Both the position numbers and the translations under genes were made by a program. Below are positions 1 through 44,156 of a stretch of DNA of 44,156 nucleotides, in pieces. The notes beneath the pieces are model-generated. The model saw nothing but the letters and a program-made list of their open reading frames with translations, ran no database searches and had not been told where the DNA came from. Numbering within the stretch: the stretch's first letter is position 1; each line of letters opens with the position of its first letter. This stretch comes from Nitrospirae bacterium MYbinv3 (lineage in GTDB: Bacteria; Nitrospirota; Thermodesulfovibrionia; Thermodesulfovibrionales; Magnetobacteriaceae), in assembly GCA_002753395.1 (NCBI GenBank), contig PEAB01000024.1:1-44156 (forward strand), written 5' to 3'.

Positions 1-347
1 GAGTTTATGATCACCCTCTTTTGAGACTAATATGTAACTCATCCCGTTAGTCTTTAAATGCTCTATAAATGGCTGCTTGCTATGAAGGCTGTCAGAGACA
101 ACAATTACATTTAACCTAGGGCGAGCCTTCCTTATATTTGTAACCAATCTTTTGCCAGCCTCTATCTCACAATCTTGTTTATTCGCACCATCCGTATTTC
201 TTATCTCCTCTGGCATAAGAGGTAAGTACCTGTTTCATATCAGGGTGCATTATCGCCGACTGCATTATCTGATGTGTGTAGGTTGTTTCACCATTTTTTA
301 TGTTCTCTCCATCTAAAGCCGAACAATGTTTTCACTGAGAATCGCTG
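1..347 (-). pseudogene. Transposase remnant (IS4-like DDE type), frameshifted, running off the left edge
   Basis: Read on the minus strand, two frames together give a transposase middle section. The first block (about 336 down to 232) contains KHCSALDGENIKNGETTYTH and then HPDMKQV. The second (about 231 down to 1) contains LPLMPEEIRNTDGANKQDCE, VVSDSLHSKQPF and ILVSKEGDHK. The two halves join near 222-233, where the frame changes, so the gene is broken. No N-terminal part is visible. The reading begins inside a sequence at 329-347 that matches the terminal repeat of the small element at 41290-41426, as if an internal deletion fused the IS end to mid-transposase. Family assignment (IS4-like, with the conserved GDHK tail) is from memory. 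The remainder lies outside the window. Confidence 0.75.
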
Positions 348-469
348 GGGGAAGAGGGACATGCGGAGTTTACCTTCTTTGTTTTTTACGCTTGTTATAT
401 CAAGGACAGTAGATGTAAAATAAACACTGACTTTTAACACCATTGAATATGAAAACTAAGGTTGAAAAA

Positions 470-1648
470 ATGAATACAAGGATTGAGCAAGATTGGGTCA
501 AGTGGTCTGGTCTCCTTGCAGGAGGGGGCAGCAGGGGGGGGCAACACCACCGTCCTGTTTTTCTCCTTCTCTTCTTCTTGTTCCTGGTCGTCTGTCTTTT
601 ACCAGGATGTAAGAAAAATGAGGCACCCCAGATGACTGCGGAGAAGGTCATCAACGTCACCACGACGCCCGCCGTTAAAACCACACTCAGACCGTTTGTC
701 GAGGCGACCGGGACGATCGAACCATTCGAGAGGGTAACGGTTAGCAGCGAGGTAGATGGCCTGCTGTCTCAACTTACTGTGGCTGAAGGTTCAAAGGTAT
801 CAAAGGGGACAATATTGGCCAAGGTCAACGACAGCGATTTGACCCTAACACTAAAGAGAGACGAACTAGCCCTAATCCAGGCAGAGGCATCATTAGCCAA
901 CCTTAAAATCGAGTATGAACGTAAGGCCGCCCTGTATAAAGACGAACTTGTTACTAGACAACAGTTTGACGATATCACAGCCAAGGTATCCATCGCCGAG
1001 GCCGAGGCGGGAAGGGTAAAGGCCGCCGTGCAGCTTTCAAAACAGAGGCTGGACAAGACGATCATCAACAGCCCCATCACCGGTGCTGTTGATGTCAAAA
1101 AGGTCTCCACAGGCGATTATGTCAGAAATGGTACCCCGATTGTTACAATTATACGGACAAACCCTGTCAAACTGAATTTCTCTGTACCAGAGAAGGCAGC
1201 ACAATACCTGGGTGTAGGGCAGGAGGTAGAGTTTAAGGTTGATGCGTTACAACAGCAACAGTTTAGAGGAAAGGTCAGCGTCATATACCCCACAGTCGAT
1301 AAGAAAACCCGCACTCTTGAGGTTGAGGCGCTCGTTGACAACGCCGACGACTCACTGAGGCCGGGGTATTTTGCACACGTGATCATTTATATGCAGCAGC
1401 CGCGCGATGTTATAGCAGTGCCTGCTACGGCGCTCACCTATGAGGGAGAGGGTGTTAAGCTCTACGTCGTTGATGGCGACAAGGCAAGTCAGGTTATGGT
1501 GAAGATAGGACAGTCCTTTACGGATGAGAAGTCCCTTGAGTTGACCGAGATAACACAAGGTGTTACTGTCGGGCTATCCGTGGTAGTGGTTGGACAACAG
1601 AGCCTCTTTGATGGCGCCAGGGTGAAGGTACATAAGGCGGCTAATTAA
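470..1648 (+). CDS. RND efflux periplasmic adaptor (membrane fusion protein), lipoprotein
   Basis: This is the adaptor subunit of a tripartite RND exporter, linking the inner-membrane pump to an outer-membrane channel. From the ATG at 470 the protein has a hydrophobic signal segment (residues 31-46) ending in a lipobox LLPGC, so Cys47 is probably lipidated. Next come the half-lipoyl motifs (TVSSEVDGLLSQL, EGSKVSKGTILAKV), an alpha hairpin, the second lipoyl half (INSPITGAVDVKKV) and the beta-barrel and membrane-proximal domains. An in-frame TTG at 443 gives nine more residues. I prefer ATG 470, with AAGG about nine bases upstream. The stop is 3 bases before the pump gene, so the two are co-transcribed. 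A G-rich run (about 523-541) lies in the signal-peptide region. No TolC-like gene is visible. Substrate unknown. Confidence 0.9.
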   Translation: MNTRIEQDWVKWSGLLAGGGSRGGQHHRPVFLLLFFLFLVVCLLPGCKKNEAPQMTAEKVINVTTTPAVKTTLRPFVEATGTIEPFERVTVSSEVDGLLSQLTVAEGSKVSKGTILAKVNDSDLTLTLKRDELALIQAEASLANLKIEYERKAALYKDELVTRQQFDDITAKVSIAEAEAGRVKAAVQLSKQRLDKTIINSPITGAVDVKKVSTGDYVRNGTPIVTIIRTNPVKLNFSVPEKAAQYLGVGQEVEFKVDALQQQQFRGKVSVIYPTVDKKTRTLEVEALVDNADDSLRPGYFAHVIIYMQQPRDVIAVPATALTYEGEGVKLYVVDGDKASQVMVKIGQSFTDEKSLELTEITQGVTVGLSVVVVGQQSLFDGARVKVHKAAN

Positions 1649-1651
1649 GCC

Positions 1652-4600
1652 ATGTGGTTATCTGATACATCCATTAGGCGGCCTGTCTTTGCTACAATGC
1701 TTATCCTTATCCTTGTCCTATGGGGGATCATAAGCTATCCTGAGATAGGGGTTGACCTTCTTCCACGGGTAGACTTTCCCATTGTCAACATTACAACGAG
1801 GCTACCTGGCGCAAGCCCGGAGATCATGGACGTGGATGTAACGGACAAGATCGAGGAGGCAATCAATACCATTAACGGTGTAAAATCGATCACGTCATCG
1901 AGCTATGAATCCACATCGGTTACAACGGTGGAGTTCGTCCTTGATAGAGACATAAACCTGGCCGTGGCAGACGTGAGAGAGAAGCTGTCTCTGGTCAGGG
2001 CGCAACTGCCACAGGACATAAAAGAGCCGATAATCGAGAAGGTTGACCCCGATGCCAATCCGGTGCTGTGGCTGGCCCTCACCAGTCAGCTGCAATCTGG
2101 TGAGATACAGAGCCAGGAGCGTCCTGGAGCGGCAAAACGGACGGAACGAGAGCTCTCCACATACGCCAACGAGGTGCTAAAGGAGCAGCTTCAGAAGATC
2201 AACGGAGTTGGGGCGCTACGGATGGCCGGTCTGAGGCTGCGTCAGGTTCGAATCTGGCTTGACGCCACCAAGATGCGGGCCTACGAAATCACCTACTACG
2301 ACGTAGTCAACGCCCTCAAACGTGGCAACGTAGAAATGCCAGGGGGAAGGATCGAGGGTAACTCCAAGGAATATTCGATAAAGGTGAAGGGTGAGTTCAC
2401 GCATCCAAATCAGTTTAATGACCTCATCCTGTTAACTATCCCTGGCCAGACCGGGCGCAACGCCGCCACCATCCGGCTCAGGGACGTCGGCAGGGTTGAG
2501 GATGGCATGGAGGAGAAACGCTCTATCGCCCGCTTTAATGGCCGCCCATCGGTGGGCATAAGCATACAAAAGCAATCGGGGACAAACACCGTGGAAGTCG
2601 TTGACAGGGTCAAGAAGGAACTAGTAAAGATTAAAAGGACCCTTCCCCCTGGTATGTCACTTGATATCAGCTTTGATCAGTCAACGTTTATAAAAATATC
2701 TATCAGCGAGGTACAGCATCACCTATTGTATGGCGGGGTGTTTGCTTCGCTAGCAGTGCTCTTGTTCCTTGGTAATCTTCGATTGACACTGATAAGCGCC
2801 ATTGCCATCCCGACCTCTCTTATTTCTACGATGGCCATTATGAATTACTACAAGTTTACATTTAATAACATGACTATGTTGGCGCTGTCACTGTGCATCG
2901 GAATACTCATAGATGACGCTATCATTGTTATAGAGAACATCCACAGACACGTGGAGGCCGGCGAGGACCCCGTCAAGGCGGCACACTCTGCCACCTCGGA
3001 GATCGGTATGGCGGTTGTGGCAACGACTTTTTCCATTGTAGCTATATTCCTGCCTGTGGCCTTTATGAAGGGGCTTATTGGGAGGTTCTTCCTTCAGTTT
3101 GCCCTGACCGTGGTCTTTTCCGTTATGGTATCCATGCTTGTTTCGTTTACGTTGACACCCATGCTAGCATCTAGATTTATACGTCATTCACATGGTGATC
3201 AGATCGATAACGGACGGTTTAATAGATGGTCTGAGGCATTCCACTCATACATCGAGCGCTTGTATAAGAGGATGTTGATCGTGGCTATGGGGCACCGGTT
3301 AAAAGTGCTGTTTCTGGCGGGGTGCATTTTTGCCTTTAGCCTTTATATCACGAAGTTCATCGGTAAGGAAATGGTGCCACCTGAGGACCAGGGGCGTTTT
3401 GTAGTACGGTTGCAGGCCCCGGTTGATTACTCTATAGATGCCGTTGACAGTATGTTTAAGGAGGCTGAGGTTGTTGTAAGTGGATTATCTGAGGTCAAGA
3501 CCTTGTTCTATGCCCAGGGATATGATATGTCTGGAGAGATAAACAAGGCCTCAATGTTTGTTGGATTGGTGTCGAGGCATGAGAGAACAAAGACTCAGGA
3601 GCAGGTAAAGGCGGATGTCAGAAGGGCACTATCCCAGGCCATACCAGGGCTTAAGGCAACCGCTGAGGATATCTCAATCGTAGGCGGGGGGCTAAGAAAT
3701 GCACCAATCCAGTTTATCATAAGGGGCAGTGACCTAAACGCTCTCAACACATATACACATGAGATATCTGACAGGTTTTCAAAGTTGCCTGGAATAGTTG
3801 ATGTCGATACCTCCTTTGAGTTGGGCAAACCAGAGGTACGCGTTCTTATTGATAGGGATAGGGCTGCGGAGTTAGGAGTGGATGTGGTGTCAGTGGCTGA
3901 AGCTATAAACATCCTCATCGGCGGGGAGGCTAACGTTACACATTTCAAGGACAACTCCAAGGGCAGACGCTATGACGTCAGAATAAGGCTTAACCAACAG
4001 GACAGGGCACAACCAAATAAGATTGAAGGCATCTACGTTCGCTCTAAGAGCGGGGCTCTCATAGGGTTGTCAAATGTAGTAACGGTTATAGAGGGAGCCT
4101 CTGCATCAAGCATAATCAGGGTGGATAGACAGAGGGCTATCATACTGTTTGCAAACCTTGAAAACATCCCTCTGGGACAGGCAACATCACAGCTTGACGA
4201 CATTGCAAACAGCGTATTGCCACCAGATTACACAACGATTTACAAGGGGATCGCTGAGTTTATGGGAGAGTCCTTCTATTACCTGACCATAGCGATATTC
4301 CTTGGAGTGGTTATGGCATACATGATACTTGCGGCCCAGTTTGAGAGCTTCATACACCCGGTAACGGTGCTCCTGGCTATGCCGCTATCCTTTATTGGGG
4401 CATTTGGGGCGCTTTTGTTAACCGGTAAGACGCTCAACATATTCAGCTTCATCGGGTTGATTCTCCTTATGGGCCTTGTCAAAAAGAACTCCATACTCAT
4501 AGTCGCCTACACAAATACGCTAAAGGAGCGTGGTTACAAGACCCATGATGCGATAATCGAGGCCTGTCCAGTGCGCCTTCGCCCAATACTGATGACCACG

Positions 4601-4798
4601 GTTGCCATGATCTTTGGTATGCTTCCTATAGCCGTAGGGCTCGGTGAGGGCTCGGAGACACGCTCCCCAATGGCCATCGCTACAATCGGAGGACTCTCCA
4701 CATCGCTGTTTCTAACGCTTTTTGTTGTACCTGCTGCCTACGAGCTATTTGACGATATCATCACCTGGCTAAAACAAAAGACAGGATATAGATCGTAA
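1652..4798 (+). CDS. RND family efflux pump permease (AcrB/MdtB-like, HAE-1 type)
   Basis: Proton-driven inner-membrane transporter, 1048 residues, the usual length for the hydrophobe/amphiphile efflux family. TM1 lies at about residues 10-30. The TM4 motif GILIDDAIIVIENIHRH carries the paired aspartates of the proton relay, and the TM10 motif GLVKKNSILIVAYTN carries the matching lysine. Two large periplasmic loops follow TM1 and TM7, as expected for a duplicated fold. The ATG follows the adaptor stop by 3 bases. The adaptor-pump order is normal; the outer-membrane partner is not in view. Whether it exports drugs, lipids or metabolites cannot be told from sequence. No terminator hairpin is evident after the stop; two palindromic repeat elements begin within 35 bases. 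Confidence 0.95.
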   Translation: MWLSDTSIRRPVFATMLILILVLWGIISYPEIGVDLLPRVDFPIVNITTRLPGASPEIMDVDVTDKIEEAINTINGVKSITSSSYESTSVTTVEFVLDRDINLAVADVREKLSLVRAQLPQDIKEPIIEKVDPDANPVLWLALTSQLQSGEIQSQERPGAAKRTERELSTYANEVLKEQLQKINGVGALRMAGLRLRQVRIWLDATKMRAYEITYYDVVNALKRGNVEMPGGRIEGNSKEYSIKVKGEFTHPNQFNDLILLTIPGQTGRNAATIRLRDVGRVEDGMEEKRSIARFNGRPSVGISIQKQSGTNTVEVVDRVKKELVKIKRTLPPGMSLDISFDQSTFIKISISEVQHHLLYGGVFASLAVLLFLGNLRLTLISAIAIPTSLISTMAIMNYYKFTFNNMTMLALSLCIGILIDDAIIVIENIHRHVEAGEDPVKAAHSATSEIGMAVVATTFSIVAIFLPVAFMKGLIGRFFLQFALTVVFSVMVSMLVSFTLTPMLASRFIRHSHGDQIDNGRFNRWSEAFHSYIERLYKRMLIVAMGHRLKVLFLAGCIFAFSLYITKFIGKEMVPPEDQGRFVVRLQAPVDYSIDAVDSMFKEAEVVVSGLSEVKTLFYAQGYDMSGEINKASMFVGLVSRHERTKTQEQVKADVRRALSQAIPGLKATAEDISIVGGGLRNAPIQFIIRGSDLNALNTYTHEISDRFSKLPGIVDVDTSFELGKPEVRVLIDRDRAAELGVDVVSVAEAINILIGGEANVTHFKDNSKGRRYDVRIRLNQQDRAQPNKIEGIYVRSKSGALIGLSNVVTVIEGASASSIIRVDRQRAIILFANLENIPLGQATSQLDDIANSVLPPDYTTIYKGIAEFMGESFYYLTIAIFLGVVMAYMILAAQFESFIHPVTVLLAMPLSFIGAFGALLLTGKTLNIFSFIGLILLMGLVKKNSILIVAYTNTLKERGYKTHDAIIEACPVRLRPILMTTVAMIFGMLPIAVGLGEGSETRSPMAIATIGGLSTSLFLTLFVVPAAYELFDDIITWLKQKTGYRS

Positions 4799-4830
4799 TA
4801 GTTCCCCGTATATATACCAAGATAAGTCAG

Positions 4831-4964
4831 GTTTGCAAAAATCTTGTGATTCCCGCGTAAGCGGAAATCCACTCCGTAATCCCGTCAAGACGCATAGATT
4901 CCTGCTTTCGCAGGAATGACATTTTCATGTTATTGGATGTCAAGGTCAAAATCTTTTTGCAAAC
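4831..4964. repeat. Palindromic insertion element with TIRs GTTTGCAAAAA
   Basis: Left end GTTTGCAAAAATCTTG (4831-4846) is mirrored by the right end, whose reverse complement (4964-4947) reads GTTTGCAAAAAGATTTTG. Between them are two short palindromes of the 'TTCCTGC...GCAGGAA' kind (about 4849-4870 and 4898-4922). It is 134 bases long and has no coding capacity. I could not see a target-site duplication. Confidence 0.6.
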
Positions 4965-4977
4965 TCCATTTAGTTTA

Positions 4978-5084
4978 GTATATAAAGAAGAGAGGGCTCA
5001 GCTATTGACGCAGGGGTTCGCCCCCCATCAGACCCCTGCAACAAAGGAGTCCCCTTGACCCCGTTATATAGCATATTTATTCAC
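4978..5084. repeat. Palindromic element flanked by an 8-base target duplication TTAGTTTA
   Basis: Perfect 8-base direct repeats TTAGTTTA stand at 4970-4977 and 5085-5092. The 107-base insert starts GTATATAAAGAAG and ends with the complement of GTGAATAAATATG, a weak TIR (10 of 15). The core holds CAGGGGTTCGCC and GTCCCCTTGACCCC, related to the cores at 28858-28981 and 41465-41574. Confidence 0.6.
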
Positions 5085-5352
5085 TTAGTTTATAACATAC
5101 TATTATATAAACGATAATAACTTGCTTAAAAATGTCACAGAACAGAGATGATAGCGTCTATACAGAGCCTTCAGTATTAATCAACGGTCTTATCCACACC
5201 TTGCCAACAGGCATTGTTAGTATATAACGTCTGATAAGGTATATTATGTAAAATTACAGAATGGGACATACTCTAAGGCATTCACTTGAGTTGACCAGCA
5301 AATAGTTTACTCTATGACTCTTATGTGTATCTGTGTCGTCTATGGTTACATG
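5085..5352. other. Gene-free stretch between two repeat elements
   Basis: No open reading frame, tRNA or clear terminator was seen in this AT-rich spacer. It separates the palindromic elements at 4978-5084 and 5353-5542. Confidence 0.5.
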
Positions 5353-5542
5353 GTATCCTCTTTAAAAAGCATGGTAAAAAATTTTTATGGTTCCAAGACT
5401 ATGGATTCCCATTTTCGTGGGAATGACAGTAATAGCCGTTTTCCAAATATATCATTCCATAGCCTGCCCCTGGCTTGAACAGAGGTAAACAGGAATCCAG
5501 TAAGCGTAAAAGCATAGTTACCATGAAATATAAAGTAGATAC
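5353..5542. repeat. MITE-like element, copy 1 of the GTATCYTCTTTA family, with TSD GTTACATG
   Basis: 190-base element. The left terminus GTATCCTCTTTAAAAAGCAT (from 5353) is mirrored by the right terminus, whose reverse complement from 5542 reads GTATCTACTTTATATTTCAT; the TIR is about 25 bases. Perfect 8-base direct repeats GTTACATG flank it (5345-5352 and 5543-5550). The interior matches, in the opposite orientation, the element at 29603-29768, apart from about 24 extra bases near 5457-5482. It ends 82 bases before pstB. Confidence 0.85.
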
Positions 5543-5610
5543 GTTACATGTTTTAATTTTAAGCACCTTAAGATTTTTTTATGTACTATGTTTTTATGCT
5601 TGTTTTTTGA

Positions 5611-5616
5611 TATACT
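5611..5616 (+). promoter_or_regulatory. Probable -10 box (TATACT) for a leaderless pstB transcript
   Basis: TATACT preceded by a T-rich stretch ends 8 bases before the pstB ATG, and no Shine-Dalgarno lies between them. Transcription would start at or next to the ATG. No good -35 is visible. Confidence 0.4.
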
Positions 5617-5624
5617 AACTGCTT

Positions 5625-6395
5625 ATGAAAAGTACTACAGTAGACAGGATAATCGACGTTAAATCGTTGAGTTTCTTTTACTCACAAGATAGCCAGACAC
5701 TGAAAAATATATCTATGCCAATATATAGAAACATGGTAACATCGTTAATCGGTCCATCAGGGTGCGGTAAGACCACACTATTGCGATGCTTTAACAGGAT
5801 GCACGACCTCTACCCAGGCAATCGCTACGAGGGCGAAATATTGTTTAATAACACTAATATATTATCCAACTCTGTAGACCTTATAGAGCTGCGCTGCCGC
5901 ATAGGTATGGTGTTTCAAAGGCCAACGCCCTTCCCCATGTCTATATTTGAAAACGTAGCATTTGGGTTGAAGTTAAAGGGGATAAAGAACAGACGTGAGC
6001 TGGGGCAGTCTGTTGAGACGGCCTTAAGGCATGCCGTCCTCTGGGACGAGGTCAAAGACAGACTAAACGCTAGTGCCTACAACCTTTCTACTGGACAACA
6101 ACAGAGGCTCGTGATAGCGCGTTCATTGGCTGTCAAACCTGACGTTCTGCTCTTTGACGAACCAGCCTCTTCATTAGACCCCATATCCACTTTAAAGATA
6201 GAAGAACTGTCTGCAAGCCTCAAGTCCAATTACACAATTATCATCGTTACGCACAATATGCAGCAAGCTGCAAGAATATCTGACTGGACTGGCTTTATGA
6301 TGCTAGGTGAGTTGGTAGAATTCGATCGGACTGACCAGTTGTTCACAAACCCCTCTAACCTCCTCACGGAGGATTACATATCAGGAAGGTTTTAA
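5625..6395 (+). CDS. pstB: PstB-like phosphate ABC transporter ATPase
   Basis: ATP-binding subunit of the high-affinity phosphate importer family, 256 residues, typical length. Seen in order: Walker [10 protein letters not shown] (about residues 43-51), Q-loop [18 protein letters not shown] (characteristic of PstB), signature LSTGQQQR, Walker [14 protein letters not shown] and the switch histidine in [10 protein letters not shown]. The signature has Thr where LSGGQQQR is usual. PhoU follows 3 bases after the stop, supporting a phosphate role. However, PstS, PstC and PstA are absent here; the region upstream is repeats. It may serve permeases encoded elsewhere. The ATG has no Shine-Dalgarno. 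Confidence 0.9.
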
Positions 6396-6398
6396 AAG

Positions 6399-7076
6399 AT
6401 GTTAATTAAAGACGAGGAACTAAAAGGGATAAAAGAGATGCTTCTTACTATGGCATCACATGTTGAGATCGCAATTAAGGACAGCGTAAAATCCCTTTTG
6501 GAAAAGGATTTGGAGCTGGCAAACAAGGTCATCAAAAACGACCATATAGTTAACACCTACGATGTTCAGATCGACGAGGCCTGTATCAAGTTTATAGCAC
6601 GCAGACAGCCTGTGGGAAAGGACTTGCGTTTTATCACCACTGGGATGAAAATAACCACTGACCTTGAAAGGATCGCCGACCATGCCGTAAATATTGCCGA
6701 AAGAGCTGTAGAACTTATAAATGAACCAGCCAACAAAACCTATGAAGATATATCAAGGATGAGAGAAGTTGCCCAGAGGATGATCAAAGACGCTATCGCC
6801 TCTTTTGTTAACGAGGATAAACGACTTGCAAAAGATGTTATAATGCGGGACGACGAGGTTGATGACCTCAACGACTCTATTAATGACGAACTGATAACTA
6901 TTATGACAAAACAATCCGCCTCAATCATACAAGCAACTAAACTGGCCTATATATCAAGAAACCTCGAACGCATAGGTGACCACGCCACAAATATTGCCGA
7001 GATGGTCATTTATATGACAGAAGGCCGCATTGTTAGACATATGGCTGATATAAAAGAACCACCCAAGCACCCATAA
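6399..7076 (+). CDS. phoU: PhoU phosphate-signalling regulator
   Basis: Cytoplasmic negative regulator that couples the Pst transporter to the PhoR/PhoB two-component system and to phosphate homeostasis. At 225 residues it has the expected two tandem three-helix repeats. The metal-binding motifs appear twice: TDLERIADHAVNIAE in the first repeat and RNLERIGDHATNIAEM in the second. AGGAAGG at the end of pstB provides the ribosome site, and the intergenic gap is 3 bases, so it is coupled to pstB. It faces the minus-strand gene at 7123-7728; no clear hairpin terminator lies in the 46-base gap. Confidence 0.95.
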   Translation: MLIKDEELKGIKEMLLTMASHVEIAIKDSVKSLLEKDLELANKVIKNDHIVNTYDVQIDEACIKFIARRQPVGKDLRFITTGMKITTDLERIADHAVNIAERAVELINEPANKTYEDISRMREVAQRMIKDAIASFVNEDKRLAKDVIMRDDEVDDLNDSINDELITIMTKQSASIIQATKLAYISRNLERIGDHATNIAEMVIYMTEGRIVRHMADIKEPPKHP

Positions 7077-7122
7077 AGGATACTTTAGGAGTACTGCATC
7101 TTTTGACCTCCTTCTGTTTTGC

Positions 7123-7728
7123 TCAGACATATAAGGAGATGTTCGAGCCTTTCTCCTGTTTATTGTCTGAGCTGCTAATCCCTTGGAACATTAAGTAAGA
7201 ATCTTTCTGCTTTTCTCTGTAATCGTTTTGTTTACTCGTTAACTCTTGTTGTGCGCTGCTTTCTATCTGAGTAGCTTTTGCGGCAATTGCATGGTCCTGG
7301 GGTGAAGGGTCTGCCGGGGCGAGGGCGGCCGCTCTGACCTGCCGCATCTTTCTGATTGTGGCATCAGGCTCTTTTTCCCTGGATACGTCAATCGGGACCT
7401 CACCGCCACTTATATATCTTTTTCCGTCAGGTCCTTTCGTAAACTCATATGAGGGTACACCTGCATATTGACCGCCAACTGTTTCGTGCGCCTGCTCGTG
7501 TATCTTGACAGCCTGTTCACGCTGCTTTAGTCTCTGTACTTGGATCTCAATATCACGAGCTTTTGACTGTTCTACGCTGTTTTTAGACTTGCTGCTGTCT
7601 GTATTGCTGTTTTCCTTGATACCATTTGTCTCGTTATTGTTCTTGGTATTATTGGAGGTCTTGTCATTACCAGTTACCCCGTATGCCGGATAAATGTTTT
7701 GTTGTATACCTGTAGCTGATATCTCCAT
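7123..7728 (-). CDS. SprA-related putative metallopeptidase (CJM1_0395-type)
   Basis: 201 residues. The first 55 or so are a low-complexity Asn/Thr/Ser/Lys tail. Then comes a charged coiled-coil-like segment and the family core: HEQAH, a HEXXH-type zinc motif, at about residue 77-81, followed by GGQYAGVPSYEFTKGPDGK and YISGGEVPIDVS. Conserved Ala/Pro-rich text ALAPADPSPQDHAIAAKA comes next. This arrangement matches the family usually annotated 'putative metalloprotease CJM1_0395 family' or SprA-related; biochemical function is not established. There is no signal peptide. It is next to fliW on the same strand (46-base gap from the fliW stop), which suggests, without proving, a link to flagella. 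Confidence 0.75.
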   Translation of the reverse strand: MEISATGIQQNIYPAYGVTGNDKTSNNTKNNNETNGIKENSNTDSSKSKNSVEQSKARDIEIQVQRLKQREQAVKIHEQAHETVGGQYAGVPSYEFTKGPDGKRYISGGEVPIDVSREKEPDATIRKMRQVRAAALAPADPSPQDHAIAAKATQIESSAQQELTSKQNDYREKQKDSYLMFQGISSSDNKQEKGSNISLYV

Positions 7729-7774
7729 GTCATATCCCTCCTTGTGCCTTTAATAATGACACATAGATAGCTGA

Positions 7775-8197
7775 TTATCTTTGTGCCGGATTTGGGAGCA
7801 CTACTTTAGACGGCACTCTCTCATCTATGATCATCAGTTGAGCAGCCTTCATATTTGATGTATTGATGACTATTGGTGCCCTAAGGTTAACCGACATATC
7901 TTTGCCGGTAATAGTTGCAACAACAAGCACTAATAGATCCTCAACCTTCTTGCATTCAAGAAACTCCTCTACCTCGTCAACTGCTGTGAAGGAATAGTCT
8001 GTAAACATCACAAATGGGTCAACCAGAGAAAAGGCTATTTCTGGGGCATCAATAGCCTGTAACCACTTAACGGCTTTATCTGTGTCCAATAGACAGTAAC
8101 GTTTTAATGCCTCAAAACCAGTTAACCCTCTTGGAAAACTAATGATCTTATCATCTTCAACCTCTATCTCTCCAAATCTTGAACTGCTAAACTGCAT
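7775..8197 (-). CDS. fliW: Flagellar assembly factor FliW
   Basis: FliW binds flagellin and, in its absence, the regulator CsrA, so that flagellin translation follows demand. The N-terminus MQFSSSRFGEIEVEDDKII, followed by FPRGLTGF and later VDPFVMFTDYSF, is the family pattern. The C-terminus ends on conserved text about post-translational (NLRAPIVIN) strands. I choose ATG 8197 because GGAGGG lies just upstream in TTGGAGGGAATAATG; the TTG at 8209 would put the ribosome site inside the gene. The usual csrA partner is not next to it; a SprA-related protein follows instead. Confidence 0.93.
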   Translation of the reverse strand: MQFSSSRFGEIEVEDDKIISFPRGLTGFEALKRYCLLDTDKAVKWLQAIDAPEIAFSLVDPFVMFTDYSFTAVDEVEEFLECKKVEDLLVLVVATITGKDMSVNLRAPIVINTSNMKAAQLMIIDERVPSKVVLPNPAQR

Positions 8198-8315
8198 TAT
8201 TCCCTCCAATTATATACTTGTTTTACAGCTACCACTACATAATTTATATGATATCACGTCCTTAGCACAACAGCCCATATCTCCATTTATCGGCAATATG
8301 AAGATAAATATTTAA

Positions 8316-8462
8316 GTATACTTTTGCACTTTTTTATAAACCATTATTTTATGCAACTATTGAGAATAGATTCCCTCTTTCGCGTGAATGACAGCAAGTG
8401 GCGTTTATAGCTGTCCATGTCACTCCTGCGTAAGCAGGAATCCAGAAAGTGCAAAACTATTG
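8316..8462. repeat. MITE-like element, GCACTTT family copy 1, with TSD TATTTAA
   Basis: Starts GTATACTTTTGCACTTT and ends with the complement of CAATAGTTTTGCACTTT. It is flanked by perfect 7-base direct repeats TATTTAA (8309-8315, 8463-8469). Inside are a degraded 'ATTCCC...GTGAAT' palindrome and CTCCTGCGTAAGCAGGA. The whole 147 bases match 34391-34538 in inverted orientation. Confidence 0.85.
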
Positions 8463-8537
8463 TATTTAAACTATGTTAGAGACTCTATACAACAATTAGA
8501 TAAATGCTTTCATGTTAAGACCTGCCAACCTTTTTCT

Positions 8538-9929
8538 CTATTTTATAAGCATCGAGACAATCCCCTTTAGCACCTGAAGGTGGATTAGAAACTCTTCCTT
8601 TGTGGATATAGACCTGAGACGGTTTAGCACATACATTGGCCTAAGATAAAACTCCCTGTATGCCTTTTTATAGGCCGCTTCTACCTCTTTGGCCGATATG
8701 GTTGGAAGCTCCAAGACTGCGTGCGCCATGTCGTACAGACTCCAATGCGTGTGCTTGATGTAACCGTTGTCCTTTGCCCACTGAAAAAGGGCAGTGCCTG
8801 GAAACGGAGTCGTTATATTGATTATGGCACACTGTATGTCTATTGATTTTGCAAAATCTATTGTCTTTCTCATACCATCAGACCTCTCACCAGGGATACC
8901 GAGCATAAAGGCGCCCCTTATATCGATTTTAGCATCTCTTGTCCACTCGATGACATCCCTGTACCTGTCGCTTGTGACCTTTTTGTTGACAGCGCGCAGG
9001 ACGTCATCATCGATCGTTTCAAAACCGTACATGATCTGATGACATCCAGCTGCCCTCATTAGTTTCAGGATATCGGGGTTGACCGTGTCGACTCGTGCAA
9101 AGCATGACCAACTGATATCAGCGTTTTCTGATATGAGCAGGTTGCATAGCTGTTCCACTCGTCTACGATTTGCCGTAAAGGTATCATCGTAAAAGGATAC
9201 CTCCTTGATACCATAGACGATCTTCAGGTGCATTATGTGTTCAAAGACGAGCTTGGCCGATGTGACCCTCACCCGTGAGCCAAACATGGAGGAGAAACAA
9301 AATGTACATTTGCCAGGACACCCCCTTGAGGTTATCATACCGATGGATGGTGTCCGTTTGGCACTGCCCAGGGCCGAGTGATACCTGCTCATCGGCAGCT
9401 TTGCATAATCTGGAATGGGCAGGTCGTTGAGGTCTACGAAATCGCTGCTCTGAGGGTTTTGTACGACTTCCAAATCTGATGTGCGCCACGTAAGATTTGG
9501 GATGTTCTCAAGAGGCTCTTGATTGGCTAACGCAAGGATTGAGCCTTCTGCCTCACCACGGATTACGAGGTCGCAGACACCTCTTTGTATGAGCTCGTCG
9601 TGAAATATGGTTGGGTGTACACCCCCCATGAGGATCTGTAGCCCTGGATAACGGGAGCGCACGGCACGGGTAATGTCAATGGCCATGTCTATGTCGGGTG
9701 TGGTCGCCGTTATACCGACAATGGTATCTTCATGAACGTTCAGGGCTGCAAGTACGCCTGATACGTCGAGGTTTAGTGCCATAGCGTCGATTATCTCCGT
9801 CTGATGCCCTGCCCTTTGAAGCAGAGATGACATCAGCGCCAACCCAATGGGCGGGGTTATCGAATTGACGACAGACCAGATGCTGCTCTTAGCCAAAGCC
9901 CTGTTAGGATTTATAAAGACAAAGTGCAT
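8538..9929 (-). CDS. B12-binding-domain radical SAM protein
   Basis: 463 residues. Residues about 20-135 form a cobalamin-binding-like Rossmann domain (PPIGLALMSSLLQRAGH, ILMGGVHPTIFHDELIQRG). A radical SAM barrel follows, with the cluster motif at Cys204, Cys208 and Cys211 (RGCPGKCTFCF). Further conserved radical SAM text is YDDTFTANRRRVEQL and RVDTVNPDILKLMRAAGC. The C-terminal 80 residues are helical. This is the class B architecture used for methylations and rearrangements of lipids, cofactors and antibiotics, but the substrate cannot be read. Two glycosyltransferase genes lie upstream on the same strand after a 398-base repeat-filled gap, so co-transcription is uncertain. The start falls at ATG 9929. 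Confidence 0.88.
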   Translation of the reverse strand: MHFVFINPNRALAKSSIWSVVNSITPPIGLALMSSLLQRAGHQTEIIDAMALNLDVSGVLAALNVHEDTIVGITATTPDIDMAIDITRAVRSRYPGLQILMGGVHPTIFHDELIQRGVCDLVIRGEAEGSILALANQEPLENIPNLTWRTSDLEVVQNPQSSDFVDLNDLPIPDYAKLPMSRYHSALGSAKRTPSIGMITSRGCPGKCTFCFSSMFGSRVRVTSAKLVFEHIMHLKIVYGIKEVSFYDDTFTANRRRVEQLCNLLISENADISWSCFARVDTVNPDILKLMRAAGCHQIMYGFETIDDDVLRAVNKKVTSDRYRDVIEWTRDAKIDIRGAFMLGIPGERSDGMRKTIDFAKSIDIQCAIINITTPFPGTALFQWAKDNGYIKHTHWSLYDMAHAVLELPTISAKEVEAAYKKAYREFYLRPMYVLNRLRSISTKEEFLIHLQVLKGIVSMLIK

Positions 9930-9989
9930 GAGTCTATTATATTATACTAACTATAATTTTGCATATCCTGGATTCCTCCTTTATTCATA

Positions 9990-10050
9990 ACAATTGCATT
10001 AGAAAAACTGTCTGAACCACGATTTAATGGATTAAGAGATTGTCAGGATT
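9990..10050 (+). repeat. Dispersed repeat containing GTCTGAACCACGATTTAATG, left copy
   Basis: Contains AATTGCATTAGAAAAACTGT followed by CTGAACCACGATTTAATGG and TTGTCAGGATTA. It resembles, in direct orientation, the better-preserved copy at 43963-44051 and, inverted, the one at 10204-10294. Confidence 0.55.
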
Positions 10051-10063
10051 ATGTAAAAAAAGG

Positions 10064-10165
10064 GGTAGTCCTGCACAAGTAGTGGTGACAGTAAATTTAA
10101 CACCCTCCCCTAACCCCTCCCATCAAGGGAGGGGGATTGAATATCACTACCTCTGCAGGACTACC
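10064..10165. repeat. MITE-like palindromic element with TSD AAAAAAGG
   Basis: Left end GGTAGTCCTGCACAAGTAGT; the right end read in reverse complement from 10165 is GGTAGTCCTGCAGAGGTAGT. The 8-base direct repeats AAAAAAGG flank it exactly (10056-10063, 10166-10173). Nested inside is a second hairpin CCCTCCCCTAACCCCTCCC with AAGGGAGGGGG. The total of 102 bases is almost wholly self-complementary and non-coding. Confidence 0.85.
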
Positions 10166-10203
10166 AAAAAAGGCATAAAAAGTATCAATGGTATGAATCT
10201 ATT

Positions 10204-10294
10204 ATCCTGTAAATCCTTTCATCCGTTTAATCCTGGTTCAGACAATTCCATAAGATCAACGTTGACATGCGCCAAGTTTTTAATGCGATTACAC
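10204..10294 (-). repeat. Dispersed repeat, inverted copy of the GTCTGAACCAGGATTAAACG family
   Basis: On the minus strand: AATCGCATTAAAAACTTGGC, then GTCTGAACCAGGATTAAACG and GATGAAAGGATTTACAGGAT. It matches 43963-44051 over about 90 bases with scattered differences. Confidence 0.65.
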
Positions 10295-10327
10295 TTTTAT
10301 CATATCGTATCATGGTCAGTTGCGTAA

Positions 10328-11026
10328 CTACCTGAGCAGGTTGTACTTCAAGATGCACCAGATGGCCTTAACGCCATCCCGCCAGCCGATCTTTTTACCT
10401 TCCATGTAGGTTCTTCCAAAGTATGAGATGCCCACCTCGTAGACCCTGCACCTTAACTTGGCTATCTTTGCCGTTATCTCTGGCTCGACGCCAAACCTGT
10501 CCTCTTCTATCTTAATCTTGGCAATGACCTCTCTCTTAAACGCCTTGTAACCCGTCTCCATATCTGTAAAGGTCAGATTGGTGAACATGTTTGACAAGAG
10601 CGTCAGAAAGCCATTGCCGACCTTGTGCCAGAAGTACAGGACACGGTGAGGGCCGCTTCCCATAAATCTTGACCCATAAACGACGTCCGCCAGCCCCTGC
10701 ATGATAGGCTCACAGAGTAAAGGATACTCCGATGGGTTGTACTCAAGGTCTGCATCTTGGGTGATGATGATATCGCCGGTAGCAGCGCTTATACCTTTGC
10801 GCAGAGCGGCTCCCTTGCCTTGGTTTTGCTCTTGGTAGATGACCATCGAGACCCTGCCCTCCAATGACTTGAGCCTCTCCCTGGTGCCATCCTTGGAGCA
10901 ATCATCAACAACGATGATCTCCTTGTCGCTGTAAGGGGCGTTAATCACGGCCTCTATAATCTCCTCGATCGTGTTGACCTCGTTATAACACGGTATTATT
11001 ACTGACAAACGCATAGGAGTAGTCAT
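10328..11026 (-). CDS. Family 2 glycosyltransferase (dolichyl/polyprenyl-phosphate mannose synthase-like)
   Basis: 232 residues. GT-A fold motifs are visible: [18 protein letters not shown] near the start, [16 protein letters not shown], the acceptor loop [12 protein letters not shown] and the metal/nucleotide site [20 protein letters not shown]-type text (VVYGSRFMG) follows. This matches the DPM1-like subgroup that loads a sugar onto a polyprenyl phosphate at the membrane. The neighbouring gene (3 bases upstream) is a multi-membrane GT-C-like protein, which could use such a lipid-linked sugar; that coupling is inference. ATG 11026 has little Shine-Dalgarno; ATG 11014 (MRLSVII) is an alternative start. 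There is no transmembrane tail. Confidence 0.9.
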
Positions 11027-11029
11027 ACT

Positions 11030-12658
11030 CTATAAACGCTTATTTGAAAGGAGTGTTGGCAGAAACGCTATCGTCAAGTAGTAGCAAAACTCCACAACGT
11101 AGCTGTACCGTATGTAGGCCACAGACACCAGACTGCCAAGTGCAGCCGACAGCACTGGCACACTCCCTATCATCACTGTTATGAATGCCTCCGTACTAGA
11201 AAACCTGCTCTTACACAAGACGTAGATGCTATAAAGAAAGACAATAAGGTACAAGACTACCCAGTAGATATTTTTAAACAACAGTTTGTGGTATCGCAGG
11301 TATGCCGTGCTAAAGGCTTGAAACCCATTCCGAACAAGATGGACAGCCAAGAGCTCCAGTTTGACGCCTGTCCCTGTCTTGCTTAAGAAGATGGTATAAA
11401 AGTTGCGTTTCGGAGGGAACGGCTCTGCGTATTCGTTTAAAGTCTGTTTTATAATAGCAGCATTTTGCTGATTGCTTACCTTCATTGTGTTGTAGTGGGA
11501 TATTAGCGTGTAGATATTGTAAGGTATCACGGTGTTGTACATGTTTTCCTGCCCGGTTATACCAGCCTCGTCCTGATTGATGTTTAAGAAGTAGTAAAGA
11601 AACATAACGCTGACAAACTTTGTATACAGCAGAGGATGTCGCTTTATTGACGTACCAGCAATGCTATTCATGTAGGGATAGAGGGACATCAATGCCGTAG
11701 CCGCACTTGGGGATTGTGGAAGGACGTTTTTAAGCTCAAGCGTAACAGCCAGGTTTTGAGGATAGATGTTAAAGAAGGCGTCATGGAGAGTCTTGATATC
11801 CCATGAATTGTTAATAGCGTACTTGACCTCTTTTGTTACCCTATCTCCAACGCTCCTGCTGAACTCTTTTCTTACCTCAGGGGGGAGGTTGCTGTCTGTC
11901 TCCATAAATGGCATCGTCACAGCAAAGATGTTGTTGGCCCCAAATGGTGACAGCGTAAAGGAACGTATAGTAAAGTGGTTGTACGTGGCAAGGGAGAGCA
12001 TCATTACCACAAATGGAAAGACAAATGCGATCAGTAGTCTCTTAGGATGTGAATTCTTAACAAGAAACGCTGTTGTAAAGAGCATCGGGACAATCAAGAA
12101 CAACCCGCTTGGGCGTACCCAGACTATGAAACCCATTATGAATGAGGTTGAGCCCCAGTACATCGCCTTTTTTGAGTACAGAGCCTGTATCAGACAGGCA
12201 AAGAATATTATTAAAGAGCTGACGTAGAGGCTCTCTGTCATATACGTGGTCTCTGACCATATGAAGGTTATGGTGTTAGCGGCAGCAGTCAAGGCCAAGG
12301 CAGCTAGGAGTGCCACACTAGGTTTGAAGTTATAATATAGCACATAAGCAAAGTACAACAATGAGCCCAAACAAACCATGCTCTGTGTCGCAACAATGGC
12401 CAGATTCGAGTTTGTAAACAATTTAGACACAAGGGCGATAAACAGCGGATAACCCGGTGTGCGATGGTCAAATTGCGGTAGCACGCCATTGAGGATATTA
12501 AAGACCTGTCTTGTATATGTCCAGCTATCAGGGGTAAGTGTTACCATTGGGTAGTACAGATAAAACGGCAGCCTCGTAATAAGAAAGGGTACGATGATCA
12601 CTAAGCACATTAGCATCAATCGGTACCCTTTCCCAATGTCCCTATAGAAAGGCTTCAC
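11030..12658 (-). CDS. Multi-pass membrane glycosyltransferase-like protein (GT-C/PMT family)
   Basis: 542 residues with roughly a dozen hydrophobic segments, beginning at residues 14-34. The first external loop has TPDSWTYTRQVFNILNG followed by FDHRTPGYPLF, the Asp-containing loop and 'RTPGYP' signature common in dolichyl-phosphate-mannose mannosyltransferase-like proteins (GT39/GT83, DUF2142-like). A long extracytoplasmic loop runs from about residue 225 to 420. It probably transfers a sugar from a lipid carrier to a protein or glycolipid outside the membrane; acceptor unknown. It is read just before the family 2 glycosyltransferase (3-base gap), a usual donor-synthase/transferase pairing. 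Confidence in the family is good, in the reaction low. Confidence 0.75.
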   Translation of the reverse strand: MKPFYRDIGKGYRLMLMCLVIIVPFLITRLPFYLYYPMVTLTPDSWTYTRQVFNILNGVLPQFDHRTPGYPLFIALVSKLFTNSNLAIVATQSMVCLGSLLYFAYVLYYNFKPSVALLAALALTAAANTITFIWSETTYMTESLYVSSLIIFFACLIQALYSKKAMYWGSTSFIMGFIVWVRPSGLFLIVPMLFTTAFLVKNSHPKRLLIAFVFPFVVMMLSLATYNHFTIRSFTLSPFGANNIFAVTMPFMETDSNLPPEVRKEFSRSVGDRVTKEVKYAINNSWDIKTLHDAFFNIYPQNLAVTLELKNVLPQSPSAATALMSLYPYMNSIAGTSIKRHPLLYTKFVSVMFLYYFLNINQDEAGITGQENMYNTVIPYNIYTLISHYNTMKVSNQQNAAIIKQTLNEYAEPFPPKRNFYTIFLSKTGTGVKLELLAVHLVRNGFQAFSTAYLRYHKLLFKNIYWVVLYLIVFLYSIYVLCKSRFSSTEAFITVMIGSVPVLSAALGSLVSVAYIRYSYVVEFCYYLTIAFLPTLLSNKRL

Positions 12659-12684
12659 TAACTACAGTGTGTAGATCAATGTCA

Positions 12685-13197
12685 TTATACTAGCTGTTTA
12701 GCGGCAGCTATCGCCTTGTCATAATCGGGATGATTTGTGATCTCAGGAACTACCTCAATGTACTTGATGACGTCAGCCTTATCTATTACGAAGATGGCAC
12801 GTGTAAGCAATCTCAATTCCTTGATGCACATGCCATAGGCCATACCAAAGGAGGCATCCCTATGGTCGGACAGGGTAACGGCATTTTGTATACCAGCATT
12901 AGCACAGAATCTGGCATTTGCAAACGGCAGATCCATGCTCATGTTTAAAACTGCCACATCCTTAGACAACTTTGCGGCCTCCTCGTTAAACCTTCTCAAC
13001 TGCATGTCACACACGGGGGTATCAAGAGATGGTGTAACGCTGATAACCTTAACCTTTCCAGCATAGTCTTTAAGACCAACTGGATTTAGACCATTGTCAA
13101 GTGCTGTGAAATCAGGTGCCTTATCACCTGCCTTAACTTCAGCGCCGTCGAGGGTTAGCCCATTACCTTGAAACGTAATCACACCTTTTCTTTCCAT
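12685..13197 (-). CDS. tpx: Thiol peroxidase (atypical 2-Cys peroxiredoxin)
   Basis: 170 residues, standard Tpx length. The peroxidatic cysteine is Cys63 in SVTPSLDTPVCDMQ, and the resolving cysteine is Cys98 in ANARFCANAG. Arg and Thr of the active site are present. The enzyme reduces hydrogen and lipid peroxides using thioredoxin; the E. coli form is periplasmic but no signal peptide is seen here. A clear ribosome site AGGAGG precedes ATG 13197. It is separated from the membrane glycosyltransferase by 26 bases and might be transcribed with it. About 820 bases without a convincing gene lie upstream. Confidence 0.95.
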   Translation of the reverse strand: MERKGVITFQGNGLTLDGAEVKAGDKAPDFTALDNGLNPVGLKDYAGKVKVISVTPSLDTPVCDMQLRRFNEEAAKLSKDVAVLNMSMDLPFANARFCANAGIQNAVTLSDHRDASFGMAYGMCIKELRLLTRAIFVIDKADVIKYIEVVPEITNHPDYDKAIAAAKQLV

Positions 13198-13489
13198 TTG
13201 TTAGCCTCCTGTTTTTAAGATTATGGATAGCTTATATTCTAAAATACTGTACCGTATTTTGTAAATCATCTGATCCTGTGGGGTGCATAAGAATTTACCG
13301 TGAAAATACATTATCATGTGCGGGGGTGAATGTACCCTATTCATGTCTGTTTCATGGGAAATTATGCAGCCCTTTTTAGATGGTCGACAATATTGTTCCA
13401 TTGGCCAGACATATATAATGCTCTTAGTGATACAATAAATTGAACTTTTGTCTTATTCCAGTGCATACCAGACTGTTTCATTCTATTTT

Positions 13490-13515
13490 GGGTAGTCCAG
13501 TAGAAGTAGTGATGG
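13490..13515 (+). repeat. Solo terminal repeat of the GGTAGTCC element family
   Basis: GGTAGTCCAGTAGAAGTAGT resembles the left terminus of the element at 10064-10165 (GGTAGTCCTGCACAAGTAGT). No matching right end was found nearby, so this is probably a relic. Confidence 0.4.
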
Positions 13516-13528
13516 CGCTATTTTTGTT

Positions 13529-13779
13529 GGTTCCTATTATTTCGCATGGGTAACTAAACTTAAGGGGAAGCTGCCAACGGGAGCGGTAGTGCAATCTAAC
13601 GCCTTACCATTTATAGGCTTTCCCTAAGACTTAGCATTTCCCCTTCCCTACTGTCCATAGGCGGGGTTGTTAATCTTACCCACTCAAAGTTGGCAAGAGC
13701 CAAGACTATTATCTACATGCTCACAGGTATGCTGTGATTATACTAAGATTGGGTTACCCACTTGAAATGAAAAGGAACC
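13529..13779. repeat. 251-base element with TIRs GGTTCCTWTTMATTTC...GGGTAAC
   Basis: Left end GGTTCCTATTATTTCGCATG followed by GGTAAC (13529-13554). The right end in reverse complement from 13779 is GGTTCCTTTTCATTTCAAGT followed by GGGTAAC. About 20 of 26 positions match. There is no open frame inside and no clear target duplication. It could be a deleted IS or a MITE. Confidence 0.5.
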
Positions 13780-13977
13780 GTAATTTTTCTATTAGTCTTA
13801 ATTAGCGGTATAATAAAATCATATTTTGAATTTACTAAAGCATTTGATGAGACCTATAAAGTTGCAAAAAAAATGGAAATAGAATTGACATTATCAGATA
13901 TATCGCTTTCCAAAATGCCAAAGAAACGACTAAAAACTAAACTATTATATTGCGTGTTCATCTTACTGGGAATGTGA
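13771..13977 (+). pseudogene. Short open stretch, possible gene fragment, unidentified
   Basis: A 69-codon open stretch with no good upstream start; the first ATG, at 13873, leaves 34 residues. It would read FLLVLISGIIKSYFEFTKAF then ETYKVAKKMEIELTLSDISL, ending in a basic stretch KKRLKTK and TGA at 13975. The AT-rich composition and position between a repeat and the chemoreceptor end suggest either a relic or chance. I do not recognise it. Confidence 0.2.
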
Positions 13978-14020
13978 TGGAAGTCTGCTGTTTATAAGCT
14001 TATATTTAGTGCCTGCCACC

Positions 14021-15187
14021 CTACTTACACAGCCCTTTAGACTCCGATGTCAGGCTGTCGATCGCACAGAGGATCTCCGACACCGACTCGGAGACGGCAT
14101 TAGCGCCGTCTGCACTTTCTTTGGACAACAGGCTGATCTTCTTCATTATATCAGACGTTTGCCTCGTTGAGTTGTCCTGACTGTCTACAAGACTATTTAT
14201 CTCAGAAACACAGACGTGAAATCCGCCTACCAATCTGTTTATCTCGGTAAACTCAGAAAGCGCACCCTTTATAGACTCCGAACTGTTGACGATGACCTTG
14301 ATGTTGTCAGTAAACTTGGCATCCGTCGACTGAATATCATTGACGACCGTGGAGATCATCTTGCTTATGTCCTTGCTGGCCTTATCGGAGGCGTTGGCCA
14401 ATTTTCTCACCTTCTCTGCAACTACGGCAAAACCCCTGCCAGCTTCCCCCGCCTTGGCCGCCTCAATGGAGGCATTTAAGGCAAGCAGATTAGTCTCTGA
14501 GGCAATGCTGCCTATCTCAGCGGTAACCTTATTTACCTCCATCACCTTTGAGTTGATCCCTGAGACTATCTCTTTGGACGACATGATTATGTCCATTATG
14601 CTGCTTAACTCACGCTCAGCCGATGAGGATGTCTTTATTGCCTTCTGGGCAAGCTCTCCTCCATGACTGGCACCAGTGGATAGTTCTTGAGTCTTTGCCT
14701 TAATCCGCTCTGAGTCCTCAGCAAGCTGCGTTGACTGTTCACTCAACTCGCTAAGACTTGTCGATACGTTTGAGCAGCTTAACGCTATATCCTCTGCAGA
14801 GAAAGTTATTGCCTGTACCTTCTTTAATAAGGCTGTCGCAGTCTTTTCAATTGTATCGAGGTTCTTTACAACCGTCGCAAGAAGACGGTCATAATTTCTC
14901 ATCACACTGTCATAGAGGTCTGCACCCTTGGTATCTGCATCCAATGCCTCACCAAGTGCATCCTTCGTCTTAACCGAAAATTGATGTATGAAATCCTTAA
15001 GTAGCTTCCTGAATATAAAATAATTGCCAAACCCAACTGACGCCCCAGCCCCAAAACACCCTAATACAAAATACTTAAGCATCCCCTCCTTCCAGACCAC
15101 AAAGAAGTTAGCATAGAACGGAAAGATAAACGCCGCCAAAAACCCCACTGCAAGATAAATAAAAAGTATTTTTTTCATCGTCCTCAT
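14021..15187 (-). CDS. Methyl-accepting chemotaxis protein
   Basis: 388 residues. Two hydrophobic segments at the N-terminus (about residues 5-27 and 38-57) are separated by only a short loop, so there is no sizeable periplasmic sensor domain; sensing is probably of internal or membrane state. The rest is a long cytoplasmic coiled coil with the hallmark signalling hairpin tip [20 protein letters not shown], followed by [14 protein letters not shown], which binds CheA and CheW. GGAGGAGG precedes ATG 15187. The broken hemA tail stops 35 bases upstream, so in the ancestor this gene probably followed hemA directly. Confidence 0.93.
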
Positions 15188-15222
15188 AACATATCCTCCT
15201 CCTCGCCGTAAGTATCACTGCC

Positions 15223-15470
15223 TCAAGTGTCATTGCCTCCGTTGAGACCGTAAAACCTCCTTACCGTTGAAATAAGCGTGTCCTTATCCTCAGCGCTCTC
15301 CTTGAGGGCTGCCGTTGGCGGGTGTATCAGTTTGTTTACTAATGTGTTTGCCATTATCTCTATAGATTTCCTGTCCTTTTCTTCAATGTTATTGAGCCTG
15401 TTAAAGAGCTTTGCAAGCTCGTTTTTTTCGATATCGTCGCCATCTCGCCACGTACCATGTCTTCTCTACA
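15223..15470 (-). pseudogene. Displaced 3' end of a second hemA copy
   Basis: Read on the minus strand this encodes the last 65 or so residues of glutamyl-tRNA reductase: LFNRLNNIEEKDRKSIEIMA then ALKESAEDKDTLIST and RRFYGLNGGNDT, ending with an in-frame TGA at 15223-15225. It matches the 3' part of the intact hemA (about 16350-16575) at roughly 94% over the best 170 bases. About 7 of 10 compared differences are silent. A one-base deletion and small indels appear toward 15440-15470, where similarity fades. No start or N-terminal part exists, so it is non-functional. It abuts the DUF3368 gene stop (15498) on one side and the chemoreceptor on the other. Confidence 0.88.
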
Positions 15471-15497
15471 ATGTTGCCAGGTGAACTCTTTAGTTGT

Positions 15498-15986
15498 TTA
15501 TTCCCCCATTCGTTGCAGGGATTCGGTGATAAGTTCTTTGGTTGTTCTAAATCCGGCTGCGATTAGTTCCTCTAATTCTTTTTTTACACTCGCTATAAAT
15601 CCCCTGTTTTTAGCCTCTTCTAAGGTTAGATGAGTGCTGGTAATTTTAAGCCCCCGACTTCTGGCCTCTTTAATAGCAATTCTTTCGTCTGCCAAAAGCG
15701 TAGCTGTAAGTTCTTGAGCTAAGGCTATTGACTCGGATTCACCAGGATCAAATTTTATCTTAAGCCGTGTGACTTCGTCTTGGTTTTTCGGCTCTCGGAC
15801 AGTAATCCACCTTGACCTTTTAATCTCTTCTGCACCAGGCTTGCCTCTACCTTTAACCACAATCTCATTATATACTTCAGTGGGGATAATTACTGCCTTA
15901 TAGACCTCATAAATAATCCATAGCTTATTCGCTCTGGAAAAACTAATCAGCGGCCCGCTGTCAGAAACAATTAAAGTTGTCGTCAC
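15498..15986 (-). CDS. DUF3368 PIN-like protein, probable toxin of a TA pair
   Basis: 162 residues. It begins VSDSGPLISFSRANKLWII, the DUF3368 variant of the PIN ribonuclease fold with an acidic residue in the first strand. The second signature KFDPGESESIALAQE carries the conserved Glu pair. LLADERIAIKEARSRGLKI and AKNRGFIASVKKELEELIAA follow. The usual 'GTLG' loop is replaced by STHLTLEE. DUF3368 proteins are commonly paired with UPF0175, as here (18 bases between the antitoxin stop and this start), and are thought to act like VapC toxins. RNase activity is inferred from the fold. It ends just before the hemA remnant. Confidence 0.82.
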   Translation of the reverse strand: MTTTLIVSDSGPLISFSRANKLWIIYEVYKAVIIPTEVYNEIVVKGRGKPGAEEIKRSRWITVREPKNQDEVTRLKIKFDPGESESIALAQELTATLLADERIAIKEARSRGLKITSTHLTLEEAKNRGFIASVKKELEELIAAGFRTTKELITESLQRMGE

Positions 15987-16004
15987 CTCTTTTTTCCATA
16001 AACT

Positions 16005-16259
16005 TTAAGATATCTCCTTCCGCTGGCGTCGAAGTTCTTCTATGGAAAAGCCTGCCATCGGTACATTATATTCAGCCATTAGATCAAAGAGTTCATACCG
16101 CGTTATTCCCAAGAGCTCAGCGGCCTTGCCTTGGGATATTTCTTCTTTACGCAATAGTTCTAAAACCAATGTTACTTTTACCTTTTGAAAAATCTCCTGT
16201 TCCTTTAGAGTTTCATCAGGTAAATCAACCGGAAATTCCAAAATTACCTGCTTAGGCAT
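16005..16259 (-). CDS. UPF0175 family protein, probable antitoxin
   Basis: 84 residues. MPKQVILEFPVDLPDETL starts a short strand region typical of UPF0175. The helix-turn-helix-like core follows: LLRKEEISQGKAAELLGI then TRYELFDLMAEYNVPM. Members sit upstream of DUF3368 toxins and are expected to bind both toxin and promoter DNA. GGGAGGG lies 9 bases upstream of ATG 16259, behind a strong promoter at 16282-16310, so the pair has its own expression unit inside the hem cluster. Confidence 0.85.
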   Translation of the reverse strand: MPKQVILEFPVDLPDETLKEQEIFQKVKVTLVLELLRKEEISQGKAAELLGITRYELFDLMAEYNVPMAGFSIEELRRQRKEIS

Positions 16260-16281
16260 AATTGATATCCCTCCCTCTTAC

Positions 16282-16310
16282 AGATTAATAGAATCTCCGG
16301 AGTTTGTCAA
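16282..16310 (-). promoter_or_regulatory. Sigma70-type promoter of the UPF0175/DUF3368 pair with operator-like palindrome
   Basis: On the minus strand TTGACA (16310-16305), a 17-base spacer and TAATCT (16287-16282). The spacer holds the perfect palindrome CTCCGGAG (16295-16302), placed where an autorepressor would block RNA polymerase. GGGAGGG and ATG 16259 follow. Confidence 0.7.
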
Positions 16311-16338
16311 GAAAAAAAAGGAGGAGATTTTACGTTAC

Positions 16339-17613
16339 CTATCTGTCGCCTCTGTCGCCATTTAGACCATAAAGCCTCCTTACCGTTGATATAAGCGTGT
16401 CCTTATCCTCAGCGCTCTCCTTGAGGGCTACCGTCGGCGGGTGTATCAGTTTGTTTACTAATGTGTTTGCCATTATCTCTATCGATTTTCTGTCCTTTTC
16501 TTCAATGTTATTGAGCCTGTTAAAGAGTTTAGTAAGTTCGTCCTTCTTGATTTCATCGGCCATCTCACGTAAGGCCACAATTGTCGGAACCGTGTCCAAT
16601 GAATGCAGCCACTTGTTGAAGCTCTCCACATCCTCATCGATAATGTTGGTAGCCTTGATGGCCTCCTTCTGCCGCTCGTTCATGTTTGTGTCAACGACGC
16701 CCTGCAAATCATCAATATCATACAGATATACGTTGTCTATCTTATTAATATCAGGGTCGATGTTTCGCGGCACCGAGATGTCAATTATAAACACAGACCT
16801 AAGACGCCTGTCTTTCATTATCCGCTCCATCTCGTGATGCGTGATCACATAGTTAGACGCACCTGTCGAACATATAACTATATCGGCATTAACCAGCTCC
16901 TTCTTAAAATCACTGAACTGTATAGCTCGGCCAGAGAACTCCTTGGCCAACGCGCAACCACGCTCATACGTCCTGTTTGCCACCACGACCTCCTTGACAC
17001 CACAATTGGTCAGATGCCGTGCAGCCAACTCCGCCATATCCCCAGCCCCAAGAAGCATGAAGACCTTGTTGTCAAGATTATTAAAGATCTTCCTGGACAA
17101 CTCAACGGCGGCATACCCGATGGAAACGGCATTTTCAGCTATACGAGTCTGAGTCCTCACACGTTTGGCCACTGAGATAGCCTTCTTCATAAGTCTATTG
17201 AGTATAATTCCAGAGGTCTTGTGCGATAAAGACAGGTCAAAGGAGTTCTTCAACTGCCCAAGTATCTGAGGCTCTCCAAGCACCATAGAGTCCAGACTTG
17301 AGGCAACCCTAAATATGTGTTTCACGCCATCGTCATCATAATACACATACAACGCCTTATCAAGCCTGCTCCGCTCCAAAGAGTGAAAACCTGAGAGAAA
17401 ATCCTTAATCCGCTCCGTAACAGCTACACCATTATCGGCATATACATACAACTCCACCCTGTTACAAGTAGACAGGATAATAGCCTCACTAACCCCCGGT
17501 AAATCCATAAGACGCGACAACCCCACAACAATAGTCTCAGCGTTAAAAGCCAGCTTTTCCCTGATCTCTACGTCCGCAGTCCTGTGATTAAGCCCTATAA
17601 CTATTATATTCAT
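16339..17613 (-). CDS. hemA: Glutamyl-tRNA reductase
   Basis: First step of tetrapyrrole synthesis by the C5 route: NADPH reduction of glutamyl-tRNA to glutamate semialdehyde. The 424-residue length is usual. GLNHRTADVEIREKLAF (N-terminal domain), catalytic Cys50 in ILSTCNRVELY, VLGEPQILGQLKNSF, the NADPH site MLLGAGDMAELAARHL and the C-terminal dimerisation helix are present. It is complete here, but its 3' end is duplicated at 15223-15470, and the last residues differ (GDRGDR against GGNDT). No Shine-Dalgarno is visible before ATG 17613; TATAAT stands 14 bases upstream. The restriction-modification gene separates it from ccsA, its common partner. Confidence 0.96.
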   Translation of the reverse strand: MNIIVIGLNHRTADVEIREKLAFNAETIVVGLSRLMDLPGVSEAIILSTCNRVELYVYADNGVAVTERIKDFLSGFHSLERSRLDKALYVYYDDDGVKHIFRVASSLDSMVLGEPQILGQLKNSFDLSLSHKTSGIILNRLMKKAISVAKRVRTQTRIAENAVSIGYAAVELSRKIFNNLDNKVFMLLGAGDMAELAARHLTNCGVKEVVVANRTYERGCALAKEFSGRAIQFSDFKKELVNADIVICSTGASNYVITHHEMERIMKDRRLRSVFIIDISVPRNIDPDINKIDNVYLYDIDDLQGVVDTNMNERQKEAIKATNIIDEDVESFNKWLHSLDTVPTIVALREMADEIKKDELTKLFNRLNNIEEKDRKSIEIMANTLVNKLIHPPTVALKESAEDKDTLISTVRRLYGLNGDRGDR

Positions 17614-17662
17614 TTAAATTTAGATAAATTATAATGGAATAATACCGTGACATCCTAGTTTT

Positions 17663-20206
17663 CTATTTTGCCAAACCATTTAAAGAGTCTTTAATTTCAT
17701 CTTGTAATTTCTTCAAATCACATTCAAGTTTGTTTATTATTGCTAACTTATTTGAAATCTCCTCCATATAGGAATCAATTGAAGATATGTCATTACTCTT
17801 TGGTAGTGGTATCATCACTTCATTCAGTTTGTTTTCTCTGAAGTCTGGTGCCCCAGCCCCACGACAAATTGCTATTAATTGGTTTCTAACAAAATCTGTA
17901 TTCAATATCATTACCAAATACTCAGGATTTACTCGTGCTCTTAAAGGTAAAAATCTGTTTGTCATTATAAGCCCTTTCACTTCTTCACCAATTCTAATAA
18001 TTGTCCTTCGTGACTCAAGTGAATTCTTTGCATTTGGTAATAATATTAGCTCTTCACCGTTCATCTCATACGTTGCCCTACTCGGCAATGATCCTATTTT
18101 ATGTTCAGTGTAAGTAAAAGTACCTTTTACCGGGTCAAAGTCCCCAACCTCAACATATCTTAATGTTCTTTCAGGTGTTTGTTTCAAAATCTTTCTCGAT
18201 ATTCTATTGTTATAAACTGACACTAGTTCAGAAAGTGGAACTAAATTTGAGCGAGTTTCTATTGTATTCCTAAGTTGTGTTGCCTCTACGTGATAGTGCC
18301 ATGGATTTATATTATCATTCTTTATTAGCAGTTGAATAGGGAATAAATTTTCTTTATTTCTTTTATTATAAGAAACTAAAATTTGTGCAAAATCGTTTTC
18401 TTCAATATTATGACCAAGCGTATTATATCCAACATTTTGCGCCCAACCTACAAACACATCATAATCCTTCCGCGGTTTACTTACTCTCTTGATAAATAGT
18501 AAATCACCCAGAATTCCACAATCAGTATGATGAAAAGCAGTTCGCGGAAGTCCAATCAATGCCAATATTTCACACCGTTCAAATATTATCTGTCTTATTC
18601 TTCTAAAAGAATATGATTCATTTTCAAAAATACTTCTTGGTATAACAATTCCAGCCTTTCCATCTTCGGCTAATAAATTAATGATTTGTTCAATAAATAT
18701 AATTGCTCTATTTACACCTCTTGTAAAGCCGGCTTCATTTCTTCCTGTGTCATATTCTTTTAGTACATTTTCTTCTGTCTCAAAACCGGCAAATGGAGGA
18801 TTAGAAAGTACAATGGTAAACTTACCCACAAGACCATTTAATCTTTGTTGACTCTGCATTTTTAATCCGTGACATCGCTGTATTCCTGACCAACCATCCC
18901 CGTGCATAATCATATTCATTCTTGCGGCTCTCACCATTCTTGGACTTATGTCTATACCAAAAATATTATTATTCACATAATCGTGTATTAATTTTTCAAC
19001 AAGATGCACTGGTAAGTTTTTTTGTTGTAACCTTATTTGGCTAGCAACTTTTCGCATTGCATATATCAAAAATCCACCGCTACCACAAGCCGGATCTAAG
19101 ATATAATCATTCCTACTTGGACTCAAAAGATCAACCATAAATTCTACAATTTTCCGAGGCGTAAAATATTGACCAAGTTCTCCTCGGAAAGTTGCCCCTA
19201 CCATATTCTCATAAACAGTTCCTTTTGCATCAATTCCTACAACTGAATTACCTGTGAAACTAAATCCCTGAAATGTCTTTACAACTTTTAGGATGGACTT
19301 GTTACTTATCCCAAATTCACTATCACCAGGGTCAGAAAATAGTTCTTTGTAGCGACTTGTTTCTTTTGCCTTTTTTAACAGTTCCCTCACATGCTTACCT
19401 GTCTCTTCTTCTGTTTCTCCAGACAACACTGAAAATTCATAATAATCTGGTATCTCCTGCTCATCAAATACCTTCACAAAAAATAATTTTACAAGCTCAT
19501 CAAATGCTTTTGCTGGATCTATACCTTCACTATGGATACTGTTATGACAAACTGTTACCAAATCTCTTAATTGCTTTTCATCTGTCAACGGAGGAAGACG
19601 ATGTTCTTTAGATAATCTTTTTGCTAATGGTCTATAACCTATCCATATCGGAATATCACCGATTAATGTTCCATCTAGCGGATGAGGTAAGGTTTCATAT
19701 ACCTCCCATTTATCTGAATCTGTAAAAAGATGATATTTAGATTGAAGTGCTCTTGAGTAACTTGCAGCTTGTTTGACACCATCCAATCCTCCATATTCTC
19801 TACACTCTATAGCTATCAATGCTGAACCAGGTCTTCTGCTTTCATGTGTGTAAACAACTATATCTGCATGGGCAACTCCATAGCTATCTTTATCGAGAAC
19901 CTTCCGTCCAATGTTTCCACATGGTACCTCAAGATCAATCTGTTCAATTGGATACTGATATTCAAATATCAATTTACAAATCGTCCAATAATGGACTATT
20001 GCCTCATTGGTCTTGTTCTTCCATGTTTTAAATAATTTATTTAGTAATCTCTTGCCTATTCTGTTTGGATCACATTGATAATATTCCTTGAATATATCAA
20101 CTGAATTTTTAATGGTTTTTTCATAATCAGCTTCGGTATACTCTTCAAGCAAGTTATAAAGGTATTCTTTGTGATCACTTGAAATCTTAATCATGCTATA
20201 CACCAT
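17663..20206 (-). CDS. Single-polypeptide restriction-modification enzyme (N6-adenine methylase with nuclease-like N-terminus and specificity-like C-terminus)
   Basis: 847 residues. Residues about 70-175 look like the N-terminal nuclease domain of type I HsdR/type IIG proteins, with Asp115 (HADIVVY) and IAIECRE. The canonical (D/E)xK lysine is Arg136 here. Residues 320-600 form an HsdM-like methylase: GQYFTPR (345-351), SAM motif DPACGSGGF (371-379) and catalytic NPPF (469-472). The last 200 residues resemble one HsdS target-recognition half (LVPLSELVSVYNNR, CRGAGAPDFRENKLNEVMIP) plus a helical spacer. It would modify, and perhaps cut, DNA alone. Base composition is visibly AT-richer than both neighbours. 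It lies between ccsA and hemA, suggesting insertion. The start may be 20206 or ATG 20194 (MIKISSD). Confidence 0.88.
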   Translation of the reverse strand: MVYSMIKISSDHKEYLYNLLEEYTEADYEKTIKNSVDIFKEYYQCDPNRIGKRLLNKLFKTWKNKTNEAIVHYWTICKLIFEYQYPIEQIDLEVPCGNIGRKVLDKDSYGVAHADIVVYTHESRRPGSALIAIECREYGGLDGVKQAASYSRALQSKYHLFTDSDKWEVYETLPHPLDGTLIGDIPIWIGYRPLAKRLSKEHRLPPLTDEKQLRDLVTVCHNSIHSEGIDPAKAFDELVKLFFVKVFDEQEIPDYYEFSVLSGETEEETGKHVRELLKKAKETSRYKELFSDPGDSEFGISNKSILKVVKTFQGFSFTGNSVVGIDAKGTVYENMVGATFRGELGQYFTPRKIVEFMVDLLSPSRNDYILDPACGSGGFLIYAMRKVASQIRLQQKNLPVHLVEKLIHDYVNNNIFGIDISPRMVRAARMNMIMHGDGWSGIQRCHGLKMQSQQRLNGLVGKFTIVLSNPPFAGFETEENVLKEYDTGRNEAGFTRGVNRAIIFIEQIINLLAEDGKAGIVIPRSIFENESYSFRRIRQIIFERCEILALIGLPRTAFHHTDCGILGDLLFIKRVSKPRKDYDVFVGWAQNVGYNTLGHNIEENDFAQILVSYNKRNKENLFPIQLLIKNDNINPWHYHVEATQLRNTIETRSNLVPLSELVSVYNNRISRKILKQTPERTLRYVEVGDFDPVKGTFTYTEHKIGSLPSRATYEMNGEELILLPNAKNSLESRRTIIRIGEEVKGLIMTNRFLPLRARVNPEYLVMILNTDFVRNQLIAICRGAGAPDFRENKLNEVMIPLPKSNDISSIDSYMEEISNKLAIINKLECDLKKLQDEIKDSLNGLAK

Positions 20207-20259
20207 CCATGATTGTGATAATTATTCATTAATGGATATAACTTATCCATTCTTTTTTA

Positions 20260-21072
20260 TTATTGAAAACCATGCAACGATTTTAAGAGGAGGTTGACTC
20301 CAAAGAAAGTAAAAAGCACCGCTGTGAACCCGATGACCGAGAGTATGGCCGACTTCTTGCCATGCCACCCAGAATGTATGCGCACGTGCAATACCGCGGC
20401 ATAGAACAGCCACGTTATCAGCGACCACACCTCTTTAGGGTCCCAGCGCCAAAATGAGCCCCACACGCCCTCTGCCCATATCGCCCCTGTCAGAATGGCC
20501 AGAGTCAAGAGTGGAAACCCTATGGTCAAGAGCCGATAGTTGATCTCATCCAATATCTGAAGGCTTGGCAGCCTGCGATATAGCCCGCCAAGTCTCTTTG
20601 ATTTAACGAAATGCTCCTGCAAAAGATACATGACGCCAATCCCACAGGCCACCGCAAAGGCGGCATCCCCCCAAAACGCAAGCGTTGTATGTACCCACAG
20701 CCAGTAGTTCTGCAGCGTTGGGGCGATGGGCTTTATCTGACGCGGCAATACTGAGGAGGACAACATCAGGACAAAGACACCCGGCATAACAAACGACCCT
20801 AAAAGACTCACCTCGTACTTTAACTCGATAATAAAAAAGATTAAGACAATACTCCACGTAAAAAACGAAACCGCCTCATGCAACGAGGTAACTGGTAATT
20901 GACCTCCCAGGACGTACCTCATAAAAACGTTTACTGTATGCAGCACAAAACCAGCTACAATGAGGACCTTCATTGCTTTAGAGATGGTAGGGATCCCCAC
21001 CACCAGCTCCACTATTGCAAGTATAGCAGCCGCAAAATAGAAAGAAAGCGCCAGTTCAAACGTTATAACCAA
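20260..21072 (-). CDS. ccsA: Cytochrome c assembly protein CcsA (HemX-like)
   Basis: 270 residues with about eight membrane segments. The heme-handling WWD motif is WGSFWRWDPKEVWSLITW, flanked by conserved histidines (WVHTTLAFWGDA before it, HVRIHSGWHG after). CcsA carries heme across the membrane and, with CcsB/ResB, attaches it to apocytochrome c (system II). It begins at TTG 21072 directly after the TGA of the MobB-like gene (TGATTG), so translation is probably coupled. CcsA/HemX next to hemA is a common arrangement; here a restriction-modification gene intervenes. No CcsB/ResB gene is in the window. Confidence 0.93.
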   Translation of the reverse strand: MVITFELALSFYFAAAILAIVELVVGIPTISKAMKVLIVAGFVLHTVNVFMRYVLGGQLPVTSLHEAVSFFTWSIVLIFFIIELKYEVSLLGSFVMPGVFVLMLSSSVLPRQIKPIAPTLQNYWLWVHTTLAFWGDAAFAVACGIGVMYLLQEHFVKSKRLGGLYRRLPSLQILDEINYRLLTIGFPLLTLAILTGAIWAEGVWGSFWRWDPKEVWSLITWLFYAAVLHVRIHSGWHGKKSAILSVIGFTAVLFTFFGVNLLLKSLHGFQ

Positions 21073-21786
21073 TCAAAAACACCCCAGTTCAGAGTCTACT
21101 ATCTTGATCCCCAACCCATCAGCCTTCTGCCATATGAGCTTGTAAGAAACACCAAGATCTACGGCTACCTTGCGTGCCACAGCACATGACATCGTGTTGT
21201 CAGTACAGAGGGCACAGAGCCTTCTTTCAATCTCTTTGTTTGATATATCATCCATAATAACGTCGAGACACTCGCCCCAGTCCTCATCGTTTGAATCATC
21301 GTATTGAACACTTTTTGTTTTTACGATACACACCTTCTTGCCGATAAAGGCCTTCGGGTCGTAGACGTTTCTGGTGACGACGATTGAGGCCTTTTCAAAC
21401 ACCTTGCTGCTATGTTCCTTTACCCTTGCAGTGTCTGAGCCATAGACAAACACCACCAAGTCGCTGCGCAGATACTGGACAGGACTGTTGCCCTCAACAA
21501 TGATACCATTTACATCGCTAAAATTACACATCGCCATGCTGAGAACCTCCTCAAGCTCCCCAATAGGTGACTGTATCCACGCAACGTCAACAGCGCCGGC
21601 TTTCAACAACCTTGCCGTGTCCTTACCATCCTGAAGGATGGTCTCCCTATCGGATACAAGGGTGGTGTAAAAGGCCGTTTTTGTGTATTTAATCGCCCCC
21701 CATCTGCCCTTTAGCCGGCTGAGCAGATTCTCGGCCAATGTGGTCTTGCCACAACTGCTGTGCGCCCCGCCTATACACACTATCAA
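21073..21786 (-). CDS. MobB-like P-loop GTPase with a Cys-containing C-terminal extension
   Basis: The P-loop GGAHSSCGKTTLAENLLSRL stands at the very start, followed by WGAIKYTKTAFY, DTARLLKAGAVDVAW and GIIVEGNSPVQYL. This resembles MobB, the GTP-binding helper of molybdenum-cofactor guanylation, but such P-loop proteins have other roles, and no mob/moa genes are near. The C-terminal 60 residues (RRLCALCTDNTMSCAVARKV, then KADGLGIKIVDSELGCF) form an unusual small domain. The open frame extends upstream into topA, but I place the start at TTG 21786 (or GTG 21780), right after the topA stop, because the extra N-terminal residues are topA read in another frame. It runs directly into ccsA. Confidence 0.65.
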   Translation of the reverse strand: MIVCIGGAHSSCGKTTLAENLLSRLKGRWGAIKYTKTAFYTTLVSDRETILQDGKDTARLLKAGAVDVAWIQSPIGELEEVLSMAMCNFSDVNGIIVEGNSPVQYLRSDLVVFVYGSDTARVKEHSSKVFEKASIVVTRNVYDPKAFIGKKVCIVKTKSVQYDDSNDEDWGECLDVIMDDISNKEIERRLCALCTDNTMSCAVARKVAVDLGVSYKLIWQKADGLGIKIVDSELGCF

Positions 21787-21790
21787 GGGG

Positions 21791-24118
21791 TTAAGAGGTC
21801 TCGTGCTTATAATCGCATTCCTTGTTCTGACAAAAAATGATGCTGTGACCTTCTTTGTCAGTCTTTTCAAGTAGATATGCAGCGCCACACTTTGGACACG
21901 CCTGCTGCACAGGTTTGTTTCCAGAAGCAAATTTACAGGCTGGATAGTTGCTGCAACTATAAAACAACCTGCCGTACTTTGACTTCCTCTGGATCAGGTC
22001 GCCGCCATCTAAGGGGCATTTTAGACCGGTTGGTATAGACTTTATGTTCTTGCACTTGGGATAATTTGAACAGGCCAGGAACTTTCCAAACCTGCCTCTT
22101 TTGATAACCATCGGGGAGGAGCATTTATCGCAGATCTCATCCGTTTTTTCCTCCTCGGCATTGACTTGGCCATTTCCATCCTGTGACTCTATTGGTCTGG
22201 CGTTCTTACAGTCTGGGTAACCGGAGCAGGCCAGAAATCTTCCGTGTTTTCCCCACCGCATAACCATTGGTTTACCGCATTTCTCACAGTTGAACTCTGT
22301 GGCAATGTCCTCTGGTTTCACCTTTCCGGGGATGTTTGTGGCCTCTTCAAGCTCCTTACGGAAACGGGGGTAGAACTCCCCTATCACCGTGTTCCAACCG
22401 ACTGCTCCTTCTTCAATCCTGTCGAGGTTGTCCTCCATTGTAGCCGTAAATTGTATGTCTATCAGTTCTGGAAAGCGATCCACTAGCATGTCGTTAACCA
22501 CCGTGCCTAGTTCGGTTGGTTTGAACCTGTTGTCAAGCTTCTCTACGTATTTTCTGTCTTCTATGGTTGACAGGATAGCTGCATATGTACTTGGTCTGCC
22601 GATGCCTTTTTCCTCGAGTGCCTTTACCAGTGAGGCCTCGTTATATCGAGGCGGGGGTTGTGTGAAGTGCTGGTCGGCCTTTAACTCTAAAAGACTTAGT
22701 GATTGTCCAACCTTAAGATCCGGTAGGATTTCGCTTTCATCCTTATCGTTTTTATCGTTATTTTCTACAGTTTCTGAGTATAAGGCCAGAAAACCCTTAA
22801 ACTTGATCACCGTGCCTGTAGTCCTAAATATGGCTCTGTTATTTGAGTCTACTATCTCAAACGTAGTCTGTTCTAATTCAGCGGCGGCCATCTGGCTGGC
22901 TATAAACCTATTCCATATGAGTTCGTACAGTGCGTAGTGGTCCTTGTGGAGGTATCTTTTGATCTTCTCAGGGGGATATTCCATGTATGTCGGTCTTATG
23001 GCCTCGTGTGCCTCCTGAGCGTTGGCCTTTACCTTATACTTATGAGGTTTATTAGGTATGTACTCCTTGCCAAAGGTATCAATAATATACTGAGATGACC
23101 AGGCCTGTGCCTCTGGAGCTATCCTTGTGGAGTCTGTACGCATATAGGTTATAAGACCGGCGGAGCCTTTATCTCCTATCTCTATACCCTCGTAGAGTTT
23201 TTGGGCAACTGTCATCGTCTTTTTCGCCGGATAGTGCAGCTTGCGTGAGGCCTCCTGTTGCAGTGTACTGGTTATAAAGGGGGGAGAGGGTAAGCGTTTT
23301 TTCTTTTTTGTATCGATATTTTTAAGGGTATACGCCTGACCTTCCAGGGAGTCTTTAATCCTGTCGGCGTCTTCCTCAGTCGTGATGTAAAACTTATTGC
23401 CCTCTTGCAGCCTCTCTACGATAGTGTTGCCGTCGTATTTGAACAGGCGAGAATAAAAGATTGGCTTTACGCTGCCATCAAACAGACCGGTAATAGTCCA
23501 GTACTCTTCTTGTACAAATGCCTCTATCTCTCTTTCTCTATCGACGATCAACCTGACGGCTACCGATTGAACCCGGCCGGCACTGAGCCCTCGTCTGACC
23601 TTCCTCCACAGCAGGGGACTCAGACCGTAGCCTACCAGTCTGTCCAGTACCCGTCGAGCCTGTTGGGCATTAACCTTATTCATATCAATGACCGAGGGGG
23701 TCGACATCGCCTCTTTAACAGCCCTTTCCGTGATTTCATTAAATGTAACACGGTAAACTTCAGGGTTTGAGTCCGATTTATTTACCGTCTTTGTAACTGA
23801 GGAGATAATCTCTGAGATATGCCATGCTATGGCCTCGCCCTCGCGATCTGGGTCTGGGGCGAGGTATACGTGAGAAGCCTTCTCGGCAGCCTGTCTTAGC
23901 TCGATAATTACTTTTTCTTTGCCAGGAATGGTTATGTATGTAGGCAAAAAGCCATTTTCTGTATCTACGCCCAGTTCCTTCTTGGGCAGATCCATGATAT
24001 GACCCACCGAGGCCTTTACGGCAAAATCCTCCCCGAGGATCTTTTTTATCGTGTTGGCCTTAGCTGGAGACTCTACAATAACTAGTTTCTCCATCCGTTT
24101 CTTGCCCTTTAGTGCCAT
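21791..24118 (-). CDS. topA: DNA topoisomerase I
   Basis: Type IA topoisomerase that relaxes negative supercoils. MEKLVIVESPAKANTIKKIL begins the Toprim domain, which continues with LAPDPDREGEAIAWHI. The catalytic tyrosine is in LITYMRTDSTRIAP. The C-terminus carries four zinc-ribbon units: two full four-Cys repeats (from CEKCGKPM and CDKCSSPM), one starting CPLDGG with a Cys missing, and a last CPKCGAAY. At 775 residues (767 from the second ATG, 24094) it is normal. ATG 24118 overlaps the end of the upstream small gene by 10 bases; ATG 24094 is equally possible. The topA-dprA neighbourhood is widespread in bacteria. Confidence 0.96.
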   Translation of the reverse strand: MALKGKKRMEKLVIVESPAKANTIKKILGEDFAVKASVGHIMDLPKKELGVDTENGFLPTYITIPGKEKVIIELRQAAEKASHVYLAPDPDREGEAIAWHISEIISSVTKTVNKSDSNPEVYRVTFNEITERAVKEAMSTPSVIDMNKVNAQQARRVLDRLVGYGLSPLLWRKVRRGLSAGRVQSVAVRLIVDREREIEAFVQEEYWTITGLFDGSVKPIFYSRLFKYDGNTIVERLQEGNKFYITTEEDADRIKDSLEGQAYTLKNIDTKKKKRLPSPPFITSTLQQEASRKLHYPAKKTMTVAQKLYEGIEIGDKGSAGLITYMRTDSTRIAPEAQAWSSQYIIDTFGKEYIPNKPHKYKVKANAQEAHEAIRPTYMEYPPEKIKRYLHKDHYALYELIWNRFIASQMAAAELEQTTFEIVDSNNRAIFRTTGTVIKFKGFLALYSETVENNDKNDKDESEILPDLKVGQSLSLLELKADQHFTQPPPRYNEASLVKALEEKGIGRPSTYAAILSTIEDRKYVEKLDNRFKPTELGTVVNDMLVDRFPELIDIQFTATMEDNLDRIEEGAVGWNTVIGEFYPRFRKELEEATNIPGKVKPEDIATEFNCEKCGKPMVMRWGKHGRFLACSGYPDCKNARPIESQDGNGQVNAEEEKTDEICDKCSSPMVIKRGRFGKFLACSNYPKCKNIKSIPTGLKCPLDGGDLIQRKSKYGRLFYSCSNYPACKFASGNKPVQQACPKCGAAYLLEKTDKEGHSIIFCQNKECDYKHETS

Positions 24119-24420
24119 AAAATCCTTTTCCCTTTCCCAAATATTATAGTATAGATGTCATCACTATCCATATAGGTATCCTTTACTACAACGTAGCTCA
24201 AAAAAGCCTTTAGCGTGTCAATGTCTTCCTCCGATAAGATATCCAGGCTTTCAAGATCCCTGAGATCCTCGTTGAGACCTGAGAGGTCGTAGTCCTTGAT
24301 ATTCATCTTTATATTAAGCTCGTCAAAATCCAAGTCATTTGCAACAATCTCGCTAGCGATTATCTTCAGAATGGTCATAAACTTTCTTTGCATCTTGTCC
24401 TCCATGTTAAGATTCACCAA
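24109..24420 (-). CDS. Small acidic protein of unknown function between dprA and topA
   Basis: 103 residues, acidic and helical, e.g. DLDFDELNIKMNIKDYDL and LNEDLRDLESLDILSEEDID. No signal peptide, membrane segment or cysteine motif. The place between dprA and topA is where Smg (DUF494) is found in many bacteria, and the helical acidic character is compatible, but it is shorter than usual Smg and I cannot align it convincingly. It overlaps topA by 10 bases at its end, so it is co-translated. GGAGGACAAGATG (about 24397-24409, minus strand) hints that ATG 24393-24402 (MEDKM/MQRKF) may be the real start. Confidence 0.55.
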   Translation of the reverse strand: MVNLNMEDKMQRKFMTILKIIASEIVANDLDFDELNIKMNIKDYDLSGLNEDLRDLESLDILSEEDIDTLKAFLSYVVVKDTYMDSDDIYTIIFGKGKRILWH

Positions 24421-24450
24421 AATCCGGTCTCTCTATTGTATCAAACTTTG

Positions 24451-25542
24451 TTAGGAAATTAGGTGGAATCTTTTTCCTTCAATCTGTTTTACCAGACCTT
24501 TCAGTTCTAGGCTCAGTAGTATCGTCAGGACGCTGTTAGCAGCAATGCCAGAACTTCTTATAATCTCATCTATATGTACAGGCTCGAGTGATAGCGTCTG
24601 GCAGAGTTTTTTCTCCTCCTCGTTAAGTTGTACCTCTTTTTTTACTTTTTGCTTGATATATCCCTTTAAGACTGGTGCCAGCTCAGCGACAATGTCGTCA
24701 ACGCAGTGTACCAGTTTAGCACCCTTTTGAATAAGCCTGTGGGTACCAACAGTAGATAGAGAGAATATGTTACCAGGGACGGCAAATACATCCCTTCCCT
24801 GTTCGAGGGCGTAGCGTGCTGTTATTAAGGCGCCGCTGTTTTGACCGGCCTCAACAACAAGAACGCCTAGAGAAAGCCCGCTCATAAGACGATTGCGTAC
24901 AGGGAAGTTCTCCTTGTTTGGCTTGGTGCCAGGTAAAAACTCCGAGATCACAGCTGCCTTATCCGAGATCCTTTGCATTATCCATCGGTTCTCCGGTGGA
25001 TATACCCTGTCAATGCCGCAGCCAATCACAGCGATGGTACGGCCGTTTGCCTTCAACGCCGCCTTATGTGCAGCCGTATCTATCCCTCTTGCCAATCCGC
25101 TTACTACGGTAAACCCCCTTGATGCGAGGTCGTCGGAGAGTCGCTCAGCAACGCTTATACCATAGTGGGTGGTCAATCTTGAGCCAACCACGGCAATGGC
25201 ATATCGATCTTCCTCTATCAACTGACCTTTGACGTAGAGTATTATAGGGGTATCGTAGAGTTCTTTTAAAAGTGACGGGTAGTTCTTGTCGTTTAGCTTT
25301 AATATGGTAGCCCCAATTTTTGCTACATGTTCTATGAGTTTATCAATCTCACCCCAGCGTGAAAAACCCATTATGTTTTCAGCCCTGCCTCTTCCCACAC
25401 CGTCAACGCTCATGAGTCCCTTAATGCCGGCCTTAAAGACGTTCTCTGGTGTTTCAAAACTGGCAAGCAGGTTGCGAGCTATAGTATTGCCCACGTCATG
25501 GACCATCGAAAGAGCTAACCAGTATTGCAAATCCGTATACAA
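24451..25542 (-). CDS. dprA: DNA processing protein DprA (Smf)
   Basis: Loads RecA onto incoming single-stranded DNA during natural transformation; present in many bacteria not known to be competent. 363 residues: N-terminal helix-hairpin-helix/SAM-like part (VHDVGNTIARNLLAS, MSVDGVGRGRAENIM), then the Rossmann-fold core with AVVGSRLTTHYG, VSGLARGIDTAAHKAAL, VIGCGIDRVYPPEN, NFPVRNRLMSGLS and SGALITARYALEQGRDVFAV. A C-terminal winged helix (residues about 300-360) follows. It is 30 bases upstream of the small acidic gene and 35 bases downstream of argG, in one tight same-strand row. Confidence 0.95.
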   Translation of the reverse strand: MYTDLQYWLALSMVHDVGNTIARNLLASFETPENVFKAGIKGLMSVDGVGRGRAENIMGFSRWGEIDKLIEHVAKIGATILKLNDKNYPSLLKELYDTPIILYVKGQLIEEDRYAIAVVGSRLTTHYGISVAERLSDDLASRGFTVVSGLARGIDTAAHKAALKANGRTIAVIGCGIDRVYPPENRWIMQRISDKAAVISEFLPGTKPNKENFPVRNRLMSGLSLGVLVVEAGQNSGALITARYALEQGRDVFAVPGNIFSLSTVGTHRLIQKGAKLVHCVDDIVAELAPVLKGYIKQKVKKEVQLNEEEKKLCQTLSLEPVHIDEIIRSSGIAANSVLTILLSLELKGLVKQIEGKRFHLIS

Positions 25543-25577
25543 GCTATCTATACCAAACTATTTATACTGGTGTTATG

Positions 25578-26768
25578 TTACATCCCTAAGCTGGCCATCT
25601 TTAAGCGCAGGGCATTGAGTTTGATAAATCCCTCGGCGTCTTTCTGGTTATAAAGGTCTTCTTCTTCAAAAGTGGCTAGCTTTGGATCATACTTTGACAC
25701 CGGTGAACTCCGGCCAACCACAATACAGTTTCCCTTATACAACTTGAGCCTTACCGTCCCTGTGACGCCTTTTTGTGCCTCATCAATGAACTTCTGAAGG
25801 GCTAGCCGCTCGGGAGAAAAGAAATATCCGTAGTATATCATCTGAGCATAGGTCTGTATCAATGAATCTCTCAGGTGCATGACCTCTCTGTCCATGGTGA
25901 TCGACTCAACGGCACGGTGGGCTATGTGTAAGATGGTGCCTCCTGGTGTTTCGTATACCCCTCTAGACTTTATACCAACGTATCTATTTTCAACAATGTC
26001 CACCCTGCCAACACCGTTTTCACCACCTATGGTATTTAGCGCATTGAGTATCTCATAGGGAGACCTGGCCTGCCCATCGATCTGAACAGGGTTGCCTTCC
26101 TCGTAGGTAATCTCTGTATAGACAGCCCTATCTGGTGCTTGTTCTGGAGACACCATCATTGTGTACATATCGTCAGGCGGCTCTTTGGAGGGATCCTCCA
26201 GTATGCCCCCCTCGTAGCTAATATGCAGGGCGTTTCTGTCCGTGCTGTATGGTCTTTCCTTGGTTACCGGAACATCTATCTGGTTGTCTTTTGCATACTG
26301 AATAAGGTCTGTTCTGGATTTAAATGGCCACTCTCGCCAGGGGGCGATCACCTTAATCTTTGGCCTTAAGGCAAAGTATCCTAGCTCAAATCTCACCTGA
26401 TCATTGCCCTTACCCGTGGCCCCATGTGCCACGTACTCAGCTCCCTCTTTAATCGCTATCTCTATCTGCTTTTTTGCTATCAGGGGTCTGGCAATGGATG
26501 TGCCTAACAGATAGGTCTGTTCATATATCGCATTTGCCCTTAGCATCGGGAAGACGTAATCCCTGACAAACTCCTCTTTCAGATCCTCTATATAAACCAT
26601 CGACGCACCTGTTTTTAACGCCTTTTCCCTGACCCCCTCAAGTTCCTGACCCTGCCCGAGGTCTGCACAGAAGGCTACAATCTCTGCGTCGTACTTATCT
26701 ATTAACCACTTTATGGCTACCGAGGTGTCTAAACCTCCTGAGTAAGCCAAGACTATTTTCTTCTTCAT
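25578..26768 (-). CDS. argG: Argininosuccinate synthase
   Basis: Joins citrulline and aspartate with ATP, the penultimate step of arginine synthesis. 396 residues, normal. The ATP PP-loop [17 protein letters not shown] opens the protein; [17 protein letters not shown] and the citrulline/aspartate-binding segments follow, with [20 protein letters not shown] in the middle. No other arginine gene is adjacent; it is placed between trpC and dprA, with 71 bases after the trpC stop. Arginine or ornithine from this pathway could supply the polyamine genes at 41.9-43.9 kb. Confidence 0.97.
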
Positions 26769-26839
26769 CCAAAACCCCCTCGCTTTATTTCCTTTTTGCT
26801 AAAAAGTACCAAAACACCGTAAGAAAAGTAAACCCCTTA

Positions 26840-27646
26840 CTATATCCCTCTCAGTGCATCTATCATATTTGCCATATCGGCTACATTGCGTGTCTTCATA
26901 AGCGACGTTCCTACCAGTATAGCGTCAACCCCTGCACTGTCCAACACAGAGGCATCATCTCGGCCTCTTATCCCGCTTTCACTCACTGTAATCTTATTCT
27001 TGGGGATGTCTTTCATTAAATCAAGGGTTGTTTCGATATTAATCATTAAAGTTGTAAGGTCTCTGTTGTTAATGCCTATGACTCTACAGTTAAGATCAAC
27101 GGCCAGTTGAAGTTCCTTGTAATTATGTACCTCAAACAACACAAAAAGCCCAATCTGCCTAGCAATGTCCATCAATTCATCAGCCTGTGAGGCACTTAAG
27201 GCGGCTGCTATTAATAACATGGCGTCAGCGCCATATGCCTTTGTCTCATACACCTGGTAATGGTCGAATATAAAGTCTTTTCTTAGGACTGGGCATAAAA
27301 CAGTCTCTTTAACTGGTTTTATGTAATCAATAGAACCTTGAAAGTAATCTTCCTCTGTAAGAACGGATACGGTATCTACCGCTTTGTCTCGATAAACCCC
27401 TGCTATTTCATTTAGATCAAAGCCCTCTCTGATCACACATGCTGAAGGTGATGCCCTCTTAATCTCGGCAATTACCTTAATAGGCTGCCCAGATAATGGG
27501 TCTTTTAGCCGCTTGATTGCAGCCTCAAAATCCCGCCTGTCCTGCACCTCATCGGCCCTTTCCCGTATTTCGCTAAAGGGAACCCGTCTTTTTGAATCAC
27601 CTAATCTTTCTTTTTTCTTTAATAAAATCTCACGCAATATGCTCAT
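26840..27646 (-). CDS. trpC: Indole-3-glycerol phosphate synthase
   Basis: Closes the indole ring in tryptophan synthesis. 268-residue TIM barrel with VIAEIKRASPSACVIREGFD, VLTEEDYFQGSIDYI, CPVLRKDFIFDHYQVYE, ADAMLLIAAALS, VIGINNRDLTTLMINIETT, VSESGIRGRDD and AILVGTSLMKT, covering all eight strand ends including the catalytic Lys and Glu. It stands without other trp genes. A strong hairpin (27662-27701) lies 16 bases before ATG 27646, and the ribosome site is weak (GAGCTGAG). Confidence 0.97.
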   Translation of the reverse strand: MSILREILLKKKERLGDSKRRVPFSEIRERADEVQDRRDFEAAIKRLKDPLSGQPIKVIAEIKRASPSACVIREGFDLNEIAGVYRDKAVDTVSVLTEEDYFQGSIDYIKPVKETVLCPVLRKDFIFDHYQVYETKAYGADAMLLIAAALSASQADELMDIARQIGLFVLFEVHNYKELQLAVDLNCRVIGINNRDLTTLMINIETTLDLMKDIPKNKITVSESGIRGRDDASVLDSAGVDAILVGTSLMKTRNVADMANMIDALRGI

Positions 27647-27661
27647 CTCAGCTCACATAAA

Positions 27662-27701
27662 GGGTATCAAGCTGGGTATGTTCACTACCCGCTTGATACC
27701 C
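27662..27701 (-). terminator. 16-base-pair hairpin between the lipoprotein gene and trpC
   Basis: GGGTATCAAGC pairs with GCTTGATACCC, and GGGTA with TACCC, with one bulged base and a 7-base loop. There is no proper U run on the minus strand (CCCTTTATG). It could end lipoprotein transcription or control trpC. Confidence 0.5.
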
Positions 27702-27749
27702 AACTTACAAGGGAGTATTCTACCCTTAATCGAAAACAGGATACGTTGA

Positions 27750-28085
27750 CTATTTCTTAGGCGCCGCTGCTGGCGATGCTGCCGGTGCCACTGCTGGCGC
27801 TGCCGCCGGAGAACCTGCCGGTGATGCCTCAGGCGCTGATGCCGGTGATGCCTCAGGCGCTGCTGCCGGTGATGCCTCAGGCGCTGATGCCGGTGATGCC
27901 TCAGGCGCTGATGCCGGTGATGCCTCAGGCGCTGCTGCAGGTGATGCATCAGGTGCTGCCGCCGGTGGTGCAGGTGTTGCTGCTGGTGCTGGCGGTGGCG
28001 GTGGCGGCTCTTTTGGCTTACAACCCGTGAATGTCAAAAACGAAAACACCAATAGAAGAGCTACCACATAGATCACATTTCTCAT
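27750..28085 (-). CDS. Ala/Pro/Ser/Glu-rich repeat lipoprotein
   Basis: 111 residues. Signal peptide with lipobox LTFTGC, Cys22 being the lipid site, then KPKEPPPPPPAPAATPAPP and a tandem array of the 8-residue unit EASPASAP/EASPAAAP (24-base DNA repeat, about five copies between 27820 and 27950), ending AAAPKK. It has no globular domain and is likely an extended cell-envelope tether. The repeated DNA makes the copy number prone to change. It ends 48 bases before the hairpin at 27662-27701. TTAAGGAGGAAAAAC provides a strong ribosome site. Short repeats give open frames on the other strand, which I disregard. Confidence 0.75.
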   Translation of the reverse strand: MRNVIYVVALLLVFSFLTFTGCKPKEPPPPPPAPAATPAPPAAAPDASPAAAPEASPASAPEASPASAPEASPAAAPEASPASAPEASPAGSPAAAPAVAPAASPAAAPKK

Positions 28086-28202
28086 GTTTTTCCTCCTTAA
28101 GTTTTTTTCCTGCCATCTAAATCTTAACGGCAGTATACTTATTTAATCAAACCTTGACATTATAGCACATAAATTTAGTTTGCGCCATAAAAAAATATTT
28201 GC

Positions 28203-28805
28203 TCAACGTTTGTGCATAAGTAGAAAGAAATCATATAGCAGTCTGTCGTGTCTTAGCGAAACAAATGGGGTAAGCTCGGTTAGGGCAAAGGTTACCAGTG
28301 TCTCAGGGTATATGTAGAACAGTTCGTAGCTTTTTAAGGGATTGTGAGCAGACAAAGCGTTAAACACAAGGGTTTTGCAGCAACGTTTAAAGAGTATCCT
28401 TAATACGTTCTTTATCGTTTCCTCAAGCCCCTCAACCCTAAGATTAAAGACGCCGCACAGGAAGATATAATCGAAATCCTCTGTAAGCTCATCCTCCTCC
28501 GCATCAAGGAGTATGAACCTGCCAGCAGGATACTTTTCTCTGGCCTTTGCTATCAGGCCTGGGTTTATGTCTGTACCTGTATACTGAATATTGCAGCCCT
28601 TATCCAATAGAAATTGGTAGAAATCACCCTTTCCGCAACCGTAATCCAGCACCTTGCCCTCTATCTTGTCTTCTAAAGCTACAAGCCCCTCGTAGTGATG
28701 CATCTGCCCTACAGATGACCACCTAAGAGCCTCCGGCCGATCCCCGTGCTGCTTCAAAGTATTGTCATAAAACGACTGCACGTACTCCTTTGATAACATA
28801 TCCAC
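28203..28805 (-). CDS. Class I SAM-dependent methyltransferase
   Basis: 200 residues. Motif I KVLDYGCGKGDFYQFLLDKG (about residues 51-70), motif II TGTDINPGLIAKAREKYP, acidic residue of motif III in FILLDAEEDEL and motif IV FDYIFLCGVFNL. The substrate cannot be inferred; the C-terminal YELFYIYPETLVTFALTE is not a motif I know. It is isolated: 117 bases separate it from the lipoprotein gene downstream, and upstream is repeat DNA. ATG 28805 is followed by ATG 28799 (MLSKEY); either may start. Confidence 0.85.
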   Translation of the reverse strand: MDMLSKEYVQSFYDNTLKQHGDRPEALRWSSVGQMHHYEGLVALEDKIEGKVLDYGCGKGDFYQFLLDKGCNIQYTGTDINPGLIAKAREKYPAGRFILLDAEEDELTEDFDYIFLCGVFNLRVEGLEETIKNVLRILFKRCCKTLVFNALSAHNPLKSYELFYIYPETLVTFALTELTPFVSLRHDRLLYDFFLLMHKR

Positions 28806-28857
28806 AACGCCATTATATCATAATTAATGTGGAAGACACCATGAAGAAGATTCTTAG

Positions 28858-28981
28858 GGGCGCATAAGAAATTCATGGGTGTTGTCAAAGAAGGGGAGGC
28901 TTTGCCTCCCCTCAGACCCATTCGCAAGGGGACCAGTCCCCTTGACCCCCATTAAACTACCCTTGAATTTTATATGCACCC
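28858..28981. repeat. MITE-like element with TIR GGGYGCATA and TSD ATTCTTAG
   Basis: Left end GGGCGCATAAGAAATTCATG; the right end in reverse complement from 28981 is GGGTGCATATAAAATTCAAG. Perfect direct repeats ATTCTTAG flank it (28850-28857, 28982-28989). Two internal palindromes: GGGGAGGC/GCCTCCCC and AAGGGGACCAGTCCCCTT. Length 124 bases. Confidence 0.85.
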
Positions 28982-29119
28982 ATTCTTAGGCGTAAGAAAC
29001 ACTGTTGATATTAATTGTTTATGCAGTTTATACTAATTTATGTTTATCGTTTGTATCAGTAGATTGTGTTGTATTGTTAGGTTTATGTAATGATATTAAA
29101 CAAAAGGAGGATTTAGAAT

Positions 29120-29581
29120 ATGAGTTTTGATTATGAAAGTATTGCAAAACGTATAGCTGCAAGACATGGAGTACCGTCAAACCTTGTACTAGCAGTTATC
29201 AAAGCAGAATCAGGAGGTAACCCCAATGCTGTTTCTCCTGTAGGGGCAGTAGGGCTTATGCAGCTTATGCCAGCAACAGCAGCCGACATGGGTGTAAGCA
29301 ATCCAAAAGACCCAGAGCAGAATATAGAAGGCGGAGTTAAATACCTAAAAATTCTGCTTGATAGATATCACGATAATGTTGTAAATGCCATCGCAGCCTA
29401 TAACTGGGGTATGGGTCATGTTGATAAACTTTTAAAAAGTCATCATAAACAAAAATCTGATACCATAGATGTAGGTCTATTACCCTATGAAACTAGAAAT
29501 TACATTCATAAAATTAATGGGTTTGGGGAGCTTGGTTTAAAACACCTATCTAATATAGACAACGCTTTATTAAGGCATTGA
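29120..29581 (+). CDS. Lytic transglycosylase domain protein (SLT, GH23)
   Basis: 153 residues, essentially one goose-lysozyme-like SLT domain. The catalytic Glu is in VIKAESGGNPNAVSP, followed by GAVGLMQLMPATA, NIEGGVKYLKILLDRY and NAIAAYNWGMGHVDK. It cleaves the peptidoglycan glycan strand with 1,6-anhydro product. No signal peptide is seen from ATG 29120, which has AAAGGAGG well placed; export might use another route such as the flagellar or a secretion apparatus. It stands alone on the plus strand between two repeat elements. The C-terminal 30 residues are not part of the SLT fold. Confidence 0.9.
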   Translation: MSFDYESIAKRIAARHGVPSNLVLAVIKAESGGNPNAVSPVGAVGLMQLMPATAADMGVSNPKDPEQNIEGGVKYLKILLDRYHDNVVNAIAAYNWGMGHVDKLLKSHHKQKSDTIDVGLLPYETRNYIHKINGFGELGLKHLSNIDNALLRH

Positions 29582-29602
29582 AATTAGATGTAGAGAATAT
29601 TT

Positions 29603-29768
29603 GTATCTTCTTTATATTTCATGGTAATGATGCTTTTACGCTTTCTGGATTCCTGTTTACACAGGAATGACATATTTGGAGAACAGCCATTACTGTCATT
29701 CTCACGAAAGTTGGAATCCATAGTCTTGAAACCATAAACAATTTTAACATGCTTTTTAAAGAGGATAC
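29603..29768. repeat. MITE-like element, copy 2 of the GTATCYTCTTTA family, with imperfect TSD
   Basis: 166 bases with the same termini as the element at 5353-5542 and in inverted orientation to it. Flanks GAATATTT (29595-29602) and GAATGTTT (29769-29776) match at 7 of 8. Internal hairpin TTCCTGTTTACACAGGAA. Confidence 0.8.
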
Positions 29769-29792
29769 GAATGTTTTGCTCTTGCATTCCTC

Positions 29793-30803
29793 TTAAAAGA
29801 GCTTGTATGGAAGTTCTGACCCCATGTGCTGATAGGCGAGTTTAGTGGCAAGCCTGCCGCGGGGCGTCCTTTCGATTAACCCCTCTTGAAGGAGAAACGG
29901 CTCGTAAACGTCTTCGATCGTATCCTTCTCCTCGCTAACCGATGCGGCAAGGGTATCTAGACCGACTGGGCCGCCGTTGTACTTCTCTATTATGGTCTGA
30001 ATAAGCCTTCTGTCCATCTCATCTAGCCCCTTTTCGTCTATGTTTAGGGCCAAAAGCGAACTATTGGTGATCGTAATATCGATAAGACCGTTGTTCTTGA
30101 CCTGAGCAAAGTCCCTGACCCTGCGAAGCAGCCTGTTTGCTATCCTGTATGTTGCGCGCGACCTCGCTGCTATCTCCAAGGCTGCCTCATCGCTTATCTG
30201 TACGTTGAGTATCTTGGCCGAGCGCCGCACGATAACAACAAGTTCATCGGTCGAGTAATACTGAAGCCTGTTTATCACGCCAAATCTATCCCGCAGCGGT
30301 GAGGTCAACAGCCCCGTCCTTGTAGTTGCTCCAGCCAGGGTGAACCGCGGGAGGTTGAGCTTTAACGTCCTTGCATTTGGCCCCTGTCCAATAAGGATAT
30401 CGAGCTTGAAGTCCTCCATCGCTGGATACAGTATCTCTTCAACGACGCGTGGCATCCTGTGTATCTCGTCAATAAAAAGGATGTCATGGTCAGAGAGGTT
30501 TGTCAGTATGGCGGCCAGATCCCCCTGTCTCTCTAATACCGGACCGGAGGTGGACTTTAGGTTGACATTCAGCTCGTTGGCTATGATGTTTGCTAACGTT
30601 GTCTTTCCTAGCCCCGGAGGGCCGCAAAATAGTATGTGATCTAAGGGTTCGCCCCGCTGCTTGGCAGCCTCGATAAAGACGCTCAGGTTCTCCTTCAGTC
30701 TTTCCTGTCCAACGAAGTCGGAGAAGGTCTTTGGCCTGAGCGTCACCTCTGCTGAGACGTCATCCTGAAGGATAGCTGGTTGTGACATGGGGTCTCTTTT
30801 CAA
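29793..30803 (-). CDS. ruvB: Holliday junction branch migration helicase RuvB
   Basis: Hexameric AAA+ motor driving branch migration with RuvA. 336 residues: [20 protein letters not shown], Walker [10 protein letters not shown], Walker [10 protein letters not shown], sensor [12 protein letters not shown] and arginine-finger region SPLRDRFG, then the winged helix with [19 protein letters not shown] at 30803 (TTGA overlapping the ruvA stop) or ATG 30788 (MSQPAIL) may start translation; GGAGGG lies about 11 bases before the TTG. It follows ruvA directly; ruvC is not adjacent. Confidence 0.96.
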
Positions 30804-31375
30804 CTGCCTGTTGCACCCTCCGAAAGGTATTTTAAAGACTCCTTGATCAGTGTCTCAATATCCTTGATGCCCCTCTTGGTAAGTATATGCAGTGTTGAGA
30901 TAATATCTGTCTTTTTATAGCCCAGCGTCAAGAGGGCAGATAGGGCGTCCTCGTAATCTACGTCCTTGGCGCTGTTGATGGATGAGAGTTTTCCCTTTAG
31001 CTCGAGGATAAGCCTCTGAGCCGTCTTATTGCCAACCCCAGGGATGCGTGATAACACCGCCACGTCCTCTTGTTCGATAGCAGCGGCAAACCGCTCCACG
31101 GATAATCCAGACAGTGCGGCCAGTGCGATTCGAGGTCCTATGCCTCTTACGCCAAGGAGTCTGGCGAAAACAAACCTTTCCTCTTCTTTTGTAAAGCCAT
31201 ACAACTGCATGGAGTCTTCCCTGACGTAGGTGTAGACGTATAGAAAGGCGTCATCTCCAACGTCTGGAAGTTCACAATTAATGGCAACATGCACCTCATA
31301 TCCCACACCACTTGCCTCTATTAAGACATCCGTAGGCCTCTTGCGTATCAACCTGCCTCTAATAGAGCCAATCAT
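30800..31375 (-). CDS. ruvA: Holliday junction DNA-binding protein RuvA
   Basis: 191 residues. N-terminal OB fold ([33 protein letters not shown]), two helix-hairpin-helix motifs ([36 protein letters not shown]) and the C-terminal domain III ([19 protein letters not shown]) that touches RuvB. Its ATG (31375) overlaps the arsR stop as ATGA, and its stop overlaps the possible ruvB start, so arsR-ruvA-ruvB is translationally coupled. The upstream ArsR gene is not a usual neighbour. Confidence 0.97.
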
Positions 31376-31740
31376 TTACATCCTTCTATCTGATGACTGT
31401 GGGTATCCTCACTACAGCCAATGTTATTTTTTCTGGCTGATGGACAGCAGGAAGGGCGAGGAAGTGTCTCTTTAAAGTCCGTGTTAAGTAACTCAAGGAT
31501 GTTTGGTATCAAAGGGTCAAGTAGAAAATAACACCTTAACCTCCCATCCATATAAAAATCTATTATATGATGATTTCTTAGCAAAGTCAGATGTTGAGAG
31601 ATATTAGGTTGTCTTATCTCCAAGAACTTCTCGAAATCACTTACGCATTTGACTCCTTTACATAGTTCTTCAAGTATCTTTATTCTTACAGGATGAGCAA
31701 TAACTCTTAACATCTCTATCTTTTGCCCTAAGCTTCTCAT
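31372..31740 (-). CDS. ArsR-family transcriptional repressor, cysteine-rich
   Basis: 122 residues from ATG 31740, chosen because GGGAGG lies 5 bases upstream; a longer open frame reaches 31992 but crosses the divergent promoter and gene. Winged helix: MLRVIAHPVRIKILEEL, then the recognition helix IRQPNISQHLTLLRNHHII and wing GRLRCYFLLD. Cysteines stand in EELCKGVKC, RLRC, PSCCPS and NIGC. The first aligns roughly with the redox-sensing Cys of BigR/SqrR-type sulfur sensors, which would suit the divergent thioredoxin-like and TauE/SafE genes; that is inference. Metal sensing is equally possible. The gene overlaps ruvA by 4 bases. Confidence 0.85.
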   Translation of the reverse strand: MRSLGQKIEMLRVIAHPVRIKILEELCKGVKCVSDFEKFLEIRQPNISQHLTLLRNHHIIDFYMDGRLRCYFLLDPLIPNILELLNTDFKETLPRPSCCPSARKNNIGCSEDTHSHQIEGCK

Positions 31741-31814
31741 GACTGCCTCCCAAATACCAGTATATAGAACAATATAACATTTTTCCTGCATTTTAAACAG
31801 GTATAATGTTCCTC

Positions 31815-31844
31815 TTGACATTGTACGTTTACAGATGATATATT
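31815..31844 (+). promoter_or_regulatory. Sigma70-type promoter of the thioredoxin-like/TauE genes, with nearby candidate ArsR site
   Basis: TTGACA (31815-31820), an 18-base spacer, TATATT (31839-31844). Just downstream ATATTCACATATTCGCATAT (31840-31859 region) has AT-rich imperfect dyads of the kind bound by ArsR proteins. The divergent arsR start is 75 bases away. Confidence 0.6.
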
Positions 31845-31882
31845 CACATATTCGCATATTAGAATGTAAGTGGAGGTAAGTA

Positions 31883-32140
31883 ATGGTAGTAAAGCTGTAT
31901 TTAAACGAACCGCCAGGCAAAAGGTGCAACAACATAACCTTAGTTGTCACTGAGTTGAGGACAAAATATGGATTCAATGTCGAGGTTGTCAAGAAAGCAG
32001 ATCTTAATCAGGGGGTGTGTGATGTCAGTTGTTCGACTATACTGAGCTTACCTGCGGTTGAGATTAATGGTGAAATGATATTTGAGGGACGTGATATTTC
32101 CTTGGATGAGCTAGAGAGTGAGGTAATAAGAAGACTTTAA
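31883..32140 (+). CDS. Small thioredoxin-fold protein with a single-Cys active-site loop
   Basis: 85 residues. Strand MVVKLYLNEPP, then the loop position of CxxC reads GKRC (Cys15 only). A helix follows, then strand NVEVVKKADL and the cis-proline segment SLPAVEINGEMIFEGRD. It also has Cys46 and Cys50. The pattern matches small glutaredoxin-like or 'thioredoxin family' proteins found near sulfur genes. With only one Cys in the loop it may bind a thiol, persulfide or metal rather than act as a disulfide reductase. GGAGG precedes ATG 31883. The TauE/SafE gene follows, so the pair is probably a unit controlled by the divergent ArsR. Confidence 0.7.
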   Translation: MVVKLYLNEPPGKRCNNITLVVTELRTKYGFNVEVVKKADLNQGVCDVSCSTILSLPAVEINGEMIFEGRDISLDELESEVIRRL

Positions 32141-32162
32141 CTAAAGCGTTATGGGAGGAGTT

Positions 32163-32954
32163 ATGTTTGAGCATTATGGGTTGTTGATAGTACTTTTTGC
32201 TATAGGCGTAGTCGGGGCTTTTGTTTCTGGTCTGTTAGGTTTAGGTGGTGCAATTATACTGGTTCCAATGCTTCTTTACGTCCCACCCGCTGTTGGTGCT
32301 GGTGTTCTTACAATGAAACAGATTGCGGGGATAACGATAATTGTTGTTTTTGCCTCTGCCCTTTCTGGTCTGTTTGTCCATAACAAAAATCGGCTGGTAC
32401 ATAAAAGATTGGTTATTGTCATGGGAATAATTGCGGCTATATCGGCTTTTGCTGGGGCTGTATATTCAAAACAGTCGTCAAATAGTACATTGCTTGCTAT
32501 TTTCGCCTTTATGGCTGCTTTTGCTGCTCTTATTATGCTAATACCTAAAAAAGAAACCAACGATGACATAGATATAGAGAAGATTGAGTTCAGTAAGACG
32601 GGAGCTATACTGATCGCATGTGTTATTGGGTTTATTGGTGGGATGGTAGGGGCTCCTGGTGCATATATTTTTACCCCGATGATGATATACGTCCTACGAA
32701 TCCCCACGCGCGTTGCTATAGGCAGCACCTTGGGGATTGCCTTTGTTGCTTCTATCTCGGGTGCAATAGGTAAATTGGTAACTGGTCAGGTGCCGCTATT
32801 ATTGACAGCATCGGTAGTACTTGGCGCTGTACCTGCTGCAAGGTTGGGTGCCAAGTTTACTAAAAAAATACCAGTCCAGACATTGCGTAGGGCTCTTGCG
32901 GCCGTTATAGCGTATGCCGCTATTCGTATGTGGTGGGATATACTGCATAAATAA
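32163..32954 (+). CDS. TauE/SafE family membrane exporter
   Basis: 263 residues with about eight membrane segments in two halves. The typical Gly-rich motifs are GAFVSGLLGLGGAIILVPML in the first half and GFIGGMVGAPGAYIFTPMMI in the second. The family exports small anions such as sulfite, sulfoacetate or thiosulfate, or takes up others. I take ATG 32163 (MFEHYG) with GGAGGAG upstream; ATG 32151 contains that ribosome site. It is the second gene after the ArsR-facing promoter. A C10/G9 hairpin follows the stop by 16 bases. Confidence 0.9.
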   Translation: MFEHYGLLIVLFAIGVVGAFVSGLLGLGGAIILVPMLLYVPPAVGAGVLTMKQIAGITIIVVFASALSGLFVHNKNRLVHKRLVIVMGIIAAISAFAGAVYSKQSSNSTLLAIFAFMAAFAALIMLIPKKETNDDIDIEKIEFSKTGAILIACVIGFIGGMVGAPGAYIFTPMMIYVLRIPTRVAIGSTLGIAFVASISGAIGKLVTGQVPLLLTASVVLGAVPAARLGAKFTKKIPVQTLRRALAAVIAYAAIRMWWDILHK

Positions 32955-32970
32955 TACAAAGGGGATACAA

Positions 32971-32992
32971 CCCCCCCCCCTGTGGGGGGGGG
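32971..32992. terminator. Pure C/G hairpin between convergent genes
   Basis: Ten C (32971-32980), loop TGT, then nine or ten G (to 32992), flanked by GGATAC and TATTCC. It lies between the ends of the TauE gene (+) and the gene at 33004-34332 (-), where it may stop both. It lacks U runs. Confidence 0.55.
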
Positions 32993-33003
32993 TATTCCAT
33001 GAT

Positions 33004-34332
33004 TTATTTGTTTTTTACAAACCATGTGCTGTAGTCATCTATCAACTGATAGTTCGTAGACTTGTCATCAGTTATTTTAAGATAAAACAGGGGTAGAGAG
33101 AATTTCTTGCTATCAGATACCCGCTCAACCTTAACAAAGACACCTTCATCCCTCTCAACCTCACCGTCTATATGGATAAGTTTAAAAGTATCTGTATGGG
33201 AGGGTCTTGTCTTTCTTAGTTTATCATAATCTTTCTTCTTGCCAGTACCATCCAGATATGCAATCTCCCACTGAAAGGGTTCTCTACCTGTTAGTTGACA
33301 TGGGAGGGCGATGTTTTCTTCTATATAATCAAGATACGTTACTAAGTTATCTTTATTGACTGTTATATCCTCATTGTTCAGTATTTCCTGGATCCTCTTG
33401 TATTGTTCGTCCATCATCCCTACAACGGGTTTATCTAAGTATTGACGTATCTCATCCTGGGCCTCTTGAACGTCATACAAGGTATCCCTTGTCTTAGCTT
33501 TTTCTACGTCGCTTAGACGCAGATACATTGAAAGACAGTCCAGACCTGCTTCCTCGCATCTGTCAATAAAGTCATCAGACATTGCTCTTAGCGTAAAGCT
33601 GTCCCACATAATATCCAATAACTGGTCGTCTTTGTCACCTTCATCCTGGGCTTCCTTTACAATCTCTGTAATCCGGCCAAGCCATCCCTCTATCTTTGTA
33701 TCAGGGAAGTCAGGATCTATAATCCCCTTCTTAACCCTTACACAATCGTTTACTTTTAAAACATCTTTCTTTGACTCTTTCGCCTTACTCTTTTTAGACT
33801 CTTTCTTTTCAGCTGGTTTATCTACTATTTGCTCTGATTGTATTTGTTCTACTTGTTGTTCCACTGGTGTGGCTACTAACTGTTGCACAGGTTTGATAAC
33901 TTGCAGCTTTTCCAGTTGCTCTTGAGATATATCTGTGGATTTATTATTAGTGCGTTTTAAACACCAGCTTGAAGTATTTGGATCTATTTGCAAGGTCTCT
34001 ATAATTATCTCAGACCTGCTTGGACCGGTAGTTGCGCTTACGTCAAAATAATTACAGACGTCTAAAAAGAGTATGTAAAAGTCCTGATTCTCTTCAAACA
34101 GATGGTTAATAGAACACAGTGTATAAATAATACCGCAGGCCCACGTGTTAATATGCCCCTTTGCAACTGGAGAGGGCTGTATACAACACAGTAGTTCAAT
34201 AATTTTTCGTGCTATCTTTGTATAGTCCTCATTTAGGTGCAACTCACAATACCTCTCAATAAGCTCTACTATACCAGCATGTGCAACATGCATCTCCTTT
34301 GGTATCTTTTCTGACTTACTTGTTTTCTCCAT
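33004..34332 (-). CDS. Three-part unknown protein: DUF6398-like head, Lys/Glu linker, CcbP-like tail
   Basis: 442 residues, no signal peptide or membrane segment. Residues about 15-115 (GIVELIERYCELHLNEDY, then HINTWACGIIYTLCSINHLF) resemble DUF6398 as I remember it. Residues about 135-200 are a Gln/Val then Lys/Glu/Ser linker (KKESKKSKAKESKKDV). Residues 200-280 (VNDCVRVKKGIIDPDFPD, GWLGRITEIV) look like an SH3-like barrel. The end (LPCQLTGREPFQWEIAYLDG, FVKVERVSDSKKFSLPL) recalls small calcium-binding CcbP-like domains. Function unknown. It faces the TauE gene across a C/G hairpin and is not obviously co-transcribed with pheT. Domain names are from memory. Confidence 0.6.
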   Translation of the reverse strand: MEKTSKSEKIPKEMHVAHAGIVELIERYCELHLNEDYTKIARKIIELLCCIQPSPVAKGHINTWACGIIYTLCSINHLFEENQDFYILFLDVCNYFDVSATTGPSRSEIIIETLQIDPNTSSWCLKRTNNKSTDISQEQLEKLQVIKPVQQLVATPVEQQVEQIQSEQIVDKPAEKKESKKSKAKESKKDVLKVNDCVRVKKGIIDPDFPDTKIEGWLGRITEIVKEAQDEGDKDDQLLDIMWDSFTLRAMSDDFIDRCEEAGLDCLSMYLRLSDVEKAKTRDTLYDVQEAQDEIRQYLDKPVVGMMDEQYKRIQEILNNEDITVNKDNLVTYLDYIEENIALPCQLTGREPFQWEIAYLDGTGKKKDYDKLRKTRPSHTDTFKLIHIDGEVERDEGVFVKVERVSDSKKFSLPLFYLKITDDKSTNYQLIDDYSTWFVKNK

Positions 34333-34390
34333 TAAGTTATGTTACCCTTCTGTATTCTTGAATAATCACTCTTTTATTTGATCTTATCCT

Positions 34391-34538
34391 CTATAGTGTT
34401 GCACTTTCTGGATTCCTGCTTACGCAGGAACGACATAGAACAGCCAAAAGCGCTATTTGCTGTCATTCCCGCGAAAGCGGGAATCTATTTTCAAGAGCTG
34501 CATAAAATGCTGGTTTACAAAAAAGTGCAAAAGTATAG
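34391..34538. repeat. MITE-like element, GCACTTT family copy 2, with TSD TTATCCT
   Basis: Termini CTATAGTGTTGCACTTT and, in reverse complement from 34538, CTATACTTTTGCACTTT. Perfect 7-base direct repeats TTATCCT (34384-34390, 34539-34545). Internal palindromes TTCCTGCTTACGCAGGAA and ATTCCCGCGAAAGCGGGAAT. The inverse of 8316-8462. It ends 11 bases before the pheT stop. Confidence 0.85.
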
Positions 34539-34549
34539 TTATCCTATAT

Positions 34550-36598
34550 TTAGCGCAGAGAGCCACCTGTAATCTCCATAACATGTTTGACGATACTATT
34601 GTGCAGAGTGTCAATTTCCTGCTCAGTGAGAGTTCTACCGATCGCCCTGTATCTAACGTGGAATGCGAGGCTCTTTTTACCCTCTGGTAGATTTGCCCCT
34701 CTGTAATAGTCAAAAATCTCTACTGATTCAATGAGTTTATCAGGATATGCCTGTATCAGTTCGATTATTGATAGAGCTTGGGTGCTGTTATCAACAACCA
34801 ACGATATGTCTCTTTCGATGGCTGGATATTTTGGCAGCGGCGTATACCTTCTTATTTTGGTGTCATCGCTAAAGAGCACATCCACGTACAACTCTAATAC
34901 TGCCACCTCAGAACTGCTCGTCTTGATGTCCATTTTCTTTATAACATCAGGGGATAACATTCCCATAAAGCCGCATTTTTCTTCTAGCCCATCTAACCAT
35001 ATATCCAAGGATAAGTCCTGCATCAAGAATGGCTCCTTAGATGGTCTTAATGTATATTGGGTTATAGACAACTCATCCAATATACTTTGAACCAACCCCT
35101 TTGTCTGAAAAAACAGGTTTGCCGGTTCTCTCCAGAGTCTCTTAACGTCACTGTAGTAGGATAGGGCGGCCAGCTTCAATCTTTCATCAGGGAGATTCTC
35201 TCCTTTGTTGAAAAATACGGTGCCTATCTCATAAATACTTACGTCAGGCATACCATGATTTAAATTGTAAAGAAAATTCTGTATAAGAGACGAAACAATA
35301 GAGGTTCTCAACAGCGATTGATCTGACCTCAGAGGGTTTTTTACAACGATACAGTTAGCCTGTTGGGAGTTGCTTAATATATTCAGGGCATCCTTAGACA
35401 CAAAACTGTAGTTTATAACCTCTGTAAAACCTGCATATCTTAATGCGTTTTTAAGCAGGTCGATATTTTCAACCCTCTTACTCTTCTTTATAACTGCAAA
35501 CTGTGTATCTGGCAATTTAGCCGGTATATTTTCGTAGCCGTATAACCTTGCAACTTCTTCGATGAGGTCAGCATCTATCTCGATATCGCCCCTGTATAGC
35601 GGAGGTGTTACAATGAACCTGCCGTTAGATTTCTTAACATCAAAACAAAGACGTTTAAAGATATCTTCAACATCATCCTGGCCGATATCTATGCCAAGTA
35701 TCCGGCTAAGCTTCTCAGTAGTTAAGGATATCTCACGCGGGATGAATCTCTCTGGATATACATCAATGATCTTAGAAATATCTCCGCCGCATATCTCTTG
35801 AATCAACATTGCAGCCCTGTTGAGGGCAACAGGGACGCTTTCTATATCAACCCCTCTTTCAAACCTATAAGAGGACTCAGAGCTTAGGTTTAACGCCTTT
35901 GAGGTCTTTCTTATAGAGGCATGATTAAAACATGCGCTCTCAAGAAAGATATTCGTTGTTGTTTCAGTGACCTCGGTGTGTAGACCCCCCATAACGCCGG
36001 CAACGGCAATTGGGCCTTTCTTATCACATATCATAAGTGTGCCGCGGGATATGGCTCTTTCAACCCCATCTAACGTTATAATTTTGACGTCTCTTGACAG
36101 TGCCCTTGCACTAATACATTTACCGCTTATTGTGGACAGGTCAAAGGCGTGCAGCGGCTGCCCTCTTTCTAACATGACGTAATTGGTGATATCTACCACG
36201 TTATTGATCGAGCGCACCCCTGAGCGTCGTAGTCTATCCTTAAGCCACTGAGGTGATTCAGATACCTGTACTCCGGTTATAACCCTTCCCGTGTAACGAT
36301 AACACAACTGTGGTGACTGAATTTCAACTGCTACATTAAGGGCACGTTCATCCTGTATGTTATACGGGACATGTCCCTTTAATGGCACTTTTGTTATCGC
36401 GGCAAGCTCTCGTGCAATACCAGCGACACTTAAGCAGTCAGACCTGTTGGGTGTTATGTTTAAATCAAATACAACCGTCTGTTCAATATCCTCTATTGAC
36501 TCGACCTCGCATCCAGACATTGTAAGCATATCTGCAATCTTTGCCGGTTTGTCATTCAGATCGATAAAATCAGACAGCCATTCTAAAGAAAGAAGCAT
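34550..36598 (-). CDS. pheT: Phenylalanine-tRNA ligase beta subunit, short form without tRNA-binding domain
   Basis: Beta chain of the alpha2-beta2 enzyme. 682 residues against about 790-800 for the common form. MLLSLEWLSDFIDLNDKP and MLTMSGCEVESIEDIEQ are followed at once by DLNITPNRSDCLSVAGIARE, so the EMAP/OB-fold tRNA-binding domain normally between them is missing. The B3/B4 editing domain (RRSGVRSINNVVDITNYVML, GQPLHAFDL), B5 and the catalytic-like core (DADLIEEVARLYGYENIPAK) follow. The C-terminal ferredoxin-fold anticodon-binding domain (YPAIERDISLVVD, IGRTLTEQEID) is intact. It follows pheS with 36 bases between. Confidence 0.95.
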   Translation of the reverse strand: MLLSLEWLSDFIDLNDKPAKIADMLTMSGCEVESIEDIEQTVVFDLNITPNRSDCLSVAGIARELAAITKVPLKGHVPYNIQDERALNVAVEIQSPQLCYRYTGRVITGVQVSESPQWLKDRLRRSGVRSINNVVDITNYVMLERGQPLHAFDLSTISGKCISARALSRDVKIITLDGVERAISRGTLMICDKKGPIAVAGVMGGLHTEVTETTTNIFLESACFNHASIRKTSKALNLSSESSYRFERGVDIESVPVALNRAAMLIQEICGGDISKIIDVYPERFIPREISLTTEKLSRILGIDIGQDDVEDIFKRLCFDVKKSNGRFIVTPPLYRGDIEIDADLIEEVARLYGYENIPAKLPDTQFAVIKKSKRVENIDLLKNALRYAGFTEVINYSFVSKDALNILSNSQQANCIVVKNPLRSDQSLLRTSIVSSLIQNFLYNLNHGMPDVSIYEIGTVFFNKGENLPDERLKLAALSYYSDVKRLWREPANLFFQTKGLVQSILDELSITQYTLRPSKEPFLMQDLSLDIWLDGLEEKCGFMGMLSPDVIKKMDIKTSSSEVAVLELYVDVLFSDDTKIRRYTPLPKYPAIERDISLVVDNSTQALSIIELIQAYPDKLIESVEIFDYYRGANLPEGKKSLAFHVRYRAIGRTLTEQEIDTLHNSIVKHVMEITGGSLR

Positions 36599-36634
36599 AT
36601 AGTTATCCTTGAAACCAATATAGTCGTAGTTAAT

Positions 36635-37684
36635 CTAAAACTGCTGCAAAAACCTGAGGTCTCCTTCATAAAAGAGCCTTATGTCGTCAATTCCATACTT
36701 TAACATGGTTATCCGTTCTATTCCCATACCAAAGGCGAAACCGCAATACAGTTCAGGGTCGTAGCCAACCATCTGAAATACCTTTGGGTTGACCATACCC
36801 GCTCCTAATATCTCAATCCATCCGGTACCCTTGCATATACGACATCCTGTCTGTTTACAGAAGAAGCAGCCAATGTCGCCCTCTGTAGAGGGTTCGGTGA
36901 ATGGGAAGAAACTTGGTCTGAACCTCACCGGTAGTGTGGCTCCAAAGACAAGATGTAAAAAGCCTTCTAATACGGCCTTCAGGTTCGCAAAGGATATGTC
37001 CGTATCGACCATCAGACCTTCCACCTGGTGAAACAGTGGTGTATGGGTAATGTCAGAGTCGCGGCGGTATACCTTACCTGGGGCAATGAACCTTAGCGGG
37101 GGCGCGCTGCGCTTCATTACGCGTATCTGAACGGCTGAGGTATGTGTCCTTAGCAGCACGTCGCTGTCTACAGCGCTGGCATTCTGTGTAAGACCGCCCG
37201 TATCAACGTAAAATGTATCTTGCATATCCCTGGCTGGGTGATTCTTAGGCATGTTCAACGCCTCGAAGTTATAGTAATCGGTCTCTACCTCTGGACCTTC
37301 TTCGATGGCAAACCCCATTGAAGCGAATATATCGACGATCTCCTTCATAACGATGCTTACCGGGTGCCTGCCGCCTGCCTTTTTGTAATACCCTGGCAAC
37401 GTTAGATCTATTTTGTTGGAGGCAATTTTATTGCTGATCTCTATCCTTTTTAAAACGTCTTCTTTTTCCTTCAGCGTTGCGGCAATGAAGTTCTTGTCCT
37501 CGTTTATCGCCTTTCCGGCAGCGCCGCGCTCGTTAGGAGGCAGCTCCGTAAGGGTTTTAAGAGCGGATGTGACAGAGCCGCTCTTGCCAATATATTTTGC
37601 TCTAAGAGTGCTTAACTCTGTGGTGTTCTTAATAAGATCTAATTCCTCTAAGAAGCGGGCCTGAAGTGATGTATAACTCTTCAC
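36635..37684 (-). CDS. pheS: Phenylalanine-tRNA ligase alpha subunit
   Basis: Catalytic subunit charging tRNA-Phe. 349 residues: N-terminal coiled coil (LTELPPNERGAAGKAIN), then class II motifs: HPVSIVMKEIVDIFASMGF, motif 2 GKVYRRDSDITHTPLFHQVE and motif 3 GFAFGMGIERITMLKYG. The Cys pairs GCFFCKQTGCRICKGTGW and the conserved EILGAGMV follow motif 2. Start ATG 37684 is 8 bases after the rplT stop, so the two are coupled. Completes the thrS-infC-rpmI-rplT-pheS-pheT order. Confidence 0.97.
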   Translation of the reverse strand: MKSYTSLQARFLEELDLIKNTTELSTLRAKYIGKSGSVTSALKTLTELPPNERGAAGKAINEDKNFIAATLKEKEDVLKRIEISNKIASNKIDLTLPGYYKKAGGRHPVSIVMKEIVDIFASMGFAIEEGPEVETDYYNFEALNMPKNHPARDMQDTFYVDTGGLTQNASAVDSDVLLRTHTSAVQIRVMKRSAPPLRFIAPGKVYRRDSDITHTPLFHQVEGLMVDTDISFANLKAVLEGFLHLVFGATLPVRFRPSFFPFTEPSTEGDIGCFFCKQTGCRICKGTGWIEILGAGMVNPKVFQMVGYDPELYCGFAFGMGIERITMLKYGIDDIRLFYEGDLRFLQQF

Positions 37685-37692
37685 GGGCTAAG

Positions 37693-38043
37693 CTATGCGT
37701 TCTTGACTGTATTTGCTATCTCATTAAAAGCCGTCAGGTTGCTAAAGGCAAGATCGGCCAGAGCGCGTCTGTCAAGCAGGATGTTGGCCTTTTTTAAACC
37801 ACCTATGAATTGGCTGTAGGTCATACCAATAGCCCTGAGGGCGGCATTTATCCTGATTATCCACAGTCTTCTGAATTCACGTTTTTTTCTTTTTCTATCG
37901 TTATAGGCATGGACCAGTGCGTGGTCTACCGCCTCGGCTGCTACCCTATAGAGCTTACTTTTACCACCATAGTAGCCGCTTGCCTTTTGCAGCGTTTTTT
38001 TCCTTCTACGTCTTGTCTTAAACCCACCTTTTGCTCTGGGCAT
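37693..38043 (-). CDS. rplT: 50S ribosomal protein L20
   Basis: 116 residues, very basic: [57 protein letters not shown] and a C-terminal domain [14 protein letters not shown]. An early 23S assembly protein which in enterobacteria and Bacillus also represses its own operon by binding the leader mRNA. AGGAGGAAC precedes ATG 38043. The 155-base gap from rpmI, longer than usual, could hold such a control site; see that entry. Confidence 0.98.
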
Positions 38044-38198
38044 TTATAGTTCCTCCTAATCCTTGATTCTTTGTATCCTTGTTATATCTAACATCAATTG
38101 CTCATTTGTAACCAGATTGGAATTACTCATCCGTAATAAACCACTTGGCATGTAGCAACTGGCATTTACCGATTTCTCTTTCTGCTTACGCAGTGGTT
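38044..38198 (-). promoter_or_regulatory. rpmI-rplT spacer with small hairpins, possible L20 control region
   Basis: 155 bases with no gene. On the minus strand CTGCGTAAGCAG is self-complementary and ATTACGGATGAGTAAT forms a short stem. L20 autocontrol is known at this place in other bacteria; I cannot show the fold here. Confidence 0.3.
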
Positions 38199-38396
38199 CT
38201 AAAGATAAGGCAACATTGTTTTTACGCTTCTCTCGTTTGCTATATCAACAATGGCTGCTGTCCTTAAGTGGCGTGTCCTTTTTGAGGCCTTACCGGTTAA
38301 CAGGTGACTCTTATAAGCCTTGTTTCTTTTGAACTTACCTGAGCCTGTCTTTTTAAACCTTTTTTCAGCCCCTCTATGGGTCTTTAATTTTGGCAC
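38199..38396 (-). CDS. rpmI: 50S ribosomal protein L35
   Basis: 65 residues, standard length: [40 protein letters not shown] and [27 protein letters not shown] lies before the ATG. 100 bases separate it from the infC stop. The protein is one of the few in this row that cannot be mistaken despite its size. Confidence 0.97.
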
Positions 38397-38496
38397 TATA
38401 TCCTCCTAACACATCATGAAACTATCTTTTGTTTTACGCACATGGTAGTTTAAACCAAACACTCGATTCATAGCAAGGCAATCATTAACTTTAACA

Positions 38497-38991
38497 TTAC
38501 TTAGGCGCTACGACCATGATCATGCAATTACCGTCGAGTTTGGGTTTAACCTCTATGCTGTAATTGCCTTCGAGTTTTTCGATTATCTTATCAAAGACCA
38601 CCATTCCCTGTTCGGGTCTGACTATCTCTCGGCCGCGGAAGAACATAGAGACCTTTGCCTTATCACCGTCAGTCAGGAAGGTAATCATCTGGTTAATCTT
38701 TCTCTCCAGGTCATGTTCTGATATCCTTGGTCGTATCTTTACCTCTTTTACGTCAATGGTCTTTCTGTGAGTGTGCTTCTTACTTAATTGATACTTATAC
38801 TTACCGAAGTCCATAATCCGGCACACTGGTGGGTTAGCCGCCGGGGCAACTTCCACAAGGTCAAGTCCCCTATCTATGGCCGATTTTATGGCATCCTTGA
38901 TGTTTACAATACCGAGCTGTCCGCCCTCTACATCGATCAATCTGACTTGAGGCACCTTTATCTGCTCGTTTATTCTGATTTTTTTATTTAT
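38497..38991 (-). CDS. infC: Translation initiation factor IF-3, starting at ATA
   Basis: IF-3 binds the 30S subunit, keeps subunits apart and rejects non-standard start codons. From an ATA at 38991 the protein is 164 residues: NKKIRINEQIKVPQVRLIDV, GGQLGIVNIKDAIKSAIDRG, CRIMDFGKYKYQLSKKHTHR and VKEVKIRPRISEHDLERKIN. AAGGAGGG ends 6 bases before the ATA, and RINEQIKVPQVRLID is the normal IF-3 beginning, so the first in-frame GTG (38955) would cut off conserved residues with no ribosome site. Rare infC starts (AUU, AUC, AUA) allow IF-3 to repress its own synthesis. It follows thrS by 18 bases. Confidence 0.93.
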   Translation of the reverse strand: MNKKIRINEQIKVPQVRLIDVEGGQLGIVNIKDAIKSAIDRGLDLVEVAPAANPPVCRIMDFGKYKYQLSKKHTHRKTIDVKEVKIRPRISEHDLERKINQMITFLTDGDKAKVSMFFRGREIVRPEQGMVVFDKIIEKLEGNYSIEVKPKLDGNCMIMVVAPK

Positions 38992-39009
38992 AACTTGCCC
39001 TCCTTATTA

Positions 39010-40911
39010 TTATGTTTTATTATTGATCTCTTGCTTTAAGAAATCAAGCAATTCTTCCCTGCTGTTATAGACGATATTTCCACCGCTCCGTTTTCTGACC
39101 GTTAGAGTAGCTGTTTGAGCCTCTTTATCACCAATGAGGACTGTATAAGGCACCTTCCTCATTGAGGCATGTCTTATCTTGTAGCCGATCTTCTCATTGC
39201 CGAAGTCTCCCTCGACCCTTATGCCGTTCTTCTTAAATAAATCCACTAGCTCCTGTGCAAAGGCAATGTGTCTATCCGACACGGTCAGAATAGACAGCTG
39301 CAGTGGTGAAAGCCATAACGGAAAGACACCGCCGTAGTGTTCAATCAACACACCGAAGAACCGCTCTAAAGAGCCCATCAACGCCCTGTGGATCATAATG
39401 GGCATGTGCTCCTTGTCATCTGCACCGCGATAGGTTATATCGAAACGCTCAGGGTTGTTGAAATCCACCTGTATGGTGCTGCACTGCCACTGCCGCTTTA
39501 AGGAGTCTTTCACCTTAATATCTATCTTTGGACCGTAGAAGACACCTTCGCCTGGGTCAACTTCATACTTTAGTTCTTTTGTTGTTAATGCCTTTGTTAA
39601 TGCGTTTGTGGATATCTCCCAGTTATCCAGACTTCCTACATACTTCTCAGGCCTTGTCGAGAGGTAGATATCGTACTGTTCAAACCCGAACGTCTTTAAC
39701 ACAAACAACGTGAAGTCAAGCACATTAAGTATCTCATCCTCTATCTGGTCAATGCGGCAGAAGATGTGTGCATCATCCTGAGTGAACCCCCTTACGCGCA
39801 TAAGCCCGTGAAGCACGCCGGAACGTTCGTATCTGTATACAGTGCCTAACTCGGCATATCTGATAGGGAACTCCCTATAACTTCTAAGAGAGCTGTTATA
39901 GATGGCTACGTGGAAGGGGCAGTTCATTGGTTTGAGTTCATAGTCGGCCCCTTCGATCTCCATTGGAGCATACATGTTTTCCTTGTAAAAGTCGAGGTGT
40001 CCGCTGCGCTGCCAGAGGTTTAGCTTAGCTATATGCGGGGTGTAGAGTAAGCTGTAGTTGGCCTTTATATGTTCATCACGCCAGAAATCCTCGATAGTCT
40101 TTCTGATTATTGCTCCGTTGGGGTGCCATAGGATCAGCCCTGCTCCGATCTCATCGTTTATGCTAAAGAGGTCAAGTTCCTTACCGATTTTACGGTGATC
40201 CCGCTTCTTTACCTCTTCAAGGAAGTTTAGATAGTCCTTGAGCTGGGTCTCGTTAGCAAAGGCAGTACCGTAGATCCTCTGGAGCATCTTGTTTTTTTCG
40301 CTGCCCCGCCAGTAAGCCCCTGCCGTCTTTAATAACTTAAAGGCATTGATTCTGCCGGTTGATGGTACGTGCGGTCCTCGGCATAGATCAACAAACTCGC
40401 CTTCCTCGTAGAGGCTTACGACATCGTCCTCGATCTCCTCGATGATCTCTACCTTGTAGGTCTCGCCCATGTCCTTAAAGAGTTGTATAGCATCTGCTTT
40501 AGATACAACTTTTCGGACAAAGGGGTTATTCTTTTTAATTATCTGGATCATCTTTTTTTCGATCTTGACGAGGTCATCCGGTGTAAACGGGGTTTCCTGG
40601 TCAAAATCGTAGTAAAAGCCTTCCTCTGTTGCAGGCCCTATAGTGACCTTTGCATCAGGGAAGAGCTCCTTAACAGCATGTGCCATTATGTGTGACGTGC
40701 TGTGCCGATAGATACCTAACCCCTCCGGTGATTCCACTGTTACCGGCTCTATCGTCTGTTGACCCTGACCTAACGTATCTGACGTCTCTTGCGACTTTGT
40801 TTCTAAGGCGCTTATATCAACATATCTATCGCCTACTTTTGCTGCGATAGCCTTTGCTTGTTTAAGTCTCTTTAAAATATCTTCTTGTCCCTGCTCCGTT
40901 TGTTGCCCCAA
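39010..40911 (-). CDS. thrS: Threonine-tRNA ligase
   Basis: 633 residues. Class II core and editing domain: IYRHSTSHIMAHAVKELFP (editing His pair), FVDLCRGPHVPSTGRINAFK, zinc Cys in KPMNCPFHVAIYNSSLR, motif 2 RYERSGVLHGLMRVRGFTQD, motif 3 MIHRALMGSLERFFGVLIEH, and an anticodon-binding end. The N-terminal TGS domain is odd: the usual ITLPDGS strand is absent, and only the second half (LKQAKAIAAKVGDRYVDIS) is recognisable after MGQQTEQGQED. The start is TTG 40911; upstream in frame there is only ATT before a stop, so no longer form is likely. GGGGG lies about 12 bases before. The first gene of the translation row. Confidence 0.96.
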   Translation of the reverse strand: MGQQTEQGQEDILKRLKQAKAIAAKVGDRYVDISALETKSQETSDTLGQGQQTIEPVTVESPEGLGIYRHSTSHIMAHAVKELFPDAKVTIGPATEEGFYYDFDQETPFTPDDLVKIEKKMIQIIKKNNPFVRKVVSKADAIQLFKDMGETYKVEIIEEIEDDVVSLYEEGEFVDLCRGPHVPSTGRINAFKLLKTAGAYWRGSEKNKMLQRIYGTAFANETQLKDYLNFLEEVKKRDHRKIGKELDLFSINDEIGAGLILWHPNGAIIRKTIEDFWRDEHIKANYSLLYTPHIAKLNLWQRSGHLDFYKENMYAPMEIEGADYELKPMNCPFHVAIYNSSLRSYREFPIRYAELGTVYRYERSGVLHGLMRVRGFTQDDAHIFCRIDQIEDEILNVLDFTLFVLKTFGFEQYDIYLSTRPEKYVGSLDNWEISTNALTKALTTKELKYEVDPGEGVFYGPKIDIKVKDSLKRQWQCSTIQVDFNNPERFDITYRGADDKEHMPIMIHRALMGSLERFFGVLIEHYGGVFPLWLSPLQLSILTVSDRHIAFAQELVDLFKKNGIRVEGDFGNEKIGYKIRHASMRKVPYTVLIGDKEAQTATLTVRKRSGGNIVYNSREELLDFLKQEINNKT

Positions 40912-41131
40912 TAGAGTGTAACCCCCTTTAGCTACAATTTATTTAACCATATCAATTTAATAATATCATAAATTCAATAATTTTTGTTGAACCATTAAAC
41001 TAAGTTCAATTAAAATCCGCATTTCTTTATCCCCTCTATCTGCTGCATCATCATTTATGATTAACGTTGCTAAGGTGTATATACAGCACGTAAATGCAGA
41101 CACTTATAAATTATTTGGTATATAGTCATAA
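40912..41131. other. thrS upstream region, no gene seen
   Basis: AT-rich, no open frame of note. I looked for a T-box (specifier stem plus TGGNACCGCG) on the minus strand and found none. Confidence 0.5.
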
Positions 41132-41246
41132 CCCTACAACGTCACTTCCAGTCTAAACGGTTGATTTCTGCGGTAACTTCAAATAACACCAAAGCATGTA
41201 AACCGTTTATTTTGCCATGTTCTATTTCTAAACTGTCGTTGTAGGG
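41132..41246. repeat. Small element with TIR CCCTACAACG
   Basis: CCCTACAACGTCACTTCCAG at the left; the right end in reverse complement is CCCTACAACGACAGTTTAGA. The first 10 bases are identical. ATAA on both sides (41128-41131, 41247-41250) could be a short target duplication. 115 bases, non-coding. Confidence 0.5.
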
Positions 41247-41289
41247 ATAATATTGAATATATAAGGCGAGAGACAAACTATCAGCTCAT

Positions 41290-41426
41290 CAGCAATCCTC
41301 ACTGAGAATGAATGTAACTTATTGATATATAAGCAATATACTATAAAAACACCGCGAAAAACATTTTTCATATACACAATAAAATCCTTATAAAAAGCCA
41401 TTCTGCAAATTCAGTGAGAATTGCTG
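41290..41426. repeat. MITE-like element with TIR CAGCAATYCTCACTGA and 9-base TSD TCAGCTCAT
   Basis: Left end CAGCAATCCTCACTGAGAAT; the right end in reverse complement from 41426 is CAGCAATTCTCACTGAATTT. Flanking direct repeats TCAGCTCAT are perfect (41281-41289, 41427-41435). 137 bases, AT-rich, no open frame. The termini match the IS end at 329-347. Confidence 0.85.
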
Positions 41427-41464
41427 TCAGCTCATTATACCTATTGATATTAGATGAACCTTAT

Positions 41465-41574
41465 GTATTAAGAAGGGAGGGCTTAGCCTCTGCCGCAGGG
41501 GTTCGCAACCCCCTCCCTAAGACCTACCCACAAGGGACCAGTCCCCTTAACCCTATTATATCGCATATTCATAC
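41465..41574. repeat. Palindrome-rich element related to 4978-5084
   Basis: Begins GTATTAAGAAGGGAGGGC and ends TTATATCGCATATTCATAC, with CAGGGGTTCGCAACCCCCTC and GGGACCAGTCCCCTTAACCC inside, parallel to the element at 4978-5084. No target duplication visible, so probably old. Confidence 0.5.
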
Positions 41575-41672
41575 ACAATGTTTCAATAGTATACTGAACT
41601 ATTACGACAAACCTTCTATATCTATGAGAGCTAAGATTTGTATCGATTTTAATCTTTGATGGTTGAAATTAG

Positions 41673-41702
41673 AACAGGCCATGCAGGGGGACATGGCCTG
41701 TT
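41673..41702. other. Perfect 11-base-pair hairpin
   Basis: AACAGGCCATG (41673-41683) and CATGGCCTGTT (41692-41702) with an 8-base loop. It lies about 190 bases past the speE stop on the minus strand. No clear U run on either side; role unclear. Confidence 0.5.
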
Positions 41703-41853
41703 GTCCGAGGAGGTGTGAAGTAAAGGAGAGTATGTATATACTACCACAGATATAGGTCTTTGTCAACAGGAAATTTTACCCTTGGTCAAATATTTTTTCT
41801 GAGGCGGTTAGGAGATTGTTAAAGCGGATAAGACATGATGATAGACTATTGGG

Positions 41854-41872
41854 GGGAGGCCATTAGCCTCCC
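41854..41872 (-). terminator. GGGAGGC hairpin after speE
   Basis: GGGAGGC/GCCTCCC with a 5-base loop, 15 bases after the speE stop on the minus strand. U run absent, so weak or Rho-assisted at best. Confidence 0.4.
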
Positions 41873-41887
41873 TGTTGTTATAGGAGA

Positions 41888-42721
41888 TTACCACTTTAAT
41901 TGACGGTTTAGGAGCTTCTTATAAAACCCTGGGGTTAGGAAGGTCTGTGCATGTATCTCCTGGTCATAATACTTGGTATCGATATCAAAGGTGTGGCGGC
42001 ACTGGCGGGGGTCGAGTTCCTTAGAGCCGATAGCAAACGCCCACCAGTTACCAGGATACGTGGCTATGGCCATGGTGTATAGGTCAACGACCGGAAAGAC
42101 TTTCCTTAACTCTTCCTGCATCTCTATGACTATATCCTTGTGCAGGTGAAGTGATTCCGTGTGTGTGACAAAGAAGCCGTCCTTAGTCAGACAATTAGTT
42201 ACCGATAAGAAGAACTCCTTCGTAAACAGCGTCCTGGCAAAACCGATGATGTCGGTAGAATCTACAATAACCACGTCGATGTTTGAAGCGCCTTTGATGA
42301 ACTCAGCCCCATCCATCGTCTTAATCTCTACCCGCGGGTCATCTATAGCTGCTGAGACATCAGGGAAGTACTTCTTTGATACATTGATAACCATCTCGTC
42401 TATCTCGACAAAGTAGACCTTCTCGACACTCTTGTGTTTAAGCACCTCACGTACGATACCACCGTCGCCCCCCCCAATGACTATGACCCTTTTGGGTGAC
42501 GGGTGGGCATACATGGCAACGTGTGTCAACATCTCGTGGTAGAAGAACTCATCCCGCTGGGTTATCTGTACGATGTTGTCTAATAGCAGCATCCTGCCAA
42601 AAAATGGGTTTTCGATAACCGCAATCTCCTGAAACTTACTCTTGCCTTTATATAGGATGCCCTCTACCTCATAAGTGTGAACGATTGCAGAGTAAGGCTC
42701 CTTCTCTATGAATTTGATCAT
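41888..42721 (-). CDS. speE: Spermidine synthase (polyamine aminopropyltransferase)
   Basis: Transfers aminopropyl from decarboxylated SAM to putrescine. 277 residues: IVQITQRDEFFYHEMLTHVA, nucleotide loop VIVIGGGDGGIVREVLKH, the acidic EIDEMVINVSKKYFPD, DGAEFIKGASNIDVVIVDST and TYPGNWWAFAIGS. The catalytic Asp is in VDSTD. It lies 22 bases after the ornithine decarboxylase, which makes the putrescine; GGAGGAC lies before ATG 42721. The SAM decarboxylase gene is not in the window. Confidence 0.95.
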   Translation of the reverse strand: MIKFIEKEPYSAIVHTYEVEGILYKGKSKFQEIAVIENPFFGRMLLLDNIVQITQRDEFFYHEMLTHVAMYAHPSPKRVIVIGGGDGGIVREVLKHKSVEKVYFVEIDEMVINVSKKYFPDVSAAIDDPRVEIKTMDGAEFIKGASNIDVVIVDSTDIIGFARTLFTKEFFLSVTNCLTKDGFFVTHTESLHLHKDIVIEMQEELRKVFPVVDLYTMAIATYPGNWWAFAIGSKELDPRQCRHTFDIDTKYYDQEIHAQTFLTPGFYKKLLNRQLKW

Positions 42722-42743
42722 GTTGTCCTCCTAAAAGATAGTG

Positions 42744-43907
42744 CTATACTATGACAGTATCTGGTATGGTAAAACCGTTGAACTCCGAGGCATAGGAAGT
42801 CGTATAAGCCCCTGCGGAGAAGATGAGTATAAGGTCACCGACTTGTGGCTCGATAAGAGAGACGTTTCTATCGATCACGTCAAAGCTGTCACAGCTTGGA
42901 CCAGCCAGTATCCAGTTTCTTTCACGTCCCGTATGCGGCGTCGTCTCAACAACGTATGAGTATCTGATCCCGCCAACACTCTCCATGAGACCATTAAAGA
43001 CGCCAACGTCTATATAGAGCCACTTACCGTCGAGTCTGTCAGCCTTTCCAGTTACGCTGGCTATGATGATGCCGGCATCACCCACTACCACCCTTCCAGG
43101 TTCGATAAGGATCGACACGTCATCAGTAAACCGTTCACCGATAAGGCCGTCTATGTGCCTCTCTATTGTGTCGATGCCTAAAACGTCCTTAGTGTACTTA
43201 ACAGGATAACCGCCGCCTATGTCCAGCAGCGACAGATGTAGGCCGGCCTCCTGGGCCTTTGTATAGAGGAGTCTTGCCTTATCAATGGCAATGTTCCAGT
43301 TGTAGATGTTGTTGCACTGTGAACCTACGTGAAAGGTAATACCACAGGGATTGAGTCCCTGCCTCTTGGCCTCTAACATAATTTGCAGCGCCTCATCCAG
43401 CTCCACCCCGAATTTCTTGCTGAGGGGCCATTCGCTGCCCTCATTGGGTATGGACAACCGGATGTAGACGTTACAGCCTGGGCAGTGATTTGCGAGTTTC
43501 TCGACCTCTGTGTAGGAGTCAAACGCGTAGTGTCTTATACCGTAAGCGGCTGCCTCCTTGATAAACGTTATAGTCTTAACAGGGTTGGACGATATTATCC
43601 TATCAGGCTTAACACCAAGTCTTGCCAGCACGCGCAGCTCTCCCTCGGAAGATATCTCAAACCCTCCTCCCAACTCGTCTATAACCCTAAGCACCTCTAT
43701 TGACGGGTTGGCCTTGACGGCATAAAAAACCTTGCTGTTTCTTATCCCGCTGCCAAGGAGATTAAAATTCCTCCTGAGCCTGTCGCCACTAATAACAAGG
43801 CACGGCGTCTTTACTGCATTAGAGTCTATGTAGTTTAACACCTTAAGTACGGTCGACTTGTCAACAATCCTTGCAAGAGACTGCTCTATCTTAAACGTCT
43901 TTACCAT
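42744..43907 (-). CDS. Ornithine decarboxylase-type PLP enzyme (fold III)
   Basis: 387 residues, eukaryotic/alanine-racemase-fold decarboxylase. The PLP lysine is in VFYAVKANPSIEVL; FDSYTEVEKLANHCPGCNVY, CGITFHVGSQC, LDIGGGYPV and LIEPGRVVV are the phosphate- and substrate-binding loops; the partner-subunit cysteine is in LAGPSCDSFDVID, and FSAGAYTTSYASEFNGF ends the active site. GPSCDSFD points to ornithine (or lysine/ornithine) rather than diaminopimelate. With speE 22 bases downstream, an ornithine to putrescine role is likely. ATG 43907 has no Shine-Dalgarno; see the -10 box entry. Confidence 0.88.
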   Translation of the reverse strand: MVKTFKIEQSLARIVDKSTVLKVLNYIDSNAVKTPCLVISGDRLRRNFNLLGSGIRNSKVFYAVKANPSIEVLRVIDELGGGFEISSEGELRVLARLGVKPDRIISSNPVKTITFIKEAAAYGIRHYAFDSYTEVEKLANHCPGCNVYIRLSIPNEGSEWPLSKKFGVELDEALQIMLEAKRQGLNPCGITFHVGSQCNNIYNWNIAIDKARLLYTKAQEAGLHLSLLDIGGGYPVKYTKDVLGIDTIERHIDGLIGERFTDDVSILIEPGRVVVGDAGIIIASVTGKADRLDGKWLYIDVGVFNGLMESVGGIRYSYVVETTPHTGRERNWILAGPSCDSFDVIDRNVSLIEPQVGDLILIFSAGAYTTSYASEFNGFTIPDTVIV

Positions 43908-43915
43908 AACCGTTG

Positions 43916-43921
43916 ATTATA
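43916..43921 (-). promoter_or_regulatory. -10 box (TATAAT) for a likely leaderless polyamine transcript
   Basis: A perfect TATAAT in TTGTTATAATCAACGG ends 8 bases before the ATG of the decarboxylase. RNA would start at or within a base or two of the ATG, and no ribosome site fits in between. No clear -35. Confidence 0.5.
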
Positions 43922-43962
43922 ACAAAAAATGAAATAAATTTGGTGCATAATTTTCGTTGTCA

Positions 43963-44051
43963 GGGCAATCGCATTTGAAAGCTTGACGCGTTGTTAGTTG
44001 ACATTAGGGATTGTCTGAACAAGGATTAAACGGATGGAAGGATTTACAGGA
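43963..44051 (+). repeat. Dispersed repeat, GTCTGAACAAGGATTAAACG copy
   Basis: CAATCGCATTTGAAAGCTTG, then GTCTGAACAAGGATTAAACG and GATGGAAGGATTTACAGGA. The same order as the inverted copy at 10204-10294. An IS end abuts its right side. Confidence 0.65.
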
Positions 44052-44156
44052 GAGCCTCTTGCAAAACTCCTAAACGAAAGAAGTTTTAGCTCTCCTTATG
44101 ATAAAATAAGTTTCCCAAACTTAAATCGATAAGGAGAGCATCATGTTAAGAGAGAG
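44052..44156 (+). mobile_element. Left end of an IS with the start of its transposase, cut by the window edge
   Basis: GAGCCTCTTGCAAAACTCC is the type of terminus seen in IS5/IS1182-like elements (from memory). AAGGAGAG then ATG at 44143 begins an open frame MLRE, as in many IS1182 transposases. Only 14 coding bases are in view, so the family is a guess. Confidence 0.5.

Follow-up and report, generated by a model that had tools for sequence, protein, structure and literature searches.

An ATA start codon for infC shared across an order of Nitrospirota, and its probable role in feedback by IF3

Results

The infC gene in the window, meaning the whole 44,156-base stretch of DNA analyzed here, is very probably translated from an ATA codon at position 38991 chosen by its Shine-Dalgarno (SD) sequence, under negative feedback by its own product, translation initiation factor IF3, of the type known from E. 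coli. Initiation at ATA 38991 rather than at GTG 38955 is strongly supported by the position of the SD sequence and by comparison with related genomes, and IF3 autoregulation of infC in this lineage is likely, being the natural reading by analogy and one that fits the conservation. The features concerned, all on the minus strand, are as follows.

38497..38991, minus strand: infC, translation initiation factor IF3, 164 residues (reading frame, Pfam IF3_N and IF3_C)
38499-38497, minus strand: stop codon of infC (reading frame)
38989..38991, minus strand: predicted ATA start codon of infC (SD spacing and conservation in 57/62 order genomes)
38998..39005, minus strand: SD sequence AAGGAGGG, 6 nt before the ATA, overlapping the in-frame TAA stop at 39006-39004
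38953..38955, minus strand: GTG, codon 13, the first canonical start in the infC frame, rejected as the start
39010..40911, minus strand: thrS (threonyl-tRNA synthetase), upstream neighbor of infC, with a TTG start
38199..38396, minus strand: rpmI (L35), with a GTG start and AGGAGGA
37693..38043, minus strand: rplT (L20), with an ATG start
36635-37684, minus strand: pheS, opening with GTG

Start codon and Shine-Dalgarno sequence of infC

After the in-frame TAA stop, the minus strand reads GGA GGG CAA GTT ATA AAT AAA AAA and continues with ATC AGA ATA AAC GAG CAG ATA AAG to GTG 38955; read directly, the sequence between the stop and this GTG contains no ATG, GTG, or TTG. The conserved IF3 N-terminus is encodable only with a start upstream of GTG 38955, and no ATG, GTG, or TTG is able to give it. 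The infC product matches Pfam IF3_N (E 4.6e-30; 104 bits against a cut-off of 26.9) and IF3_C (E 3e-29; 101.2 bits against a cut-off of 34.8), both above the gathering score, and the IF3_N match opens at profile position 1, corresponding to residue 11 of the translation from 39003 and lying six residues ahead of GTG 38955. It is the single IF3 match in the source genome (a draft assembly of 175 contigs), has 76 positions identical to E. coli IF3 in one pairwise alignment, and shares 90% identity with the IF3 of its closest named relative, Candidatus Magnetobacterium casense MYR-1. A preliminary description of this DNA had derived the upstream start from the conserved N-terminus and the lack of ATG, GTG, and TTG, had placed an SD sequence 6 bases ahead of ATA 38991, and had stated that a GTG start would lose 12 residues; the sequence bears out each of these points, including coordinates and spacing, with GTG 38955 as codon 13.

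The motif AAGGAGG occurs 17 times in the window, counting both strands, and is followed 5-9 nt downstream by an ATH codon in any frame at four places, one of which is the minus-strand site at 39005. Judged by this count, together with the presence of ATA at SD distance in 57/62 order genomes, the arrangement at infC appears to be more than chance. An exact-pattern search of this 96.6%-complete assembly gave no match to the 16S rRNA 3′ end that carries the anti-SD sequence, and SD pairing at infC is therefore assumed; the 16S rRNA 3′ end of the source genome may be missing or may differ. No known RNA elements were detected in the whole window at gathering scores, and at E <= 5 over 36500-41500 the only match was to a plant-virus IRES at chance level (23.1 bits vs 50). 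An mRNA structure hiding the SD sequence at infC was also considered and rejected, the folding z-score of -0.33 being nothing notable.

Gene cluster around infC

The gene lies in a cluster with the order thrS-infC-rpmI-rplT-pheS-pheT, the same as in the E. coli K-12 record, which also includes pheM; pheT in the window was named by its reading frame and homologues, not by Pfam. A scan for conservation upstream of the first canonical start flagged many frames in the window, mostly shadows of real genes, as well as the cluster genes thrS, pheT, and rpmI. Non-canonical starts were rejected for these three genes, which have canonical codons at the homologous place in genus relatives (TTG for thrS, ATG for pheT, and GTG or TTG with an SD sequence for rpmI), leaving infC as the sole cluster gene without one. 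The TTG start of thrS is kept in all four genus sequences compared. In a control search of 36 order loci that took canonical codons only, ATG, GTG, or TTG with an SD sequence was present at the homologous position in 27/27 matches for rpmI, as was ATG with an SD sequence in 23/23 matches for rplT (with an SD match of 3 nt only in one rplT), while 9 and 13 of the 36 loci, respectively, gave no match. The cluster is in general rich in weak canonical starts in this genus, namely TTG for thrS, GTG for rpmI (TTG in one of four genus members), and GTG for pheS.

Start codons of infC within the order

Start codons at SD spacing were compared in 62 genomes of the order, comprising 56 infC-bearing members of a set of 60 (source genome, genus, family, and order; an infC match was absent in 4/60) and six order genomes added from a further set of 118, of which 3 had no infC match. 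The SD-placed codon is ATA in 57 genomes, ATC in three (loci L021, L030, and L113), ATG in one (L015 in genome G008, of the same family), and TTG in one (L025 in G022), such that an ATH codon at SD spacing is kept in 60/62. Most order infC genes match the SD consensus over 7-8 nt, with an aligned spacing of 7. By this comparison, ATA is the normal infC start of the order, which upholds the start at ATA 38991 in the preliminary description, where comparison with related genomes had been proposed as a check. At L015 and L025 the N-termini before the conserved motif are longer, and these two genomes seem to have abandoned the non-canonical start.

Codon-level analyses used an alignment of 59 rows, which leaves out L113, L115, and L132 as identical to named loci; the 62-genome count restores them. 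In the 59-row set, 54 starts were picked as ATA. Locus L129, with ATC and ATA in tandem, is ATC among these picks and ATA in the 62-genome count, whose rule prefers SD spacing. Codon 1 of the alignment shows only 40 ATA, as unequal N-termini misalign there, and all start counts come from the SD-based picks. The order count leaves out a second, divergent IF3 gene of one genome (L137, G021:C49:8916-9707), which has 48% identity to the query and an SD-like GGAGGA followed by ATA ATT.

These data bear on two other readings of the infC start. Translation could begin at GTG 38955, the first canonical start codon in the infC frame, in which case the conservation upstream would be untranslated or incidental. 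However, no SD sequence is visible ahead of this codon, the IF3_N profile begins upstream of it, and its column holds GTG in just 6/59 order rows, with Ala in 36, Val in 16, Ser in 5, and Arg in 2. Further upstream, codons are conserved as protein: all 59 rows have Asn at codon 8 and Ile at codon 11, with third bases that vary. The synonymous share of changes over all pairs is 0.49 for codons 5-12 vs 0.51 for the rest of infC, so this segment appears to behave like ordinary coding sequence and no more, an equality that weakens the argument from upstream conservation. With all this considered, a start at GTG 38955 is very improbable. Still less credible, to the point of being negligible, is the possibility that an ATG was turned into ATA by faulty sequencing or assembly: although the source is a draft of 175 contigs, finding ATA at the same place in 57/62 genomes contradicts an error.

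Start codons of infC elsewhere in the phylum

Beyond the order, 89 infC places in 88 other genomes of the phylum gave ATC in 52, ATT in 20, ATA in 12, and no call in 5, and at none of these 89 places did a canonical infC start pass the SD-based call. The third base of the start largely follows the family: ATC occupies 22/22 places in family f22, and ATA occupies 12/12 places, as sampled, in families f16 (5), f17 (6), and f20 (1). Families f23 (ATT 16, ATC 5) and f18 (ATC 9, ATT 4) are mixed, and many f23 places have an SD match of only 4 nt. The uncalled places are L188, L191, L243, L244, and L249, the last of which reads N at the start. Two of them (L188 and L191, from two genomes of family f25) have no SD-supported start and carry an ATG nine codons upstream of the conserved motif; these f25 genomes may have switched to ATG.

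Among 78 distinct loci (of 80) in a named collection, the picked start is ATC at 38, ATA at 19, ATT at 14, GTG at 3, CTG at 2, and none at 2; these picks are automatic and unrefined, with miscalls among them. On such unrefined picks, canonical infC starts appear to exist elsewhere, as GTG at the three loci.

Conservation of the start codon beyond codon usage

The predominance of ATA exceeds what codon usage predicts: with starts drawn according to the Ile codons of each gene itself, 25.3 of the 59 rows would be expected to start with ATA, against the 54 picked, and at conserved internal Ile columns of the same rows ATA reaches at most 33/59. On a phylum IF3 tree of 144 rows with ATH starts, which leaves out the uncalled places, the start codon changes 10 times, in comparison to 40 and 36 changes for the internal Ile residues 11 and 19. 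Within the order alone, the start changes 3 times (5 with the canonical ones included) vs 16-20 times for four internal Ile columns. These trees were made quickly from the IF3 sequences and are not species trees. Taken as such, they show slow evolution of the third base at the infC start, with several times fewer changes than at ordinary Ile codons.

The third-position GC of infC among ATA starters ranges from 0.15 to 0.86, and the ATT-start group is GC-rich, with a mean of 0.73. Neither base composition nor Ile codon usage was accepted as sufficient by itself to explain ATA. The mean internal ATA fraction, however, is 0.46 in ATA starters, compared with 0.10 in ATC starters and 0.04 in ATT starters; since ATA starters use more internal ATA, the start codon is linked to codon usage across the groups, and the codon usage of a lineage may play a part in which ATH codon serves as the start.

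The family-linked third base and its slow change invite the idea that the choice of AUA, AUC, or AUU is under selection as a set-point of the IF3 feedback loop particular to each lineage. If so, lineages would differ in how strongly IF3 and the ribosome discriminate against each codon, the start codon would be locked to that strength, and replacing AUA with AUC or AUU would bring IF3 to the wrong level. This proposal is tentative and rather doubtful, being judged a little less probable because of the higher internal ATA usage of ATA starters.

Regulation of infC by IF3 and comparison with known systems

A non-AUG start of infC combined with feedback by IF3 is textbook knowledge, and IF3 feedback on E. 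coli infC is said to go back to work by Butler (1986/1987) and Sacerdot (1996). Such feedback is also reported for E. coli infC in PMC5472188. The infC of the window is the same gene as in E. coli, in the same cluster order that was taken here as a mark of the E. coli-type infC, and it also starts with an ATH codon, although this is ATT in E. coli and ATA in the window. In the proposed mechanism, ATA 38991 would be selected by its near-perfect SD sequence at good spacing, and the imperfect pairing of ATA with the anticodon of the initiator tRNA would let IF3 destabilize the initiation complexes formed there. Scarcity of IF3 would then raise the translation of infC and abundance of IF3 would lower it, giving negative feedback of the E. 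coli type. The loop would be built on AUA in this order, whereas the phylum's other families would mostly use AUC or AUU. The ability of the window IF3 to discriminate in this way is assumed from its family membership. A strong SD sequence joined to a disfavored start codon is the expected design for a feedback loop, and this combination is conserved here. The device would nonetheless be dispensable, given ATG in G008 and TTG in G022 within the order and GTG calls at 3/78 named loci.

An alternative without IF3 feedback is that the non-AUG start sets a low, fixed level of translation for which the strong SD sequence compensates. Reporter data show that such codons can lower expression: non-canonical starts in S. 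aureus gave about 10% of the AUG level, in reporters of three sites in poor medium (PMC13009471), and start-codon reporters of Listeria rsbW ranked ATG > ATA > ATT (PMC13068326). A start that was merely weak, however, could as well be GTG or TTG, or carry a weak SD sequence, whereas the non-canonical infC start persists in 60/62 order genomes and at 84/89 other places in the phylum (5 uncalled), alongside canonical starts for rpmI and rplT of the same cluster. A fixed level is thus an improbable explanation, and IF3 feedback from ATA 38991 is the preferred one.

The closest parallel to this preferred mechanism is S. aureus infC, the same gene in a distant phylum, which has the same AUA codon and an extended SD sequence. 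Its AUA start was mapped by ribosome profiling with retapamulin, whereas the ATA start in the window is predicted from sequence comparison, and the authors of that report propose autoregulation (PMC13009471). The preliminary description had called ATA the rarer codon, which is incorrect for this lineage in view of its presence in 57/62 order genomes and at 12/12 places in f16, f17, and f20; AUA is also the start reported for S. aureus infC (PMC13009471). The infC genes of Listeria monocytogenes (PMC13068326) and Bacillus subtilis (PMC6097659, PMC1805508) likewise have non-canonical starts, but these are reported as ATT in contrast to ATA here. Streptomyces infC starts with ATC, and expression from the GTC-started sigR is reported to change when infC is present in extra copies or carries fidelity mutations; the codons therefore differ from that in the window, and the IF3 target shown in that source is sigR and not infC itself (PMC5472188).

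Within this framework, the infC of the window has a real and well-supported non-canonical start that is ordinary for its lineage, and what it represents would be a lineage-wide version of a well-known self-regulation device, not a new device. A search of the open-access literature by title found neither a survey of infC starts nor a title concerned with Nitrospirota, which is weak evidence of absence; an arXiv paper on bacterial genes preferring non-AUG starts reportedly exists and may cover such a survey. The comparison adds a little-cultivated part of Nitrospirota to the lineages with a non-AUG infC start, and it shows that within this one phylum the prevailing codon is AUA, AUC, or AUU depending on the family, with AUC and AUU mixed in two of the families sampled. 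These family differences offer natural material for asking how finely IF3 discriminates among near-cognate codons. For genome annotation, a gene caller restricted to ATG, GTG, and TTG would set the start of infC at the wrong codon in most of the genomes sampled, as is reported to happen already in most Streptomyces (PMC5472188).
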